Positions 1 to 64,000 of a stretch of 64,000 nt of DNA are shown in pieces. A model generated the notes under the pieces. The model made no database searches and had not been told where the DNA came from. It saw only the letters and a list, made by a program, of their open reading frames with translations. The DNA is from Bacteroidales bacterium (GTDB lineage: Bacteria; Bacteroidota; Bacteroidia; Bacteroidales; PXBB01): contig JAQVVM010000012.1 of NCBI GenBank assembly GCA_028698995.1, positions 1 to 64,000 on the forward strand. Reading direction: 5' to 3'. Numbering within the stretch: the first letter of the stretch is position 1; each line of letters starts with the position of its first letter. A program made the translations under genes and the position numbers.

Positions 1-112
1 CCAACGAGTGAGGGTGTTGTATTTAAATTCGTCAAAGAATCCATCCCCGAACGGCTTTGGTTGCGCCGGTAATGAAATCCGATTATTTTAGCAAATTTTT
101 AAGCAGCCTTGA
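1..112. repeat. Core repeat, copy A (cut by window start)
   Basis: The first 112 bases match the last 112 bases of the cores at 558-754 and 1141-1337, as far as I can see without mismatch, ending in AAGCAGCCTTGA. The window begins inside this copy, so the array may continue to the left. No plausible coding frame runs through it. The core is followed by a hairpin that is interrupted in this copy: after GTTACTTT at 120-127 a 47-base segment (128-174) intervenes before GTGTCAAGACAAAGTAAC. Confidence 0.85.
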
Positions 113-329
113 CTTTTGCGTTACTTTACTCACTAAACTTTTATTTTATAGGTGTTCGTGAAAGCTAAGCTTTAGTGTCAAGACAAAGTAACAAGAAATT
201 AAAAATCTTTTTTTCTCAATTATTTCCGGAATCGTTTTAGGGGCAGGCTTAAAGCCACGGTTTTGTCATGGAATTTGCATGGCTTCGCAGCAAATTCACA
301 CGCCAAAACCATTCTTTCCAATCCTTTTT

Positions 330-352
330 GCCACGGGTTAAAAACCCGTGGC
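330..352. repeat. Perfect hairpin GCCACGGGTT/AACCCGTGGC
   Basis: Ten-base perfect arms (330-339 and 343-352) around a 3-base loop. The same palindrome recurs at 926-947 and, degenerate, at 1029-1050. It is one of several dispersed hairpin types in the spacer between core copies; a further variant with CCACG/CGTGG arms lies near 437-465. There is no T-tract that would make it an ordinary terminator. Confidence 0.8.
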
Positions 353-362
353 TATTAAGATT

Positions 363-379
363 GTTCCCCTCTGGGGAAC
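363..379. repeat. Perfect hairpin GTTCCCC/GGGGAAC
   Basis: Seven-base perfect arms around TCT, 10 bases after the preceding hairpin. It recurs unchanged at 958-974, again just after the GCCACGGGTT hairpin, so the order of the hairpins is conserved between spacer copies. Confidence 0.8.
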
Positions 380-475
380 TTTGGTTTCATCACTGTAATA
401 ATTGCACGCCAAAACCAATTATCTCTTTTCTTTATACCACGCGTTACGCTTTGCTTCACCCGTGGCAATACATAT

Positions 476-494
476 GGCAGTCCTCCGGACTGCC
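476..494. repeat. Perfect hairpin GGCAGTCC/GGACTGCC
   Basis: Eight-base perfect arms with loop TCC. The second spacer has a 16-base uninterrupted palindrome of the same type at 1061-1076, and a shorter relative (AGTCC TAC GGACT) sits at 24448-24460 in a separate intergenic region. This shows the family is dispersed and not confined to this array. Confidence 0.8.
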
Positions 495-557
495 TTTTAG
501 CACACTACAAATCTAAAAAGATAGAAAGAATCATTTGGCATTCACGTTTACGAAGCG

Positions 558-754
558 CGAAAACGGCCTTTTAAAAATTTGCGTTAAAATTGAGGATTTC
601 ATTACACAACATAAAAATCAATTTTTTAGGTAATTAAAGCAACCAACGAGTGAGGGTGTTGTATTTAAATTCGTCAAAGAATCCATCCCCGAACGGCTTT
701 GGTTGCGCCGGTAATGAAATCCGATTATTTTAGCAAATTTTTAAGCAGCCTTGA
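558..754. repeat. Core repeat, copy B (197 bp)
   Basis: The 197-base stretch starting CGAAAACGGCC and ending AAGCAGCCTTGA appears identical by eye to 1141-1337 (offset 583). Its right part (643-754) equals copy A. The spacers between cores have diverged much more than the cores. No open frame of gene-like quality is present. Confidence 0.9.
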
Positions 755-761
755 CTTTTGC

Positions 762-787
762 GTTACTTTGTGTCAAGACAAAGTAAC
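762..787. repeat. Core-distal hairpin, copy B
   Basis: Perfect 10-base arms GTTACTTTGT and ACAAAGTAAC around GTCAAG, starting 7 bases after the core. The equivalent hairpin after copy C (1345-1370) has different arm sequences but the same arm and loop lengths; after copy A the stem is split by 47 bases. Confidence 0.8.
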
Positions 788-925
788 AAGAAATTAAAAA
801 TCTTTTTTTCTCAATTATTTCCGGAATCGTTTTAGGGGCAGGCTTAAAGCCACGGTTTTGTCATGGAATTTGCATGGCTTCGCAGCAAATTCACACGCCA
901 AAACCAATTTCTTCTTTTCTTTTTG

Positions 926-947
926 CCACGGGTTGAAACCCGTGGCT
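926..947. repeat. Perfect hairpin GCCACGGGTT/AACCCGTGGC, second copy
   Basis: Same 10-base arms as 330-352 with a 2-base loop (GA). It is followed by the GTTCCCC/GGGGAAC hairpin at 958-974, as in the first spacer. Confidence 0.8.
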
Positions 948-957
948 ATTAACATTG

Positions 958-974
958 TTCCCCTCTGGGGAACT
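958..974. repeat. Perfect hairpin GTTCCCC/GGGGAAC, second copy
   Basis: Identical arms and loop to 363-379. It lies at the same relative place in the second spacer. Confidence 0.75.
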
Positions 975-1060
975 TTGGGTTAATCACTGTAATATTTGTA
1001 TGCTAAACCAATCATTTCTTTTCTTTTTGCCACGGGTTGAAACCAGCGGCAACAAACATG

Positions 1061-1076
1061 GCAGTCCTAGGACTGC
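1061..1076. repeat. 16-bp palindrome GCAGTCCTAGGACTGC
   Basis: Perfect uninterrupted palindrome; it corresponds to the looped GGCAGTCC hairpin at 476-494 of the first spacer. Confidence 0.75.
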
Positions 1077-1140
1077 TTTTTAGCGCAATAAATCTTATAA
1101 AAGGTAAAAGAAGAATTGTAGCACTATTGTTAACGAAGAC

Positions 1141-1337
1141 CGAAAACGGCCTTTTAAAAATTTGCGTTAAAATTGAGGATTTCATTACACAACATAAAAA
1201 TCAATTTTTTAGGTAATTAAAGCAACCAACGAGTGAGGGTGTTGTATTTAAATTCGTCAAAGAATCCATCCCCGAACGGCTTTGGTTGCGCCGGTAATGA
1301 AATCCGATTATTTTAGCAAATTTTTAAGCAGCCTTGA
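1141..1337. repeat. Core repeat, copy C (197 bp)
   Basis: Third copy, identical by eye to 558-754. It is the last copy: beyond it comes only its distal hairpin (1345-1370), then about 340 bases of AT-rich DNA up to recG in which I see no gene, repeat or RNA apart from the recG promoter element. Confidence 0.9.
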
Positions 1338-1344
1338 TCTTTTG

Positions 1345-1370
1345 GTCCTTTTGGATCAAACCAAAAGGAC
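1345..1370. repeat. Core-distal hairpin, copy C
   Basis: Perfect 10-base arms GTCCTTTTGG and CCAAAAGGAC around ATCAAA. It occupies the same place relative to the core as 762-787, with equal arm and loop length but different sequence. Confidence 0.8.
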
Positions 1371-1687
1371 AAGAAAGACATAAAACAGCTTTTTATGTTC
1401 GTTTGCGGCAGAATTAATTTTTTATAAAATTAAAATGTTGATAATAAGCAAATTAATAAAATATTTAAATTTAGGGTGGACAAGTCAGGAGCATCATTAG
1501 CCACTCTTTTGTATTATATCTGGATTTTTATGGGTAGAAGGAACTAAATCTGATTCATCAATATTTCCTTTTTTTCGCAAAAGGAGTGTTCATTCATAAA
1601 AACTTAGGTCTAAAATTTTATTTTGCTTAGTTATCAAGGATTTTGTATTTTGTTTGCTAAACGTTTTTAAAATTGATTAAAGATTAT

Positions 1688-1695
1688 TAGCTTTG
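1688..1695 (+). promoter_or_regulatory. -7 element TAGCTTTG before recG
   Basis: Matches the Bacteroidota -7 consensus TAnnTTTG, 19 bases before the recG start and followed by C as in several other starts of this window. A convincing -33 TTTG is not visible. Assignment rests on the motif and its position only. Confidence 0.5.
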
Positions 1696-1714
1696 CATAT
1701 AAACAATTCCTTTT

Positions 1715-3817
1715 ATGAGCCATATTTTAGATACACCGATAAATTTTCTTAAAGGTGTTGGTGAGCAGAAAGCAGAACTGCTTAAAAAGGAATTGGGTAT
1801 TTTTTATTTCCGCGACCTTTTGCATCATTATCCTTTTCGCTATGTAGATAAATCACAGTTTTATAAGGTAAATGAAATCAAGGATGAAAATTTTTACTAT
1901 CAGCTTAAAGGATACATAAGAGATTTTCAAACAATAGGTCATAAACAATCTCAGCGTATCACAGCTGTTTTTTACGATGAAACCGGTGAAGTTGAATTGC
2001 TATGGTTTAAAGGTCTTAAATGGATTAAAGAATTTGTAAAATCCGGACAGGTTTACACAATTTATGGAAAACCCAAAAGCTTCAGGGGCGTATTCAGTTT
2101 TGTTCATCCTGAACTTGAAATTTATGAGCCTCAAAAGACCACCAATATGATTCAGTTTGAGTCTGTTTACAACTCTACTGAAAAACTTAAAGCCAATTTT
2201 CTTGACAGCAAAGGCTTAAGAAAGCTTTGTTATCAGTTGTTTGAAAAAATTGACGGTCGTATTGAAGAGAATTTATCAGCAGAGGTGTTGGCTTTAACAA
2301 AATTTCCTTCAAAAGCCGAAGCACTCAGAATGATACATTTTCCTCAGAACCAAAATGATTTCTTAAAAGCAAGACAGAGATTGGTTTTTGAAGAATTTTT
2401 CTTTTTTGGGTTGAAACTGCTCTTATCACGCAATTTGAGGGATAAAAATGTCAAAGGTTTTGTATTTGAGAGTGTTGGCGATTACCTGACAACTTTTTAT
2501 AAAAATAACCTTCCCTTTGAACTCACTAATGCCCAGAAGAGAGTAATTAAGGAAATGCGAAAGGATATGGCCACAGGCCGGCAGATGAACAGGTTGTTAC
2601 AAGGGGATGTGGGAAGTGGAAAAACCCTCGTAGCTCTTATGCTCATGCTCATTGCTGCTGATAATGGCTTTCAATCATGTCTGATGGCCCCGACTGAAAT
2701 ACTTGCCCAACAACATTTTAACAGTTTTCAAAAATTTCTTGCTAATCTAGGTATTCAAATTAATTTGCTTACAGGCTCTACTAAAGCTAAGGAAAGAAGA
2801 GAAATTCATGACAGCCTTCTAACCGGAAAAACCCATATCTTAATTGGTACCCATGCGCTTATTGAGTCTGCTGTTCAGTTTAATAACCTGGGATTTGTTG
2901 TAATTGATGAACAACATCGTTTTGGTGTAGCTCAAAGAGCCAAATTATGGCAAAAAAATTCAATACCACCACATGTTTTGGTTATGACAGCCACACCTAT
3001 TCCACGGACACTTGCTATGACCGTTTACGGAGACCTTGATGTATCCCAGCTTGATGAATTACCACCAGGTAGAAAACCTATTAAAACCCACCATGTTTAT
3101 GAATCATCCAGACTCAGGGTTTTTGAATTTATACGAAAAACTGTCAAAAGAGGAAAACAAGTCTATGTCGTCTATCCGCTTATTGAGGAATCTGAAACCC
3201 TCGACCTGAATTTCCTTATGGATGGTTTTGAAAGTATTTCCCGCTCATTTCCATTACCTGAATATGCCGTTAGTATTGTCCATGGTAAAATGAAAGCTGC
3301 TGATAAAGAATATGAAATGATGCGCTTTGCTAAAGGCGAAACTGATATCATGGTTGCCACTACAGTGATTGAAGTAGGAGTGGATGTCCCTAATGCATCA
3401 GTCATGGTTATTGAAAATGCCGAACGTTTTGGCCTGGCGCAACTCCACCAACTCAGAGGTAGAGTGGGGAGGGGAGATGATGAGTCAAATTGTATCCTTA
3501 TTACTTCCGATAAAATTTCAGCCGATGGATTGAAAAGAGTTAAAGCCATGACTGATACTAATGACGGCTTTAGAATAGCCGAACTTGATTTGACCCTCAG
3601 AGGAGGAGGTGATATTCAGGGGCTCAGGCAAAGTGGTATGCCCGAGTTTAAAATTGCCGATATTTTTAGGGATGAAAAAATGCTCAAATATGCCAAAAGT
3701 GTAGCAGAAAGTGTGCTTGCCAAAGATAATCTGTTATCCCTTCCACATAACGCAATGTTGCTTAACTATCTTAAGCAAACATCATATGGCAATAAGCAAT
3801 GGAGCAGAATAAGTTAG
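1715..3817 (+). CDS. recG: ATP-dependent DNA helicase RecG
   Basis: Superfamily 2 helicase that remodels stalled forks and Holliday junctions. The 700-residue length is normal for RecG. The N-terminal wedge/OB region carries the helix-hairpin-like start (FLKGVGEQKAELLKKELGI). The helicase core shows Walker A GDVGSGKT (residues 297-304), the DEQHR box (398-402), TATPIPRTLAMT, and the C-terminal ATTVIEVGVDVPNA and QLRGRVGRG motifs typical of RecG. The ATG at 1715 directly precedes the conserved N-terminus; there is no Shine-Dalgarno sequence, as usual in this phylum. It is probably monocistronic: the next gene starts 102 bases later behind its own -7 element. Confidence 0.97.
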   Translation: MSHILDTPINFLKGVGEQKAELLKKELGIFYFRDLLHHYPFRYVDKSQFYKVNEIKDENFYYQLKGYIRDFQTIGHKQSQRITAVFYDETGEVELLWFKGLKWIKEFVKSGQVYTIYGKPKSFRGVFSFVHPELEIYEPQKTTNMIQFESVYNSTEKLKANFLDSKGLRKLCYQLFEKIDGRIEENLSAEVLALTKFPSKAEALRMIHFPQNQNDFLKARQRLVFEEFFFFGLKLLLSRNLRDKNVKGFVFESVGDYLTTFYKNNLPFELTNAQKRVIKEMRKDMATGRQMNRLLQGDVGSGKTLVALMLMLIAADNGFQSCLMAPTEILAQQHFNSFQKFLANLGIQINLLTGSTKAKERREIHDSLLTGKTHILIGTHALIESAVQFNNLGFVVIDEQHRFGVAQRAKLWQKNSIPPHVLVMTATPIPRTLAMTVYGDLDVSQLDELPPGRKPIKTHHVYESSRLRVFEFIRKTVKRGKQVYVVYPLIEESETLDLNFLMDGFESISRSFPLPEYAVSIVHGKMKAADKEYEMMRFAKGETDIMVATTVIEVGVDVPNASVMVIENAERFGLAQLHQLRGRVGRGDDESNCILITSDKISADGLKRVKAMTDTNDGFRIAELDLTLRGGGDIQGLRQSGMPEFKIADIFRDEKMLKYAKSVAESVLAKDNLLSLPHNAMLLNYLKQTSYGNKQWSRIS

Positions 3818-3885
3818 TAAATTTTATTACTGGTTAAATTTTGTTAATATTTAAAATCATTCTAAATAGCAATTGGCTTATTTAT

Positions 3886-3893
3886 TAATTTTG
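3886..3893 (+). promoter_or_regulatory. -7 element TAATTTTG before the TonB receptor gene
   Basis: TAnnTTTG match followed by C, 26 bases before the start codon at 3920. No clear -33 element at the expected spacing. Confidence 0.45.
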
Positions 3894-3919
3894 CAACTCA
3901 CATTTTAATAGTTTAAATT

Positions 3920-6319
3920 ATGAAAAAATATATATTATTTTCAGTTTTATTAATAATGCAAGTTTCTTTTGAGAACATGGTCTTCAGTCAGAATGGAACC
4001 ATTAAAGGCAGGGTATTTAATGTTTCCAATAATGAAGGAATTCCTTTCGCCAATATTGTGATTTTTGGAACCAATATTGGCTCAACCTCAGATTTTGATG
4101 GCAATTTCATTTTTGCAGGTATTGAACCGGGCTTTCTCCGACTAGCAGTGTCATCTATAGGTTATGAACAATACGTTACTGAAGAGTTCATGGTAACAAA
4201 TCAAAGAACCTTTGAAATTGATATACCCCTAAAAGAAACCCAGATAAGTTTAGAAGAAGTTGTTATCAAGGCTTCACCATTTGCAAGGAGTGATGAAAGT
4301 CCTGTTTCAATGCGTCGTATAGGTATTCAGGAGATTGAAAAAAATCCGGGAGGAAACAGGGACATTTCAAAGGTTATACAATCTTTACCCGGTGTGGCTG
4401 CCACTGTATCTTTTCGTAATGATGTCATTATCAGAGGGGGAGGTGCCAATGAAAATCGTTTTTACTTAGATGGTATTGAAATTCCTAATATCAATCACTT
4501 CGCAACACAGGGTGCATCTGGTGGACCAGTAGGAATAATCAATGTTGATTTTTTAAGAGAAGTTGAAATGTACACAGGCGCTTTCCCTGCCAATAGAGGT
4601 AATGCTGTAAGTTCAATATTTGAATTTAAACTTTTAGATGGTTCTACTGAACAGCGTAATGTAAGGGCAACAGTAGGTGCTTCTGACTTGGCACTGACAT
4701 ACAATGGCCCTGTTTTACCAAAAACGACTCTTATAGCATCAGTCAGGCGCTCATACCTGCAGTTTCTTTTTTCTGCCATTGGCTTACCTTTTCTACCTGC
4801 ATATAATGATTTTCAGTTCAAAACCAAAACTAAATTTGATAATAAAAGAGAACTGACCCTTCTGGGTATCGGTGCCATTGACCAGTTCAAGCTTAATCTT
4901 AATGCAAATGAAACAGAGGAACAACGCTACATACTTTCATACCTGCCTGTAAGTGAGCAGTGGAATTATACCGTTGGTGCAAACTATAAAGTTTTTAAAG
5001 GCAATGGCTTTCATACTTTTGTTTTAAGCAGAAATATGCTCAGAAATTTTTCTTATAAATACCCCGATAACAATGAGTCTCTACCTAGAACATATGATTA
5101 TGTTTCTGATGAAATCGAAAATAAACTGAGATATGAAAATTATTCATTGTTTGGGGATATCAAGCTTGTTTATGGTCTCGGAGGTGAATATGTTAAGTAC
5201 AATAACAAAACTTTTCAGAAAATTTTTACCAATGAAGTAACATTTAAGAACTATGCTACTGAAATTGATTTTTTTAAATGGCAGGCTTTTGCACAGGCAA
5301 GTAAACCTTTTTTGAATAATAAACTTATACTGTCATTGGGTCTCAGAGCCGATGCTAATAACTTTGACAAGAGTATGTCAAACCTACTTGATCAGATTTC
5401 TCCTCGTATTTCGGCATCTTATGCTTTAAAAGAAAATCTTTTTGTCAGTTTTAACACTGGCAGGTATTTTCAGACACCATCTTATACAACACTTGGTTTT
5501 CGTAATAATATGAATGTTCTTGTAAACAAGGAAAATAACATAAAATATATTCAGGCTGATCATATCGTTGCCGGTTTAGAGTACTTTCCATCTACATCTT
5601 CAAAAATTTCTGTTGAAGGCTTTTATAAGAATTATAGCCATTATCCCTTTTCCGTAAAGGATTCTGTGCCCCTGGGAAGTAAGTCTGCTGATTTTGGAAT
5701 TTTTGGTGATGAAGAAGTACTTTCTATAACAAAAGGCAGGGCTTATGGAGCTGAGTTCTTTTACAGAGAGACCATGTTTAAGGGATTTAACATTATTTTA
5801 TCATATACTTTTGTAAGAAGTGAATTTAAAAAATTAGATGGCCAGTATATTCCTTCTGCATGGGATAGCAGACATATTTTAAACCTGACTGCATTAAAAT
5901 CGTTACCCCGAAATTGGGATATTGGTGCCAAGTTTAAATTTTCCGGAGGTGCACCTTATACACCCTATGATATGGAGCTGTCAAGTAATAAGTTAGCATG
6001 GGATTTACAAAGAATGGGCTATTTAGATTATGACAATTTTAACAGCAAGCGTCTTTCCCCATTTCATCAACTTGATTTGCGTATAGACAAGAAATATTTT
6101 TTTAATAAATGGTCTCTAATGTTGTATTTTGATGTGCAAAATGTCTATAATTTTACATCCCAACTGGCACCCAATGTTTTATTAGATACAGATAGCAATG
6201 GTCAGCCAATTATTGAGAATCCCAATGCCCCTGTTGAAGAACAAAAATACCGTTTAAAGACAGTGAACAACGATGTAGGAACAGTGCTCCCAACTTTAGG
6301 AATAATGATTGAATTTTAA
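3920..6319 (+). CDS. TonB-dependent outer-membrane receptor with CarboxypepD_reg-like domain
   Basis: Outer-membrane active transporter of 799 residues. It starts with a signal peptide, followed by a carboxypeptidase-regulatory-like beta-sandwich (about residues 27-112, including the GKGRVF-like start GTIKGRVF and STSDFDGNF), as in many Bacteroidota TonB receptors. The plug follows (VIQSLPGV, RGGGANENRFYLDGIEIP near 155-195), then a beta-barrel ending in Phe (GIMIEF), the classic outer-membrane terminal residue. It is shorter than SusC proteins and no SusD partner follows. The lipoprotein gene starting 13 bases downstream is likely co-transcribed. The substrate cannot be read from the sequence. 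Confidence 0.92.
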   Translation: MKKYILFSVLLIMQVSFENMVFSQNGTIKGRVFNVSNNEGIPFANIVIFGTNIGSTSDFDGNFIFAGIEPGFLRLAVSSIGYEQYVTEEFMVTNQRTFEIDIPLKETQISLEEVVIKASPFARSDESPVSMRRIGIQEIEKNPGGNRDISKVIQSLPGVAATVSFRNDVIIRGGGANENRFYLDGIEIPNINHFATQGASGGPVGIINVDFLREVEMYTGAFPANRGNAVSSIFEFKLLDGSTEQRNVRATVGASDLALTYNGPVLPKTTLIASVRRSYLQFLFSAIGLPFLPAYNDFQFKTKTKFDNKRELTLLGIGAIDQFKLNLNANETEEQRYILSYLPVSEQWNYTVGANYKVFKGNGFHTFVLSRNMLRNFSYKYPDNNESLPRTYDYVSDEIENKLRYENYSLFGDIKLVYGLGGEYVKYNNKTFQKIFTNEVTFKNYATEIDFFKWQAFAQASKPFLNNKLILSLGLRADANNFDKSMSNLLDQISPRISASYALKENLFVSFNTGRYFQTPSYTTLGFRNNMNVLVNKENNIKYIQADHIVAGLEYFPSTSSKISVEGFYKNYSHYPFSVKDSVPLGSKSADFGIFGDEEVLSITKGRAYGAEFFYRETMFKGFNIILSYTFVRSEFKKLDGQYIPSAWDSRHILNLTALKSLPRNWDIGAKFKFSGGAPYTPYDMELSSNKLAWDLQRMGYLDYDNFNSKRLSPFHQLDLRIDKKYFFNKWSLMLYFDVQNVYNFTSQLAPNVLLDTDSNGQPIIENPNAPVEEQKYRLKTVNNDVGTVLPTLGIMIEF

Positions 6320-6332
6320 AAACTTTATAAAA

Positions 6333-7076
6333 ATGAAAAAAATAGTATTTTTTACAATAATTCTTTTGTTTTTGTTTGCATGTGCTTATGAATCAAGAAA
6401 GACTTCACAAGAGGGAACACCTGAAATTTTAACGACTAATTTCGAGAGTAATGGATATGAAATTCAATTGGAATTTACAAAAGGGAAGGAACACAATTAC
6501 CCTTTAATGGCCATTTGGCTTGAAGATATGGATGGAAATTATGTTCAAACATTATATGTTGCAAAATCTGTTGCAAAAGCATATTTCAGGCATGGAGACA
6601 GAAGTAGTGGAAGGTGGATGCCCGGTCCTATAAGACGTCCTGCTGCTTTACCCTACTGGGCTCATAAAAGAGGTGTTCAGGAGTCAGATGGGCTCTTTGT
6701 ACCTACTCAGGAAACTGCAATACCCGATGCTCTTACCGGTGCTACTCCCCAAGGGAATTTTGTTCTTAAAACAAAAACAGATGATAAGGATTTAAGTTCG
6801 TTTAAAATTTTATTTGAAATTAATCAATCATGGGATTGGAATAGATACTGGAACAATAGTAAATATCCTTTCGACAATGATTATAAATCTTCAAGTCAAC
6901 CGGCATTGGTATATGAAGCCATAATAAATTCTGAAAATCCTAATCAGGAAATTGAATTGAAGCTCATTGGACATAGCCACTATGCAGGAAGAACAGGTGA
7001 ACTTTTTACCGATGTGAGTACCATTACTTCAGCTTTAGATATCACAAAAAGGATCAGTGTAAAGTTAATTAACTAA
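6333..7076 (+). CDS. Putative lipoprotein, DUF2271-like
   Basis: About 247 residues beginning MKKIVFF with a lipoprotein signal (LLFLFAC, lipid-accepting Cys near residue 17). The ATG at 6333 is preferred over an in-frame TTG at 6309, which would overlap the receptor gene and spoil the signal peptide. The mature part has a beta-rich start (PLMAIWLEDMDGNYVQTLYV) and a RRPAALPYWAHKRG segment that reminds me of DUF2271 periplasmic proteins; this family call is from memory and moderate. Its close spacing to the TonB receptor suggests a role in the same uptake system. Confidence 0.7.
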   Translation: MKKIVFFTIILLFLFACAYESRKTSQEGTPEILTTNFESNGYEIQLEFTKGKEHNYPLMAIWLEDMDGNYVQTLYVAKSVAKAYFRHGDRSSGRWMPGPIRRPAALPYWAHKRGVQESDGLFVPTQETAIPDALTGATPQGNFVLKTKTDDKDLSSFKILFEINQSWDWNRYWNNSKYPFDNDYKSSSQPALVYEAIINSENPNQEIELKLIGHSHYAGRTGELFTDVSTITSALDITKRISVKLIN

Positions 7077-7079
7077 CTG

Positions 7080-7865
7080 TTAATTCCGTATCTTTTCTAA
7101 TGATTCTTTTGTGCGGATAAAAATTTGTTTGTATCCCAATTCTAAGAGTTCTGTTTGTTTCACAGCTGCTTCTTCTCGGGTGTAAACATCAGGCAATACA
7201 AAGCGTTTAATGCCATCCTTGCAATTGACAACTACAATATCCGGAACCTTTTCAAAATAGCGCATACTCATATTGCCAGCGCCAAGTTGAATCACATACT
7301 GATTTGTAGTTTCGGTACTTTGTTGTATGACAGTTACCCTATTATCATGGACAATAACATTTTCAGTTTGTGTTGTTGTTGCTGTTGTTTCTGTTGTTGT
7401 TTCATGAGTTTCCTGGGTTTCCTGAGAAACCTGTACCGGTGCAGGAATAATATTCTGAGAGGTTGCATTTGAAACAGTATTTCTTGATACTTCAACTTCA
7501 AAACCCAATAATCTGTATGACTCTACAACTTTTTGAACAGATAATTCTCTTACGCTTTCTGATAAAATTGCAAATGAATCTGCTTGGGCTATAAATGAGT
7601 AAGCTGTGGTATAGTAGCTTTCAAGTTTGCTTAAATTCTGACTAAAATTTGTATTAGGATTGTTTTGAATGTAATTACTTATAGAGCGGGCACTGTCAAG
7701 GTATTTTACACCTTCATTATGCATAAATGCTGCCTGATTCAGATAAATAGTTGATTTTTCTTCAAGAATTTTTGACTCATCCATAAGTCTTTCCGGTTGT
7801 GTAATTTGGGAATAAACACAACAATAGAAAACACAAAAAAGAAATATTAAAATTCCTTTATTCAT
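7080..7865 (-). CDS. Secreted protein with C-terminal SPOR-like domain
   Basis: 261 residues with a signal peptide (ILIFLFCVFYCCVYSQ). A helical, coiled-coil-like stretch (about 22-125) is followed by a Thr/Glu/Gln-rich low-complexity linker (about 145-175) and an 80-residue C-terminal domain (YVIQLGAG..., VFVLPDVYTREEA-like section, ELGYKQIFIRTK) that resembles SPOR peptidoglycan-binding repeats. Probably periplasmic or envelope-attached. Its end lies only 3 bases from the convergent lipoprotein gene. Family assignment is by pattern only. Confidence 0.65.
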   Translation of the reverse strand: MNKGILIFLFCVFYCCVYSQITQPERLMDESKILEEKSTIYLNQAAFMHNEGVKYLDSARSISNYIQNNPNTNFSQNLSKLESYYTTAYSFIAQADSFAILSESVRELSVQKVVESYRLLGFEVEVSRNTVSNATSQNIIPAPVQVSQETQETHETTTETTATTTQTENVIVHDNRVTVIQQSTETTNQYVIQLGAGNMSMRYFEKVPDIVVVNCKDGIKRFVLPDVYTREEAAVKQTELLELGYKQIFIRTKESLEKIRN

Positions 7866-7897
7866 TGAAATTTACAGTAAATAATACTATATATATA

Positions 7898-7931
7898 AAT
7901 TAAGCCGGTAATGTGAATTACCGACTTAATT
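7898..7931 (-). terminator. Hairpin after the kor operon
   Basis: Fifteen-base arms AATTAAGCCGGTAAT and ATTACCGACTTAATT around GTGA; the single mismatch becomes a G-U pair in the minus-strand RNA. It lies in the 84-base gap after korC and before the SPOR-like gene. The following tract is AU-rich but not pure U, so termination may be leaky. Confidence 0.55.
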
Positions 7932-7949
7932 AAAAAAAATATTACAAAT

Positions 7950-8501
7950 TTATACCAAATGAGTTGGTTTAATTATCTCCATTCCTTTACGGATGGCTTG
8001 TTCATTCAAGGGAATCAATCTATGGTATCTTTCCGGAAGAACCTTCGATAGTCCTTTGAGAATGTTTTCAAGTTCAATAATCGGTTTTATTTTAAGAAAA
8101 CCACCCAAAACAATCATGTTCATGATTTTGGTGTTGTTCATTTTTATGGCTTCTTCAGATGCTTCCATCATATAGACATTGATATCTTTTCTAATGGGGT
8201 GTCTTGTAATTCCATTACTATCGTAAATAAGCAAACCACCTGGTTTTACCTTTGATTCAAATTTATCCATCGAAGGTTGATTAAGAACAATGGCAGTATC
8301 ATACACATTGACAATGGGTGAGCTTATTTTATCATCGCTGATAATAGCTGTACAATTGGCAGTGCCGCCTCTCATTTCAGGACCGTATGATGGAAACCAT
8401 GTTACTTCTTTGTTCTGCATAACTCCGGAATAGCAAAGAATCTGTCCCATTGACAAAACACCTTGTCCACCAAAACCTGCTATAATAATTTCTTCTGTCA
8501 T
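7950..8501 (-). CDS. korC: 2-oxoacid:ferredoxin oxidoreductase, gamma subunit
   Basis: 183-residue catalytic gamma subunit of the ferredoxin-dependent 2-oxoacid oxidoreductases, beginning IIIAGFGGQGVLSMG, the family signature (residues 5-19), and continuing with SYGPEMRGGTANC. It works with the alpha and beta subunits encoded immediately upstream, decarboxylating a 2-oxoacid to acyl-CoA while reducing ferredoxin. Last gene of a four-gene operon; 12 bases follow the beta-subunit stop. Whether the substrate is 2-oxoglutarate (Kor) or branched-chain 2-oxoacids (Vor) cannot be settled by eye. Confidence 0.9.
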   Translation of the reverse strand: MTEEIIIAGFGGQGVLSMGQILCYSGVMQNKEVTWFPSYGPEMRGGTANCTAIISDDKISSPIVNVYDTAIVLNQPSMDKFESKVKPGGLLIYDSNGITRHPIRKDINVYMMEASEEAIKMNNTKIMNMIVLGGFLKIKPIIELENILKGLSKVLPERYHRLIPLNEQAIRKGMEIIKPTHLV

Positions 8502-8513
8502 AATTATTAATTT

Positions 8514-9275
8514 TTATTGTTGTGGTACTTTAATATCTCCAAGTGGATAAAACGGGAACATATTCTCTTCCATCCATTTGTTTGACTCAACCGGGGTCAT
8601 TTTCCAATTTGAAGGACAGTTTGAAACAATCTCGACAAAACAGGTGCCTTTATTGAGTTTTTGGTATTCGAGTGCTTTTTTTAGAGCTCTCTTCGCTTTT
8701 CTTGCATTGGCCGGTGTATGAACCGACTGGCGTGTAACATAATACGTTCCGGCTAATTGGGCAACCAGTTCTGTTATTTTTAGCGGATTACCCATGGTTT
8801 TTGTGTCCCTGCCAAATGGTGATGTTGAGCTTTTCATTCCTGAAAGCGTTGTTGGTGCCATTTGCCCCCCTGTCATGCCGTAAATACCATTGTTTATAAA
8901 TACGATAAGTATGTTTTCTCCCCTGTTACAGCAATGTATGGTTTCTCCTGTACCTATGGCAGCGAGATCCCCATCTCCCTGATATGTAAATACATATTTC
9001 TCAGGCATTACCCTTTTGATTCCTGTTGCTACTGCTGTAGCACGTCCATGTGCAGCCTCTTGCATGTCAAGATCAAAATAGTAATAAGCCAATACCGAGC
9101 AACCTACCGGGGCTACACCTATTGTTTCATACTGAATATCCAATTCATCTATGGCTTCTGCCAACATCTTGTGTGCAGTTCCATGACCACATCCGGGGCA
9201 GTAGTGCATCACTTTATCCGTTAAAACCTTTGTCTTTTGGTAAACTATATTTTCAGGTTTAATTATTTCTGACAT
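8514..9275 (-). CDS. korB: 2-oxoacid:ferredoxin oxidoreductase, beta (thiamine diphosphate) subunit
   Basis: 253 residues. It has CPGCGHG near residue 25, the thiamine-diphosphate motif GDGDLAAIGTGE near 100, and NNGIYGMTGGQMAPTT near 127, all standard for the beta subunit. It binds thiamine diphosphate and forms the active site with korA. The start is fixed by a strong Shine-Dalgarno sequence (9282-9288) that lies within the final codons of korA; the genes are 3 bases apart, so translation is likely coupled. Confidence 0.93.
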   Translation of the reverse strand: MSEIIKPENIVYQKTKVLTDKVMHYCPGCGHGTAHKMLAEAIDELDIQYETIGVAPVGCSVLAYYYFDLDMQEAAHGRATAVATGIKRVMPEKYVFTYQGDGDLAAIGTGETIHCCNRGENILIVFINNGIYGMTGGQMAPTTLSGMKSSTSPFGRDTKTMGNPLKITELVAQLAGTYYVTRQSVHTPANARKAKRALKKALEYQKLNKGTCFVEIVSNCPSNWKMTPVESNKWMEENMFPFYPLGDIKVPQQ

Positions 9276-9278
9276 ATT

Positions 9279-10349
9279 TTATCCTCCTATTAATTTGGTT
9301 TCTAATGCATTGAGTATTTCATCGGGTGCAGGAATCATGCCTCCGAATCTTCCGTAGAACTCAACTTTTGTTTTTCCATTTACTGCCAGCTTAACATCTT
9401 CGACCATCTGACCGGCATTCATCTCCACTGTTAATATTCCTTTAACTTTTGAAGCTAGTTTATTGATAGCCTCGTATGGATAAGGATAAAGGGTTTGAGG
9501 ACGAAATAAACCTACTTTAATACCTTTTGCTCTTGCAAGTTCCATGGCTTTCTGGGAAATTCTGGCACATGATCCGAACGCAACCATCAGATAATCTATC
9601 TCTTCGTCACAATTATAGGTTACATATCTGATCTCGTTTTTTTCTACTTCTCTGTATTTTGCCTGTAAACGAAGGTTGACTTTCTCCTGCTCTTCTGATT
9701 GAAGCATAAGTGAAGTAACAATGACATGATCTTTGCCTCTTACTTTCCCTTTTGTTGCCCAATCGAATTGTTCTGTTATTCTTGGTTGTTGTTCAAACAA
9801 TTCTACCTTCTCCATCATCTGACCAATGATGCCATCTGTCAGAATCATAACTGGATTTCTGTATTTGAAAGCAAGTTCAAAGCCTAATTTTACATAGTCA
9901 ACGCTTTCCTGTACAGTTGCAGGAGCTAATGTTATGAGTTTATAATCACCATGTCCGCCACCTTTTACTGATTGAAAATAATCAGATTGTGATGGTTGTA
10001 TTGTTCCTAAACCAGGGCCTCCTCTGACTACATTTGCGAGAACACAGGGAAGTTCTGCACCTGCAATATAAGAAATCGCTTCCTGCATTAGACTGATGCC
10101 GGGACTTGAAGAAGTGGTTAGCACTCTCTTTCCGCAAGCTGCTGCTCCATATACCATGTTAATAGCTGAAACTTCACTTTCTGCCTGTAACACAACCATG
10201 CCCGTAATTTTCTCAGGCTGCTTAAACATCAGATATTCAATAACTTCCGACTGGGGTGTTATAGGATAGCCGAAATAAGCATCTGCACCGGCTCTGATGG
10301 ATGCCTCAGCCAATGCTTCATTACCTTTCATTAATTTTAATTCTTTCAT
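9279..10349 (-). CDS. korA: 2-oxoacid:ferredoxin oxidoreductase, alpha subunit (VorB/KorA type)
   Basis: 356 residues. It begins with MKGNEALAEASIRAGADAYF and contains the diagnostic GYPITPQSEV (about 26-35), followed by the pyrimidine-binding and C-terminal transketolase-like domains (GLFRPQTLYPYP). Databases often name close Bacteroidota relatives VorB, so a branched-chain 2-oxoacid substrate is a real alternative. Second gene of the operon, behind the ferredoxin subunit. Final codons Ile-Gly-Gly double as the ribosome-binding site of korB. Confidence 0.92.
   Translation of the reverse strand: MKELKLMKGNEALAEASIRAGADAYFGYPITPQSEVIEYLMFKQPEKITGMVVLQAESEVSAINMVYGAAACGKRVLTTSSSPGISLMQEAISYIAGAELPCVLANVVRGGPGLGTIQPSQSDYFQSVKGGGHGDYKLITLAPATVQESVDYVKLGFELAFKYRNPVMILTDGIIGQMMEKVELFEQQPRITEQFDWATKGKVRGKDHVIVTSLMLQSEEQEKVNLRLQAKYREVEKNEIRYVTYNCDEEIDYLMVAFGSCARISQKAMELARAKGIKVGLFRPQTLYPYPYEAINKLASKVKGILTVEMNAGQMVEDVKLAVNGKTKVEFYGRFGGMIPAPDEILNALETKLIGG
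9282..9288 (-). promoter_or_regulatory. Shine-Dalgarno sequence of korB
   Basis: Minus strand reads AGGAGGA 6 bases before the korB ATG. It overlaps the korA stop region. Such strong sites are rare among the other starts in this window. Confidence 0.7.
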
Positions 10350-10382
10350 CTTAAAAGTATTTAATTTTTAAAACCCTAATTT

Positions 10383-10598
10383 TTACTTTTCCCTGTAAAC
10401 TGTAATAACAGCATCAGGACAAACAACTGCGCAGTTAGCACACCCAATGCACTCAGCATTGACTTTAATTGTAAAATGATAACCTTTGGCATTAACCTCA
10501 TTTGATAAAGCCAAAACACTTCTTGGGCAGGAAACTATACAGACTTCACACCCTTTACATTTTTCAATATCTATTACTACTTCTCCTTTTTTAGCCAT
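10383..10598 (-). CDS. korD: 2x[4Fe-4S] ferredoxin subunit of the 2-oxoacid oxidoreductase
   Basis: 71-residue ferredoxin with two CxxCxxCxxxCP motifs (CKGCEVCIVSCP near 14 and CIGCANCAVVCP near 50). First gene of the operon korD-korA-korB-korC; it carries electrons from the alpha/beta active site to free ferredoxin. The start is supported by AAAGGAGT 7 bases upstream of the ATG. The 221-base gap upstream is very AT-rich and should hold the operon promoter, but no perfect TAnnTTTG is present (closest TATAAAATTTG). Confidence 0.93.
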   Translation of the reverse strand: MAKKGEVVIDIEKCKGCEVCIVSCPRSVLALSNEVNAKGYHFTIKVNAECIGCANCAVVCPDAVITVYREK

Positions 10599-10605
10599 TT
10601 TTTAT

Positions 10606-10613
10606 ACTCCTTT
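10606..10613 (-). promoter_or_regulatory. Shine-Dalgarno sequence of korD
   Basis: Minus strand reads AAAGGAGT, 7 bases before the korD ATG; with korB this is the second strong ribosome-binding site in this operon. Confidence 0.65.
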
Positions 10614-10798
10614 CAAATTTTATATATTTAGCTACTCACAAAACTATAATTTTATTTTATTTAATTCAAAAAAAACTTATCTTTTTATTTTTGAAAAATC
10701 AATAAAATATACAAAATGCAAATAAAATATTGTTTAAATCAGACAAATATGTGTTTTTCTTATTAAGATATTTGTCCTAATTAAATCAAAATGAAACC

Positions 10799-10820
10799 AA
10801 TAAATAAAGTATTATTTATT
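10799..10820 (-). terminator. AT-only hairpin at the 3' end of the membrane TPR gene
   Basis: Perfect 9-base arms AATAAATAA/TTATTTATT around AGTA abut the stop codon of the gene at 10820-12982. There is no GC in the stem, so it is a weak terminator candidate at best. Confidence 0.3.
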
Positions 10821-12982
10821 TAATAACTCCCCGATTGTACTTGCTGTGCTTTCAGTAAAAATTCCTGAGCTTTGCTTTCATTGCCCATCATCTTGTATGT
10901 TTGGGATACATTCATATACAATTCCGCTTTTTCGGGGTTGAGTTCCATGGCCTTTTCAAAGAAATTTAGGGACTGCTCAAAATTCTGTTTGAGACCATAG
11001 GCTATTCCAAGATTTTCAATATTGGAAGCATCTGTAGTATCCAACTCATAAGCCCTGAGCAAATGCTCCAGTGACTTGTCAATGTTGTTATAGTATTTGC
11101 CATACATCTCACCTAACTTGCTATGCGAGCTTTGGTGTTCAGGATTGTTTTTGATAATGCTAAGCAACATCTGCATGGCTGTATCAATAGAATTTTTTCC
11201 CTCATACGCCCTTGCTTTCTGAAATTGGTAATCAAAACTCAAAGGTTCATATTGGTTAAGAACATTGTAGGCTTTTATTGAAAAATCAAACAAATTTTTT
11301 GTTTGCGTAACCTGAGCCAGATGTGCCATATTATTCAACGCATCTTTATTCTGTGGTGCTATTTTTAATGCATTTTCATAACAAACCAGAGCTTCTTCAT
11401 ACAGCTCAAGATAAAGAAAAACATTGCCATAGAGTACCCACCCTGCCACATACATGGGATGTATTTCAGTACCTTTTTTCAGATATTCCCGAGCTTGTTG
11501 AAGATAACTTTCTTTTAAAGCCTTATCTTCTGTTTTCTGTGATTCTTCTATAAGTACACCCCCTGCTGAAACATTGCATTTGGCACTGTTTACTGAAACC
11601 TTAACGTCTGTAGTAAAAAGAGTGAAATCGTTTTTCCATGCAGGGTTTCGACTGATAGTTTTGAATGAGTACAAGACTAGAATAATTAATGCAACTGTAA
11701 ATAAATAGGAATTATGTTTGTTTTGCAGGTTTTTAAGTTTGCGCACAAAAAATATGATGAAATATGCCATAACAATGCAAAAACCCAGGAGGGGAACAAA
11801 CATAAACCTTTCGTTCATAAAAGTGCCTATGTTAAAAACAAGATTGGAAGCTATTGAAAATGTTATCAGATAAATTGCTACACCTAAGGCAGGCAGTTGT
11901 TTTTTTATCATACCCCAAACAGCGTAGAAACCTAATATTAGATAAATGACTAGGGGTAACAATGCTTTTAATGATGTCCATGTTACAAGTTCTATGTGGA
12001 AGGGATAATAGTCATGGGTAAGGGGGTGGGGCAGAAGCAGTAGCTTCAGGTAAATGCCCATGGTGTAAAAAATTGTTGCATACTTTTCATTTGTAGTTGC
12101 ATTTACAAAAGGGTTATTAAGAAGTTCTTTTTCAACACCGATATTTAACTCAAATCCAAGAACAGCAAATCTTAGCAGTATAAAAAGAAATGCCGTAAGT
12201 CCAATCAGAAGCATGGGCAGTATATAATCCCTAAATCGAAGTTTGAAAAAGAAAAACATTATAACAGGAATTACGCCTAGAAATGTGATGCTGTTTTCTT
12301 TTGACATGAGAGCAAGAAAATAAAACACTGCTGCGATGGCCAAATAATAAAATTTTTTGCTGTCAAGATACTGGATAATAGCTTGTAAAGTTAAAAGTGA
12401 AAGTAAAAAAGTCAGGATATCATCCCTTCCTTTAATATTCGCTACAATCTCTGTATGAAGCGGGTGGGCTGTGAAAAATAAAACAACAAGATAGGGCATA
12501 TAAGCCAGCAGCCCTTTATAATTTAGAAACAAAAGTTTGAGTACCTTTAGTAGAACCACACATGACAAAGCGTAAAACAATATATTCAGTAAGTGTCCTA
12601 TGAAGGGATTAGGTCCGAAAAGTCCATATTCTACAGCAAACATGATGTGTGATAAGGGCCTGTAACGACCACCGGTTAAAAGATTTTTCTTTTCACCGAA
12701 GAAACCAACAAAGGAATCATTGATTAAAATATCTTTTATACCTCCAAAACCACTTTTGGTGAAAGTATTCTCAGTTATCATTAACCTGTCGTCGAGTGCA
12801 TAATCAAGGGTGAGGGTATTACCATATAAAATAAATACAAAAATTGTCAGGATTATATATTGCCATTTACTATTTTCAAAAACAGCTTTTATGAAAGGTT
12901 TTCTTTTTGGAACAGGTGCTGTATGCTCAAACTCTTTAACTTCAGAGAAGGCTTGTTTGTAGTATTTCTTTTTTTTCGACAT
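10820..12982 (-). CDS. Polytopic membrane protein with C-terminal TPR repeats (TMTC/PMT-like layout)
   Basis: About 720 residues. A multi-spanning N-terminal half (roughly 40-430, about ten hydrophobic segments) holds an acidic first loop (ALDDRLMITEN) and GRYRPLSH, a layout like GT-C type glycosyltransferases and eukaryotic TMTC proteins. The C-terminal half (about 460-715) consists of tetratricopeptide repeats (e.g. LYEEALVCYENALKIAPQNK). The ATG at 12982 is preferred over an upstream TTG at 12994. A longer relative is encoded at 33826-36573 with the same acidic loop and repeat layout. The T9SS esterase gene ends 16 bases upstream, so they are probably co-transcribed. Protein O-glycosylation is a guess. 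Confidence 0.75.
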   Translation of the reverse strand: MSKKKKYYKQAFSEVKEFEHTAPVPKRKPFIKAVFENSKWQYIILTIFVFILYGNTLTLDYALDDRLMITENTFTKSGFGGIKDILINDSFVGFFGEKKNLLTGGRYRPLSHIMFAVEYGLFGPNPFIGHLLNILFYALSCVVLLKVLKLLFLNYKGLLAYMPYLVVLFFTAHPLHTEIVANIKGRDDILTFLLSLLTLQAIIQYLDSKKFYYLAIAAVFYFLALMSKENSITFLGVIPVIMFFFFKLRFRDYILPMLLIGLTAFLFILLRFAVLGFELNIGVEKELLNNPFVNATTNEKYATIFYTMGIYLKLLLLPHPLTHDYYPFHIELVTWTSLKALLPLVIYLILGFYAVWGMIKKQLPALGVAIYLITFSIASNLVFNIGTFMNERFMFVPLLGFCIVMAYFIIFFVRKLKNLQNKHNSYLFTVALIILVLYSFKTISRNPAWKNDFTLFTTDVKVSVNSAKCNVSAGGVLIEESQKTEDKALKESYLQQAREYLKKGTEIHPMYVAGWVLYGNVFLYLELYEEALVCYENALKIAPQNKDALNNMAHLAQVTQTKNLFDFSIKAYNVLNQYEPLSFDYQFQKARAYEGKNSIDTAMQMLLSIIKNNPEHQSSHSKLGEMYGKYYNNIDKSLEHLLRAYELDTTDASNIENLGIAYGLKQNFEQSLNFFEKAMELNPEKAELYMNVSQTYKMMGNESKAQEFLLKAQQVQSGSY

Positions 12983-12998
12983 AACCAAAAACAAATTT

Positions 12999-14366
12999 TC
13001 AGTAAATATATATTTTTTTTGTCATTGTATAATAGGTGTCTCTAACAGATACAATATAAAAGCCTTTTTCTAAAAAAGATAAATTCAAAAAATGCTGACT
13101 GCTTTCAATTACCTTTTTACCCGTGATGTCATAAATTTGAGTTATTGGGGAATTACAATTTGACAAAATGAGGTTTTTGTTTTCAAAATCATAGAAAAAA
13201 GCAGTTTCCTTATCAAGTTCTTCATTTGCTGTAAGAACCTGAAACAACCATGTGTAAGCATCAGCAAATTCACGTTTCCAGAACCACTCGCTGTGTTGTC
13301 CATCAGATTTAACGACGAGATTCATCTCAGAATTAGAGAAGCCATTATTTGTCAACAAGGTCATTGCATTTTGAATATCAGTTACCATTGAGCTGCTTTC
13401 GTTCTGCCCTGCTACAAAATACAAACGCATGGGATGGCTGTGTACAATATTGGTCAAATATGTTTGGAGTGAGTCTGAAAACCATAATGAAGGTGAAAAA
13501 ATTCCTGCTTTGCTAAATACCGCAGGGTATTTAAGTGCCCCATAAAGGCCTATCAAACCACCCATTGAACTGCCCATTATGGCTGTATAATTTCTTTGCG
13601 GGAATGTTCGAAAGTTCGAATCTATAAAAGGTTTAAGTGTATAAACAATGAAATCAATATAAGCATCACCCTGCCCGCCTCCGTAAGTTGTATTTACCCA
13701 TGGGGAATATTCATTAATCCTGTCTGTTCCTCCATTGTCAATCCCAACAATAATGGCAGAGGGAGAAAACTGTGAAAAAAGTGCTTCCATTGTGCTGTCC
13801 ACATCCCACTCTCCAAATGGAGCATATACAGCATCAAAGAGATTCTGTCCATCGTGCATATAAACCACGGGGTAATAATTGTTTGTGGTGAAATAGTCTT
13901 GGGGAAAATAAATCCAGATTCTTCTAAGCCTGTTCAGTTGCGGTATTTGAAAGTCCAAATCAAGGATAAATGTATGGCCGGTTGATGTATGCCAGCCTAG
14001 CATATCTTCCCAGTTCTCAACCTGGCAATTGATGGTTTGCCCTGCCACATAGGTAAATATCCTGTCTGCTAAATAGTTGCCGTTCAATTGGGTTTCAACA
14101 TTATCCCATGACCCCCGTGTAAATTTAAACTTTACTGAATCACCAGCTGTACCTGATATATTGATCTGATAAGTGCCATCACTCTGTCTTTGCATGATAT
14201 AAGCAGGACTGTTCGGGCTCCAGTTGTTGATATTGCCGGATAAAAAAATAGTATCTTGTAAAGGGGTGTAATAACGGGGTACATCTGTGATTTTAATGGT
14301 CACTTGTGCAGTTGAAACCGTGAGCAGAAAAAGAAAAGCCAAGATTGATAATAAATATTTACCCAT
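12999..14366 (-). CDS. Secreted esterase (alpha/beta hydrolase) with T9SS sorting domain
   Basis: 455 residues: signal peptide ending TVSTAQ; an N-terminal beta-sandwich (about 22-118; FLSGNINNWSPNS) like CBM20/CBM48 starch-binding folds; an esterase D-type hydrolase domain (about 125-375) with VVYMHDGQNLFD and the nucleophile motif GSSMG (Ser267); and a C-terminal T9SS type A sorting domain of about 75 residues (ITQIYDITGKKVIES, KGFYIVSV). Predicted to be exported by T9SS and act outside the cell or on its surface, perhaps deacylating a polysaccharide. The ATG at 14366 gives a clean signal peptide. Confidence 0.88.
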   Translation of the reverse strand: MGKYLLSILAFLFLLTVSTAQVTIKITDVPRYYTPLQDTIFLSGNINNWSPNSPAYIMQRQSDGTYQINISGTAGDSVKFKFTRGSWDNVETQLNGNYLADRIFTYVAGQTINCQVENWEDMLGWHTSTGHTFILDLDFQIPQLNRLRRIWIYFPQDYFTTNNYYPVVYMHDGQNLFDAVYAPFGEWDVDSTMEALFSQFSPSAIIVGIDNGGTDRINEYSPWVNTTYGGGQGDAYIDFIVYTLKPFIDSNFRTFPQRNYTAIMGSSMGGLIGLYGALKYPAVFSKAGIFSPSLWFSDSLQTYLTNIVHSHPMRLYFVAGQNESSSMVTDIQNAMTLLTNNGFSNSEMNLVVKSDGQHSEWFWKREFADAYTWLFQVLTANEELDKETAFFYDFENKNLILSNCNSPITQIYDITGKKVIESSQHFLNLSFLEKGFYIVSVRDTYYTMTKKIYIY

Positions 14367-14727
14367 AATGTGATTTTTTTATTAATAAAGCAAAGATATT
14401 GTTTTTTGGTCAAAATAATCAATGGAAAATTGGTTTTGGTATATGAATTTGCAACCACATGAGCTTTTCGTATATTATGCATGCATTTTAAATTTCAAGC
14501 ATAAATGGCACCATCGAACTATGAAATAAAAAAAATACCTTTAATTCAAGGTAAAGCATTTTCTAAGTACTAGAGAAAATTAAAAGCGGATATTATAATT
14601 TTGGACAGTTTTTGGGGAAATGCTATAGTGGGGCAGGAATTATTAAGAAGAATAAAAAAATCACCCATTCAGATTTATAAAAGATTGACAATCTATCACT
14701 TCTTATAGCTTGAATATTTATTAAGTT
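14367..14727. other. Intergenic region without recognisable gene
   Basis: About 360 AT-rich bases upstream of the esterase gene. It contains no open frame with gene-like features and no known RNA motif. A plus-strand TATAATTTTGG near 14592-14602 resembles a -7 element but no gene follows it. Confidence 0.5.
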
Positions 14728-14832
14728 TTAATGGTTCTTTTTTGCTAAAAACCGTATAATTATTAAGTAAATAAAATTGCTAACAATTGCTACTACAAAA
14801 AGTGTTGACAAGATAACTGCAAATGTTTTCAT
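14728..14832 (-). CDS. Possible 34-residue single-span membrane peptide
   Basis: Starting at the ATG at 14832, the frame encodes a short peptide (MKTFAVILSTLFVVAIVSNF at its start) with one hydrophobic span and a basic end (RFLAKKNH). The upstream part of the same frame looks non-coding. The composition is typical of small bacterial membrane peptides, but there is no homology or promoter evidence. It stands alone between the esterase and the Fe-S protein gene. Confidence 0.35.
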   Translation of the reverse strand: MKTFAVILSTLFVVAIVSNFIYLIIIRFLAKKNH

Positions 14833-15003
14833 GGCTGTAAGTTTATAATGTTTGAATTTCTGTATAAATTTACAACATTTTTTGAGCAAAAGCAAATATA
14901 AATAAGGGATAAGCATCAGTTTACAAGTAAAGAGCACTAATTAAAAAGGGTAAGGTTTAGTTGAAACTAATATTGGTAATTAAAAATAAAGAGAAAACAA
15001 TGT

Positions 15004-15798
15004 TTAAAGGCCTAAAGCGCTTGCAAGGATCTCGGCTACATCGTAATTGGCCACTTCTGTTTCTTTGTTTTTGTATTTAATACCATCGGTCATCATTGTC
15101 ATGCAGAAAGGACATGATGTGACAATCATTTGAGCTTTTGTTTCAAGGGCTTCTTCAGTTCTTTCAATGAAAACTTCCTTATCTCCTGTTTCGGCTTCTT
15201 TAAACATCTGCGCACCCCCTGCACCACAGCAAAGTGCAAAACTTTTATGTCGTTTCATTTCAATGCTTTTACCACCTGTTTTAGCAAGAATTTCTCTTGC
15301 ACTTTCATACTCATTGTTGGCTCTGCCTAGATAGCAGGGGTCGTGGTAGGTAAAAGTTTTGCCTTCAAATGCCATCTGTGAAGGGTTTATTTTCCCCTGA
15401 TCACACATTTCTCTAAGAAACTGGGTATGATGTACTACTTCATATTTCCCTCCGAGATCGGGGTATTCATTTTTAAAAACATTGTAGCAGTGGGGGCAGA
15501 TGGTAATTATTTTCTTTATCTGATAGGCATTCAGAACTTCAATGTTCATCATGGCCATCATCTGAAAAAGCATCTCATTGCCAGCTCTGCGAGCAGGATC
15601 GCCTGTACATCTTTCCTCGTTGCCAAGAACTGCAAAATCAATATTTAAGTGTAAGAGAATTTTGGCAAATGCCCTTGTAACCTTTTTATACCTGTCGTCG
15701 TAAGCTCCTGCACAACCAACCCAAAAGAGATATTCGGGAGTTTTTCCTTGAGAAAAAACCTCTGCCATGACAGGTATTTTAAATTCGTTATTGCTCAT
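15004..15798 (-). CDS. CCG-domain Fe-S protein (HdrB-like)
   Basis: About 264 residues with two cysteine-rich CCG-type segments. The second is canonical (HDPCYLGR, CCGAGGAQMF, CPFCMTMM); the first is more degenerate (GCAGAYDD, CTGDPARR, CPHCYNVF). Such domains bind the special 4Fe-4S clusters of heterodisulfide-reductase B subunits and related menaquinone- or ETF-linked oxidoreductases. The ATG at 15798 is chosen over a TTG two codons upstream. The gene starts 13 bases after the cytochrome b/ferredoxin partner, with which it surely forms a complex. Confidence 0.85.
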   Translation of the reverse strand: MSNNEFKIPVMAEVFSQGKTPEYLFWVGCAGAYDDRYKKVTRAFAKILLHLNIDFAVLGNEERCTGDPARRAGNEMLFQMMAMMNIEVLNAYQIKKIITICPHCYNVFKNEYPDLGGKYEVVHHTQFLREMCDQGKINPSQMAFEGKTFTYHDPCYLGRANNEYESAREILAKTGGKSIEMKRHKSFALCCGAGGAQMFKEAETGDKEVFIERTEEALETKAQMIVTSCPFCMTMMTDGIKYKNKETEVANYDVAEILASALGL

Positions 15799-15811
15799 TT
15801 CCAATGGTTTA

Positions 15812-17128
15812 TTAATTTGTTTGACTTTTATTTAAATCCTCAGTCCACAATAATCTGTCTTCTGCTGAATATTGCCATGGTGCACCATTATTTTCAATAT
15901 TTGAAAACATATTATTAATCAAAGTGGGGGCTTTGCTTTCTTCCATCACCAGGTAACGGCGTAGATCAATAATGAGGGTAGGATGATTGATATTTACGGG
16001 ACACTCTTTAGCACAGGCGTTACAAGTAGTACATGCCCAGATTTCTTCTTCGCTGATATAATCTCTGATAAGAGATTTATTATCTGTAAAATCTTTTCCG
16101 TTTTTAATGATGAGGGTGCCTAATTCTTTCATGCGGCTTCTGTAGTCAATAAAAATTTTTCGGGGTGATAGTTTTTTCCCTGTTAAGTTTGCAGGGCATA
16201 CCGCAGTACATCTACCGCATTGGGTACAGGTAAGTGCATCTAAATAATTTTTCCAGCTGGCATCTGTAACATCTTTAACACCAAAACGTGAGGCCGGTTC
16301 AATAGAGTTTTCGATAACGGCATTGGGATTGAGCATGATTTTAACTTCTCGTAAAACACTTTCCATGGTGTCTAATTTCCCAAGGGGTTCCAACCGTGAT
16401 AGAAAGACATTTGGAAGTGACATAAAAACATGAAAATGCTTGGAATAGGGGAGATAATTAGCAAAGAAAAAGATAAGCAAAATATGCAACCACCAGTTCA
16501 ACTCATGCAAAAAATATGCGGTATCATAAGAAATACCATCAAATAAGGGAGCCAGATACTTACTGATAGGGAAAACACCACTGTAATTGTTGGGATTTAG
16601 GACTATATAAAAAATATTGGTAAAAAACAAGGAAATCATCAATGTAAGGATGAGTAATAAGGAAATGTTGGCATCCCTGTGCGATTTTGCTTTCATTTCC
16701 TCTCCTTCAAATCGGTTAACTTTTATGATAATGCGTCTGATAAGAAATGCGATGATGCAAAAGAATATGATGTATGCAAAAAAATCTCCCAGTCCTATTA
16801 TAATATTATATACCGGTCCCAAAAAAGCAAAAAACCTTTCAGAACCAAGTATGCCATCAAAAACAACTTCAATACTGCCAAACAAAATGACCATAAAACC
16901 CCAGAAAACAAGTGCGTGCATAAATCCAACAACAGGTTTGCGCAAAATGGTTGTTTGACCAAAAGCTACTTTGAAAAGCACGAGAAAACGCTTGCCAAAA
17001 TCCTTTATAGGATATGGTTTCGTGAGCTTAAAAAAACGGTAAATTTTAAAGGTGGTGAAGAAAAAAGTAGAAAAAGTAATGATTAGAAAACCTATAAACA
17101 CGATTTGTTTGATGGTAAATAATGTCAT
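15812..17128 (-). CDS. Membrane cytochrome b/4Fe-4S protein (NarI-HdrC-like)
   Basis: 438 residues. The N-terminal half has about five transmembrane segments with His residues suited to b-type heme (FMHALVFWGF, FLHELNWWLHILLIFF), like nitrate-reductase gamma. The C-terminal half has two 4Fe-4S motifs (CTQCGRCTAVCP near 299 and CTTCNACAKECP near 350). It passes electrons between the membrane quinone pool and the CCG subunit encoded downstream. Domain content resembles FeS-type ETF:(mena)quinone oxidoreductases, here split into two genes; the actual partner is not shown by the sequence. Confidence 0.85.
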   Translation of the reverse strand: MTLFTIKQIVFIGFLIITFSTFFFTTFKIYRFFKLTKPYPIKDFGKRFLVLFKVAFGQTTILRKPVVGFMHALVFWGFMVILFGSIEVVFDGILGSERFFAFLGPVYNIIIGLGDFFAYIIFFCIIAFLIRRIIIKVNRFEGEEMKAKSHRDANISLLLILTLMISLFFTNIFYIVLNPNNYSGVFPISKYLAPLFDGISYDTAYFLHELNWWLHILLIFFFANYLPYSKHFHVFMSLPNVFLSRLEPLGKLDTMESVLREVKIMLNPNAVIENSIEPASRFGVKDVTDASWKNYLDALTCTQCGRCTAVCPANLTGKKLSPRKIFIDYRSRMKELGTLIIKNGKDFTDNKSLIRDYISEEEIWACTTCNACAKECPVNINHPTLIIDLRRYLVMEESKAPTLINNMFSNIENNGAPWQYSAEDRLLWTEDLNKSQTN

Positions 17129-17191
17129 ATTATAAATAATTTAAAATTATGTATAGACTAAAATTCATTTGCAAAAATAATTTTTTTTGTA

Positions 17192-20011
17192 TTAATGCAA
17201 TTTTTTTCTTAAATATTTGCCTGTATAAGATTCTTTGCAATTCACTAAATCTTCAGGAGTACCCTCAAAGACTACATAGCCACCACTTTCCCCGCCTTCT
17301 TTGCCAAGGTCAATAACCCAGTCTGCACATTTGATTAAGTCAAGGTTATGCTCGACTACAATAATTGAATGTCCATAATCAATTAACTCATTGAATGCGG
17401 CATAAAGTTTATTGATGTCATGAAAGTGGAGACCCGTTGTTGGCTCATCAAAAATGAAAAGATATGGCTCTTTGGCAGAGCCCATGGTTAGGAAATAGGC
17501 TAATTTAATTCTTTGTGCTTCACCACCGCTTAAAGAGTTTGAAGATTGTCCCAGTTTGACATAACCAAGACCCACATTAGAAAGTACTTGTAAGGAATTA
17601 ACGATTTTGTTGTGTTTTTTTATATCGGATTTGAAAAATCCCAAAGCCTCATCCACAGTTAAATCAAGAATTTCGGAAACGTTAAGGTTGTTGTACTTGA
17701 CATCCAGAATTTCACTTTTGAAGCGCTTTCCCCCACAGCTTTCACACTTGAGTTTTACGTCGGCCATAAATTGCATGCCTATGGTTACTTCACCTTCACC
17801 TTCGCACTCTTCACACCTTCCACCGGGAACATTAAAAGAGAAAAAATTTGGTTTGTAGCCCCTTATAATTGAAAGTTTTTGTTCGGAAAACAAACTTCTG
17901 ATGTTGTCAAATATTTTAAGATAAGTAGCCGGGTTTGAACGTGATGATTTACCTATCGGGTTTTGGTCTACCATTTCAACATTAGTTATTAGATGTTTGT
18001 CAAAGACCAAAGTGTCATATTTGCCCGCTTTATCTGATAACCCTGAAATTTCTCTTTTTAAAGCGTTATATAAAATTTTTTTTATCAATGTCGTTTTGCC
18101 GGAACCACTTACTCCTGTGATAGCACAAATGACCCCAAGTGGGAATTTAATATCAATATTTTTCAGGTTGTTTTCACGGGCACCATTTAACTGAACAAAC
18201 TCTTTCCAGTGTCTTCTGATTGAAGGAACAGCTATTTCCATATTCCCTTTGATATATGCTGCCGTGAGTGATTCTTTGGCAAGGAGTTCATCAAAAGTAC
18301 CCTGAAAGGTAATTTCTCCTCCATTCTGTCCTGCGAGCGGACCTATATCAATAATATTTTCTGCAGCTTCAATGACATCCTGATCATGTTCAACAACAAC
18401 TACTGTGTTGCCTATACTTTTAAGTCTCTTCAAAATATTAATAAGTCGGAAGGTGTCACGAGGATGCAGGCCTATACTTGGCTCATCAAGAATATACATG
18501 GCTCCTACAAGATTGCTGCCTAAAGAAGTGGCTAGATTAATGCGTTGCGACTCTCCTCCTGAAAGGGTGTTTGAAGGTCTGTTCAGGGTAAGATAGGGTA
18601 AGCCTACATCAATGAGATATTTTAACCGCGAATTTATTTCTGTAAGCAATCTTCGGGAAACTTCAAAGTCGTAAGCATTGAGTTTAATTGTTGTGAAGAA
18701 ATCATAAAGTTCAGAAATGGGCATTAGCAGAAGATCAATCAGGGATTTCCCTGAAATTTTTACATAAGCAGAGTCTTTTCGCAATCTTGTTCCTTTACAT
18801 TCATCACACGTTGTTTTACCTCTGTATTTTGCCATGATTATCCTGTACTGTATTTTATAGGCTTGTGTTTCCACAAACTTAAAAAAATCAAAAATGCCAA
18901 AAAGTTCTCCTTGACCTTCCCAAAGCAGTTGTTTTTCTTCTTTATTTAAGTCTTTATAGGGCTTATGAATTGGGAAATTGTGTTTGTAGGCTTTCAAAAT
19001 AAAATCATTTTTATACTCGGACAATTTGTCTCCAATCCAACAAGCTACAGCACCTTCATAAATCGATAAAGAGCGGTTAGGGATTACCAAATCTTCGTCG
19101 ATTCCTAATACAGAGCCAAATCCCTCACATTTGGAACAAGCCCCGTAGGGGTTATTAAAGCTGAAGAAATTTGGTGATGGTTTAACAAAACTGATACCAT
19201 CAAGTTCAAATCTGTTTGAAAAGGTTTCTGTTTGCCAATGGTCCTTCTCTTTCTCAAAAAAAATATGACATTCACCATGCCCTTCATAGAAAGCTGACTG
19301 AACTGAATCTGCAACACGTGAATTAAAATCTGCATCGCAATTTTTTACTATTAAACGATCCACAATAATGCCCTTAACCTCCTTATCCAACAAATCTGGT
19401 TTTTCATTTACTTCATTCAACGAAACAATGTTATTTCCTATTAACAATCGTGAGAAACCTTGTTTTACTAATAACTCGATGTATTTTAGAGCAGCAGCTT
19501 TATCTGTTGTTGAGAACGGAAATAAGATAAGAATTTTACAGTCCTCGGGAAGTTTACATACAAAATCCACCACATGCTTAACTGTGTGTCGTTTTACTTC
19601 ATTTCCTGAAATAGGAGAGTATGTTTTACCAATGCGCGCAAACAACAACTTGAGAAATTCATAAATTTCTGTTGAGGTACCAACCGTAGAGCGTGGGTTG
19701 CGTGACTTAACTTTTTGTTCAATGGCAATTGCAGGCGATAAGCCCTTTATGTATTCAACATCGGGTTTATCCATACGTTGTAGAAACTGACGGGCATAGG
19801 AACTCAGGCTTTCAACATAACGTCTTTGCCCTTCTGCATAAAGGGTATCAAATGCCAGAGATGATTTTCCTGAGCCGGACAATCCTGTTATAACGACCAT
19901 TTTATATCTTGGAATGGCCAATGAAACATTTTTTAGATTATGTACATTTGCGCCCTTAATGATTATAAAATCCTTAGGATTGAACTTGTCTAGTTCGCTG
20001 TTGCTGCCCAT
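17192..20011 (-). CDS. uvrA: Excinuclease ABC subunit A
   Basis: 939-residue damage-recognition ATPase of nucleotide excision repair. It has two ABC modules: Walker A GLSGSGKSSLAF near 41 with signature LSGGESQRINLA and DEPSIGLHPRD, and Walker A GVSGSGKTTLIKK near 630 with LSGGEAQRIKLA and DEPTTGLHFHD. Zinc-finger cysteines are present (CSKCEGFG, CDECKGTRL, CEECEGEGEV, CESCGGKRF). Length is normal. A TACCTTTG -7 element lies 39 bases upstream. It is divergent from the radical SAM cassette, with 87 bases between the starts. Confidence 0.97.
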   Translation of the reverse strand: MGSNSELDKFNPKDFIIIKGANVHNLKNVSLAIPRYKMVVITGLSGSGKSSLAFDTLYAEGQRRYVESLSSYARQFLQRMDKPDVEYIKGLSPAIAIEQKVKSRNPRSTVGTSTEIYEFLKLLFARIGKTYSPISGNEVKRHTVKHVVDFVCKLPEDCKILILFPFSTTDKAAALKYIELLVKQGFSRLLIGNNIVSLNEVNEKPDLLDKEVKGIIVDRLIVKNCDADFNSRVADSVQSAFYEGHGECHIFFEKEKDHWQTETFSNRFELDGISFVKPSPNFFSFNNPYGACSKCEGFGSVLGIDEDLVIPNRSLSIYEGAVACWIGDKLSEYKNDFILKAYKHNFPIHKPYKDLNKEEKQLLWEGQGELFGIFDFFKFVETQAYKIQYRIIMAKYRGKTTCDECKGTRLRKDSAYVKISGKSLIDLLLMPISELYDFFTTIKLNAYDFEVSRRLLTEINSRLKYLIDVGLPYLTLNRPSNTLSGGESQRINLATSLGSNLVGAMYILDEPSIGLHPRDTFRLINILKRLKSIGNTVVVVEHDQDVIEAAENIIDIGPLAGQNGGEITFQGTFDELLAKESLTAAYIKGNMEIAVPSIRRHWKEFVQLNGARENNLKNIDIKFPLGVICAITGVSGSGKTTLIKKILYNALKREISGLSDKAGKYDTLVFDKHLITNVEMVDQNPIGKSSRSNPATYLKIFDNIRSLFSEQKLSIIRGYKPNFFSFNVPGGRCEECEGEGEVTIGMQFMADVKLKCESCGGKRFKSEILDVKYNNLNVSEILDLTVDEALGFFKSDIKKHNKIVNSLQVLSNVGLGYVKLGQSSNSLSGGEAQRIKLAYFLTMGSAKEPYLFIFDEPTTGLHFHDINKLYAAFNELIDYGHSIIVVEHNLDLIKCADWVIDLGKEGGESGGYVVFEGTPEDLVNCKESYTGKYLRKKLH

Positions 20012-20050
20012 TATTTATCCGCTTCTAAAAAAGATTATTAAACAAAAGTT

Positions 20051-20058
20051 CAAAGGTA
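20051..20058 (-). promoter_or_regulatory. -7 element TACCTTTG before uvrA
   Basis: Perfect TAnnTTTG on the minus strand, 39 bases upstream of the uvrA ATG. A TTTG further upstream (20083-20086) is 24 bases away, longer than the usual spacer. Confidence 0.5.
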
Positions 20059-20098
20059 TAAAATAAGTTTTTCTTATTTTTACAAAAAAATCATTTTT

Positions 20099-21751
20099 AT
20101 GAAGAGGCTTATTCTGATTTGTTTAATGTCATTTGTTTTTTACTTTGTTTATGCCGGTAAAGGTAGAATCGTTTTTGTTGAAACGGATGTGGATTTGCAC
20201 ACTGATGGATCAGCTGTTGTAATGTACACTATTCAGTATGAAGTTATTCAGCCTGATTTACATGCTTTTATTTTCAGCGGTAACGACAGGCTGATAATTG
20301 AGTCATTTTCTGATCTTTGCCATGCTGTGGATGATAAGGGCAATGTCTATAAGCTTGATATTAAGAAGATTGACAGCGATCGTTACGATATTGCATTAGC
20401 AGATAATCAGGGAATTTCCTCAGGGAAGGTCACTTTTGTGTTTTACTTTGAAACTAATTTTGCAACTGCTCAATACGTTAACAAAACCACTAGTGATGAT
20501 GGAAAGGAGCTGGTGTATTTCAATTGGGCACCTGTTCAATGGGATGAAGCTGAGACTCAGGAGCATTACACATTGCGTGTACTGTTTCCGGATACAACTG
20601 ATTACGGCCTGAATATAAGGGAGCGTATATACCATGACAGTATCATAATGACAGAACCTTGGGTTAACGAAAATTATAAGATAGATTTTATTAAAGGACC
20701 GGCAAATCGCTTACAAGCTATATTTCATAAAGAAAATCCGGGTAACATGTACCACATGAGGGTGCAGTTTTATATGCCTGCTTCGTGGTTTGATGTAAGT
20801 CTGTTTTTTATAAAAACCTCTGTTGATGAAGAATATGACTATGCATCGGAAACGGATTATTATTTTTACGATACTGAGCTTGTTGCAGCTGATAAAAAGA
20901 ACCTTATTATTGGTTTTGTTATTCTTGCTTTTGGATTTTTAGTTATTTTTTTATTAAAGCAGAAATCTTTATTAAAAGCAAAAGAAACATTAGACGAAAT
21001 CAGATGGGATAAGTTAGATTGGACACCACCACAGCTTGAACTTTCAACTTTTCAGAAGGAGGGAAAAATCTGTACAGATTTGATGCCCTTAGAAGTTGCA
21101 TTTTATCTTGCCATTCCAATCAAACGCATCATCAGTGCTATGGTAAAAACCTTTGTTAATGAGGGGTATATAAAAATAATCAACAATGAGCCTTTAAAAG
21201 TCGAAAAAATCTCCGATCCCGATTTGACACAATTGAATGTGTACGAAAAAATGTTATTCGGTGCTCTTACTGATGATGGCGAGCTATCGCAAGATGAATT
21301 GGAAAGTCTTATGAATACTGCTGTTCAGAATATCAGAACAAAAGCCTGGGACGCTGATGTGGAAGCCACAAAACAATACTATAAGAATGCCATGAACGAG
21401 TTGGCAAAAAGTAAGAATATTGATGCAGATATTACTGAAGAAGAAGACGAGCAACAGAAAGACCTCAATACAGAAAGAATGTGGTATTACTGGTATCGTT
21501 ACCGTACACTCTATTTCCATAATGATATTATTGATGAGCAGCCTTTTAATCTGGCAACCTCCATCCCTTTAAACACCGACCATATAGTCATCTCACATAT
21601 TCAAACAGATTTAGCATTAAACCTCAATGTCTGTCATAATGCCTGCCATAATGCATGTCATTCAGCCTGTCATTCTGCTTGCCATTCAGCTTGTCATTCA
21701 GCCTGCCACTCTGCTTGTCATTCAGCATGTGTAAGTGGAGGCTCCAGATAA
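20099..21751 (+). CDS. DUF2207-like membrane protein with C-terminal Cys-His-Ser/Asn-Ala repeat tail
   Basis: 550 residues. Signal peptide, then a beta-rich extracytoplasmic domain (about 20-260), one transmembrane segment (268-288) followed by Lys-rich sequence, so the remainder should be cytoplasmic. That part has a winged-helix-like segment (LMPLEVAFYLAIPIKRII, FVNEGYIKI), as in DUF2207 membrane proteins. The last 39 residues are unique: eight tetrapeptides of Cys-His-(Asn or Ser)-Ala (512-543; two with Asn, then six with Ser), a ninth Cys (544) and the end VSGGSR. Codons inside the repeats vary synonymously. It is followed 20 bases later by a radical SAM/SPASM gene, making the tail the probable substrate. 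Confidence 0.85.
   Translation: MKRLILICLMSFVFYFVYAGKGRIVFVETDVDLHTDGSAVVMYTIQYEVIQPDLHAFIFSGNDRLIIESFSDLCHAVDDKGNVYKLDIKKIDSDRYDIALADNQGISSGKVTFVFYFETNFATAQYVNKTTSDDGKELVYFNWAPVQWDEAETQEHYTLRVLFPDTTDYGLNIRERIYHDSIIMTEPWVNENYKIDFIKGPANRLQAIFHKENPGNMYHMRVQFYMPASWFDVSLFFIKTSVDEEYDYASETDYYFYDTELVAADKKNLIIGFVILAFGFLVIFLLKQKSLLKAKETLDEIRWDKLDWTPPQLELSTFQKEGKICTDLMPLEVAFYLAIPIKRIISAMVKTFVNEGYIKIINNEPLKVEKISDPDLTQLNVYEKMLFGALTDDGELSQDELESLMNTAVQNIRTKAWDADVEATKQYYKNAMNELAKSKNIDADITEEEDEQQKDLNTERMWYYWYRYRTLYFHNDIIDEQPFNLATSIPLNTDHIVISHIQTDLALNLNVCHNACHNACHSACHSACHSACHSACHSACHSACVSGGSR
21632..21730 (+). repeat. 12-bp coding repeat (Cys-His-Ser/Asn-Ala)x8 plus Cys
   Basis: Eight consecutive 12-base units encode the Cys/His tail. 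Third positions differ between units (Cys TGT/TGC, His CAT/CAC, Ser TCA/TCT, Ala GCC/GCT/GCA) while the peptide changes only Asn to Ser. This pattern points to selection on the peptide and not to very recent slippage. Confidence 0.95.
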
Positions 21752-21771
21752 ACAATTTTTAATTAAAAATT

Positions 21772-23094
21772 ATGAAAACTGACTTTTCTTGGGTTGATGA
21801 GTATTTTCAGAACATAAAGCCTTACATATTTGTGAGAACTGAGGATAATATGCTTATTAAGAGACCCAATGAAGTACAGAAACTTAATAAAACAGGCACT
21901 TTAATTCTTAAGGAACTGCTAAATGGGGTAAAGATTCAAAGCATTTTAAAGAAGCTGAATAAGGATCCTGAAAAAATACTTCAGGTTCATTATTTTTTAA
22001 ATGCCATACGTGAATCAGTTGATGGACACACAAGTATTTATTCGGAAAATCCTGCGGTTCATAAAAAACCTTTTGATTTGCAGTTTTCCCTGTTCCCAAT
22101 TTTGTCTGAATTGGCTGTTACATATCGTTGTAATCTCAAATGTGGCTTTTGTTATGCAGGTTGTAATCTTACCCATAACCCTATCAACAGTGATAAAGAG
22201 TTAACAACAATGGAACTTAAACTGATTATTCATAAAATATGGAATCAGGCCAAAGTACCTTCTATAAGTTTTACCGGTGGAGAACCATTACTAAGGGGTG
22301 ATTTGCCTGAGTTGATAAAGTTTGCTAAAGAATGTGATATGAGGGTTAATCTTATTACCAATGGCACACTGATAACACCTGAGAAAGTACGATCTTTGGT
22401 TGATGCAGGACTTGATTCTGCCCAAATCAGTCTGGAAGGTGTGGATGCTGAAACCCATGATTCTTTGGTAGGTAAGAAAGGTGCTTTTCAACTTACACTC
22501 AATGCTGTGAAACTTCTGAAAACAACAGGTATTCATGTGCATACCAATACCACATTAAACAGACATAATATTGAACAGGCATTCTATTTCCCCGCTTTTA
22601 TTAAGCATGAATTTGGCCTCAAAAAGTTTAGCATGAACATGATGATTCCTTCAGGAAGTGCTGATAAAAACAATGACCTTACTTTAAAGTACTCAGAAAT
22701 AGGACATTATATTGATGGGGTAATTGCTCAAAGTAAGAATTTTGGGGTGGAATTTATGTGGTATTCTCCTTTGCCATTGTGTATTTATAACACGATAACA
22801 CATGGCTTAGGCAATAAAGGATGCAGTGCTTGTGATGGTCTTATTTCAGTGGCACCAAACGGTGATATCCTGCCATGTGCTTCCTTTGATAAGCCGGTTG
22901 GTAACCTCCTTGAAAAGAATTTTGATGATATATGGCAGGATACTGATGCTTGTTTTTTCAGGAAAAAGGATTTTGCACCAGAATATTGTCGTCAATGTGA
23001 ACATTTTAAACTGTGCAATGGTGCATGTCCACTTTACTGGCGCAGCATTGGATTCGATGAACTTAACTGTATTATTAACCAAAATATTTTCTGA
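21772..23094 (+). CDS. Radical SAM/SPASM enzyme with PqqD-like N-terminal domain
   Basis: 440 residues. Residues about 15-90 (RPNEVQKLNKTGTLILKEL, KILQVHYFLNAI) look like a PqqD/RiPP-recognition-element fold. The radical SAM core has CxxxCxxC at Cys120, Cys124, Cys127 plus a further Cys131, and the SAM-binding FTGGEPLLRGDL. The C-terminal SPASM region carries Cys351, Cys354, Cys369 and the CRQCEHFKLCNGACP cluster. Such enzymes form thioether, C-C or other radical links in ribosomal peptides or activate enzymes. Its place between a repeat-tail protein and a membrane protein 1 base downstream makes it the likely maturase of the cassette. Reaction unknown. Confidence 0.93.
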   Translation: MKTDFSWVDEYFQNIKPYIFVRTEDNMLIKRPNEVQKLNKTGTLILKELLNGVKIQSILKKLNKDPEKILQVHYFLNAIRESVDGHTSIYSENPAVHKKPFDLQFSLFPILSELAVTYRCNLKCGFCYAGCNLTHNPINSDKELTTMELKLIIHKIWNQAKVPSISFTGGEPLLRGDLPELIKFAKECDMRVNLITNGTLITPEKVRSLVDAGLDSAQISLEGVDAETHDSLVGKKGAFQLTLNAVKLLKTTGIHVHTNTTLNRHNIEQAFYFPAFIKHEFGLKKFSMNMMIPSGSADKNNDLTLKYSEIGHYIDGVIAQSKNFGVEFMWYSPLPLCIYNTITHGLGNKGCSACDGLISVAPNGDILPCASFDKPVGNLLEKNFDDIWQDTDACFFRKKDFAPEYCRQCEHFKLCNGACPLYWRSIGFDELNCIINQNIF

Positions 23095-23095
23095 T

Positions 23096-24049
23096 ATGGC
23101 ATTATTTTTTAAAAAATCTGAACAAGATACTATTGTATTTTTAATATTTCCTGCAATCAAATACTTTTGGCGATTAATGATAAGCTTTCTGCTTATCGGT
23201 GTCGGTTTCTTTCTGCAGTTTTATTCATTTATGCTCTTTCCAGGTGTTTTTCTTGTTTTTGCCGGCAATTTGTTGTTGCTCATTAAAGGTTATGATAACC
23301 GGCTTAAAATGGGGAGCTACACCCATGATTCAAAATGGGAATTTATCAGCAATGAACAGGTAAACAAGCTTCTGAATTTACACAAAAGAATAATATCATG
23401 GGACAGAAGTGCTTTTGATATCACCAATTCTCTGGGTGTATTAATTTTTATTGTCATGTTAATTGTAGTTATAATCTTAATCGCCAACAGTTCAAATTAC
23501 AATAAGTCGTACATAATTCTTTCTGTCAATATTGTGTTTTTATTTTTTCCACATTGGGTTACAGGTGTTAAGAAAATATTGACAATGCCTGTTCTTATTC
23601 TTAAAATAAATCTGCTTTTAAAAATGCTTTCAGATGCAGGTGATAAGATTAAGGATTTTAAAATTCAGTATCAGATACTTTTGAAAGGAGATAAAAAGAA
23701 ATCAAATGTGTTGCCTCAGGATATTAAAATCAAAGTCTCAAGCGGGAATGATGAAGAAGGTTTTTTAGGTCTGTATGGTCAGATAACTACAAATGATATC
23801 AGTGGAACCATGTATCCCTATTTTTATGTCGTTCTTGTAGCCAAGCAGAATTTTCAGTTAAAAGAAAGAACCAAAAACTATAATCCTCCCTCCGGTCTCA
23901 TTAAAGAATACACCACACAAAGCGAAGTGGATGTGTTGATTCTTAGACAGTTTACTACCCGTACATCAGGTTACCATACCAAAGCAAAAGTTGTAAATCA
24001 AATTTTTATTGAAGGATTAGCCCTTTTAAAAAATGTGAATGCTGTTTGA
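23096..24049 (+). CDS. Unrecognised membrane protein of the radical SAM cassette
   Basis: About 317 residues starting MALFFKKSEQDT at an ATG one base after the radical SAM stop, so translation is probably coupled. Two hydrophobic segments near the N-terminus (about 25-65) and two near 115-165 surround a short soluble loop. The C-terminal ~150 residues are soluble, with a beta-rich section (GFLGLYGQI, YPYFYVVLVAKQ). I do not recognise the family. Its strict placement suggests a function with the modified tail, such as a membrane partner, chaperone or reader. Confidence 0.8.
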   Translation: MALFFKKSEQDTIVFLIFPAIKYFWRLMISFLLIGVGFFLQFYSFMLFPGVFLVFAGNLLLLIKGYDNRLKMGSYTHDSKWEFISNEQVNKLLNLHKRIISWDRSAFDITNSLGVLIFIVMLIVVIILIANSSNYNKSYIILSVNIVFLFFPHWVTGVKKILTMPVLILKINLLLKMLSDAGDKIKDFKIQYQILLKGDKKKSNVLPQDIKIKVSSGNDEEGFLGLYGQITTNDISGTMYPYFYVVLVAKQNFQLKERTKNYNPPSGLIKEYTTQSEVDVLILRQFTTRTSGYHTKAKVVNQIFIEGLALLKNVNAV

Positions 24050-24287
24050 CTTTTAGAATGTTAGTAATTTGTTTTGGAAAATTATTTTTGAAGATACAAG
24101 CTCTTTATTCTTTCTATTTAACTATATAAAACCTATTAAATATTTACACATTACTACTGAAAATTTGCCCGTATGGGCATTAATATTAATAAAATAACAT
24201 CAAAACTTTATATATTCCCCGTCAGGTGATGCGGTGAGCCTGCCGACCCGGAATTAACATTGGGAACTATAGTCTTGCTTTTGTTAA
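24050..24287. other. Intergenic region with degenerate palindromic motifs
   Basis: Between the cassette and the inverted-repeat element. It holds a small hairpin TGCCC GTAT GGGCA (24166-24178), perhaps a weak terminator of the cassette, and a GC-rich island (24220-24252) containing GGTGAGCCTGCCGAC, which resembles widespread palindromic repeats of the form GTGAGCCTGTCGAAC. No gene is visible. Confidence 0.5.
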
Positions 24288-24410
24288 TGAGGCTGTATCA
24301 AAAGCTAAAAACATGTCATACTGAGTGAAGCGAAGTATCTGATTATCAAATTTATAAGATTTTTCACTGCGTTCAAAATGACAAATATGAATGCTTTTGA
24401 GACAGCCTCA
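24288..24410. mobile_element. 123-bp inverted-repeat element (MITE-like)
   Basis: Terminal arms TGAGGCTGTATCAAAAGC and GCTTTTGAGACAGCCTCA pair over 18 bases with one mismatch. Internal arms (24314-24340 and 24358-24384) form a second, imperfect inverted repeat of the GTCATnCTGAnnGnAGTGAA type seen in many bacterial genomes. No coding frame. No clear target duplication: the flanks are AT-rich and ambiguous. It is probably a non-autonomous element or dispersed palindromic repeat. Confidence 0.65.
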
Positions 24411-24809
24411 ATAAAAAAAATGAACTTACATTTTTTATTAATATTAAAGTCCTACGGACTATAAAAAAACGGATTGAATAATGTGTAAATAAATATTATA
24501 CTTAATATAATAATGTAAATTTTATCCTGGTATATTACCTTGATTAATATAAAAATTAAAATAATTCGCTGTAATTGGAGAATTTATAGTTTGAGTAATT
24601 TTAAAAGTGTTAGAGACTTTACCAAAAACTTACTTCTTCTGTGTTTGATATAAGGAACTGAATTTTTTTTGTTATGTTTCTTTTACTTTTCTAATATTTA
24701 ACAAAATTATTGCCCTAAGTATCTCAATTTTATATAATTTTGCAATCCTTTTCATAAATTTTTAAGCAAATAAACCAAGAACACATAGTATAAATCTAAA
24801 TTTAAAAAA
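24411..24809. other. Intergenic leader of the T9SS gene
   Basis: AT-rich, non-coding. It contains the short palindrome AGTCC TAC GGACT (24448-24460), related to the hairpins at 476-494 and 1061-1076, and the promoter at 24709-24742. Nothing else is recognised. Confidence 0.5.
24709..24742 (+). promoter_or_regulatory. Bacteroidota-type promoter before the 24810 gene
   Basis: -7 element TAATTTTG (24735-24742, followed by C) with ATTG (24709-24712) 22 bases upstream as a partial -33 element. It predicts a leader of about 60 bases. Confidence 0.5.
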
Positions 24810-27800
24810 ATGAAAAAAAACTTACTCACGGGTATTGTAAAGACATTAGCTGTATTTTTTGCGGTTACTGTTTTTGCCGTTACAATGAAAGCCCAAACAA
24901 CCATTACATTGGGAACCGGAACCGGTCAGAGTGGTGCCTATGAAGCGTCTCCTGCCAATGTTTATTGGGAAAGCAGACATTTACAGTTCGTATATACCAA
25001 AGCAGAAATAAACACTGCCGGTATTACAGGAACACATTTATTGAAAGCCATTGCTTTCAATGTATCAGAAGCTGCTGGTAATGCACATACCAATTACAAA
25101 ATCAGAATTGGACACACTACTTCAACCAATGCTGCATCTCACATCAGCACAACCCTTACTGAAGTTTATACGGCAGCAACTGTAAACTTTAACACAACCG
25201 GTTGGAAAACACTTACATTTACAACTCCTTTTTCATGGAATGGTGTTGACAATATTTTAGTTGATATTTGTTGGGGAGTTAACACTGCTTATTCCTCTAC
25301 CGGACAGGTTTATGTTTATACACCTGATGTTACTAACGGTATCAGAACAAAAAATTCAATTTCAACTGTAACCTGTAGTGAAACCACAGATACACCTGCC
25401 AACAAAAAGCCTCAGGCAAAACTTACGTTTGATCCTCCTACACCAGCTAATGACAACTGTTCTGGTGCCACTACATTAACTGTTTATGGAAATACTTGTG
25501 GTGCAACCGTTATAGGTGATATTGCAGGTGCGACCAGTTCTAGCGTTACCGGATGTCCAGGAACTCCTAATAATGATGTTTGGTATAAATTTGTTGCTCT
25601 TTCTACAGCACATAACATCACTGTTGTTGGCTCAACAGGATTTGATGCTGTTATTGATTTACGTTCAGGTGCTTGTAATGGTACAAGTATTGGATGTGCT
25701 GATGCTACATTAAGTAGTGGTACAGAAGTTATCAACGCAACAGGTCTAACTGTTGGAAGTACTTATTATGTGAGAGTTTACGATTATTACAGCACTACAC
25801 CTTCAAATACCACATTTACAATTTGTGTTACAACTCCTACCCCTGCAAACAACAATTGCTCAAGTGCTACAACATTAACTGTTAATTCAGGTAGTACATG
25901 TGCAAATGCAACAACAGGAAATGTAGCAGGTGCCACTTCTTCAGGTACAACACTCACTTGTGGTGGATTATCAGGCACAGCTGATGTTTGGTATAAATTT
26001 ACTGCCACTCAAACAAGTCATATAATAACAGTTGTGGGTTCTGCAAGTTTTGATGCAGTAGTTGACCTACGTTCAGGTTCGTGTTCCGGAACTAACATTG
26101 CTTGTGCTGATGCTACATTTGGTGGAGGTACAGAAGTAATTAATGCCACAGGATTAACAGTTGGTTCTACTTATTATGTAAGAGTTTATAACTGGAACTC
26201 AACCATGCCCGCTACTACTTCTTTTACCATTTGCGTTACAACACCTGCCAGTGGTTGTACTACACCTGGTGCTCCTACCAATCTTTCTGTAGTTCCGACA
26301 CAAACAGGTGCTTCTTTCACTTGGGCTGCTCCTAACAACCCAGCCGGAAGTCCAACAATTGTATATTACTGGATGATTTCTACTTCAGCCACTCCCAATT
26401 GGAGCTCTTACATTGCACGTTGTGGTGATGCAGGTGGTTTTGCTGCAAATACTGCAGGAACAGGATCTTGTGTTGCTCCTGCCGGTTTGCCAGCTACTTT
26501 AACACCTAATACACAGTATTATTTACACATGTATGCACGTACTTCTTGTGACTGGACTCAATCACCGTGGGCTACCCAGGCTTTCACTACTTTAAGTACC
26601 GGTCCAGCTAATGATGAGTGTGCAGGAGCTATAAACCTCACTGTTCATGGTGGTACATGTACCAATGCAACAAACGGAGACGTGGCCAATGCAACACAAT
26701 CAAAACCGGCTTTCTGTGGTGGTACGGCAAATAATGACGTATGGTATAAATTTACAGCAACATCTGTAGAACATATTATTACTGTAGTTGGTTCTTCAAG
26801 CTTTGATGCTGTTGTTGAACTTATGTCCGGTGCTTGTCCTGGAACTAACGTTGCTTGTGCTGATGCTACCTATGGTGGTGGAACAGAAGTAATTAATGCC
26901 ACAGGTTTAACAATCGGAAATGTTTATTATGTCAGGGTTTATGATTATTATGCATCAAATCCTACTACTACCACTTTTACCATTTGTGTTACCACACCTC
27001 AGTCAGGAGTTGCTCCGGTTGCTAATTTTACTGCTGATGTGACTACAATAACTGTTGGAGGTACGGTCAACTTCACCGATTTATCAAGTAATTCTCCTAC
27101 CACATGGGCTTGGCAGTTTGCTGTTGGTGCACCTGCAGGAACTTGCACACCTGCAACTTCATCACTTCAAAATAAACCTGTAGTTTATAATACTGCCGGT
27201 ACTTATACTGTCAAATTAACTGCTACAAACCAATTTGGCAGTGATATTGAAGAGAAAATTGCTTATATTATTGTTAACCCTGCTACAACAACTTTGACTG
27301 CTACTGCAACTGCACAACCTACAACCGTATGTCAAGGTACACAGACACAACTCAATGCCGTTCCAAATGGTGGATCAGGTACTTATACTTATGCTTGGAC
27401 ATCTAATCCTGCAGGGTTTACTTCAACTTCTCAGAATCCAAGCGTGACACCGAATGCAACAACTGTTTACACAGTTACTGTTAATGATGGATCTCAAACA
27501 GCTTCAACTTCTGTTACTGTAACTGTTAATCCGTTGCCAAATACTCCAGGAACAATAAATGGTACAGCTACTGTTTGTAAAGGAAGTACTAATGTTTCTT
27601 ATTTTGTTTCTACCGTTGGTAATGCCACCGGTTATCTGTGGACTATTCCTACAGGGGCTTCTATTGTATCAGGACAAAATACAAACAGCATTGTTGTTGA
27701 TTATGCAGCTAATGCCGTTTCTGGTAATATTACCGTAGCCGGAACAAATGCTTGTGGCTCAGGTACAGCTTCTACACTAGCTATTACTGTTCATAATGCG

Positions 27801-29090
27801 CCGATTGCTAATGCCGGAACTTCTCAAACTATTTCTAGCGGTGCTACAGCTAATCTTAGTGGTTCAGCTACAGGTGGTACTGGTAGTTACACTTATTCTT
27901 GGACTCCTGCTAACTTGTTGCAAAATGCCAATGTTCAAAATCCTACTACACTTGCTTTGACAAGCTCACAGGTATTCACTCTTACTGTACTTGATAATAC
28001 TACAGGATGTTCGGGTGTTGCTAATGTTCAGATTATTGTATCCGGTGGTTCATTATCGCTGTCTGCAACAGCTAATCCAACAACTGTTTGTCAGGGAGCC
28101 CAAGTTAGTTTACAAGCATTACCTTCAGGAGGATCAGGAGCATATACATACAATTGGTCTTCTAATCCATTAGGTTTTTCATCATCATTGCAGAATCCTA
28201 CAGTTTCTCCATCTGTCTCAACACAATACATTGTTGTTGTATCCAGTGGCGCTTCTTCAGCTACTGCTTCTGTTGCTGTTACTGTTAATCCTTTACCCGA
28301 TGCACCCGGTAATATCACCGGAACACCTACAGTATGTCAAGGTGCAGCAGGTATTTCTTATTCTATTCCTCATGTTAATAATGCAACCGGTTATACATGG
28401 ACATTACCTATGGGAGCTGCAATTTCTGCCGGAGCCAATACCAATTCAATTTTGGTGAACTTCGGAAGCACTTCAATTTCCGGTAATATCAGTGTTGTAG
28501 CTACAAATGCTTGTGGCAGCAGTACTGCTTCGCCAAACTATAATGTGGCTGTAAATGCATTGCCAACATCTGCAGGTAATATCTCAGGACCATCTGTAGT
28601 TAGTCAAGGACAAACAGGCGTTTCTTATTTTGTTCCAATTATTAATAATGCTACTAATTATATCTGGTCTTTACCTCAGGGTATTAATATTGTATCAGGT
28701 CAAAATACAAATTCAATTGTTGTAAATGTGACTGCATCAGCCATTACAGGTGTAATAACTGTGTATGGCAGTAACAATTGTGGTGATGGCTCAAGCTCAC
28801 CTGCATTTCCAGTTACAATTCTTACTGATATAAATGAAGTGGATGCTTTAAACATCAATGTATATCCTAATCCATCAGACGGTAAGTTTTATATTGAAAT
28901 GAATACCCGCACTGGTGAGAAATTCAATGTTAAAATATTTAATACAGTTGGAGCCATTGTGTTTGATGAACAACTGAATGATGAATTATTACATCCTTTC
29001 GATTTAGGTCATCTTTCAAATGGTCTTTATTATGTTCAAATTTCTAGTAATTCTATAAACAAAATGGAAAAACTGATAATTCAGAAATAA
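24810..29090 (+). CDS. Large secreted multidomain protein with T9SS sorting domain
   Basis: 1426 residues. Signal peptide (AVTVFAVTMKAQ), an N-terminal beta-rich domain (about 30-210), then three near-duplicate domains of about 130 residues (about 212-343, 346-478 and 600-730). Each starts like PANDNCSGATTL and contains NDVWYKF, FDAV(V/I)(D/E)L and GSTYYVRVYDY, resembling bacterial pre-peptidase-like beta domains. A fibronectin-like segment sits between copies two and three. After these come a PKD-like domain (about 735-830) and several Ig-like domains, ending in a T9SS type A sorting domain (VYPNPSDGKFYIEM). Probably surface-attached or released adhesin-like protein; no catalytic motif is seen. 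Confidence 0.87.
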   Translation: MKKNLLTGIVKTLAVFFAVTVFAVTMKAQTTITLGTGTGQSGAYEASPANVYWESRHLQFVYTKAEINTAGITGTHLLKAIAFNVSEAAGNAHTNYKIRIGHTTSTNAASHISTTLTEVYTAATVNFNTTGWKTLTFTTPFSWNGVDNILVDICWGVNTAYSSTGQVYVYTPDVTNGIRTKNSISTVTCSETTDTPANKKPQAKLTFDPPTPANDNCSGATTLTVYGNTCGATVIGDIAGATSSSVTGCPGTPNNDVWYKFVALSTAHNITVVGSTGFDAVIDLRSGACNGTSIGCADATLSSGTEVINATGLTVGSTYYVRVYDYYSTTPSNTTFTICVTTPTPANNNCSSATTLTVNSGSTCANATTGNVAGATSSGTTLTCGGLSGTADVWYKFTATQTSHIITVVGSASFDAVVDLRSGSCSGTNIACADATFGGGTEVINATGLTVGSTYYVRVYNWNSTMPATTSFTICVTTPASGCTTPGAPTNLSVVPTQTGASFTWAAPNNPAGSPTIVYYWMISTSATPNWSSYIARCGDAGGFAANTAGTGSCVAPAGLPATLTPNTQYYLHMYARTSCDWTQSPWATQAFTTLSTGPANDECAGAINLTVHGGTCTNATNGDVANATQSKPAFCGGTANNDVWYKFTATSVEHIITVVGSSSFDAVVELMSGACPGTNVACADATYGGGTEVINATGLTIGNVYYVRVYDYYASNPTTTTFTICVTTPQSGVAPVANFTADVTTITVGGTVNFTDLSSNSPTTWAWQFAVGAPAGTCTPATSSLQNKPVVYNTAGTYTVKLTATNQFGSDIEEKIAYIIVNPATTTLTATATAQPTTVCQGTQTQLNAVPNGGSGTYTYAWTSNPAGFTSTSQNPSVTPNATTVYTVTVNDGSQTASTSVTVTVNPLPNTPGTINGTATVCKGSTNVSYFVSTVGNATGYLWTIPTGASIVSGQNTNSIVVDYAANAVSGNITVAGTNACGSGTASTLAITVHNAPIANAGTSQTISSGATANLSGSATGGTGSYTYSWTPANLLQNANVQNPTTLALTSSQVFTLTVLDNTTGCSGVANVQIIVSGGSLSLSATANPTTVCQGAQVSLQALPSGGSGAYTYNWSSNPLGFSSSLQNPTVSPSVSTQYIVVVSSGASSATASVAVTVNPLPDAPGNITGTPTVCQGAAGISYSIPHVNNATGYTWTLPMGAAISAGANTNSILVNFGSTSISGNISVVATNACGSSTASPNYNVAVNALPTSAGNISGPSVVSQGQTGVSYFVPIINNATNYIWSLPQGINIVSGQNTNSIVVNVTASAITGVITVYGSNNCGDGSSSPAFPVTILTDINEVDALNINVYPNPSDGKFYIEMNTRTGEKFNVKIFNTVGAIVFDEQLNDELLHPFDLGHLSNGLYYVQISSNSINKMEKLIIQK

Positions 29091-29110
29091 TATTTGAACT
29101 TTTAAGTATA

Positions 29111-29146
29111 AAAGGGTTGTAACTTATGTTACAGCCCTTTTTTTTT
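29111..29146 (+). terminator. Rho-independent terminator
   Basis: Arms AAGGGTTGTAAC and GTTACAGCCCTT pair over 12 bases (one G-U) around TTAT and run directly into a tract of nine T. It lies 21 bases after the stop of the 24810 gene, and is the best terminator in the window. Confidence 0.85.
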
Positions 29147-29275
29147 GAATTGGATATCTTGTTAATAAATAAAATTATAAAAAAGAATTTAACAAAAAAA
29201 TGTGCTAAATCAAATAACAATATATTTATTTTGTTTATAATTTTCCTATTTTTGTTGTAAATTAATAAAAATATT

Positions 29276-31465
29276 ATGAATAAGTTATTACCATTGAGCA
29301 AAATGCTTCTTGTCCTTTTCTTTTGCAGTACATTTCTTAATGCACAAGTTGTTGATTTGAATGGCAACAGTTTGATTATCAGTGCTGACACTATGCTTGG
29401 AGGGAAATTTATTAATGTTGCAACTTTCAGCATATTACAGGGAGTAACTGTAACTGTTGACAGCACGAAATTTTTTTTGGAGATTGAGGCTGACAAAATA
29501 TTTTTAAGCGGTACTATAAATGGAAGTGGGAGGGGAGCTATTGGTGGCAGTGGTGGTAATGGTGGATCTTATTCCAATGGCAGTGGTAATCCGGGTAGAG
29601 GTGGGCTTGGTGGCTTTAGCGGTTCCGGCCTTGGCGGTGGGCAACCAGGTTTTGCAGGTGGCGATGGAGGCTTTATCACTCAGATTTGTGGAGGGTTTTT
29701 ATGTTCGGGCAATAGGGATGGGCTTAATGGCGGTGGTGGCGGAGCAGGAGGTGGTAGTGGAGGCTCTTACGGTGGTTCCGGAGGTTCAGGCGGTTGGGGT
29801 GCTTATGGAACAGGTTTTACCGGTGCATCAGGTGGTGTATATGGAGGTGGAGGACTTGTGAGTGCTGTATATGGAAATAATACTGATTTTGATATAAATT
29901 TTGGTAGCGGTGGTGCTGGAGCCGGTGGTGGCGGAGGTGGCTGGTCTGCAGGAGGCTTTGGTGGAAAAGGTGGAAATGGTGGTGCTATGGTCAGTTTATA
30001 TGCTTCAGATACCATTATTATATATGCCAGTGGAAAAATACTTTGTAATGCTACTAATGGAGGAGTAGGAGGTACAGGTGCTGGAGAATCAACAGGAAAT
30101 ACTTATACCTGTTCATCTTCAGCTTATAGTTCTTGTACGCTATGTTCTGAAAGCGTATTTGATGGTCCTGGTGGTGCTGCCGGAGGAGCCGGTGGTGGTT
30201 CAGGAGGTGGTATTAGGATTCATTCGCCAGGCACCATGAAACTTTTTTCAGGCTCACAATTAAGTGTCAACGGTGGTAATGGTGGCAGTAATGGTTACCC
30301 CAACTCATCTGTCGGTACTTGCTTTGATAACGCTGCTAATGGCGGCGGCGGCGGCGGAGGTAGAATTAAAGTGATTACAAATTGCCATCCTGATAATCTG
30401 TATGATATGACTTTTACTACAAATGGTGGTGTCGGTTTTCAAAGTGGAAATTCCGGAACATTTGATCTTTTACCACTTATGCCGGAAAACGCAGGTATCA
30501 TTTATGGAGATACAGTGGTTTGTGAAGGTTCTGTAATTAGTTACAGTATTGATGATGTGGATCTCGCTTCATCCTATACCTGGAATATTCCTTCAGGGGC
30601 TGCTATTTTATCAGGCGCAGGCACGGATAGTATTACAGTTCAATTTAATACAGTGAATTCCGGATTAATAAGTGTTACACCCGTAAATTTTTGTGGAAAT
30701 GGTGATTCATCTATCCTCAATGTACAGGTTAATCCCTTACCTGTTTTATCTCTTATTACCAGCGTTGAGTTGCATCTGTGTTATGGTGACAGCGTTACTT
30801 TGTTGGCCAATTCTGATACATCATTAACTTACCAGTGGCAGATTGATTCTTTATGTAATAACACATGGGCGGATATACCTGGAGCTACAACACCTTCTCA
30901 TTATATTTCAAATGCTACCCAGACCTATTGTTACAAATTGGCTGTTAGCAATAGTTGTGGAACTGTAGTTTCGGCTGTTATTCAAGCTGTTGTAAACCCT
31001 GCCCCTTCTACACCTTCTGTTTACTTTAATAATTCAACACTTTATTCCAGTGCTTCAACAGGGAATCAGTGGTATAACTCTCAAGGGATTATTGCAGGCC
31101 AACAAGGACAAACATATCTAAATCCTCCTGATGAAAATTATTATGTAATTGTTACAGATGCATGGGGTTGTAGTTCCCTTCCTTCAAACATTGTAACAGT
31201 AAACACTGTAGGAATTGACGATATTTCTGATTATGGCTTAAATTTCTATCCCAATCCGAATAATGGTTCTTTTAATATCTCTGTACCTGAGGGTTTATAT
31301 ACACTTATAATATCAGATTTGTTAGGTCGTGTGATTTATGAAAAGGAAATTAAAAGTGATGGTTCGCTTTATGAAATTACTATTCCTGATATAAATAAGG
31401 GTGTTTACCTAATACAAATGAATAGCCCTGTATCACGTTTTACATCAAAACTTGTAGTCAGTTAA
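29276..31465 (+). CDS. Gly-rich secreted protein with Ig-like and T9SS domains
   Basis: 729 residues: signal peptide ending FLNAQ; a short beta domain (20-80); about 140 residues extremely rich in Gly, Ser and Asn (about 80-240, many GG and GGSGG motifs); a second Gly-rich block (about 295-365) with a Cys-containing insert (TCSSSAYSSCTLC); two Ig-like domains (about 405-600); and a T9SS type A sorting domain (NFYPNPNNGSFNISV). Gly-rich stretches of this sort can form polyglycine-II-like bundles, but the role is unknown. It follows the terminator of the preceding T9SS gene and has a possible -7 element TATTTTTG at 29247-29254. Confidence 0.85.
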   Translation: MNKLLPLSKMLLVLFFCSTFLNAQVVDLNGNSLIISADTMLGGKFINVATFSILQGVTVTVDSTKFFLEIEADKIFLSGTINGSGRGAIGGSGGNGGSYSNGSGNPGRGGLGGFSGSGLGGGQPGFAGGDGGFITQICGGFLCSGNRDGLNGGGGGAGGGSGGSYGGSGGSGGWGAYGTGFTGASGGVYGGGGLVSAVYGNNTDFDINFGSGGAGAGGGGGGWSAGGFGGKGGNGGAMVSLYASDTIIIYASGKILCNATNGGVGGTGAGESTGNTYTCSSSAYSSCTLCSESVFDGPGGAAGGAGGGSGGGIRIHSPGTMKLFSGSQLSVNGGNGGSNGYPNSSVGTCFDNAANGGGGGGGRIKVITNCHPDNLYDMTFTTNGGVGFQSGNSGTFDLLPLMPENAGIIYGDTVVCEGSVISYSIDDVDLASSYTWNIPSGAAILSGAGTDSITVQFNTVNSGLISVTPVNFCGNGDSSILNVQVNPLPVLSLITSVELHLCYGDSVTLLANSDTSLTYQWQIDSLCNNTWADIPGATTPSHYISNATQTYCYKLAVSNSCGTVVSAVIQAVVNPAPSTPSVYFNNSTLYSSASTGNQWYNSQGIIAGQQGQTYLNPPDENYYVIVTDAWGCSSLPSNIVTVNTVGIDDISDYGLNFYPNPNNGSFNISVPEGLYTLIISDLLGRVIYEKEIKSDGSLYEITIPDINKGVYLIQMNSPVSRFTSKLVVS

Positions 31466-31486
31466 ACTCTGGATTTGATTCATACA

Positions 31487-32095
31487 CTATTGACAATATC
31501 TGTCAATTTCCCTCTGAGCATCACGAAAGTCAAGCTCTAGAGCTTTTTGGAAATCTGCACATGCACCTGTTTTGTCATTAGATAAATACTTGGCAATCCC
31601 TCTGTTATAATAGGCATCAGCATAATGAGGTAAAAGTTCTATGGCTTTATTATAGTCCTGAATCGCTTGTCGGTAATTGCCTAACTCAACATTACACAAA
31701 GCCCTGTTATTGTAAGCTAGAGACATACGTGGGCTTAGTTCAATGACTTTTGTAAAATCTCTATAAGCGCCAAAAAAATTTTTTAATTCCATCTTTGCAT
31801 TCCCTCTGTTATAGTAAGCTGCTGCATAAGCAGGTTCTAATTCAATGGCCTTATCGTAATCACGTATTGCTTCTTGAAAACGACTTTGTATCCTCTTAGC
31901 TAGTCCCCTGTTGTAATAGGCTTCAGCAAAATCAGGTTTGAGTTGTATTGCTAAAGTAAAATCAGCCTCAGCTCCTGCAAAATTTTTAAATGAGGCTTTA
32001 TTTTTTCCTCTTTCATTATATTCTTGCGCTGTTTGGGAAAGGCCTGCTGTTGTTAAACTAATAAGTAATAATACTGATAATATGCTGGTTTTCAT
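31487..32095 (-). CDS. Secreted TPR-repeat protein
   Basis: 202 residues: signal peptide (VLLLISLTTAGLSQ) and five consecutive tetratricopeptide repeats (about 22-190; e.g. AYYNRGNAKMELKNFFGAYR). Each 34-residue unit is well preserved, including the NRG-x-AK motif. Probably a periplasmic scaffold. It follows the OmpA-like gene by 41 bases on the same strand, and its stop lies 21 bases from that of the convergent T9SS gene. Confidence 0.85.
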   Translation of the reverse strand: MKTSILSVLLLISLTTAGLSQTAQEYNERGKNKASFKNFAGAEADFTLAIQLKPDFAEAYYNRGLAKRIQSRFQEAIRDYDKAIELEPAYAAAYYNRGNAKMELKNFFGAYRDFTKVIELSPRMSLAYNNRALCNVELGNYRQAIQDYNKAIELLPHYADAYYNRGIAKYLSNDKTGACADFQKALELDFRDAQREIDRYCQ

Positions 32096-32136
32096 TTTAA
32101 AATTTAAGTATGTAATATTTATTAAAAGGTTTTATC

Positions 32137-32823
32137 TTATTCACTTATTATTTTAATCTCTGTCCTTCTGTTTTGTGCCCGTCCTTCTTCCGTTTCATTG
32201 TCAGCAACCGGTCTTGAAAAACCATAACCTTTAGCAATCAATCTGTTGCCATCAATTCCCTTTCTTATAAGGTAATTTCTAACTGCATTGGCCCTGTCTT
32301 CCGATAATTGAAGGTTAAGTTCTTCACCACCTATATTGTCAGTATGCCCGGCAATTTCAATTACCAATGTCTCTTTATAAAAAAGTACTTCATAAAAGTC
32401 GTTTAAAGCCCTGTTAGATTCAGACTTTAATGTGGCTTTCCCTGTGTCAAAAAAAACATTGTTAAGTACATAAGTTTTTGGTAATTCCAATTTAATGGTT
32501 ATTTGAGAAACGGTTCTGCCTGCAGATTCAGGAATCTCAATCTGAGCATAATCTTCATTGTTAGTATATTCCCTATATTTAATATGATACGTATCACCTT
32601 TTGGAACAATAAGTGAGAATTTTCCGTTTATATCTGAAACACCTGTAAAAACCAATTGATTATTCATGCCCTCAAAAAGAATTATATCTCCTTTCCTCGG
32701 ATTATTATTGAAATCGGTTACGGTAACATTAAGCAGTGCTTCATTTTCAGCAAAGTTAACAGATTGGCTGAGAGAATAATAATAACAAAACGTTAGACAC
32801 AAAAGAACACCATATTTCATCAT
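32137..32823 (-). CDS. OmpA-family protein with N-terminal transthyretin-like domain
   Basis: 228 residues. Signal peptide, a beta-sandwich of the carboxypeptidase-regulatory type (about 25-105; LNVTVTDFNNNPRKGDIILF), and a C-terminal OmpA domain (about 115-228) with VFFDTGKATL, IAGHTDNIGG and LSEDRANAVRNYL, the peptidoglycan-binding signature. It probably links envelope structures to peptidoglycan. The start at 32823 (ATG ATG) is 38 bases from the divergent glucosaminidase gene, so the promoters must be very close. Confidence 0.88.
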   Translation of the reverse strand: MMKYGVLLCLTFCYYYSLSQSVNFAENEALLNVTVTDFNNNPRKGDIILFEGMNNQLVFTGVSDINGKFSLIVPKGDTYHIKYREYTNNEDYAQIEIPESAGRTVSQITIKLELPKTYVLNNVFFDTGKATLKSESNRALNDFYEVLFYKETLVIEIAGHTDNIGGEELNLQLSEDRANAVRNYLIRKGIDGNRLIAKGYGFSRPVADNETEEGRAQNRRTEIKIISE

Positions 32824-32833
32824 AAAAAGATAT

Positions 32834-32841
32834 TATTTTTG
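32834..32841 (+). promoter_or_regulatory. -7 element TATTTTTG before the glucosaminidase gene
   Basis: TAnnTTTG match 20 bases before the start at 32862, in the 38-base divergent gap. Confidence 0.4.
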
Positions 32842-32861
32842 TAAAATAAAATTGTTTACAA

Positions 32862-33836
32862 ATGATGTATAAAATTAAGAAATTTCTATTAATCTGTATA
32901 ATATTTTTTATCTCAACATATATAACATCAGCCCAAAGTCAAATTAGTATTGAGGAATATATAAATACTTATAGTTCTGTTGCTCTTGAGCACATGTACA
33001 GATATCACATACCTGCCAGCATTAAATTAGCACAAGCCATTATTGAGTCTTCTTTCGGAAACAGTGACCTTGCTCGAAATGCCAACAATCATTTTGGTGT
33101 AAAATGTCATAATTGGGAAGGAGAGAGTTACTTTAAGGACGATGATGCTAAAAACGAATGTTTCAGGAAATACAATGACCCAATAAGTTCTTTTATAGAT
33201 CACTCTCTATTTCTAACTACAAAACAACGTTATGCTTTTTTGTTTGAATTGGATATAACAGACTACAGGGCCTGGGCAGAAGGTCTTAAACAAGCAGGTT
33301 ACGCTACTAATCCCAGGTATCCTGAATTACTTATTGGTGTTATTGAAAGGAATAATCTTCATCTTTTAGATAAAGGTGTATTGCTTGATAGTTCATTTGT
33401 TTTACATGTGGAACAGAGCGAAAATGACTCTCTTTCATCTTTAGGGAGTTTAGTACCCACCCAGAGAAATAGGATCATAAAACTTAACAACAGGGTTAAG
33501 TATATCAATGCATTATCAGGCGATACACCGGAACGTATTGCTGAAGACCTAGATATGGGAGTTTGGCAGATTTACAGGTACAATGATTTGCGCAGGGGTG
33601 AGGTAATCAGAGAAAATACACGCATTTATTTGCAACCTAAAAGGAGACGATCCTATGAATATGAGAAACATATTGTTGTAAGAGGAGAGACCTTAAAGAG
33701 TATTTCTGATAAGTATGCAGTTAAGGTAAGTCATCTCTTTCGACTTAATCCGGATATGCACCCCGATGGTCTTATATCAGAAGGGCAGGTCATTTTTCTT
33801 AAGAGGAAAGTGCGTTTAAATAGGCTTAACCTTTAA
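32862..33836 (+). CDS. Glucosaminidase (GH73-like) with LysM domains
   Basis: 324 residues: signal peptide (ends TSAQS), glucosaminidase domain (about 25-170; HIPASIKLAQAIIESSFGNS with the catalytic Glu, NNHFGVKCHNWEG, YATNPRYPELL), then a degenerate LysM (about 215-260) and a clear LysM (about 275-320; VVRGETLKSISDKYAVKVSHL). It cleaves cell-wall glycan and binds peptidoglycan. The last 11 bases overlap the tail of the convergent membrane TPR gene. Confidence 0.92.
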   Translation: MMYKIKKFLLICIIFFISTYITSAQSQISIEEYINTYSSVALEHMYRYHIPASIKLAQAIIESSFGNSDLARNANNHFGVKCHNWEGESYFKDDDAKNECFRKYNDPISSFIDHSLFLTTKQRYAFLFELDITDYRAWAEGLKQAGYATNPRYPELLIGVIERNNLHLLDKGVLLDSSFVLHVEQSENDSLSSLGSLVPTQRNRIIKLNNRVKYINALSGDTPERIAEDLDMGVWQIYRYNDLRRGEVIRENTRIYLQPKRRRSYEYEKHIVVRGETLKSISDKYAVKVSHLFRLNPDMHPDGLISEGQVIFLKRKVRLNRLNL

Positions 33837-36573
33837 TTGAAAGCATAAAATTTGCTTCTTCAAGTGCTTTCTGAGCATCAATATCATTAGGGGTAATTTT
33901 CAATATCTCACGACTGTAATGTGCTGCGCTCTCATAATCTTTTTTCATAAATGAAGCTCTGGTAAGATTGATTAGAATATTTTTATTTCCCGGTCTCAGT
34001 CTGAGGTGCCTCAAGTTAACAGCAATCACGCTGTCAGCATTGTTTTCTGAAAAATAAATATAGCTGAGGTTGCCATAAACATTGTCAATATCATTTTTTC
34101 GTTCCAATGCTTTGTAATAATAGGGCAATGCTTCTTCTATACTGTCCTGCTGATGATAAATAAAAGCGATTTGAAGGTATGGATCAAAAAAATCGGGGCG
34201 TAACTCTGTACTTCTTTTAAAATAGATTAAAGCACTATCAGTCATATTCAATTTCTGGTAAGTGCGACTCAGGTCATAGTTGGCATTTATAAAATCCGGA
34301 TAAACTAGAATTGCCTTTTTATAGTATTTGATGGCCTCTAGTTGCATTTCTCGTGCTTTTTCTACGTTTCTTTCTTCTTGGGCATATATAACAAGATTTG
34401 TTGCCAGAAGGTTGTTTGCTTGAGCCGATTTATCTAAATGTTGTATGTCGGCACGGAATAAAGTGAGGTGATCTTTCCAGTCAAAATTGCGTGAAAATGC
34501 ACGCACTGCAAAAAGCATTGAAATTGTCAGAAGAACAGCCCATTGTATTTTAATTAAATGCTGATTTCTTCTGCTTTTTAAACCATACACAATAGCTGTA
34601 CCTAAAAGAATTGAAAATCCTAAGGAGGGAATGTACATAAACCTTTCTGCCATTAAGCCTGGCAAAGGTGTTATTATGTTTGCAAAAACAGAAATGCTGA
34701 TAAGGTAAAAAATAATACCAAAACTAAAAAACTTATGTTTTTTGAACAAAATTAATGAAAGAATAAAGAGGGAGATGTGAAAAATTAGGGAAAATAGCGA
34801 TTGAAAATTGGCAATACCAACCGGCTCAATAAAACTGTATCCATAATAGAACCCTAATTGGTATGGAAATAAAAGCAATTTGACATATTCGGCAAGGACA
34901 AATGCACCAGTTCCAATTTTTATATTTAAAGAAGCATCCGATCTCAAAGGCATTTCAACCATATCAAGCACTCTGCCGCCGGCTGGAAGATATTCAGTTC
35001 CTACATTAATGATGCTAGCCGGATTCGCATATTTTTCAATAATAATGGAGTAAGAACCTGTCATACCAGACATCTGTACAGCCAAAGCAACAGGTATAAT
35101 AAAAGAAAACAATAATAATACATATTGCAATTGTTTAAACCTATTGTGAATAAACAAACCGACAGATAAGACAATAAATGAATATAGATGTACACTACTA
35201 AATATTGAAATTCCTCTGAGAAAAGAAACCAAGGGCGAACTGATAAAGAAAACAAATAATAACAAGAAACTTAACTTTCTGAACTTTTCATGGGTGTAAA
35301 CCCAAAGGATGAACCCCATATATATAAACCACAAAAAACCTTCAATCCCTTGATTGATAGCCCACGGAACAAAAAGAAAAATCAGTGAAAGAATAATGTA
35401 GGGCTTCCATTTTTTATGTTCAACAAAAAAGAAAACAAAAAAAGTAAAAATCAAACAAAAAGCGATACTGTGGGGTTGTTTGTAATTAATTGAAATAAAT
35501 GCAACAATAAAATTAATTAGAAGAAAATAAAGTTGCTTGTTCCTGGAAGTACTTGATAGATATAGAAAAATTGTGGCAATGATGCTTAAATAAAATAGTG
35601 GTCGTTGATTATAAATGACACCGATTACACTTATTATAAGTAAAGCAGAAATTATAAAATAAGTTATTGTATGGGATAAATTATAAACCCTTTTTACAGG
35701 AGCATTGGGGTCATTTTTTAAAAAAAAATTAAAAATGCTTTGAATATTAATTTTTCGATGAATACTATTGATGAAAATAAAAAAAGTCAGATTCGTGAGA
35801 AACAAACCTACAGCAAAAAGAACTTTATAAGAGAAGTTGTGAAAAGGTGCAAAAAAAGCAGTTATAAGTGCCAGAAAAAGGGATAACAGTATCACTTGTT
35901 TGTGGTTTGTGTTTTTGAAGGTTATTAATGCCAAAGGAATTATAAGGGTAAAAGACAAAACACTCATTTTTGATAAAAGGCCTGCTGTAAAAAGCAACAG
36001 GCTTATTACTAAAAGTTTAATGTTAAATTTTTCAATATAAGATATGGCTGTTTTAAGTGATAAAAGCCCAAAAAGAAGTGCCAGAATTTCATCTCTGTTT
36101 TTAATTCCTGCTACCACTTCTGTATGAATAGGATGCGTAGCAAATAAGAGACTGACAGCAAATGCCAGAAATACATTCTCCGAATTGAAGAGTTTTTTTA
36201 ATAGTTTAAAAAGAATCAAGATTGTTAGAGTATATAAAAGGACATTGAAAAAATGGCTTATTTGCGGATTTTCGCCAAAGAATTGATGTTCAATGGCAAA
36301 TGACATTAATGTTACTGGGCGGTATTCGTAAGCATTACCCATATTATCTGCAAAATACGGACTGGAAAAAATAGCAGGAAGGGCTTTCATCCCTTGAGAT
36401 GTCAGTTTGTGATTACGAGTAACAAGTTCATCATCAAGATTATAATTATTAGGGATGCTGTTAAGATAAATTAAAAAAGTTGCAATAATAAGAATGTATG
36501 TATATACTTTCTCTATTTGTGGAGGTTTCGAAACAAAAGTTGATGTGCTTCCTTTTTCTTTTCGCTTTTGCAT
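33826..36573 (-). CDS. Large membrane protein with C-terminal TPR repeats
   Basis: 915 residues with roughly 16 hydrophobic segments (about 25-650) and TPR repeats at the C-terminus (about 690-900). The first loop carries NLDDELVTRN and YRPVTLMS, the same positions and character as in the protein at 10820-12982, so the two are distant paralogs with TMTC/GT-C-like layout. It differs by a long extra membrane region in the middle (about 230-460). It is last in the run fur-purA-...-glycosyltransferase, 9 bases after the glycosyltransferase, which fits a role in glycan transfer, though catalysis is not shown. Confidence 0.75.
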   Translation of the reverse strand: MQKRKEKGSTSTFVSKPPQIEKVYTYILIIATFLIYLNSIPNNYNLDDELVTRNHKLTSQGMKALPAIFSSPYFADNMGNAYEYRPVTLMSFAIEHQFFGENPQISHFFNVLLYTLTILILFKLLKKLFNSENVFLAFAVSLLFATHPIHTEVVAGIKNRDEILALLFGLLSLKTAISYIEKFNIKLLVISLLLFTAGLLSKMSVLSFTLIIPLALITFKNTNHKQVILLSLFLALITAFFAPFHNFSYKVLFAVGLFLTNLTFFIFINSIHRKINIQSIFNFFLKNDPNAPVKRVYNLSHTITYFIISALLIISVIGVIYNQRPLFYLSIIATIFLYLSSTSRNKQLYFLLINFIVAFISINYKQPHSIAFCLIFTFFVFFFVEHKKWKPYIILSLIFLFVPWAINQGIEGFLWFIYMGFILWVYTHEKFRKLSFLLLFVFFISSPLVSFLRGISIFSSVHLYSFIVLSVGLFIHNRFKQLQYVLLLFSFIIPVALAVQMSGMTGSYSIIIEKYANPASIINVGTEYLPAGGRVLDMVEMPLRSDASLNIKIGTGAFVLAEYVKLLLFPYQLGFYYGYSFIEPVGIANFQSLFSLIFHISLFILSLILFKKHKFFSFGIIFYLISISVFANIITPLPGLMAERFMYIPSLGFSILLGTAIVYGLKSRRNQHLIKIQWAVLLTISMLFAVRAFSRNFDWKDHLTLFRADIQHLDKSAQANNLLATNLVIYAQEERNVEKAREMQLEAIKYYKKAILVYPDFINANYDLSRTYQKLNMTDSALIYFKRSTELRPDFFDPYLQIAFIYHQQDSIEEALPYYYKALERKNDIDNVYGNLSYIYFSENNADSVIAVNLRHLRLRPGNKNILINLTRASFMKKDYESAAHYSREILKITPNDIDAQKALEEANFMLSIKG

Positions 36574-36582
36574 GTTTAAAAA

Positions 36583-37755
36583 TTATCCTGTAATCTTTTT
36601 CAACATCATCAGAAACATGTATTTCCAGAGGTAAAAGGTGTATTTTGCAAAAGGGAATTTACTTCTCCTTAAGATTTTAGAATATTTTACAACGAACTGT
36701 GCATGACCAAAGTGAACAGGTAATGGCTTTGATTTAAGATTACTTATCAGTGAAAAATTAAGGTCACATCCTTTGATGTTAAAAGCTATGTTATTTACCA
36801 ATGGATTCATAGAATCATTAAAACATAAAATGCGCTTTTTCGTTTCTTTGGAGCTTAAGGCATAAAGAAGTTTGACGTTACTTAAATCTTTAACTCCCTG
36901 GATATCCATTTCAAAAGAATAGTGTTTCAAAAATGGACATATCTTTTTGAAAGCTTCCGGCAGCATTTCAAAATACATATCGTAAATACTAATATTGTTT
37001 TCAATATCAGCAAATATATACGATTTTGGTTGGAGTTGTAAAGGTACTTGATAAATATCCAATGAAACAGGTGTGTTTCTTCCTTTATCTGCAAAGTTTG
37101 TTGTGAGTGATAAACGTGGATACACAAAATATTTGTCGTATTTGAGAAGGTATCTGATAAAAAATCGTTTCCATGAATGTTTGGGCCATTGCTTTACAAA
37201 ATAAGGATCATTTTTCAGGAGTTCAAGTTCTTTATTTTCAAGAGCATTAATAAATTTATTGCATTGATTATGATTCATGCAAAAACCCCAGGAAGCAGGA
37301 TATTGCATAAAATATACATCACTTCCATTATCCACAGGGGTAAAAGTAAGAAGGCTGCTCTCAGAAATGCTGTAACCATAAAGAGAAATACCGGCAATTT
37401 TTTCCGATTTTTTAAAATATTTTAAAGCCTCGCAAGCGTAAAGATAAAAATAGGGTGAAACAACCAAATCATCTTCCAGAACAATAATTTCTTCGTATTT
37501 TTTACTCAACTCCAGAACTGATAAAACATGCTTTATGAGACCTAAGTGCTCTTTATGACTGATTATCTCCTTAACACCATGTTCCCAGTTAAATTTTTTT
37601 GCAGTTTCAAGGATACATGCGTTATTACTTTTGTCAATACTTATGACAAGGTTTACCTTTTTAGTTTCATATTCAGCAGATTTTAGGGAACATAGAAGTC
37701 TCTGAAGACTTTTAGGTCTGTTGTAGGCAACGACTATGATGGTTGGATCTTTCAC
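36583..37755 (-). CDS. Glycosyltransferase (GT-A, GNT-I-like)
   Basis: 390 residues. N-terminus IIVVAYNRPKSLQRLLCSL is a GT-A nucleotide-sugar fold; EEIIVLEDDLVVSPYF (about 90-105) carries the acidic EDD metal/sugar-nucleotide motif as in GT13-like enzymes. The last ~90 residues are unrecognised. The start is GTG at 37755: in frame, a TAA lies just upstream with no ATG between. It starts 9 bases after rdgB and ends 9 bases before the membrane TPR gene. Confidence 0.82.
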   Translation of the reverse strand: MKDPTIIVVAYNRPKSLQRLLCSLKSAEYETKKVNLVISIDKSNNACILETAKKFNWEHGVKEIISHKEHLGLIKHVLSVLELSKKYEEIIVLEDDLVVSPYFYLYACEALKYFKKSEKIAGISLYGYSISESSLLTFTPVDNGSDVYFMQYPASWGFCMNHNQCNKFINALENKELELLKNDPYFVKQWPKHSWKRFFIRYLLKYDKYFVYPRLSLTTNFADKGRNTPVSLDIYQVPLQLQPKSYIFADIENNISIYDMYFEMLPEAFKKICPFLKHYSFEMDIQGVKDLSNVKLLYALSSKETKKRILCFNDSMNPLVNNIAFNIKGCDLNFSLISNLKSKPLPVHFGHAQFVVKYSKILRRSKFPFAKYTFYLWKYMFLMMLKKITG

Positions 37756-37764
37756 AATATAAGC

Positions 37765-38343
37765 TTATAACTGTTTAAGAAACTTTGTAAGAGCAACAAC
37801 AGCTTTACCTCTGTGACTTATCTGATTTTTTTCTTCAAGAGTCATTTCAGCAAAGGTTTTATCATATCCATCTGGTCTGAAAACGGGGTCATATCCAAAT
37901 CCAACATGCCCAATTTCATGATGAGTGATTTCTCCATTTACAATACCTTCAAAGTAATAAGTTTTATTTTGGATAATTAATACAATGACAGTTCGGAAAA
38001 TAGCAGCCCTGTCATTGGCTTCTTTAAGAAGCATTAGCAGCTTTTTAGTGTTATCTGAGTAAGTGGCATTTTTTCCTGCAAAACGTGCAGACAAAAAACC
38101 TGGTTTGCCATCTAAAGCTTTCACTTCAAGACCTGTATCATCTGCAAAACAATCAAAACCATAAGTGTCATATACATATTTAGCTTTTTGCAAAGCATTT
38201 CCTTCTATTGATCTTTTTGTTTCCTTCAATTCTTCGGTGCAGCCAATATCCGACAAACTTTTTATTATAAATTCAGAAGCTAACATCTGTCTTATTTCTT
38301 CTAATTTGTATTTGTTGTTTGTTGCAAAAACCAAAGTTTTCAT
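37765..38343 (-). CDS. rdgB: Non-canonical purine NTP pyrophosphatase (RdgB/HAM1)
   Basis: About 192 residues. Hydrolyses dITP, XTP and similar, keeping deaminated purines out of nucleic acids. Motifs: FATNNKYKLEEIRQML at the start, ADDTGLEVKALDGKPG, ARFAG, GFGYDPVF and SHRGKA, all family-diagnostic. The ATG at 38343 matches the family N-terminus; an upstream extension of the frame lacks homology. It sits 4 bases after the PepSY-like gene. Confidence 0.95.
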   Translation of the reverse strand: MKTLVFATNNKYKLEEIRQMLASEFIIKSLSDIGCTEELKETKRSIEGNALQKAKYVYDTYGFDCFADDTGLEVKALDGKPGFLSARFAGKNATYSDNTKKLLMLLKEANDRAAIFRTVIVLIIQNKTYYFEGIVNGEITHHEIGHVGFGYDPVFRPDGYDKTFAEMTLEEKNQISHRGKAVVALTKFLKQL

Positions 38344-38347
38344 ATCA

Positions 38348-39100
38348 TTATCTGTTTTCGATGAAATCCCCTGCCAAATCAAAATACAATTCAGCGAATT
38401 GTCTGTATCCTTGTCTTTTTAATTTTACTTCATACACCATCCCATAACCTTCTTTTTCATTAAAAACGGCTGACTCGAAACGGTATTCAGCATAATGTTG
38501 CTCAATATACTGGGTAATTTTTGGAGGTAACTCTCTTCTGTTTATTGGTTCACCAATAGAAACAGCATCCTCTAAGTCATCATATTCCATGTCGTCATTT
38601 TCAGTGCTGTTAATTCCGGTACCATCATTTCCCATGGCTACTTCGGGAGGGCGGATTGTACGGGTAAGATTCCCATAATAGTCGAAAAATAACTTTGTAA
38701 TCGGTTGGTTAACACCAGGACGGCTGATTTCAATATAATAAGAAATCTGACCCTGTGCATCTTCTGACATCATGGATGTATTAATGACATGTTCACTGTA
38801 TTCTCCCCTGATGTAGTTTGATATCAAACCGGGCATTTCCCTCGAAGCAATTTCTGAACTTGAGGATAAGAAGGTACCTGAATTATTGAATGAAGTCAGT
38901 GTTTTCTTTCTGCTAAAAACAAAACGGGCTTCAATAACACTGTCATTAATTTTATACCATTCAACAGTATTAACGTCCGGGAATTTGGCAATAAATGCTT
39001 CCTTTACAACCCGTGGAACATTTCTTTCCAGTATCTGTTCCTGTGCTTTAACATAAAATACTGAAACTGATAACAGACACATGATTATTAACTTTTTCAT
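38348..39100 (-). CDS. Secreted PepSY-like protein
   Basis: 250 residues with signal peptide (MCLLSVSVFYVKAQ) and two similar halves. Each contains a VxxAFxxKFPxxNxVEWY or ITQYIEQHYAEYRFES-type segment, resembling the PepSY-like family of Bacteroidota (beta-lactamase-inhibitor-like fold). An acidic linker (ENDDMEYDDLEDA) separates them. Presumed periplasmic; function unknown. It follows purA by 54 bases and precedes rdgB by 4. Confidence 0.75.
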   Translation of the reverse strand: MKKLIIMCLLSVSVFYVKAQEQILERNVPRVVKEAFIAKFPDVNTVEWYKINDSVIEARFVFSRKKTLTSFNNSGTFLSSSSEIASREMPGLISNYIRGEYSEHVINTSMMSEDAQGQISYYIEISRPGVNQPITKLFFDYYGNLTRTIRPPEVAMGNDGTGINSTENDDMEYDDLEDAVSIGEPINRRELPPKITQYIEQHYAEYRFESAVFNEKEGYGMVYEVKLKRQGYRQFAELYFDLAGDFIENR

Positions 39101-39154
39101 AAAATTGAATTTAATAGGTTTAATAATGTTTCGACAACAAAAACAAGCTAAAGT

Positions 39155-40462
39155 TTAATAATTTGATTGTTTATCCATAAAAATTGTTTGTAATCTGTCT
39201 GGCCCAACGGAAACAACTACTATTGGTATTTTAAGATAAGACTCAATAAAAAGTATGTATTGTTTAAGCTTTTCAGGTAATGTATCCCCGTCTGTACTTA
39301 AAGTAAGATCTTCGTTCCAGCCTTCCATTGTATGATAAACAGGCTCAACAGCTTCAAACGACATATCAAAGGGGAAATAGTCAATAATTTCACCTTTATA
39401 TTTATAGTGTGTCGCTATTTTAATATTTTTCAATCCTGAAAGCACATCAGTTTTAGTCATAATAAGGGCTGTAGTGCCATTAAGCATACAAGCGTATTTA
39501 AGAGCCGGCAAGTCGAGCCAGCCGCAACGTCTTGGCCTTCCGGTAGTTGAGCCAAATTCGGCACCTTGTTCTCTTAGGTAAGTTCCGGTATCATCATTTA
39601 ATTCGGTAGGAAATGGTCCACTGCCTACTCTTGTGCAATATGCTTTAAAAACACCATAGACTTCTCCAATTCTTTTGGGAGCCACACCAAGACCTGAACA
39701 AACACCTGAACTTGTTGTATTAGAAGATGTTACAAATGGATAAGTGCCGAAATCTATATCAAGGAGTGTCCCTTGTGCACCTTCAGCAAGAATCTTATGA
39801 CCTTTATCAAGAGCTTGATTTGTCATAAATTCAGTTTCAACAATATTGAATTTTTTTAAACTATATGCAGCTTCCATCCACAATTTTTCATAATTTTCAA
39901 AACTGAGTCCATCAATCTGGTGATTTTTATAATCAAATTCGAGATTACGGGCTAAAAGAAGATGCTGGTTTTTAAGTTTTAGATACCTTTCTCCGAAATC
40001 GCTTCTTTGCACATCTCCAACTCTTAAGCCACATCTGGCAATTTTATCAGTATAGGTGGGTCCGATGCCTTTAAGTGTGGAACCGATTTTTTCTTTTCCT
40101 TTATAGGCTTCATATGCTGCATCCAATAAACGGTGTGATGGCAGTATCAAGTGGGCTTTACAGGAAATAAAAAGCTTGCTGTACAAATCAGGAATACGAT
40201 TTTCAATTTTTAATATCTCATTCTGAAAAATTAAAGGTTCCAAAACTACACCATTACCAATAATATTTTTTGAATTTTCGTGGAAAATCCCTGAAGGAAT
40301 AGTATGTAGAATATATTTCTGATTATCAAAAATAATGGTGTGCCCTGCATTGGGCCCTCCCTGAAATCGTGCTATTACATCATAACGTTGGGTGAAAACA
40401 TCTACAATTTTTCCTTTGCCTTCATCTCCCCACTGCATTCCTAAGAGTATATCTAACTTCAT
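39155..40462 (-). CDS. purA: Adenylosuccinate synthetase
   Basis: 435 residues. Catalyses GTP-dependent conversion of IMP and aspartate to adenylosuccinate, the first committed AMP step. N-terminal LLGMQWGDEGKGKIVD is the diagnostic P-loop; also NAGHTI, IGPTYTDKIARCGLRV, AEGAQGTLLDIDFGTYPFVTSSNTTSS-type segment and GRPRRCGWLDL. Complete. Forty bases separate it from the upstream fur-type gene. Confidence 0.97.
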   Translation of the reverse strand: MKLDILLGMQWGDEGKGKIVDVFTQRYDVIARFQGGPNAGHTIIFDNQKYILHTIPSGIFHENSKNIIGNGVVLEPLIFQNEILKIENRIPDLYSKLFISCKAHLILPSHRLLDAAYEAYKGKEKIGSTLKGIGPTYTDKIARCGLRVGDVQRSDFGERYLKLKNQHLLLARNLEFDYKNHQIDGLSFENYEKLWMEAAYSLKKFNIVETEFMTNQALDKGHKILAEGAQGTLLDIDFGTYPFVTSSNTTSSGVCSGLGVAPKRIGEVYGVFKAYCTRVGSGPFPTELNDDTGTYLREQGAEFGSTTGRPRRCGWLDLPALKYACMLNGTTALIMTKTDVLSGLKNIKIATHYKYKGEIIDYFPFDMSFEAVEPVYHTMEGWNEDLTLSTDGDTLPEKLKQYILFIESYLKIPIVVVSVGPDRLQTIFMDKQSNY

Positions 40463-40502
40463 ATATTGTCAATTCTTTTATTTAATGTTCTTTATACTAA
40501 GA

Positions 40503-40994
40503 TTATTCTTCTTTCTTTTTTGCATCCATTTGTTCACATTTCCCCTCTTTCAACTTTTTGCATTTACCATGAATGATTAAAGAATGGTTAAGTATTTCAA
40601 AACCAAATTGTTGTTCTATGTCTTTCAGTATTTCATTAATACGTACATCGCAAAATTCAAAAACGTGTGAACAATCCAAACAGATTAAATGGTCGTGTTG
40701 TTTAAATCTAAAAGACCTTTCAAACTGGGCTACATTCTTTCCAAACTGATGTTTAACAATAAGATTGGCTTCTAATAAAAGTTCAATTGTGTTATATAAA
40801 GTTGCCCTGCTGACTCTGTATTTGTTATTTTTCATGCGAATGTACAATGACTCCACATCGAAATGACCATCTGTGAGATAAATCTCTTTCAGAATTGTAA
40901 AACGTTCGGGAGTTTTTCTATATCCATGACTTTCAAGATAAACTCTGAAAACACGAATTATTTCTTCCAATTTTTCATCTTCTGTGTATTTCAT
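40503..40994 (-). CDS. Fur-family metal-dependent repressor
   Basis: 163 residues. N-terminal winged helix (RKTPERFTILKEIY, RVSRATLYNTIELL) and C-terminal metal/dimer domain with HDHLICLDCSHVFEF. The first structural-zinc pair (CLDC) is present; the C-terminal pair is spaced Cys-x7-Cys (CKKLKEGKC), not the CxxC seen in E. coli Fur. Fur, PerR and Zur cannot be told apart here. First gene of the minus-strand run with purA; divergent from the porin gene. Confidence 0.88.
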   Translation of the reverse strand: MKYTEDEKLEEIIRVFRVYLESHGYRKTPERFTILKEIYLTDGHFDVESLYIRMKNNKYRVSRATLYNTIELLLEANLIVKHQFGKNVAQFERSFRFKQHDHLICLDCSHVFEFCDVRINEILKDIEQQFGFEILNHSLIIHGKCKKLKEGKCEQMDAKKKEE

Positions 40995-41032
40995 TATATT
41001 TTTATTTTGTGTGTAAATATTGTTTCTTTTTA

Positions 41033-41040
41033 CAAAAATA
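41033..41040 (-). promoter_or_regulatory. -7 element TATTTTTG before the fur-type gene
   Basis: Minus-strand TAnnTTTG, 38 bases before the start at 40994; no clear -33 element. Confidence 0.4.
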
Positions 41041-41219
41041 ATAAAAACTAATTATTATTTGGAATAAATAAAAAAAATGACCTTTAAAAAATCTAATTTG
41101 TTCGTATTTGTAAAAATTCCATTTTGTGAACTTGAAGTTTGTTTTAAAATTGGATTATAGGATTTTTTATTTTTTTTGCAAAAGTGTTTTTTTTTATTTT
41201 TGTAAACTTTCATTTAACC

Positions 41220-42440
41220 ATGATAATTATAAAAGTGATAAAAATATTTTTTTTTAGTGCGTTTATTTCTTTATGTATAGTCCAAACTGCATTTGCTCAA
41301 ACTGAGCTTGATGAGAGAGCCTATGTGAGTTTTAAGAAAGGTCTTGGGTTCCTGGCAGCTGATAGTAGTGTGGGCATAAACTTAAAATTTCGTATGCAAA
41401 ATCTTTTTGGTGTTTCAACAGTTTCGGGTCAGGATCTGAACATCTCACAGGTTGAAGCACGTGTTAAGCGTTTGAGACTACGTTTCGACGGCTTTATTAA
41501 AAATAAAAATATTGCTTACTATATGCAGTTGTCATTTTCAAGAAATGATATTGACTGGGATAATACCCAAATACCTAATATTATCAGGGATGCTATGATT
41601 TATTATCATTTTAATGAAAATTTTTATATTGGATTTGGACAAAGTAAATTACCCGGAAACCGACAAAGGGTTATTTCATCTGGTTCTCAACAATTTGTTG
41701 ATCGTTCTTTTGTAAATGCCAATTTTACACTCGACCGAGACTTTGGCATTTTTGCATATTATTCAAATAAACTTGGATCTTTGAATTATAATTTAAAAGG
41801 AGCTGTTTCTGATGGTGAAGGACGCACCGGTATTTATTCTGATGATGGTTTGTGTTATACGGGACGTATTGAGTTGTTGCCCTTGGGTGCATTTACAAAA
41901 AACGGAGACTATTTTGAAGGTGATTTAGCACGTGAAAAATCGCCAAAGATATCACTGGCTGGAGGTTATTCAATCAACCAGAGTGCAACGAAATCTTTGG
42001 GACAACGAGGAATTGAGCTTTACCAAAAGCGTAATCTTGAAAACTTATTATTTGATGCACTTTTTAAATATTCCGGATGGGCACTTTCTTCTGAATACTT
42101 AAGCCGCTATACTCAAAATCCTTTTACTGTAAACACGAACAATGACACAGCGATGGTATATACCGGATATGGGGTCAATACACAACTGAGCTATCTTTTT
42201 AAAAATAATTTTGAGTTAGCATTCAGATATGCTTTTCTAAGACCATCTCAAAAAATCAAATACGAAACCCCTGTTAATGATATTTATACTTTTGGTATCA
42301 CAAAATATGTTAAAGAACATTTGCTAAAGCTACAAACAAATGTGTCATACAACTCTCTTAATACATACTTCCCAAATACTCCTATCCCCAAGCAGGATGA
42401 TAAATGGATGCTGCAATTTCAGATAGAGTTAGGTATTTAA
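41220..42440 (+). CDS. Phosphate-selective porin O/P-like outer-membrane protein
   Basis: About 406 residues. The ATG at 41220 gives a standard signal peptide (FFFSAFISLCIVQTAFAQ); an upstream in-frame GTG at 41184 is less likely. The mature protein is a beta-barrel with OprO/P-like features (AYVSFKKGLGFLAADSS, RVKRLRLRFDGFIKNKNIAY, GFGQSKLPGNRQRVISSG) and short alternating strands. Probably forms an anion-selective channel. Divergent from the fur-type gene; the MFS gene follows 128 bases later behind its own -7 element. Confidence 0.85.
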   Translation: MIIIKVIKIFFFSAFISLCIVQTAFAQTELDERAYVSFKKGLGFLAADSSVGINLKFRMQNLFGVSTVSGQDLNISQVEARVKRLRLRFDGFIKNKNIAYYMQLSFSRNDIDWDNTQIPNIIRDAMIYYHFNENFYIGFGQSKLPGNRQRVISSGSQQFVDRSFVNANFTLDRDFGIFAYYSNKLGSLNYNLKGAVSDGEGRTGIYSDDGLCYTGRIELLPLGAFTKNGDYFEGDLAREKSPKISLAGGYSINQSATKSLGQRGIELYQKRNLENLLFDALFKYSGWALSSEYLSRYTQNPFTVNTNNDTAMVYTGYGVNTQLSYLFKNNFELAFRYAFLRPSQKIKYETPVNDIYTFGITKYVKEHLLKLQTNVSYNSLNTYFPNTPIPKQDDKWMLQFQIELGI

Positions 42441-42515
42441 ATTTATTGCGTTTTTTTTGATTTAGATATTTTAATTAAATATTCAACTTAATATAATTTG
42501 TTAAATAAAAATAAA

Positions 42516-42523
42516 TACATTTG
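42516..42523 (+). promoter_or_regulatory. -7 element TACATTTG before the MFS gene
   Basis: Perfect TAnnTTTG, 45 bases before the start at 42569. TTTG at 42497-42500 is a possible -33 element but only 15 bases away. Confidence 0.5.
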
Positions 42524-42568
42524 TTTTCTTTTTAGGTAACGGAATATTAATCATAAAACAAACAAAAA

Positions 42569-43966
42569 ATGACACAAATTAAAAATGCTCTTAGTGAGTC
42601 CAAAACCGCACGTTGGTTAGCTCTTGCTATTGTTTCTTTCACTATGTTATGCGGTTATTATCTGGCTGATGTAATGGCTCCTTTAAAGGGCCTACTCGAA
42701 CAACAACTTTCTTGGAATAGTGAAGAATATGGTTTCTTTACAAGCGCTTATGGGTGGTTTAATGTATTCTTATTTTTCCTCATTTTTGGTGGAATTATCT
42801 TAGACAAAATGGGCGTCAGATTTACCGGACTGATGGCTACTTTTACAATGGTTCTAGGTATTGGTATCAAATACTGGGCAGTCACAACACACAGTTTAGA
42901 TGGTCAGGTATGGGATTTGATAATTTTTTCTTCCAAAGCTCAAGTTCTTGTTGCTGGTATCGGATTTGCAATTTTTGGTGTTGGTGTTGAAGTTGCCGGT
43001 ATTACTGTTTCTAAGATTATTGTTAAATGGTTTAAGGGAAAAGAAATGGCTCTTGCAATGGGCCTTGAAATGGCTACAGCCCGTATTGGAACCGGACTTG
43101 CTATCGGAACTTCTCTCCCTATAGCAAAGTTGTTTGGGGATGTTTCTATGCCTTTGCTTTTTGGACTTATTATGGCTTGCATAGGCTTCATCTCATTTTT
43201 TATATACACTTTTCAGGATAAAAAACTTGATGCTTCTCAAGCTGCTGTTAATCTTCAAAATAACACAGTGCCGGATGATGCAGATTCTTTCAGAATTAAG
43301 GATATTCTCCTTATCATTACAAATAAAGCTTGGTGGTATATAGCCTTACTTTGCGTACTTTTCTATTCTGCTGTTTTCCCATTTTTGAAATATGCTACAG
43401 ATCTTATGATTAATAAATTTGGTGTTGAAGAATATTGGGCAGGACTTATTCCTGCAATGCTTCCTTTCGGAACGATTCTTTTAACACCCTTTTTTGGAAA
43501 TCTATACGACCGTAAGGGAAAAGGTGCAACAATTATGATTATCGGTTCTATATTGATAATTTTAGTCCATGCACTTTTCTCAGTTCCATTCTTAAATCAT
43601 TGGATAATTGCTATCATTTTAACTATTATACTTGGTATAGGATTTTCTTTAGTACCATCTGCTATGTGGCCATCTATTCCTAAAATAATTCCTGATAAAC
43701 AATTAGGGTCAGCTTATGCACTTATTTTCTGGGTTCAAAATTGGGGTTTGATGGGCGTTCCTGCACTAATAGGCTGGGTTCTTGGCAAATATTGCATTAT
43801 TGGAACCCGTGTTGTTGATGGTCAAACTATTAACAGTTACGATTATACTCTGCCTATGATGATTTTTACAGGCTTTGGATTATTGGCTCTTATTTTGGCA
43901 TTTTTGCTTAAAGCTGAAGACAAGAAAAAAGGATATGGTCTAGAATTACCTAACATTAAAAAATAA
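42569..43966 (+). CDS. Major facilitator superfamily transporter
   Basis: 465 residues and about 12 transmembrane segments. The loop after TM2 has the MFS signature GGIILDKMGVRFTG, and a matching one (GNLYDRKGKGAT) follows TM8. Overall similarity to MFSD1-like carriers of Bacteroidota is my impression only; substrate unknown. Ends shortly before a terminator hairpin. Confidence 0.9.
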   Translation: MTQIKNALSESKTARWLALAIVSFTMLCGYYLADVMAPLKGLLEQQLSWNSEEYGFFTSAYGWFNVFLFFLIFGGIILDKMGVRFTGLMATFTMVLGIGIKYWAVTTHSLDGQVWDLIIFSSKAQVLVAGIGFAIFGVGVEVAGITVSKIIVKWFKGKEMALAMGLEMATARIGTGLAIGTSLPIAKLFGDVSMPLLFGLIMACIGFISFFIYTFQDKKLDASQAAVNLQNNTVPDDADSFRIKDILLIITNKAWWYIALLCVLFYSAVFPFLKYATDLMINKFGVEEYWAGLIPAMLPFGTILLTPFFGNLYDRKGKGATIMIIGSILIILVHALFSVPFLNHWIIAIILTIILGIGFSLVPSAMWPSIPKIIPDKQLGSAYALIFWVQNWGLMGVPALIGWVLGKYCIIGTRVVDGQTINSYDYTLPMMIFTGFGLLALILAFLLKAEDKKKGYGLELPNIKK

Positions 43967-43994
43967 ATTTCCTTTTACATATTTTGTTTTTTTT

Positions 43995-44019
43995 GAAAGC
44001 CCGGATTTTTCGGGCTTTC
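43995..44019 (+). terminator. Terminator hairpin after the MFS gene
   Basis: Nine-base arms GAAAGCCCG and CGGGCTTTC around a 7-base loop, 29 bases after the MFS stop. The T-tract after it is short. Confidence 0.65.
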
Positions 44020-44059
44020 TTAGTTCATGCAGGGCTGAAAATCATTTGTAATAATTGTT

Positions 44060-44067
44060 TAATTTTG
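44060..44067 (+). promoter_or_regulatory. -7 element TAATTTTG before metH
   Basis: TAnnTTTG followed by C, 32 bases before the metH start. The leader is too short for a cobalamin or SAM riboswitch. Confidence 0.45.
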
Positions 44068-44099
44068 CATAAAGGAAATAATGTACTTTTTAGCAAATA

Positions 44100-47000
44100 A
44101 TGATTATGACTGAAATCAAGAATCTTTTATCTAAGCGTATTCTCATCCTCGACGGAGCCATGGGAACCATGATACAATCTTACAAATTAGGTGAAAAAGA
44201 ATACAGGGGAGCGCGTTTTTCTACTTTCCCAAAAGCTCTGAAAGGACATAATGATTTACTTTGTCTCACATGTCCCGATATTATAATGAATATTCATGAA
44301 GCCTATCTGAGTGCCGGTTCAGATATCATTGAAACAAATACTTTTAATGCCAATGCTGTTTCTTTAAATGATTATGAGATGAGTCATCTGGCTTATGAGA
44401 TTAATTTTGAAGGAGCGAATATTGCTAAGAAAGCAGCTGCAAAATTCTCAACTTCTGCTAAACCTAGATTAGTTGCTGGTTCAATAGGTCCTACAAATAA
44501 AACAGCTTCGATATCTCCGGATGTGAATAATCCGGCATACAGGGATATTACATTCGATGTGCTTGTTCAAGCTTATTACGAACAGGCTAAAGGCCTTATT
44601 GATGGTGGCTGCGATATTTTGCTTGTTGAAACAATTTTCGATACCCTGAATGCAAAGGCTGCTCTTTTTGCTATACAGAATTTATGCAGAGACTATGGAA
44701 AAGATTTTCCTATCATGGTTTCAGCCACAATTTCAGATATGAGTGGTAGAACTTTTACAGGACAAACACTTGAAGCCCTTTATGCTTCATTATCTCATGT
44801 ACCTTTGCTTTCTTTTGGTTTTAACTGTGCTTTTGGTGCAGAGCAATTACTCCCATTTATTAAAGAATTAAACAAAATTTGTGAGTTTTCTATAAGTGTG
44901 CATCCCAATGCAGGATTGCCTAATGAGTTGGGAAACTATTCTCAGGATGCTGCCCGTATGGCAAACCTTATGAAAGAATTTTGTAGTCAAAAATTGGTTA
45001 ATATTATTGGAGGCTGTTGTGGTACAACACCCGATCATATCAGAGCCATTGCTGATATGTCAAAAAACCAAATGCCAAGACCCTTTACTAAAATTGAACC
45101 TATTACCCGCATTAGTGGTCTTGAACCTTTGCACATCATTAAAGAAAACAATTTTATTACTATTGGCGAAAGAGCCAATGTTGCAGGTTCAAGGCTTTTT
45201 GCTCGACTGCTTAAGGAAAAAAAGTATGATGACGTTATGCATGAAATCCGTAAGCAGATTGAAGCAGGTGCTCAAGTTATTGACTTATGTGTTGATGACC
45301 CTCTTATTGATCAGAAACACGAAATTGTGACTTTGCTCAATTTGATGGCATCTGAGCCTGATATTGCTAAAGTTCCTGTTATGATTGACTCTTCAGATTT
45401 CAACGTCATTACTGAAGCTCTTAAATGCTTACAAGGGAAAGCTGTTGTTAATTCTATCAGTCTTAAAGACGGGGAAAAGGTTTTCCTTGAAAGAGCACAA
45501 TTAGTGAAAAACTTTGGAGCGGCATTGGTTGTCATGTTGTTTGATGAGAAAGGTCAGGCGGATACATTTGAACGAAAAATTGAAATTGCTGCAAGAGCCT
45601 ACAAACTTTTAACAGAAAAAGTTAATTACAATCCCGAAGATATCATTTTCGATCCAAATATCATGGCCATTGGAACTGGTATTCCTGAACATGCAAATTA
45701 CGCTGTGGATTTTATTGAGGCCAGTCGCTGGATTAAATTGAACCTTCCTTTTTGCAAGATCAGCGGGGGGATCAGTAATCTGTCTTTCGCTTTCAGAGGA
45801 AATGATAAACTGAGACAAGCCATTCATTCCGTTTTTCTCTTTCATGCTATCAATGCCGGATTGGATATGGGCATTGTGAATCCTGACCATGATATGGATT
45901 ACACCGCTTTGAATAATAATATCAGAGAAACAATTGAAAACCTCGTTTTAAACCGCACTCCTGATGCTATTGACAAGGTTTTGAATTTGAGATTTGACGA
46001 TAAAATTGTATCCCCCGATACTACCGAAACTGTTGATAAAAATGCTATACCCGTTTCAGAAAGACTTCAACAATGCTTGATTTCTGGTAATGAAGAAAAT
46101 CTTGAAGCATATATTCATGAATGCCTGCCTCTTTATTCTAACCCACTTGACATCATCGAAAAAGTTTTATTAAGTGCAATGGACATTGTTGGGGAAAGGT
46201 TTGGTACAGGAAAAATGTTTTTGCCTCAGGTTATTAAAAGTGCCAGAATCATGAAAAAATCTGTAAACCTTTTGCAACCCTATATTGATGGCGGTAATTC
46301 CGTGAAATCAAATAGACGTGCTAGGGTTTTGTTAGCTACAGTCAAAGGAGATGTGCACGACATCGGCAAAAATATTGTCGGATTGGTTCTGGCGTGTAAC
46401 AGTTTCGAAATTATTGACCTCGGTGTTATGGTAAGTGCTGAAACTATCTTACAAGAAGTTATGACTCAGAAAGCAGATATTATTGCCCTGAGTGGGCTGA
46501 TCACACCTTCTTTAAGTGAAATGGCTGTTGTGGCTGATGCATTGGAAAAGGCCAATCTGAAAATTCCATTGCTCATCGGCGGTGCTGCTACATCAGAGTT
46601 ACACACGGCACTTAAAATTGATGTTTTATACAGCGGACCGGTAATTCATGTTAAAGATGCTTCATCTTGTGTCAATATAGCTATAAAATTGACTGATATA
46701 ACTCAGAATCAAAATTTTACAAATAGTATAAAAGAAAACTACAGGGATATCAGGTTTAATTATGCAGAAAAAATTTTAAAACCCTTATTACCTCTTGCTG
46801 TAGCCCGCAACAATAAAGCATCTGTTGATTTTTCTGGTTTTAATACAAGCGAAGTTGTAAAAACAGGAAACGTCTATTACAGCGATTTTCCTGTTCAACA
46901 ATTGTATTATCTTTTCGACTGGGATGCTTTTGTGAAATCATGGGATTTAAAAATAAACAATAATACAGTACAGAATAAGGCTATAGGAGAACTGATAGAC

Positions 47001-47717
47001 GATACAAGAAAGATGATGATAGATATTGTAAAGTATGATTTACTCTCAGCTAATGGTGCAGTAGGGGTTTATAGTGCTTTTTCAAAAGATGAGGATGTTT
47101 TCTTAGTTGATTCAAAGAATGGAAATATTATTGAGAAAATTCCCTTCTTAAGAAATCAGACTTCTTCGGAACAAAAAAGAAATTATTGTCTTGCAGATTT
47201 CATTGCCCCTGAAAATTCAGAAGAAGATTTTCTGGGTATGTTTGCGCTCAGTGTGGACTTGAAAAACACCCATATCTTCAACGATGACCCTTATGCCTTA
47301 TTGCTGCTGAGAACTGTTGCAACTCACCTTGCTGAAGCATTTTCGGCTTACCTTCATGAAAATATATGGAGCATGTATTTTAGGGACTCTACATCTGAAC
47401 AAATGATGGAAAATGTTTCCCGTGACAAACTGATTAATGGTATCCGTCCTGCAATTGGTTATCCAAGCTGTCCTGATCATAGTTTAAAGTCTGTAGTACT
47501 TGAAAAGCTGAACGCTTATGAAAAGTGTGGAATTACCCTGACTGAAAGCTATGCCATGCTTCCCGAAGCCGCTGTTTGTGGGTTCTATTTTTTTAATCAG
47601 CAATCACAATATTTTAATGTGGGGAGAATTGATAATGACCAGTTTGATTCCTATGCAAAAAGGCGTGGCATAGATACAAATGTGTTGAAGAAAATATTAA
47701 AAAATACCAATGAGTAA
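44100..47717 (+). CDS. metH: Cobalamin-dependent methionine synthase
   Basis: 1205 residues, all four modules. Homocysteine-binding barrel (1-330; DGAMGTMIQ start, zinc Cys pair in GGCCGTTPDH near 302), methyltetrahydrofolate barrel (about 345-610; GERANVAGSR), cobalamin domain with DVHDIGKN (axial ligand His753) and reactivation domain ending with RPAIGYPSCPDH. Transfers methyl from 5-methyl-THF to homocysteine via B12. A second in-frame ATG at 44106 is possible as start. The presence of an intact reactivation module means the enzyme can be re-methylated with SAM. Confidence 0.97.
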   Translation: MIMTEIKNLLSKRILILDGAMGTMIQSYKLGEKEYRGARFSTFPKALKGHNDLLCLTCPDIIMNIHEAYLSAGSDIIETNTFNANAVSLNDYEMSHLAYEINFEGANIAKKAAAKFSTSAKPRLVAGSIGPTNKTASISPDVNNPAYRDITFDVLVQAYYEQAKGLIDGGCDILLVETIFDTLNAKAALFAIQNLCRDYGKDFPIMVSATISDMSGRTFTGQTLEALYASLSHVPLLSFGFNCAFGAEQLLPFIKELNKICEFSISVHPNAGLPNELGNYSQDAARMANLMKEFCSQKLVNIIGGCCGTTPDHIRAIADMSKNQMPRPFTKIEPITRISGLEPLHIIKENNFITIGERANVAGSRLFARLLKEKKYDDVMHEIRKQIEAGAQVIDLCVDDPLIDQKHEIVTLLNLMASEPDIAKVPVMIDSSDFNVITEALKCLQGKAVVNSISLKDGEKVFLERAQLVKNFGAALVVMLFDEKGQADTFERKIEIAARAYKLLTEKVNYNPEDIIFDPNIMAIGTGIPEHANYAVDFIEASRWIKLNLPFCKISGGISNLSFAFRGNDKLRQAIHSVFLFHAINAGLDMGIVNPDHDMDYTALNNNIRETIENLVLNRTPDAIDKVLNLRFDDKIVSPDTTETVDKNAIPVSERLQQCLISGNEENLEAYIHECLPLYSNPLDIIEKVLLSAMDIVGERFGTGKMFLPQVIKSARIMKKSVNLLQPYIDGGNSVKSNRRARVLLATVKGDVHDIGKNIVGLVLACNSFEIIDLGVMVSAETILQEVMTQKADIIALSGLITPSLSEMAVVADALEKANLKIPLLIGGAATSELHTALKIDVLYSGPVIHVKDASSCVNIAIKLTDITQNQNFTNSIKENYRDIRFNYAEKILKPLLPLAVARNNKASVDFSGFNTSEVVKTGNVYYSDFPVQQLYYLFDWDAFVKSWDLKINNNTVQNKAIGELIDDTRKMMIDIVKYDLLSANGAVGVYSAFSKDEDVFLVDSKNGNIIEKIPFLRNQTSSEQKRNYCLADFIAPENSEEDFLGMFALSVDLKNTHIFNDDPYALLLLRTVATHLAEAFSAYLHENIWSMYFRDSTSEQMMENVSRDKLINGIRPAIGYPSCPDHSLKSVVLEKLNAYEKCGITLTESYAMLPEAAVCGFYFFNQQSQYFNVGRIDNDQFDSYAKRRGIDTNVLKKILKNTNE

Positions 47718-47795
47718 GTGTAACTATATGCTGTCTTTTTACTGAAAAAGATTACCCATTGTATCTTACTACATAACTCTTTCAATTTTAAATAT

Positions 47796-47803
47796 TACTT
47801 TTG
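47796..47803 (+). promoter_or_regulatory. -7 element TACTTTTG before pepA
   Basis: TAnnTTTG followed by C, 23 bases before the start at 47827. Confidence 0.5.
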
Positions 47804-47826
47804 CAAAAAATTAATAGAAAATAAAA

Positions 47827-49260
47827 ATGATGTCTTCAATCGTATTAAAGAAAATTGAAAAAGTTGATTTTAAGAACAATATAGTTATTCTTGCACAAAA
47901 TACAGGCGATTTAAAGCCTGTCGGATTAAGTAAAAACGAATTTGATTTTGTTAAGAAAAAGTTCTCTGATGATGTTAAATTCATTATTGTCAACAGGTTA
48001 GATAAAAATATTTGGATCTTTTTCTTCAATAATTGTGAAGAAGAGCAGTATATTAGAAATGAAACCTATCGAAGAGCAGGGAATAATCTTTTGGAAGAAC
48101 TTTCAAAAAATCAGATTTCAAAAGTTCAGATTGCTGATTTGCAAAAGGATAAGAGTGTTGTTAGTTTTTTTATTGAAGGTCTGGCTTTAGGAGCTTATGT
48201 TTTTGATAAATATAAAAAAGCCAATTATAAGCTTCAGGGAATTGAACTCTTTTCCAAAAACCTGGTAAAAGCAGAATTGCAGAAGTTGTTCAATGTCGTT
48301 GAAACGGTTTTTATGTGCAGGGATTTGGTTAATGAACCTGTGTCGTACCTCACCACTTCTAAATTTAAAGAAATAATTTTCACCACTGCTAAAGAAAGCA
48401 AGTTAAGAGTTGATATTTTTGATGAAAGCAAGCTTGCATCACTTAAGATGGGAGGAATATTGGCAGTTAATAAAGGCAGTGAAGAACCTCCTTTCTTTGC
48501 TGTTGTTGAGTGGAAGCCAGCTGAAGCTGTAAATAAGAAACCATATATCCTTGTTGGTAAAGGAGTTACATTTGATACCGGTGGTTACAGTCTAAAAACT
48601 AATGAAAGTATGCAAAGTATGAAATGTGATATGAGTGGAGCTGCTGTCACTATTGCACTCTTGAGTTTGCTTTCAAAAAATAATATTCCTGTGCATGTCA
48701 TAGGGCTTATTCCTGCAACAGATAACAGAGTAAATGAAAAGGCTCAGGTGCCGGGAGATATTATTACCATGCATAATGGTACCACTGTTGAAGTGCTTAA
48801 TACTGATGCAGAAGGCCGTTTGATTCTTGCTGATGCTTTGAGTTATGCCAAAAGATACAAGCCAGAGTTGGTTATTGACCTAGCAACCCTGACGGGTGCT
48901 GCTCATGCAGCCTTAGGAAAATATGGCATTTTTGCCGCAGGAAAGAATCATGAACATGAAATGGATTCGATAAAACAATGTGGATTAAATGTTTATGAAC
49001 GTATAGTTGAATTTCCTTTATGGGAAGAATATGAAGACACTATAAAATCAAAAGTGGCTGATATTAAAAACACAGGACAAAAGCATGCCGGAGCCATATC
49101 TGCCGCAAAATTTCTCGAACATTTTACAGACTATCCATGGATACATTTTGATATAGCTGGTCCTGCTTTCTTTGATTCCCCTTGGAATTATCATACTGCC
49201 GGAGGTACCGGATTTGGTATCAGACTTCTTTATGATTTTTTTACTGGAAAAACCATTTGA
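47827..49260 (+). CDS. pepA: Leucyl aminopeptidase (M17)
   Basis: 477 residues. Cytoplasmic di-metal aminopeptidase. C-terminal catalytic domain has GKGVTFDTGGYSLK (metal Lys/Asp) and NTDAEGRLILADAL, both family signatures; the N-terminal 160 residues are the variable macro-like domain. Start ATG ATG at 47827/47830. The gene runs toward pdxA with a 51-base gap, so they may share a transcript. Confidence 0.93.
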   Translation: MMSSIVLKKIEKVDFKNNIVILAQNTGDLKPVGLSKNEFDFVKKKFSDDVKFIIVNRLDKNIWIFFFNNCEEEQYIRNETYRRAGNNLLEELSKNQISKVQIADLQKDKSVVSFFIEGLALGAYVFDKYKKANYKLQGIELFSKNLVKAELQKLFNVVETVFMCRDLVNEPVSYLTTSKFKEIIFTTAKESKLRVDIFDESKLASLKMGGILAVNKGSEEPPFFAVVEWKPAEAVNKKPYILVGKGVTFDTGGYSLKTNESMQSMKCDMSGAAVTIALLSLLSKNNIPVHVIGLIPATDNRVNEKAQVPGDIITMHNGTTVEVLNTDAEGRLILADALSYAKRYKPELVIDLATLTGAAHAALGKYGIFAAGKNHEHEMDSIKQCGLNVYERIVEFPLWEEYEDTIKSKVADIKNTGQKHAGAISAAKFLEHFTDYPWIHFDIAGPAFFDSPWNYHTAGGTGFGIRLLYDFFTGKTI

Positions 49261-49311
49261 TTTTTGTAATTTTAGAATTTATTTGTATAACGTTTAATTG
49301 TAAACCAACAT

Positions 49312-50382
49312 ATGACAACCCAAGAAGAAATTATCAAAGTCGGAATAACCCATGGCGATATTAATGGTATCGGTTATGAGGTTATTATAAAAGCTTTTGC
49401 TTATTCACATCTTTCTGAGATTTGTAATCCTATCGTATTTGGTTCTTCCAAAATTGCCTCTTATCACAAAAAGTCAATCAATATCAGTGATGTAAATTTT
49501 AATTTTAACCTCATAAGAAATATTGAACAAGCCCGTCATAAACATGTTAATATTCTTAATATTACAGAAAATGAAGTTAAGATTGAAATGGGTAAATCGA
49601 CAGAACTTGGTGGAAGTCTCGCTTTAATGGCGCTCGAAAAAGCAGTTGAAGAATTGAAAAAAGGACACATTGATGTTTTGGTTACGGCACCAATAAATAA
49701 ACACAACATACAGTCCAAGAGTTTCAATTTCCCTGGTCATACAGAATATCTGGCATCTAAGTTTGATTGTAAAGATTATCTTATGCTGATGGTTTCAGAT
49801 CAGTTAAGGGTAGGAACAATAACCGGTCATATCGCTCTGAATGAGGTTCCTCTTACTATTACCAAGGAACTTATTATTAATAAAATCAGCATTCTCAACA
49901 GTTCATTAATTAAAGATTTTGCTATCAGAAAACCAAGAATTGCTTTATTAGGTCTTAATCCTCATTCCGGTGACAATGGACTGATTGGCAATGAAGAACA
50001 AAATATTATAATTCCTGCTATAAACCATGCTTTTGAAAAAATGGGCATATTGGCTTACGGCCCTTATCCTGCTGATGGTTTCTTTGCTTCATCAGAGTTC
50101 AGAAAGTTTGACGCCGTATTGTCTATGTATCATGATCAGGGTTTGATTCCTTTTAAAACAATCTCCCATGATTCAGGAGTAAATTTTACTGCGGGCCTCC
50201 CCATTATAAGAACTTCTCCTGCACATGGAACTGCCTATGATATTGCTGGAATGGATGTAGCTACAGGTAATTCATTTAAGGAGGCTGTTTTTCTTGCAAT
50301 GGAAGTATTCAATAATAGGAAAGAATATAATGAGCTTAATGCCAATACCCTGAAGTTTTCCAAACTCGATGAAGATAATTAA
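49312..50382 (+). CDS. pdxA: 4-hydroxythreonine-4-phosphate dehydrogenase
   Basis: 356 residues; pyridoxal phosphate synthesis (DXP-dependent route). Motifs GITHGDINGIGYEVI, TAPINKHNI, FPGHTEYLA, GLNPHSGDNG and MYHDQGLIPFK, and RTSPAHGTAYDIAG. Normal length. The next gene, murF-alr, encodes a PLP enzyme domain and starts 20 bases after the stop. Confidence 0.96.
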   Translation: MTTQEEIIKVGITHGDINGIGYEVIIKAFAYSHLSEICNPIVFGSSKIASYHKKSINISDVNFNFNLIRNIEQARHKHVNILNITENEVKIEMGKSTELGGSLALMALEKAVEELKKGHIDVLVTAPINKHNIQSKSFNFPGHTEYLASKFDCKDYLMLMVSDQLRVGTITGHIALNEVPLTITKELIINKISILNSSLIKDFAIRKPRIALLGLNPHSGDNGLIGNEEQNIIIPAINHAFEKMGILAYGPYPADGFFASSEFRKFDAVLSMYHDQGLIPFKTISHDSGVNFTAGLPIIRTSPAHGTAYDIAGMDVATGNSFKEAVFLAMEVFNNRKEYNELNANTLKFSKLDEDN

Positions 50383-50402
50383 TTCGCTTGATATCTAAGA
50401 TA

Positions 50403-52898
50403 ATGTCAACTTCAAATTCTTTTTACAGCATCGACGATATAAGAAAAATCCTTGATGCCCGTTTCTATGATTCCTTTGACAAAAATATTTATATAAAAAA
50501 TATTTTACACGACAGCAGAAAGTTGTTAACTCCTGAAAATTCGGTCTTTTTTGCCCTTTCATCTCAAAGAAACGATGGACATAAATACATCAATGAATTA
50601 TTTGAAAGAGGTGTGAAAAATTTTATCGTTTCAATTCCCAATTTATGTAATTTGCCATTAGGACAAGCCAATATAATAGTTGTTGACAATACCCTAAAAG
50701 CACTTCAGAAGTTATGCGCTTACCACCGTATGCAATTTAAACTGCCGGTTATTGCTGTTACAGGTAGCAATGGTAAAACAATCGTTAAAGAATGGCTTTT
50801 TCAACTCCTCTTTCCCGATAATACTATTGTTCGAAGTCCAAAAAGTTACAACTCTCAGATTGGGGTACCACTTTCAGTTTGGCAGATTAGCTCCTCTGAT
50901 ACCCTTGGTATTTTCGAAGCAGGGATTTCGGAACCTAATGAAATGGAAGTCCTAAAAAATATAATCCGTCCTGATATTGGTATTTTTACAAACATTGGAA
51001 CTGCCCATGATGAGAATTTTATTAATAATGCTCAAAAAGTTGGAGAAAAACTAAAGCTCTTTACAAGCGTTGAAACATTGATATATTGTGCTGATCAGAA
51101 AGAAATTCAGGAAATTTTTATCAAATCAGGTCTGTCAAAAAAAATCAACCTTTTTTCATGGAGCAGAAAAAAAGGCAGCAGGTTGTTTGTTAGTTCTGTT
51201 CTGAAGGAATCAAAATCTACTCATATCAGTGCATTCTTCGATGAAAAACCTATTTCTATAAGTATCCCTTTTACAGATGAGGCATCTATTGAAAACCTTA
51301 TACATTGCTGGTGTTACATGCTCCTTAAAAATTATGATAACAGTACCATTGCAAGACGTATGATGCAACTCACACCCGTTGCAATGCGGCTTGAGTTGAT
51401 TGAAGGTATCAATAATTGCACTGTCATCAACGATGCCTATAATTCTGATATCAACTCTCTTGGTATTGCACTTGATTTTCTTAATCAACAAAATCAACAC
51501 AAAAGAAAAACAATCATATTATCGGATATTTTACAAAGCGGCAAAGATGAATCTTCTCTTTATGGAGAAATTGCTCAACTTGTGAGTGATAAGAAAATTG
51601 ACAGAATTATTGGCATTGGAAAAGCTATAAGCAAACAGGAACATTTTTTTAAAAATGAAAAGTTTTTCTTTAATTCAACAAAAGACTTCATAAAATCCTT
51701 TTCTTTTAATGAATTTCAGAGTGAAGCTATCCTTGTTAAAGGAGCACGAGATTTCCAATTCGAAACAATTGTTGCATTTCTTGAACAAAAAACACATAAT
51801 ACCACCCTTGAAATAAATCTGAATGCCATTGTTCATAACCTTAATTTTTACAAAAGCATTCTTGATAAAAAAGTTAAAATGATGGCGATGGTTAAAGCAT
51901 TTTCTTATGGTACAGGAAGCTTTGAAATTGCCAATGTCCTTCAATATAACCAGCTTGATTATCTTGGAGTGGCCTTTGCCGATGAAGGTAAAGCCTTAAG
52001 AAAAGCTGGTATATGTATTCCGATTATGGTTATGAATCCTGATGAGTCAGGCTTTGATGATATGATCAAATATAATTTGGAACCCGAAATATACAGCTTA
52101 AGAATTCTAAACTTATTTATCGAGTCTCTTATCCGTAACTCTTATGACAAACCTTACAATATCCATATAAAATTTGACACAGGTATGCACAGGCTTGGAT
52201 TTATTAAAGAGGATATAAATACGTTAGGTGATATTCTAATGAAAAACCAGTCCTGTGTTTTGGTTAAATCAGTATTCTCGCATCTTGCTGTTAGTGATGA
52301 TAATACACAGGATGATTTTACCCATTTTCAAGCTGCTCTCTTTAATGAGATGTGCTCATCCTTACAGCAATTTATAGGAAAATGCTTTTTGAAACATATA
52401 CTGAACAGTGCCGGCATTGTCAGATTCCCTGAATACCATTTTAATATGGTACGCCTTGGTCTTGGTCTTTATGGAATTGCTAACGATGCTGAAATTCAGA
52501 GTAATTTACGAAATGTAGGGATCTTAAAAAGTTGTATTTCTCAGATTAAAAATATACCACAAGGTCACACCATCGGTTACGGACGTTTTGGAAAAGCTGA
52601 AAGAGATTTGTGTATTGCAACAATTCCCATAGGATATGCTGATGGTTTGTCCACACGTTTGAGTAATGGTAAGGGTAAAGTAAAAGTTGCCGGAAAATAT
52701 GCACCCATTATTGGAAGGGTATGTATGGACATGTGTATGATAGATATTTCAGGAATACCTGCTAAGGAAGGTGATGAGGTTATTATTTTTGATGAAAATT
52801 ATACTGTTGCGGATATGGCCAAAGACATTGAAACCATTTCTTATGAAGTTCTGACCGGCTTTTCTAGGAGGGTTAAAAGAGTTTATTTCCATGAGTAA
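50403..52898 (+). CDS. Bifunctional MurF ligase / alanine racemase
   Basis: About 831 residues. The N-terminal part (1-460) is MurF (UDP-MurNAc-tripeptide:D-Ala-D-Ala ligase), with P-loop GSNGKT at 121-126, KSYNSQIGVPL and YNSDINSLGIAL. The C-terminal part (about 465-831) is a PLP-dependent alanine racemase with MVKAFSYG (PLP Lys498), FDTGMHRLGF, IPIGYADGLSTR and GRVCMDMCMID. It supplies D-Ala and uses it in the same polypeptide; this fusion is common in Bacteroidota. The ATG at 50403 is preferred to an in-frame TTG at 50388. It follows pdxA closely. Confidence 0.95.
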   Translation: MSTSNSFYSIDDIRKILDARFYDSFDKNIYIKNILHDSRKLLTPENSVFFALSSQRNDGHKYINELFERGVKNFIVSIPNLCNLPLGQANIIVVDNTLKALQKLCAYHRMQFKLPVIAVTGSNGKTIVKEWLFQLLFPDNTIVRSPKSYNSQIGVPLSVWQISSSDTLGIFEAGISEPNEMEVLKNIIRPDIGIFTNIGTAHDENFINNAQKVGEKLKLFTSVETLIYCADQKEIQEIFIKSGLSKKINLFSWSRKKGSRLFVSSVLKESKSTHISAFFDEKPISISIPFTDEASIENLIHCWCYMLLKNYDNSTIARRMMQLTPVAMRLELIEGINNCTVINDAYNSDINSLGIALDFLNQQNQHKRKTIILSDILQSGKDESSLYGEIAQLVSDKKIDRIIGIGKAISKQEHFFKNEKFFFNSTKDFIKSFSFNEFQSEAILVKGARDFQFETIVAFLEQKTHNTTLEINLNAIVHNLNFYKSILDKKVKMMAMVKAFSYGTGSFEIANVLQYNQLDYLGVAFADEGKALRKAGICIPIMVMNPDESGFDDMIKYNLEPEIYSLRILNLFIESLIRNSYDKPYNIHIKFDTGMHRLGFIKEDINTLGDILMKNQSCVLVKSVFSHLAVSDDNTQDDFTHFQAALFNEMCSSLQQFIGKCFLKHILNSAGIVRFPEYHFNMVRLGLGLYGIANDAEIQSNLRNVGILKSCISQIKNIPQGHTIGYGRFGKAERDLCIATIPIGYADGLSTRLSNGKGKVKVAGKYAPIIGRVCMDMCMIDISGIPAKEGDEVIIFDENYTVADMAKDIETISYEVLTGFSRRVKRVYFHE

Positions 52899-52944
52899 CA
52901 TCCATTGAGAAAAAACTAATTGATTACTCAGAAGTTTGATAAGG

Positions 52945-53715
52945 CTAAATGTAACCCATAACTTTATAGGTTCCTATTCCAATAATTTCATGTAGGAGAG
53001 CACTCCACATACCCATACTCCAAAGTGAAGGAATTAACAAATGGTCGATATGATACCTGCGGGGGCCTGCATTCAGGTTTGTAGCATAAGGTGTAACGTT
53101 TATGCCTTGTTTTCTGAAACACATGATTGAACGCCTCATGTGAAAAGCTGAAGTAATTAATAAAACCTTAGGTTCGGAAAATTGTTCATTCAGAATATAT
53201 TTACTTTGTAGAGCATTTTGGTAGGTGTTATCGGAAATGGAATCTATAAGTATATCATTTTCAGGAAGATGAAGTGTGCTTACTAAAAAATCTTTAAGTA
53301 AAACAGACTCCCTCATGTCTCTGAAAATCAAACTACCCGAACCACCTGAAATAAGAATTTTTCCTATTTTATGTTCATTGTATAAATACACAGCTTGCAT
53401 GATCCTGTCAGGATTATGCCTGAATGTCAGCCTGTCATACTCAGAGTCGTAAGTAGCCATGCCCCCACCCAAAACAACACCAACATCATAATAGGGCAAT
53501 AAATCTTCTGTTTTAGTTGGTTTAATTTCCCACAAACGGTAAAGCTCAGCAATAATAAAAGAATTTGAAAAAAAATAGATTATCCCTAAGGTAATAAACA
53601 GCCATTTTTTTTTCTTTTTTTGATTTTTTAAAAATAAAACAAAAATGAGTAAAATGAAAACCCAGATTATGGGATTAAGTAAAAATGACAATACTTTTGA
53701 AATAATAAAAAACAT
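52945..53715 (-). CDS. DUF218 (ElyC/SanA/YdcF) membrane protein
   Basis: 256 residues. Two N-terminal membrane segments (about 5-28 and 36-58) precede a DUF218 domain (about 78-225) with VVLGGGMATYD, KILISGGSGS and VLLITSAFHMRRS. E. coli ElyC/SanA relatives act in envelope integrity or peptidoglycan lipid carrier metabolism. The gene converges on murF-alr with 46 bases between stops. Confidence 0.85.
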   Translation of the reverse strand: MFFIISKVLSFLLNPIIWVFILLIFVLFLKNQKKKKKWLFITLGIIYFFSNSFIIAELYRLWEIKPTKTEDLLPYYDVGVVLGGGMATYDSEYDRLTFRHNPDRIMQAVYLYNEHKIGKILISGGSGSLIFRDMRESVLLKDFLVSTLHLPENDILIDSISDNTYQNALQSKYILNEQFSEPKVLLITSAFHMRRSIMCFRKQGINVTPYATNLNAGPRRYHIDHLLIPSLWSMGMWSALLHEIIGIGTYKVMGYI

Positions 53716-53759
53716 GAATGTAAGGGTAATAATTAAACTTAAAAGTTTAAATTGAAAAG

Positions 53760-53833
53760 CGACCCCGGGAGGCTTCGAACCCCCAACCCTCAGAGCCGAA
53801 ATCTGATATTCTATCCAGTTGAACTACGGGGCC
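53760..53833 (-). tRNA. tRNA-Arg (anticodon TCG)
   Basis: Minus strand folds into a full cloverleaf: acceptor GGCCCCG/CGGGGTC (one G-U), D arm, anticodon stem TCAGA/TCTGA with loop TTTCGGC (anticodon TCG at 34-36, G37), and T arm GGGGG TTCGAAG CCTCC. Discriminator G; the CCA end is not encoded. It would decode CGA and other CGN codons. Confidence 0.93.
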
Positions 53834-53901
53834 GTGGTGCAAAAGTAATTTTTTTTTTACTTAAGAAATGAAAATGATTGTATTTTTTTCAGAATCTTAT
53901 A

Positions 53902-55782
53902 CTATTGTTCATTCTGATCGTACAAATACCTGTTGATAATCTTTAGAAACAAATCTTTAATGATAGGTTTAGAAATAAAATCGGTACTCCCTGCATCAAT
54001 ACATTTGCTTTTATCACTCATCGAGACATGGGCAGAATGTGCAATTATAGGCACTTCCTTATCCGTCAATCTTATTTTTCGGGTTACCTCACAACCATCA
54101 AAATCAGGTAATTTGATGTCCATAAGAATAAGATCAATATCTTTGCGGTGAGAAATGTAATAATCAAGAGCATTGGTGCCATTTTCAGCTATAAAAAGGG
54201 TGGCACCAGTTTTAGAAATAATATAGTTGCACATTTTTATTGCTGCAGGATCATCTTCAACTACAAGAATTTTTTTGCCACTCCAATCATAGCTTGGTGC
54301 ATCTTTGATGCTGATTTTCTTTATAACTGTTTTTGCTCTGGTAAAAGGCAAATGAAAATAAAAAGTGCTTCCTTCTCCTTCAACACTTTGTAATGTGATT
54401 TTTCCATTCATAAGCTCGGCAACACCAGAAGCTATAGCTAATCCCAAACCTGTCCCGCCATAGGGTCGTGTAAGAGAATGGTCAACTTGAGTAAATGGTA
54501 AAAATACATTTTTTGCCTTTTCTTTTGGAATCCCTATGCCACTGTCTTCTACAAAGAATATCAATTTTTTATTAGTTACTGTGTACCCAAATGAAATTTC
54601 TCCATTTTGAGTAAATTTAACAGCATTATCTAATAAATTGGTCAAAACTTGACGAAATCTTGTAGCATCTGATTTTAATATAGCTTCTTTGTCTTCAAGG
54701 GTCTTTTTCAAAATAAGTTGAATGTTTTTCTTGTCGCTCTTAATTTTTTGTTGATAAATTATAAACAAGTCATTCAAAATATCATTAACTGAAAATTTCT
54801 CACTGTTAAGTTCTAAGGTGCCGGATTTTATCTTTGATATATCAAGGACATCATTGACAATATTCAGCAATTGTTTTGCACTGCCATGGACAATTTTACC
54901 GAATTCTGCAAGTTCATCTTTTGAGTAGTAAGGATCTAATAAAAGTTCTGAAAAGCCCATTATGCCGTTTAGTGGTGTGCGTATCTCATGCGACATATTA
55001 GCCAAAAAGGCTGTTTTCAATTCATCAGATTCTTTGGCTTTATGTAATGCTTTACGAAGCCGGGTGTTAACTTTCTGAATTTTTTCGTTCTTAGATTCTA
55101 TCTCTTTTTGATGTTTTAAAAATTGAGACATATCTCTGGCTACAATTACATAGCCCATCATGGGATTGTCGGAACGGGAAAAATTGGATATTTTAAGTGA
55201 AACTGGTATTTTGTTACCGGTAGAGCTGATGAAGTTCGTTAATTTTTGATTTGATTTTGACTCTAATATATTGGAAATGTTTACATCAGGTTCTAAAATC
55301 ATTTTGATATTTTTATCTTTTAATTCCCCTTCTTTATACAAAACAGTTGACCATAATGAAAGATTTGAATAAAGAATATGTCCCTCTTTATCTACCACCA
55401 GCAACATGTCGCCGAGTGAACTGAATACGTCATCAAGATAATAGGTAGTTACAGTTGAGAAATTGAGCTCCTCTCCCAAAAAATTTATACTTGTTACCAG
55501 TGTGTCAAATATCTCATCATTTGTAATATTCAGTTTTTTACTGTAATGATGACGGGCATAATTTAAAAGAAGAGTGTTCACTTTATTTATAAAATGCTCT
55601 ACTTTAATTTTGCTATAGTAATTTGTTTGGAGCTTCTTATTAAGGCTTTTTAATGAGGCGCATATATATTTGTCGTTTTGAAAATTTTCACAAATTTTAT
55701 TAATATCAGTTGAATCTTTTTTTTTAAGTATCAGCTGGATGCCTTCCAATAGATGGGTCAACTCATTCTTATTACTGGACAT
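53902..55782 (-). CDS. Hybrid histidine kinase with PAS and receiver domains
   Basis: 626 residues, no obvious transmembrane segment. Helical N-terminus (1-115), PAS domain (about 120-235), coiled coil (about 230-260), HisKA with HEIRTPLNGIMGFSELL (phospho-His265), HATPase_c (about 375-490; DNAVKF, DSGIGIP, GGTGLGLAIA), then a C-terminal receiver domain (about 504-622; VVEDDPAA, phospho-Asp555 in LILMDIKLPD, final KP). A soluble sensor with internal phosphotransfer but no output domain, so the signal likely passes to another protein. Six bases after the STAS-like gene. Confidence 0.9.
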   Translation of the reverse strand: MSSNKNELTHLLEGIQLILKKKDSTDINKICENFQNDKYICASLKSLNKKLQTNYYSKIKVEHFINKVNTLLLNYARHHYSKKLNITNDEIFDTLVTSINFLGEELNFSTVTTYYLDDVFSSLGDMLLVVDKEGHILYSNLSLWSTVLYKEGELKDKNIKMILEPDVNISNILESKSNQKLTNFISSTGNKIPVSLKISNFSRSDNPMMGYVIVARDMSQFLKHQKEIESKNEKIQKVNTRLRKALHKAKESDELKTAFLANMSHEIRTPLNGIMGFSELLLDPYYSKDELAEFGKIVHGSAKQLLNIVNDVLDISKIKSGTLELNSEKFSVNDILNDLFIIYQQKIKSDKKNIQLILKKTLEDKEAILKSDATRFRQVLTNLLDNAVKFTQNGEISFGYTVTNKKLIFFVEDSGIGIPKEKAKNVFLPFTQVDHSLTRPYGGTGLGLAIASGVAELMNGKITLQSVEGEGSTFYFHLPFTRAKTVIKKISIKDAPSYDWSGKKILVVEDDPAAIKMCNYIISKTGATLFIAENGTNALDYYISHRKDIDLILMDIKLPDFDGCEVTRKIRLTDKEVPIIAHSAHVSMSDKSKCIDAGSTDFISKPIIKDLFLKIINRYLYDQNEQ

Positions 55783-55788
55783 TTGATT

Positions 55789-56160
55789 CTATTTATATTG
55801 TTGAAGCCATGCTAAAGCTTTTTCTTTATTTGAGAATATTTTTGCAGGTGCTGGTGCTCCATATATCGAGTTGAAAAAGGAATAAATAATTCTTTGTGCT
55901 TTTGTAGAAACCAATATAGCAACAGCATTTACACCTGTGCCGGCATCTTCTGCTGCCAATCTTTCCCTAGCTTCACGTGTAATGGATTTAACTTTTCGTA
56001 TGTCAGAAAACATGGGATATTTCTTGTCTTTTAAATATTCGTTTCTTTTATTTATGGCATCATCTATAGTTTTAAAATCTACAAATTCAGTGATAGCTAA
56101 AACATGTAAAATCCCATCAATGAGTTCAAATGAAAATTTGTCATCTGCGTATTTGTCCAT
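55789..56160 (-). CDS. STAS-like small protein, paralog 1
   Basis: 123 residues, alpha/beta, similar to STAS/SpoIIAA-like proteins of Bacteroidota. FELIDGILHVLAI strand pair, KKYPMFSDIRKVKSITREAR, ...AILVSTKAQRI, and a C-terminal ALAWLQQYK. Six bases upstream of the hybrid kinase gene, so co-expressed. Family assignment by fold pattern only. Confidence 0.7.
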   Translation of the reverse strand: MDKYADDKFSFELIDGILHVLAITEFVDFKTIDDAINKRNEYLKDKKYPMFSDIRKVKSITREARERLAAEDAGTGVNAVAILVSTKAQRIIYSFFNSIYGAPAPAKIFSNKEKALAWLQQYK

Positions 56161-56297
56161 ATTATTTAGAATAATTTTATCTAATATTGCAAAGTTATAA
56201 AAAAAAATGGTTGATAAGTATTTGTTTTTACGTTTAATTTTGATAGTGGTTACTTGATTTTTATGATTTTTTTTGAAAATCTTTTAAAAATTCTTTA

Positions 56298-56675
56298 TTA
56301 GAATTTTTTTAACCATTGAAGGGCAATTTCTTTGTCTTTAAAAATTTTAACAGGTACACTGGGTTTATAAATTAAAAGATACATCTGAATTGCAATTTTT
56401 TGAAATTTGCTGCCGTAAATAATTGCTTGTGCTTTTAAGCTTACCAAACCATCATCTTCGGCCATACGCTTGCGTCCTTCTGCACTAATACCTTTCAATA
56501 AGGAAAGATCGGACAAAATAGGGTAGCTTTTATTATCTGCAATTTCAAGCCTTTTTCTTATGCCAAGATCAACATCAGAATATTCCAAAATACAATCAAA
56601 AAAAATAATCTCAATAATATCATCAATTAAACTAATTGAAAATTTATTGCTAATAAAGAAATTTTTGTTATCCAT
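56298..56675 (-). CDS. STAS-like small protein, paralog 2
   Basis: About 125 residues. Clear paralog of the product of 55789-56160: SYPILSDLSLLKGISAEGRK aligns with KYPMFSDIRKVKSITREARE, and the tail VKIFKDKEIALQWLKKF with AKIFSNKEKALAWLQQY. The ATG at 56675 is preferred to an in-frame TTG at 56690. Separated from paralog 1 by 137 bases. Confidence 0.7.
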   Translation of the reverse strand: MDNKNFFISNKFSISLIDDIIEIIFFDCILEYSDVDLGIRKRLEIADNKSYPILSDLSLLKGISAEGRKRMAEDDGLVSLKAQAIIYGSKFQKIAIQMYLLIYKPSVPVKIFKDKEIALQWLKKF

Positions 56676-56734
56676 CAATTTTTTTTTCAAAAATAAAAAA
56701 AAAATTTAATTTTACAGAATTATTTTATTTATAA

Positions 56735-59179
56735 ATGTCTCAAAACGTAAAATTTGATCAACTTTTAAAGCTTATTAATGAGTTTTCCAATATAGGCATA
56801 TCTAAAGGTATATCAAGATTATACACTGAGGACAGCAATTTAGAAGGACGTCAGATTACTGTAAAGAATAAAAAATTTGTGTATTTTGGTTCTTGCAGTT
56901 ACCTTGGTCTTGAATTGGACCAGAGGCTGAAAGAAGCAGCAGTAGAAGCGGTATTAAAATATGGAACCTATTTTTCTTGCTCACGCATTTATGTTTCATG
57001 TGGCAATTATGCTGAGCTTGAAGATCTGCTTGGTAAAATGTATAATGCCCCTATTTTACTTACCACAAACAGTTCTCTTGGCCATCATAGCGTGATGCCC
57101 TTTACAATTGGTGGCAATGATATGGTCGTATATGATCAGCAAGCTCACATAAGTATGCATGAACTTGCCTATAAGTTAAACCATTATGGCACTGGTGTTA
57201 CAGTTTTGAGGCATAACAGACTTGATGAACTGGAAAAAAAAATTGAACAGTATAAATCCAAGTACGATAAAATATGGTATGTAATAGACGGGGTTTATTC
57301 TATGTTTGGAGACCCTGCACCTATTAAGGAAATTATTTCTTTGTTGGATAAGCATAAAAAACTCTGGCTTTATGTTGATGATGCTCATGGAATGAGTTGG
57401 GCAGGTCCGAGTGGTACAGGTTATACTTTAAGCCAGACGAGCTTACATCCAAAAATGGTTATGGGTACATCAATGGCTAAAGGGTTTGGATCTTGCGGTG
57501 GTATTTTCGTTTTTCCCGATGTGGCCATGCGCGATAAAATTAAACAATGGGGAGGACCTCTGGCCTATTCCGGACCTCAGGAACCTGCTACAGTTGCTGC
57601 TGCAATAGCTTCAGCAAAAATCCACTTGAGTGAAGAGATTTATGTATTACAAGAAAAACTTCAAAGGAAAATAGCTCTTTGCAATGAAATTATGACGCAT
57701 TACAAAGTGCCTTTGGTATCAGTCTCTGAATCACCAATTTTTTTTGTTGGTTGTGGCTTACCTAAAGTCGGTTTTAACTTGGTTGAGCGTTTAATGGGTG
57801 CAGGATTTTATACAAATCTCGGTATTTTTCCGGCTGTTCCCGAAACATGTACTGGTGTAAGGTTTACAATGACCAATCACATTACTGAAGAAGATATTGA
57901 CAAGTTAGCAAAAGCTATTGCTTATCATCACCCTAAAGCCCTTGCAGATGAAGGTAGAAGTATGAAGGATGTTTATAACGCTTTTCGAAAATTTACAGAT
58001 TTTGAAAGCCGTTTAGGTCCCGCTGAGAACTTTATCCCATCTGTTAATGAAAATGAAGAGGCCCACAATGACAGTCTTGAACTTGTTCAATATGCTTCGA
58101 TAAAAGAAATTGATAAAAATATGTGGAATTCATTGCTCGGTGATAGAGGCGCATTTGACTATGATAGCTTGTCTCTTTTTGAAGAGGTGTTCTCCGGAAA
58201 TGATGAAATTGAAAACAATTGGAACTTCTTCTATTATATTGTTTATAATGATGGCTTCCCTGTTATAGCCACGTTCTTTACATCTTCAATTTCAAAAGAT
58301 GACATGTTGACATCCAAGAAGATATCTGAAATTATTGAAGAAGTAAGAAAAACTGACCCCTATTATTTAACTTCCAGAGTCATGATGATGGGATGCCCTT
58401 TAACAAATGGCGATCATTTGTATATTGACAGGAAAAGTCCTATCTGGAAGAATGCTATGTATTTACTCGTTAATGCAGTTTGGTATGACAGAGAGAAGGA
58501 AAAAGCTAATGGTCTGTTTTTTAGGGATTTTGAAGATAATGATGAAGAATTACGTTCATTTTTTGGTGGACATGGTTTCTTCAGAGTTGAAACTCTCGAT
58601 AATAATATTGTCTATGATTTAAATAATATCAGCTTTCAGGATTTTATTAATACCAGATTATCAAAAAAGAAACGCAATCAGTTACGCTCTGAAACTTTGC
58701 CGGCAATCGGAGATTTTACATTCAAAGTTCTGAACGATTGTACAGATAAGGACGTTGAAATTTTCTACGACTTGTATAAAAAATTAAAAACAGCAACATT
58801 TGCTTTAAATACTTTCGATTTGCCCCTGAAACTTTTTAGAAAAATTGCTCAATCTCCTTTCTGGGAAATTACGGCACTCGAGCATAATGAATCTAAAAGG
58901 TTTGCATGTGTTACTTTAAGTTTGAGAACTGAAAAAAACATTTGTCCTGTAATTTACGGGGCTGATAAAACCTTTAATCACTTAAGTATTTATAAGAAAA
59001 ATATTTATCACCTTATCGAGCATTGTATTGACCTGAAAATCAAAAATTTATATTTGGGGATTACAGCCAGTGAAGCCAAAAGAAAATTGGGTGCTTTACA
59101 GATAAAACAAATTGCTTATGTTCAAGTTAAAGATAAATATAACAATGACTTAATTGACAGTATGTCGTTTGATAAATAA
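56735..59179 (+). CDS. AOS-type PLP acyltransferase fused to an acyltransferase-like C-terminal domain
   Basis: 814 residues, about twice the usual single-domain length. Residues about 1-405 are an alpha-oxoamine synthase-type PLP enzyme (the family of serine palmitoyltransferase, KBL and AONS): SCSYLGLE, VDDAHGMSWAG (Asp216, His218), GTSMAKGFGSCGG (PLP Lys249). Residues about 440-814 look like a GNAT/FemAB-like acyltransferase domain (SKKKRNQLRSE, VIYGADKTFNHLSIYKKNIYHL). A single continuous frame joins them. By family logic the product could be a 3-oxo-sphingoid or sulfonolipid base that the second domain N-acylates; this is inference. Divergent from paralog 2, with 59 bases between starts. 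Confidence 0.85.
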   Translation: MSQNVKFDQLLKLINEFSNIGISKGISRLYTEDSNLEGRQITVKNKKFVYFGSCSYLGLELDQRLKEAAVEAVLKYGTYFSCSRIYVSCGNYAELEDLLGKMYNAPILLTTNSSLGHHSVMPFTIGGNDMVVYDQQAHISMHELAYKLNHYGTGVTVLRHNRLDELEKKIEQYKSKYDKIWYVIDGVYSMFGDPAPIKEIISLLDKHKKLWLYVDDAHGMSWAGPSGTGYTLSQTSLHPKMVMGTSMAKGFGSCGGIFVFPDVAMRDKIKQWGGPLAYSGPQEPATVAAAIASAKIHLSEEIYVLQEKLQRKIALCNEIMTHYKVPLVSVSESPIFFVGCGLPKVGFNLVERLMGAGFYTNLGIFPAVPETCTGVRFTMTNHITEEDIDKLAKAIAYHHPKALADEGRSMKDVYNAFRKFTDFESRLGPAENFIPSVNENEEAHNDSLELVQYASIKEIDKNMWNSLLGDRGAFDYDSLSLFEEVFSGNDEIENNWNFFYYIVYNDGFPVIATFFTSSISKDDMLTSKKISEIIEEVRKTDPYYLTSRVMMMGCPLTNGDHLYIDRKSPIWKNAMYLLVNAVWYDREKEKANGLFFRDFEDNDEELRSFFGGHGFFRVETLDNNIVYDLNNISFQDFINTRLSKKKRNQLRSETLPAIGDFTFKVLNDCTDKDVEIFYDLYKKLKTATFALNTFDLPLKLFRKIAQSPFWEITALEHNESKRFACVTLSLRTEKNICPVIYGADKTFNHLSIYKKNIYHLIEHCIDLKIKNLYLGITASEAKRKLGALQIKQIAYVQVKDKYNNDLIDSMSFDK

Positions 59180-59208
59180 AATTGGAAATTCGTTCAACCC
59201 AATTAGAA

Positions 59209-59275
59209 AAACACCTTTTGCGTAGTTCGCAAAATTTAAATCTTAATATCATTCATGATATAATCTGAGGTGTTT
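59209..59275. other. Structured element between convergent genes (three-way-junction-like)
   Basis: Outer arms AAACACCT (59209-59216) and AGGTGTTT (59268-59275) enclose two perfect hairpins: TTTTGCG/CGCAAAA (59216-59234, loop TAGTT) and TATCAT/ATGATA (59247-59260, loop TC). No strong T-tract on either side. It could be a bidirectional terminator or a small RNA. The rest of 59180-59407 shows nothing recognisable. Confidence 0.4.
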
Positions 59276-59407
59276 AAAATCATGTGATTAATTTCAAACT
59301 TTCCAGCTTTTGATGTGTTGAAGAATGACGATTTTAGTTTATTCTGAACAGCTGCATTTTACTCGGTTCCTGTTATTTATCTACAGATAAGGAATTTTCA
59401 GAAGAAT

Positions 59408-61183
59408 TTAAAAACAATATTTATTTTCTTCAACCATTTTTTGGGCTATTCTCCTTCTAGCTTCTTTAACATTAACTGCTGGTAAATAAGTAAGATTTTG
59501 AATTGCTTCGGCAAGTTTTTGATAGTCATCTCCTGTAGCAAAAGAGCTTATAGCATCTGGTGCATTTTTCTTAACAGAAAAAACAGCATCCGAAAGTTTT
59601 ACATCAAGCATGTCTTTATAAATAGCAACACTTTCTGAACCTTTTATATTTTCAATTTTACTGATTCTCAATGCCAATGATTCTGTAATGTATAATTCCA
59701 TAATCATATCAGCAATATTGTTCTGTATTTCCTGCTCCTCCGCAATTGATTTAAAGGTTTTTGTAAAACTGTTTAAAACCAAAATAATAATCCTTTTCAG
59801 GTTCTTTATGGCAGAAAATTTTAGCTCATAATAATCACCATTAATAAGAAGTAAGTTTGATTTTAATTCGGACTGTATTTTTTCGGCCTCAAGTGATAAA
59901 TCATAGAGTCCTTTCTTGGCATTTTTGAGAACATTTTCAATAATTAATAGGCGGTTAATTTCATTTGTACCCTCAAAAATCCTGTTTATTCGAGAATCCC
60001 TATATGCGCGCTCAACCTGCATTTCAGCAGAATAACCCATCCCACCATGAATCTGAACTCCTTCGTCTGCGACATAATCAAGCATCTCTGAACCATAAAC
60101 CTTTAAAATGGCATCTTCTACAGCATAATGACTTATTGCTTCAATAGTGGCTCTGCCTTCATTATCCATAGTGCTTTTACATTCTTCCATCAAAATGTCA
60201 ATTTCTCTACTGACTCTGTAAATGGCCGATTCATGTGCAAAAGTTCTAATGGCCATTTCTGCAAGTTTATACTTAATTGCACCAAAGTTTGACAAAAATG
60301 AACCAAATTGTTTGCGTTCATTGGCGTAATTAACGGAATGTCTTATAGTTTCTTTTGATGCTCCAATGACATTGGCCCCTAATTTCATCCTTCCCATATG
60401 TAAGATACTTAAAGCCACCCTAAAACCTTCTCCCCTTTTACCAATAAGGTTTTCAATAGGTACTTTCACATCATTGTAATAAATCTGAGTAGTAGAAGAT
60501 CCTTTGATACCCATTTTAACCTCGTCGGAAGCTATTACTACACCCGGCCATCCCGATTCAACAATAAAAGCGCTTAATATCTTGTCATTATCAATTTTAG
60601 CAAAAACAACCTGTGTGTCGCAAAACCCACCATTGGTAATCCACATTTTTTGGCCGTTAAGTATATAGTGCTTTCCGTCATCACTAAGAACTGCCTTCGT
60701 TTTGCCTGAATTGGCATCACTGCCGGAACCAGGTTCTGTAAGACAATAAGCTCCTAGATATTCACCTGTGGCAAGCTTTTTAACATATTTCTGCCTTTGT
60801 TCATCATTTCCATAATACATGATTGGCAACGTTCCAATGCCGGTATGACACATAAAAGCAACTGAAAATGAATAGGCTGCACCTACTTTTTCTGCTGCAA
60901 GCATCTGGGTAACAAAATTCTGCCCAAAACCACCTAATTCTTCAGGAATTGATATCCCCATCAAGCCAAGTTCTCCTGATTTTTTGAGTATGGACTTCAT
61001 CAATTCCCTGTCCCCTTTATCAATTTTGTCAAGATTTGGATATACCTCTGCTTCTATGAAGGACCTTACAGTTTCTGCAATCATCATTTGCTCTTCATTA
61101 AACTCTTCGGGAATAAAAATGTCTTGTGCATTTATTTCTTTTACTAAAAATTCGCCACTCTTTAATCTGTTTTGAAATGTCAT
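59408..61183 (-). CDS. Acyl-CoA dehydrogenase
   Basis: 591 residues, of the longer VLCAD/ACAD9-like type. FAD-binding and substrate motifs CLTEPGSGSDANSG and MWITNGGFCD, GSSTTQIYYNDV, and the catalytic segment IFEGTNEINRLLI (base within the typical YEGTN-type motif). The last ~190 residues are an extra helical C-terminal domain. Oxidises acyl-CoA to enoyl-CoA, passing electrons to ETF. Stands alone; divergent from the nitronate monooxygenase-like gene. Confidence 0.92.
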   Translation of the reverse strand: MTFQNRLKSGEFLVKEINAQDIFIPEEFNEEQMMIAETVRSFIEAEVYPNLDKIDKGDRELMKSILKKSGELGLMGISIPEELGGFGQNFVTQMLAAEKVGAAYSFSVAFMCHTGIGTLPIMYYGNDEQRQKYVKKLATGEYLGAYCLTEPGSGSDANSGKTKAVLSDDGKHYILNGQKMWITNGGFCDTQVVFAKIDNDKILSAFIVESGWPGVVIASDEVKMGIKGSSTTQIYYNDVKVPIENLIGKRGEGFRVALSILHMGRMKLGANVIGASKETIRHSVNYANERKQFGSFLSNFGAIKYKLAEMAIRTFAHESAIYRVSREIDILMEECKSTMDNEGRATIEAISHYAVEDAILKVYGSEMLDYVADEGVQIHGGMGYSAEMQVERAYRDSRINRIFEGTNEINRLLIIENVLKNAKKGLYDLSLEAEKIQSELKSNLLLINGDYYELKFSAIKNLKRIIILVLNSFTKTFKSIAEEQEIQNNIADMIMELYITESLALRISKIENIKGSESVAIYKDMLDVKLSDAVFSVKKNAPDAISSFATGDDYQKLAEAIQNLTYLPAVNVKEARRRIAQKMVEENKYCF

Positions 61184-61357
61184 ATTATTTCGTTTTATTT
61201 TTTGAGCTGCAAAGTTAATATTTTTTTAAATTATACTCCAAACAACCAAAAACCATAATTTGGTTTAAATGAATGAAAAAATAAATATTTTTCTTTATAG
61301 ACATTTAAATCAGATTGTTTTTATATTTTTGAAAAAATTATTAATAAGTAGTTGTGA

Positions 61358-62446
61358 ATGAAGGAACTTAAAATTGGCGGTTTACAAATTAAAGTTCCTG
61401 TTATTCAAGGGGGTATGGGAGTTGGGATATCACTGTCAGGGCTTGCTGCTGCTGTGGCTAACGAAGGTGGGTTAGGAGTCATTTCTTCGGCAGGACTGGG
61501 GCTTATTCATAATAATTCTTCATTAAATTATTTGGAAGCCAATAATGAAGGTCTGAGAATTGAAATTAGAAAAGCCAGAGCTAAATCTAATGGTATTATT
61601 GGTGTTAATGTTATGGTTGCCATGACAAATTATTCTGAACTTGTTTCTACTGCAATTAGCGAAAATGTAGATATTATTTTTGCAGGCGCAGGTTTGCCTT
61701 TAGATTTACCTTCTTTTATTAAAGAAAACAATCCTGTCAGGTTAGTGCCTATTGTTTCTTCAGGTAGAGCTGCTAAAATTATTTGTCAAAAATGGGACAA
61801 CGCATTCAGCTATATTCCCGATGCTATTGTTGTAGAAGGACCTAAAGCTGGAGGGCATCTTGGATTTAAAACTTCACAGATTGAAGATACTAAATTCTCT
61901 TTAGAATTTTTAGTTTCTGAAGTTTTAAATGAGGTTAAGTTTTTTGAGGATAAATATGGAAAAGAGATTCCTGTTATAGCTGCAGGTGGAATTTATACTG
62001 GGTTTGATATGTTTAATATCATGCAAAAAGGTGCTAAAGGCGTTCAAATGGGCACCCGCTTTGTAACTACTAAAGAATGTGATGCTTCTGATGCTTTTAA
62101 AAACACTTATTTAAAAGCTCAAATCAACGATATAGTTATTATTGAAAGCCCTGTGGGAATGCCCGGAAGAGCTATAAATAATTCGTTCCTCGAAAAAGTT
62201 AAACAAGGCCTTAAAATTCCTCTGAAATGCCCTTTTCATTGTATTAAAACCTGTGACATTGTTGATAGCCCGTATTGCATCATTGCTGCCCTAATTAATT
62301 CTTATAAGGGAAATATGGAAAGCGGTTATGCTTTTGCCGGAGCTAATGCTTATCTTGCTGATAAAATTACTACAGTGAAAGAAATATTTAACGAACTCAT
62401 ATCCGATTTCAAAATTGCATCTTTAAATGCAAATATGCCTATTTAA
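61358..62446 (+). CDS. Nitronate monooxygenase / FabK-like flavoenzyme
   Basis: 362 residues, FMN-binding TIM barrel of the 2-nitropropane dioxygenase family. Motifs PVIQGGMGVGISLSGLA, GVNVMVAM, VEGPKAGGHLGF (active-site His), AAGGIYTGFD and VQMGTRFVTTKE. The C-terminal portion has several Cys (KCPFHCIKTCD, PYCI) that may form a small metal or Cys-rich site, which is unusual relative to standard NMO. Nitronate oxidation or enoyl reduction cannot be decided here. Confidence 0.85.
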   Translation: MKELKIGGLQIKVPVIQGGMGVGISLSGLAAAVANEGGLGVISSAGLGLIHNNSSLNYLEANNEGLRIEIRKARAKSNGIIGVNVMVAMTNYSELVSTAISENVDIIFAGAGLPLDLPSFIKENNPVRLVPIVSSGRAAKIICQKWDNAFSYIPDAIVVEGPKAGGHLGFKTSQIEDTKFSLEFLVSEVLNEVKFFEDKYGKEIPVIAAGGIYTGFDMFNIMQKGAKGVQMGTRFVTTKECDASDAFKNTYLKAQINDIVIIESPVGMPGRAINNSFLEKVKQGLKIPLKCPFHCIKTCDIVDSPYCIIAALINSYKGNMESGYAFAGANAYLADKITTVKEIFNELISDFKIASLNANMPI

Positions 62447-62573
62447 ATCATTTATCAGCGAATCAAGTACTGATTGTCTTTAGATGATTCTTTTACAAAA
62501 TGTATTTCTATTGAATTATTAAAGATATTTCTAAAAAGATAAACCTAAATTATCACAATTAAAATTATAATTA

Positions 62574-62581
62574 TAATTTTG
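62574..62581 (+). promoter_or_regulatory. -7 element TAATTTTG before secA
   Basis: TAnnTTTG 32 bases before the secA start. Confidence 0.4.
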
Positions 62582-62613
62582 TCAAATTGTATTAATTTGA
62601 AAGAAAAAATATT

Positions 62614-64000
62614 ATGATTAGTTTTTTTAAAAGCTTTTTTGGATCTAAATCAGAAAGAGACATTAAAGCTATAATGCCTTTGGTTAATAAAACGATAGAA
62701 GTTTATAATAATCATATCTCTAAGCTAAGTAATGACGAATTAAGGGCAAAAACCATTGCGTTTAAGCAAAAAATTGCCGCTTTTGTTAATGATGAGCAAA
62801 CCCGTATCAATGAATTAAAAGATCAGGTTGAAAGCAATTATGCAATGGGTATTGAAGAAAAAGGAAAGATTTATAAGGAGATTGATGACCTGAAGAAAAC
62901 AATGAAAGGCAAAACAGATGAAATTCTTATGGAATTATTGCCTGAAGCTTTTGCTGTTGTCAAACAAACTGCACGGATTTTTACTGAAAATGAAGAAGTT
63001 GTAGTAACTGCTTCAGATATGGACAGAACCTTAGCTGCAACCCGATCTAATATCGAAATAAAAGGCGATAAAGCTATTTATAAAAATGTTTGGATTGCCG
63101 GAGGTAATCAGGTAAAATGGGATATGATTCATTACGATGTACAGCTTATCGGTGGAGTTGTTTTACATGAGGGGAAAATTTCTGAGATGGCAACAGGTGA
63201 AGGAAAAACACTTGTAGCTACACTTCCGGTTTATCTCAATGCCCTTACAGGGAAAGGCGTGCACCTTGTTACTGTTAATGATTATCTGGCTAAAAGAGAC
63301 TCTGAGTGGATGGGGGTTTTGTATGAATTTCATGGGCTTACAGTTGACTGTATCGATAAACATGAACCAAACTCAGAAGCACGGAGAAATGCCTATTTGA
63401 GTGATATTACATATGGCACCAACAGTGAGTTTGGTTTCGATTATCTGAGAGATAATATGTCCAGATCTGTTGAAGACCTTGTGCAACGCGAGCACAATTA
63501 TGCCATTGTAGATGAAGTAGATTCTGTACTTATTGATGATGCGCGAACACCCCTTATTATTTCCGGACCAACCCCAAAAGGTGACAGGCAGGAATTTAAT
63601 GAGTATAAACCTATTATTGAAAAATTATACATTGCTCAACGAAATCTTGTGACTCAGATTTTAGCTGATTCTAAAAAGCTAATCAATGATAAAAGCAATC
63701 CCGATAATGAAAAAGAAGGCTCTATCCTGTTATTCAGAGCTTTTAGAGGATTGCCTAAAAACAGAGCTTTGATTAAATTCCTTAGTGAACCCGGTATAAA
63801 GGTCATGATGCAGAAAACAGAAAATTTTTACATGGCCGAGCAAAATAAAAACATGCCCTTTATTGATGATGAGCTCTTTTTTGTGATTGATGAAAAACAA
63901 AACAGTATTGACCTCACTGATAAAGGATATGATCTGCTTACAAAATATACAAACGATCCTAATTTCTTTATTTTACCCGATATTGGTTCTGAAATTGTTG
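62614..64000 (+). CDS. secA: Protein translocase ATPase SecA (5' part; runs off the window)
   Basis: Open frame from ATG at 62614 to the window end, 462 codons and no stop. N-terminus [19 protein letters not shown], Walker A MATGEGKT (192-199), [23 protein letters not shown] and the Walker [15 protein letters not shown] (300-313). The preprotein-binding region that follows (about 330-450) contains the long insertion typical of Bacteroidota SecA (full length about 1,100 residues). The motor drives Sec export through SecYEG. Confidence 0.96.

Follow-up and report, generated by a model that had tools for sequence, protein, structure and literature searches.

The left end of the window, the 64,000-nucleotide stretch of DNA analysed here, carries an array of repeats that belong to a family found in many genomes of the phylum, which from gene content we read as Bacteroidota. 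That this family is real and conserved through the fold of a single strand is close to certain. The favoured reading, to which we assign a probability of roughly 0.4, is that the array is built from a non-autonomous dispersed element, passed on in folded single-stranded form and multiplied through recombination. The evidence comes from the repeat itself, from covariation across the phylum, and from the surroundings and persistence of the copies.

The array at the contig end

The window sits at the left end of contig C75, in a genome of 4.47 Mb and 119 contigs. An earlier note on this DNA described near-identical cores of 197 bp. The two complete cores, at 558–754 and 1141–1337, are identical at 197 of 197 positions, and window positions 1–112 match core positions 86–197 exactly. 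The repeat proposed in that note is therefore real, but its unit was cut too short, because the tail hairpin that follows also belongs to the element. In an alignment of 24 copies from the window's genome with one from a relative, homology extends past the core and through this hairpin. Each whole element of the window begins at a GGC (565, 1148) and ends with the tail (787, 1370).

Three copies lie on the plus strand. Copy 1 (1–192) is cut by the contig end and comprises the partial core (1–112) and a tail (113–192); its covariance-model match over 1–192 scores 15 bits with the 5' end missing. The tail hairpin of this copy holds a 47-nt insert (128–174), absent from copies 2 and 3, with an inverted repeat of its own (CACTAAA..TTTAGTG). 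Copy 2 (565–787) is a whole element with a long hairpin, a GGC base and a pseudoknot tail, with homology from about 558 and a match at 565–788 of 71.7 bits. Copy 3 (1148–1370), also whole, has the core of copy 2 with a different tail; homology starts at about 1141, and the match at 1148–1371 reaches 75.3 bits. Weak minus-strand matches at 1344–1439 (21.3 bits) and 18858–18964 (13.3 bits) are possibly relics or chance.

The spacers, at 193–557 and 788–1140 on the same strand, keep the same order of hairpins, as had been claimed: GGTTTTG..GAATTTGC, GCCACGGGTT, GTTCCCC, a second CCACG hairpin and GCAGTCC. In spacer 1 hairpins lie near 259–310, 330–352, 363–379 and 476–494, and in spacer 2 near 854–905, 925–946, 957–973 and 1061–1076. 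The spacers had been called diverged and their hairpins perfect. They do differ, but only mildly (89.6% identity over 347 aligned positions), and some hairpins are imperfect, among them the second CCACG hairpin in both spacers. Beyond the array lie a gene at 1715–3817 that we take to encode a RecG helicase and three minus-strand genes (7950–10349), presumably for subunits of a 2-oxoacid:ferredoxin oxidoreductase.

The array continues past the left edge of the window, as the earlier note expected, since contig C99 finishes with core positions 1–85 and contig C74, read in reverse, opens with core positions 1–95; either could supply the continuation. Genome-wide, the core has 42 matches (E ≤ 0.001), 27 of which were treated as full-length copies (75–100% identical to those in the window), and the spacer has 67. 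With these counts the array is not a single assembly artefact. Some spacer matches lie apart from cores, which indicates that the hairpin modules have also dispersed independently. Among partial copies in this genome, with contig ends excluded, the 3' end is kept in about nine and the 5' end in about three. This suggests that copying begins at the 3' end, although the numbers are small and the pattern may simply reflect better conservation of the tail.

A fold and a pseudoknot conserved on one strand

On the plus strand the element folds into a long imperfect hairpin closed by a GGC...GCC base of three pairs, an inner stem and then the tail. In the alignment from the window's genome, the inner stem surrounds the conserved unpaired letters CGAGTGA and GAACGGC. 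This alignment holds 58 pairs with 98.9% of cells paired, a value matched by none of 500 shuffles, and double-sided changes occur in 19 of the 58. GU cells outnumber AC cells by 21 to 3, which identifies the plus strand as the folded one.

The fold is also maintained across the phylum. A covariance model was built from 24 elements from nine sources, a set over which 29 pairs, the pseudoknot included, were counted. The best 150 of 198 matches to the model, from 91 loci, gave an alignment of 133 distinct elements in which 95.3% of cells are paired and 810 cells are double-changed, against 206 after shuffling. The covariation score is 0.564, compared with at most 0.111 when slid. GU cells again exceed AC cells (95 vs 28), and wobble pairs are scarce, at 95 of 3,619 standard cells or about 2.6%. 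Elements are about 160–260 nt long. They begin, just after a pyrimidine, with GGC (or GAC, GCC or CGC), and the foot of the tail hairpin marks their other end. The three base pairs vary together among the 133: GGC/GCC in 66, GAC/GTC in 37, GCC/GGC in 12, CGC/GCG in seven, GTC/GAC in four and others in seven. Conserved unpaired motifs are GCGTTAAGAAA, CTGTYTGA, GAGTT and TTTTAGC.

The tail is a hairpin whose loop pairs with five letters that lie after the base and just before the hairpin (TTGAY:RTCAA), forming a pseudoknot. The copies in the window illustrate the pairing on identical cores. In copy 2, TTGAC at 751–755 pairs with GTCAA at 772–776, inside the loop of a plus-strand hairpin at 762–787 (762–771 with 778–787). 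In copy 3, TTGAT at 1334–1338 pairs with ATCAA at 1355–1359, and the hairpin spans 1345–1370 on the same strand (1345–1354 with 1361–1370). Thus a T-A pair in copy 3 occupies the position of a C-G pair in copy 2, and the pairing covaries.

Similar exchanges recur in other elements. The letter after TTGA and the first loop letter form T-A in 59, C-G in 47, A-T in one and T-G in one of 108 distinct elements, with no other combination among them; of 116 elements, eight whose loop lacks TCAAG are left out of this table. The phylum alignment is not biased toward the pseudoknot, because the pseudoknot lay outside the model that aligned it. There the last pseudoknot pair is TA in 76, CG in 30, AT in 22, mismatched in three and gapped in two of the 133. 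All five pairs are standard in 116 of 133 elements (the sum of the listed types) and not all kept in the other 17; copies with a CGC/GCG base that were inspected likewise did not keep all five. One element of another genome (L125:14034–14261) carries, by eye, GCGGGCGAT with ATCGC on the loop side, and its base is CCCGC/GCGGG instead of the usual letters, which looks like a swap of whole pairings.

In the strand that links the pseudoknot letters to the tail stem, T makes up 72% and A 1.3%, and the stem beside the loop is nearly always TTTT/AAAA. A U-rich strand followed by a stem with U-A pairs beside a pseudoknot is the layout that allows a U-A-U triple helix in telomerase RNA. The element shares this layout as a likeness of geometry only, and no kinship is claimed.

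Dispersal and array histories

The tail pattern was searched in 395 genomes of the phylum with the reversed pattern as a control. It occurs in 37 genomes, one of which carries at least 50 copies, and the control in none. A long hairpin of this type, with differing central motifs, precedes most of these tails. The covariance model, scored on up to seven matches per genome, detects the family in 113 of the 395 genomes, which represent 56 of 171 genera; it went undetected in 282 genomes. The exact class-A pattern is narrower, occurring only in the window's genome among the 395 and in one contig of an 84,980-species collection. A viral scan matched 13 contigs, about half of which hold real elements by eye, the rest being chance matches in coding DNA. 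Plasmid records gave no match for the two elements searched, and phage records gave just a 27-base match for the one element searched.

Rfam 15 returned no match for window positions 1–3000 (E ≤ 1), and none on the element at 17 other loci (E ≤ 0.1). A whalefall-1 RNA (RF01762, 54.6 bits) lies just past an element at L091:1665–1721 on the minus strand, and L088 has a weak match. No published description of the family was found in the open-access full text searched; such repeats may be annotated under other names in some cultured relatives.

Elements are intergenic and occur in both orientations. Around 101 elements, both neighbouring genes lie on the element's strand in 22 cases and on the opposite strand in 23, while 27 are convergent, 16 divergent and 13 lack one neighbour. 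The near-equal first two counts indicate that the element is not part of messages in a fixed sense. GC skew in the element's orientation is positive in 47 of 101, and hence replication-strand bias is absent. Over the 60 bases that precede the 133 elements, a TAnnTTTG promoter motif occurs five times, against 3.8 in shuffled sequence, and shows no excess. Among 506 ORFs beside elements no protein family recurs as a neighbour; three clusters draw on three sources apiece, of which two resemble ordinary cellular genes and the third joins three viral contigs.

The elements are dispersed, with varying positions and with unrelated flanks directly outside the element in four genomes (G368, G403, G432, G269). 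Transposition as such is our inference. At a site that G403 (L175/L176) shares with G368 (L125:4702–4869), the G403 element is interrupted by repeats and a transposase relic; the relic is a Y1 transposase with short palindromes on both sides.

Arrays are common and often same-strand. In nine of them adjacent elements are 90–99% identical and adjacent spacers 80–96%. The earlier note had suggested gene conversion. Elements are indeed more alike than spacers in most arrays, but the two values are near equal in the related species G405 and G110, which means that selection on the element explains the likeness as well as gene conversion does. Gene conversion may have homogenised the copies, but it need not be invoked.

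Two arrays occupy matching positions in G405 and G110, with 2/2 and 4/3 copies. In the second (L236, L239), elements are 94–98% and spacers 92–96% identical between the species, compared with 88–89% for two neighbour genes. An array can therefore persist and be better kept than genes. Such conservation resembles that of a selected function, or the result of interspecies exchange, more than the behaviour of a passive parasite. Arrays can also be gained or lost, since G110 and G405 have no element at an intergenic site that carries four in G193. Neither a target duplication nor a clean excision scar was observed, the DNA between genes being too diverged among the compared species for exact junctions. 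In G436, elements of two classes stand among similar spacers in one array (L242:5681–9774), as if classes could replace each other at one place.

Competing explanations and proposed mechanism

The suggestion of a mobile or RNA function for the core was well taken, given a fold-conserved family dispersed in many genomes. The proposed mechanism is a mobile one. An element without a gene of its own would spread as a folded single strand, recognised through its structure by a factor that is probably chromosomal. Local arrays would arise through unequal recombination, and recombination or selection would keep their copies alike. Counting against this mechanism are the lack of any observed target duplication or excision scar, the close conservation of the array in G405 and G110, the unpaired motifs and T-rich strand, and the 17 elements in which the pseudoknot is not fully paired.

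The alternative that survives best, tentative but a serious contender, is that the copies are structured RNA genes that are transcribed, fold and act in trans, and multiply by duplication. The covarying one-strand fold and pseudoknot agree with it, though they are expected of folded single-stranded DNA too. The array conserved beyond its neighbour genes in G405 and G110 also speaks for an RNA gene, as do the T-rich strand next to the TTTT/AAAA stem and the unpaired motifs, features no less suited to RNA than to DNA. By analogy with telomerase RNA, the 3' pseudoknot with its U-rich strand may adopt a U-A-U triple helix that shields the 3' end. Against RNA genes stand the unrelated flanks in four genomes and the many genomes in which the family is undetected. 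The missing promoter signal, the lack of orientation relative to genes and the scarcity of wobble pairs also count against them, and lead us to lean slightly toward single-stranded DNA over RNA.

A fuller version of the mobile reading would have gene-less mobile elements across the phylum whose folded strand is recognised by the pseudoknot and copied by a host enzyme without a known connection to mobile DNA, with the window array as a local amplification. Taken with all of its parts, we regard it as rather unlikely.

A recombination site that folds as a single strand and is cut by a recombinase, in the manner of attC, is an improbable explanation. The attC sites of integrons are imperfect hairpins in arrays whose one-strand structure is conserved, and the element shares these traits: its arrays are same-strand, structure is kept rather than sequence, and in the window's genome the upstream gene is often on the element's strand. 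In contrast to attC, no cassette genes were seen with the element, and its base is GGC/GCC or a variant. Genes between copies in G368 and G363 are ordinary, with an order partly common with a relative, which tells against an array of integron-type cassettes. The 101 elements show no orientation bias, and no recombinase recurs beside copies.

Movement by a REP-associated Y1 (RAYT) transposase, perhaps of Bacteroidetes subclass 2.6, is still harder to sustain, and we hold it to be very improbable. REP/BIME repeats are short, palindromic and intergenic, occur in many copies and mosaic clusters, and depend on single-strand structure. The element resembles them in these respects, but differs in its length, its pseudoknot, its phylum-wide range, its conserved motifs and its lack of a tie to a Y1 gene. 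REP hairpins carry a GTAG/GTGG tetranucleotide at the foot; the element begins after a pyrimidine at GGC or a variant. BOX/ERIC-type mosaic repeats, compared by description, are likewise modular and intergenic with RNA-like folds and no gene of their own, as the element is; we know of no 3' pseudoknot of this kind in them.

The Y1_Tnp domain (PF01797) is present in 16 of 19 element-bearing genomes, and the text of PMC6006769 that was consulted describes atypical structures flanking subclass 2.6 genes. At the search threshold the domain is undetected in the other three, G485 (at least nine element copies), G213 and G347. A tail detector run around 28 Y1 loci gave four matches, none of the family by eye, and 33 Y1 loci have no element match nearby except one of 35 nt (L060). 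The five Y1 genes of the window's genome have no significant element match near them. The earlier note's suggestion of a Y1/RAYT gene is thus not supported, and this transposase is rejected as a necessary factor, being undetected in three genomes and with no whole element at the examined Y1 loci. Y1 genes of the window's genome (L056–L059) are each ringed by short palindromes of their own, unlike those of the array.

Two other enzymes were rejected as necessary factors. Reverse transcriptase (PF00078), which a retroelement or retron would need, is undetected in 14 of 20 element-bearing genomes, and TnpB (PF07282), associated with the omega-RNA of IS200/IS605, in 18 of 20, with one of its two matches below the cut-off. 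The single-contig genome G201:C1 holds 19 reverse-transcriptase matches, many of equal score.

The least probable reading is a MITE whose terminal inverted repeats serve a double-strand DNA transposase, since, despite long imperfect inverted arms, many copies and a length near 200 bp, the ends are not mutual inverted repeats (GGCCT.. on the left, a tail hairpin outside the arms on the right), no target duplication was seen by eye in the flanks, empty sites being too diverged for exact junctions, and the inner stem and pseudoknot covary as well, something that a duplex-cutting enzyme does not need. For this phylum, an IS982-derived MITE appears in the consulted part of PMC9769881, and the corresponding part of PMC5771137, also on MITEs, has no bearing on the family.

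In about three of ten sampled genomes of the phylum, compensating changes keep a fold with a 3' pseudoknot, which implies either a structured RNA of wide distribution or a mobile element directed by its structure. On both readings these bacteria must share a factor that reads the fold, and the family is abundant enough for testing in laboratory strains.

Follow-up and report, generated by a model that had tools for sequence, protein, structure and literature searches.

Radical SAM maturases are best known as makers of small peptides and cofactors. Among the enzymes with a radical SAM/SPASM fold and an RRE, the sactipeptide/ranthipeptide maturases SkfB and CteB, as well as SuiB, act on short excised peptides. 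A C-terminal Cys at every fourth residue and a radical SAM partner also mark the TIGR04117 family (Cys-Xaa-Xaa-Xaa repeat radical SAM target proteins), which models a protein of 98 positions. Membrane proteins with Cys-rich C-terminal tails have been described among the MNIO-associated TIGR04222 proteins (PMC12452194, Antoine et al. 2025), and this proposed group of Cys-tail membrane proteins was the nearest known kind to the three-gene locus T-R-M analyzed here. The locus was located in the window, which is the whole 64,000-nucleotide stretch of Bacteroidales DNA that was studied.

The cassette consisted of three ORFs on the + strand, namely T (20099..21751, 550 aa), a membrane protein with a CHxA-repeat tail, R (21772..23094, 440 aa), a radical SAM/SPASM protein with an N-terminal RRE, and M (23096..24049, 317 aa), a membrane partner with two transmembrane hairpins and a soluble C-terminal domain. 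The same-strand arrangement with gaps of 20 bases (T-R) and 1 base (R-M), as read in the initial annotation, was confirmed. The median gaps over the family loci were -1 for T-R and -4 for R-M, which made translational coupling of the three genes likely. T-R-M is a conserved cassette, and the window holds one copy of it. None of the library models (Pfam, NCBIfam) gave R, T or M a name. As in the MNIO/TIGR04222 systems, an integral membrane protein with a low-complexity, Cys-containing C-terminal tail was encoded beside the gene of a peptide-modifying metalloenzyme, the presumed substrate was protein-sized, and a related TIGR04222 domain was present. Differently, the enzyme was a radical SAM/SPASM protein with its own RRE instead of an MNIO with a separate partner, and the tail was a strict CHxA repeat instead of Ser/Gly with scattered Cys. 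The tail was also predicted to be cytoplasmic, whereas the tails of the MNIO/TIGR04222 systems are placed in the periplasm (PMC12452194); the range covered many phyla rather than mainly Actinomycetota, and the third gene M was different. This comparison suggested that two unrelated enzyme families, MNIO and radical SAM, were recruited for Cys-rich tails on related membrane scaffolds.

The architecture of T was predicted from the N-terminus onwards. A signal peptide of about residues 1-19 (20099..20155, +) was indicated by hydropathy and n-region charge, followed by a DUF2207-like ectodomain (20156..20884, +), a single transmembrane helix with positive residues after it (20894..20968, +; topology prediction), and a cytoplasmic TIGR04222-like domain at about residues 320-440 (21056..21418, +), which was assigned from matches in other family members. 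The DUF2207 model (PF09972) was matched by 23 of the 55 T family members with a best E of 1.2e-7, and one of them (L071) scored 25.5 bits against a gathering threshold of 24.4 bits, while the window copy itself stayed under the Pfam cut-off (E 0.0034, 18 bits). In its fold, the ectodomain resembled the N-terminal beta domain of ribophorin I / M1-aminopeptidase (Z 15.4, with an rmsd of 2.7 across 179 residues). The DUF2207-like character first proposed for T was borne out. TIGR04222 was matched by 15 of the 55 members at E <= 0.1 (best E 8.3e-8) in the region of residues 320-440, and no match was obtained with the window T. The two members with listed scores reached 28.8 and 25.3 bits, below the NCBIfam cut-off of 43, and by sequence T therefore appeared to be a distant relative of TIGR04222 and not a member by cut-off in the copies with scores shown. 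The TIGR04222-like nature of the cytoplasmic part, which was absent from the initial annotation, provides the link to the MNIO-associated Cys-tail membrane proteins. Given the order of ectodomain, one membrane helix and TIGR04222-like domain, the tail was placed in the cytoplasm, and the predicted topology upheld the earlier proposal of a cytoplasmic tail. Hits of single T members to PsbJ, ribosomal proteins and the like were taken as chance matches.

The C-terminal end of T, NVCHNACHNACHSACHSACHSACHSACHSACHSACVSGGSR, contained the eight Cys-His-(Ser/Asn)-Ala tetrapeptides plus Cys that had been noted earlier. The tail of the window copy, (CHNA)2(CHSA)6-CVSGGSR (21632..21748, +), is the proposed modification substrate. 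It was the most conserved part of T, with a mean consensus of 95% compared with 37-60% (about 50%) elsewhere, and codon differences between tails numbered 44,549 synonymous versus 1,704 non-synonymous, about 26 per 1. In all 44 genomes checked, one tail locus was found and the reversed pattern was unmatched, indicating that the tail was not a product of chance. Tail hits on viral contigs (L105-L107) were dropped, since CHSA occurred there out of frame only and the coding frame consisted of QPVT repeats. In the literature search, the string CHSACHSA occurred solely in an unrelated paper. Compared to TIGR04117, the repeat of T ended a 550-aa membrane protein and had fixed His and Ala. The best E over the T family was 0.00013, in a match driven by Cys spacing. 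With 14.5 bits for the window copy and a range of 11.7-14.5 bits among the copies with listed scores, T fell well short of the 50-bit cut-off and was rejected as a member of TIGR04117.

For R of the window, the Radical_SAM (E 7.4e-27) and SPASM (E 1.4e-9) models of Pfam were matched. The radical SAM core (22117..22557, +) carried the CxxxCxxC motif at C120/C124/C127, which was invariant in 57/57 sequences, and the SPASM auxiliary-cluster region (22780..23028, +) contained eight Cys (C337, C351, C354, C369, C406, C409, C415 and C419) kept in 55-57 of 57. At about residues 7-90 a PqqD-like RRE (21790..22041, +) was detected by hhalign against the PqqD alignment (probability 91.7, E 7.8e-7); the Pfam PqqD model gave no score on the single R sequence. 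The earlier assignment of R as a radical SAM/SPASM enzyme with a PqqD-like N-terminus thus held for core, SPASM and RRE alike. With the adjacent repeat-bearing putative substrate, R had the features of an RRE-containing radical SAM/SPASM RiPP maturase, and the solved structures nearest to it, by sequence for SkfB, SuiB and CteB, included the RiPP maturase SkfB, PqqE, SuiB and CteB. R differed from SkfB, CteB and SuiB in its eight auxiliary-region Cys and in its presumed substrate, a membrane protein.

M showed no significant match to Pfam, NCBIfam or PDB sequences, and Foldseek returned nothing at E <= 0.001. Its C-terminal alpha/beta domain (23588..24046, +) contained the near-invariant motifs YPYFY and RQxTTxTSGYHT. 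In a second fold comparison of this domain, the best Z was 7.5 and type III secretion chaperones and YbjN were among the top rows, a weak fold match and a hint that M may have a chaperone-like role.

The family loci were gathered by a homology search with R alone as the query, and 80 loci from some 18 phylum-level names were obtained. R homologues unlinked to repeat-tail proteins, which by the initial annotation would count against its reading, were looked for, and the tail gene was found directly upstream of R in 74 of the 80 loci. For 4 more (L032, L079, L090 and L103) it was encoded elsewhere in the genome, giving 78/80 genomes in total. The other two loci, L025 and L037, counted against the link: each lay on a short contig of a metagenome bin, and their genomes were without the tail. 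M was located 3' of R in 79/80 loci, and the sole exception stopped at a contig edge. Of the 295 genomes covered in the order to which the window belongs, 6 showed the tail pattern, exactly those 6 encoding T, compared with 0/289 others; in the Acetivibrio order the tail accompanied 12/12 family members compared with 0/6 more distant radical SAM hits. These counts supported the reading of the initial annotation. Additionally, the distances of T, R and M co-varied (Mantel r 0.82-0.84, null maximum 0.19). R had no match in plasmids and M had none in phages.

The best explanation, to which we gave a probability of about 60%, is that T-R-M is a self-contained protein-modification cassette in which R modifies the tail and the tail stays on T. 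T would be exported via its signal peptide and halt at its one transmembrane helix, leaving the DUF2207-like domain outside and the TIGR04222-like domain with the (CHxA)n-CVSGG tail in the cytoplasm. The PqqD-like RRE of R would bind T, and SAM radical chemistry together with SPASM auxiliary Fe-S clusters would modify the repeats one by one. M would act as a membrane scaffold with a soluble domain that may grip the flexible tail. It was very probable that R acts on the tail, although Cys and His are near-invariant repeat residues that could also form an unmodified metal- or cluster-binding array, with R acting on a cofactor or lipid or merely helping to load the site. The top NCBIfam scores of R did belong to the heme enzymes AhbD and NirJ2 (151.8 and 150.8 bits, E about 1e-44). 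However, a heme enzyme (AhbD/NirJ) was rejected at ~152 bits, far under the 500-bit equivalog cut-off, cofactor pathway genes were not conserved nearby, and RRE-like domains serve to bind peptides, which made an unmodified array unlikely. Cys was probably the target residue, and the product would be a thioether or another Cys-derived bond. As the Cys, His and Ala positions were all nearly invariant, the target could not be read from variation, and this also fits another radical change on the repeats (epimerisation or a C-C or C-N bond at His, Ser or Ala) in which Cys would be a metal ligand; enzymes of this type usually act on Cys-rich cores, and such a change was considered very unlikely.

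Retention of the tail on T was judged quite probable, so that the uncut, modified, membrane-attached tail would be the working product. An RRE-bearing radical SAM/SPASM enzyme beside a repetitive C-terminal core also follows normal RiPP logic, by which the tail would be a precursor core, T an oversized leader, and a small secreted peptide would be freed by an unlinked housekeeping protease; unusually large precursors have been reported for MNIO systems (PMC12452194). This was held to be improbable, because no other gene family was kept beside the cassette across loci, and hence no dedicated protease or exporter, because the T scaffold itself was conserved and co-inherited, and because the tail was nearly invariant across phyla, unlike most bioactive RiPP cores. 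The earlier claim that the tail is not freed as a small peptide gained indirect support from the lack of a conserved protease or exporter gene beside the cassette, which leaves room for release by unlinked enzymes. The preservation of the tail nearly letter for letter over so many phyla argued for a basic cellular role rather than a weapon, and for a modified protein that stays in place.

For a tail that remains attached, a role in metal binding or redox chemistry, in coupling with the ectodomain, is a tentative suggestion drawn from its composition. It is a more speculative and rather doubtful idea that T represents an undescribed, widespread class of membrane proteins, whose activity would depend on a genetically encoded prosthetic tail built by a radical SAM enzyme. 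This repeating Cys/His structure would stay joined to the protein for good, on its cytoplasmic side, and would carry metals or electrons at several sites in connection with an extracytoplasmic domain. In the open-licence literature on CXXX repeats, membrane-anchored precursors and ranthipeptides, no paper on the T-R-M system was found, although a subscription paper could exist, and the passages of PMC9062424 and PMC10352776 that matched by keyword contained nothing equivalent. The system, present in many unrelated bacterial phyla, was previously unnamed and may point to a novel type of cofactor or metal site that is anchored on a protein. It was also found in the cultured relatives Acetivibrio mesophilus and Desulfobulbus alkaliphilus DSM 24258, which makes it directly testable.

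Our analysis bore out the positions that the initial annotation had claimed for the three-gene cassette, in which T (membrane protein with a C-terminal CHxA-repeat tail, 20099-21751), R (radical SAM/SPASM enzyme with a PqqD-like RRE, 21772-23094) and M (membrane partner, 23096-24049) lie on the plus strand with intergenic gaps of 20 and 1 bases. The C-terminus of T in the window consisted of eight CHxA units followed by CVSGGSR, and the second gene was identified as a radical SAM/SPASM protein by domain search.

R at 59% identity was present in one of the two other genomes of the window's family, and T in 6/295 genomes of its order (window genome included), all six carrying the tail and an adjoining R. 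Because evenly drawn samples of the class (searched for T) and of the phylum (searched for R) added no further genome, the cassette was considered rare and patchy. When 84,980 species genomes were scanned with the R alignment alone, at least 436 relatives were detected and the best 80 loci were kept. Record titles of these 80 named Bacteroidota, Calditrichota, Cloacimonadota, Gemmatimonadota, Desulfobacterota lineages and Planctomycetota, together with Gammaproteobacteria, Acidobacteria, Aminicenantes, Verrucomicrobia/Lentisphaerae, Bacteriovoracaceae, Armatimonadota, Spirochaetota, Hydrogenedentes, Clostridia, CSSED10-310, Eisenbacteria and Fermentibacteria; many loci came from metagenome bins, and single placements may be wrong, though hardly all. 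Isolates among the R-bearing genomes included Acetivibrio mesophilus and Desulfobulbus alkaliphilus.

Within these best 80 of at least 436 relatives, an in-frame tail ORF was located immediately 5' of R in 73 loci, or 74 when L057, whose contig begins just before a shorter tail, is counted in. At L032, L079, L090 and L103, T with the same tail was found on a different contig of the genome, and a search of the genomes of L025 and L037 (short contigs) found no tail. M adjoined R in 79 of the 80, the exception (L031) stopping at a contig edge, and other gene families beside the cassette recurred in at most 9. The gene order was T-R-M, with median gaps of -1 (T-R) and -4 (R-M) bases for start codons chosen by rule. 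When T (stripped of its tail), R and M were compared by distance matrix, the correlations were 0.82-0.84, compared to a null maximum of 0.19. T-R-M is almost certainly a real conserved three-gene system. At L025, a reverse-transcriptase-like ORF with a YADD motif (341-1834), of group II intron type as judged by eye, occupied the place expected for T directly upstream of R, and a search of that genome found no T.

Of 58 genomes in the Acetivibrio order, 12 encoded an R of this family (E 1e-161 or better, bar one copy split by a stop) and all 12 had the tail. The radical SAM hits that ranked next (E 1e-41 to 1e-48), at six loci, lacked it. Among the 295 genomes of the window's order, all six with T, and no others, gave tails in a search for a three-Cys pattern, and the reversed pattern had no match. 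A single tail locus was present in 44/44 R-bearing genomes tested. In two Clostridia genomes (L183, L189, L182), R copies looked broken or incomplete, one being split by TAA and one spanning profile positions 3-377 only, and the tail was intact. A candidate on viral, phage-like contigs (L105-L107) was rejected: it encodes a QPVT-repeat protein, SACHSACH reads only in another frame, and such DNA is a trap for tail pattern searches.

The 74 tails contained 7-10 CHxA units each (L057 shorter), with Ser 483, Asp 72, Asn 11, Ala 9 and Gly 2 at the third position, Ala 573 and Gly 4 at the fourth, and the terminus CVSGG-(S/A/G)-(H/R) in nearly all. Mean consensus was 0.95 in the tail and 0.51 in both the ectodomain and the cytoplasmic domain of T. 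Pairwise codon differences among tails were synonymous in 44,549 cases and non-synonymous in 1,704, which indicated that selection, and not recent DNA duplication, keeps the amino-acid sequences of the tails alike. One or two extra CxxxC units upstream of the regular CHSA array were observed in L060, L064, L069, L071, L087, L094, L109 and L110, as exemplified by SDACHSACYVHTACHDACHSA. In the T homologue L027:8060-9625, ending in CVSGGGGSSGGGGASGGW, the CHSA tail is followed by a Gly/Ser-rich terminus whose last residue is Trp. Such a terminus is typical of other DUF2207/TPM-type proteins and is a possible evolutionary link between the CHSA and Gly/Ser-Trp tail types.

The radical SAM triad of R was invariant and eight further Cys of the SPASM region nearly so. 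SkfB and PqqE were the best matches among solved structures, with SuiB, anSME and CteB also found, and the N-terminus matched PqqD proteins in profile comparison. No named family fits R, since its top NCBIfam scores (AhbD, NirJ2) were each under a third of the cut-off. That R probably modifies a membrane-held tail was supported by the RRE, by the specificity of co-inheritance and by the absence of linked release machinery. Judged from sequence, R would act on the tail (probability about 0.85), probably while T remains in the membrane. The tail seems rather likely to stay attached to T, Cys would be the somewhat favoured target, and a metal or redox role is suggested only tentatively.

Hydropathy predicted a signal peptide for T and, around residue 270, one main transmembrane helix, with positive charge behind it in most members. 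The AlphaFold2 model (pLDDT 83) comprised a confident ectodomain, with a fold like ribophorin I and M1-aminopeptidase N-domains (Z 15.4), a helical cytoplasmic domain and a low-confidence tail. DUF2207 was matched by 23/55 T members, and TIGR04222 matched the cytoplasmic part in 15/55 (best E 8.3e-8), the scores shown falling below the curated cut-off. MNIO/TIGR04222 membrane proteins with Cys-containing tails have been proposed earlier and are the closest known to T-R-M, so that the idea of a Cys-tailed membrane protein treated by a maturase is already published for the MNIO class (PMC12452194). T-R-M differs in enzyme class and in tail, and no name for the radical SAM version with a fixed CHxA tail and M partner was found in Pfam, NCBIfam or the open-licence papers searched. 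The Cys tail is periplasmic in TIGR04222 proteins according to PMC12452194, whereas the related domain and the tail of T (both within 20894-21748) are predicted to be cytoplasmic; one topology may need revisiting.

For M, no significant match was found among Pfam, NCBIfam and PDB sequences. Its AlphaFold2 model (pLDDT 92) combined two helical hairpins with an alpha/beta domain at the C-terminus. Top fold matches included Spa15, YbjN, AmyR and SigE, at Z values (5-7.5) that common arrangements also reach; as a guess, M might bind the tail. Near the cassette, 15004-17128 on the minus strand encodes a CCG-domain protein together with an Fe-S membrane protein; this pair, which resembles electron transfer pairs of the heterodisulfide-reductase-like kind, was not kept beside the cassette at other loci. 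The cassette is followed by genes for two large surface proteins (24810-29090 and 29276-31465), type IX secretion cargo with PKD_6 domains and C-terminal sorting tails of the Por secretion type.
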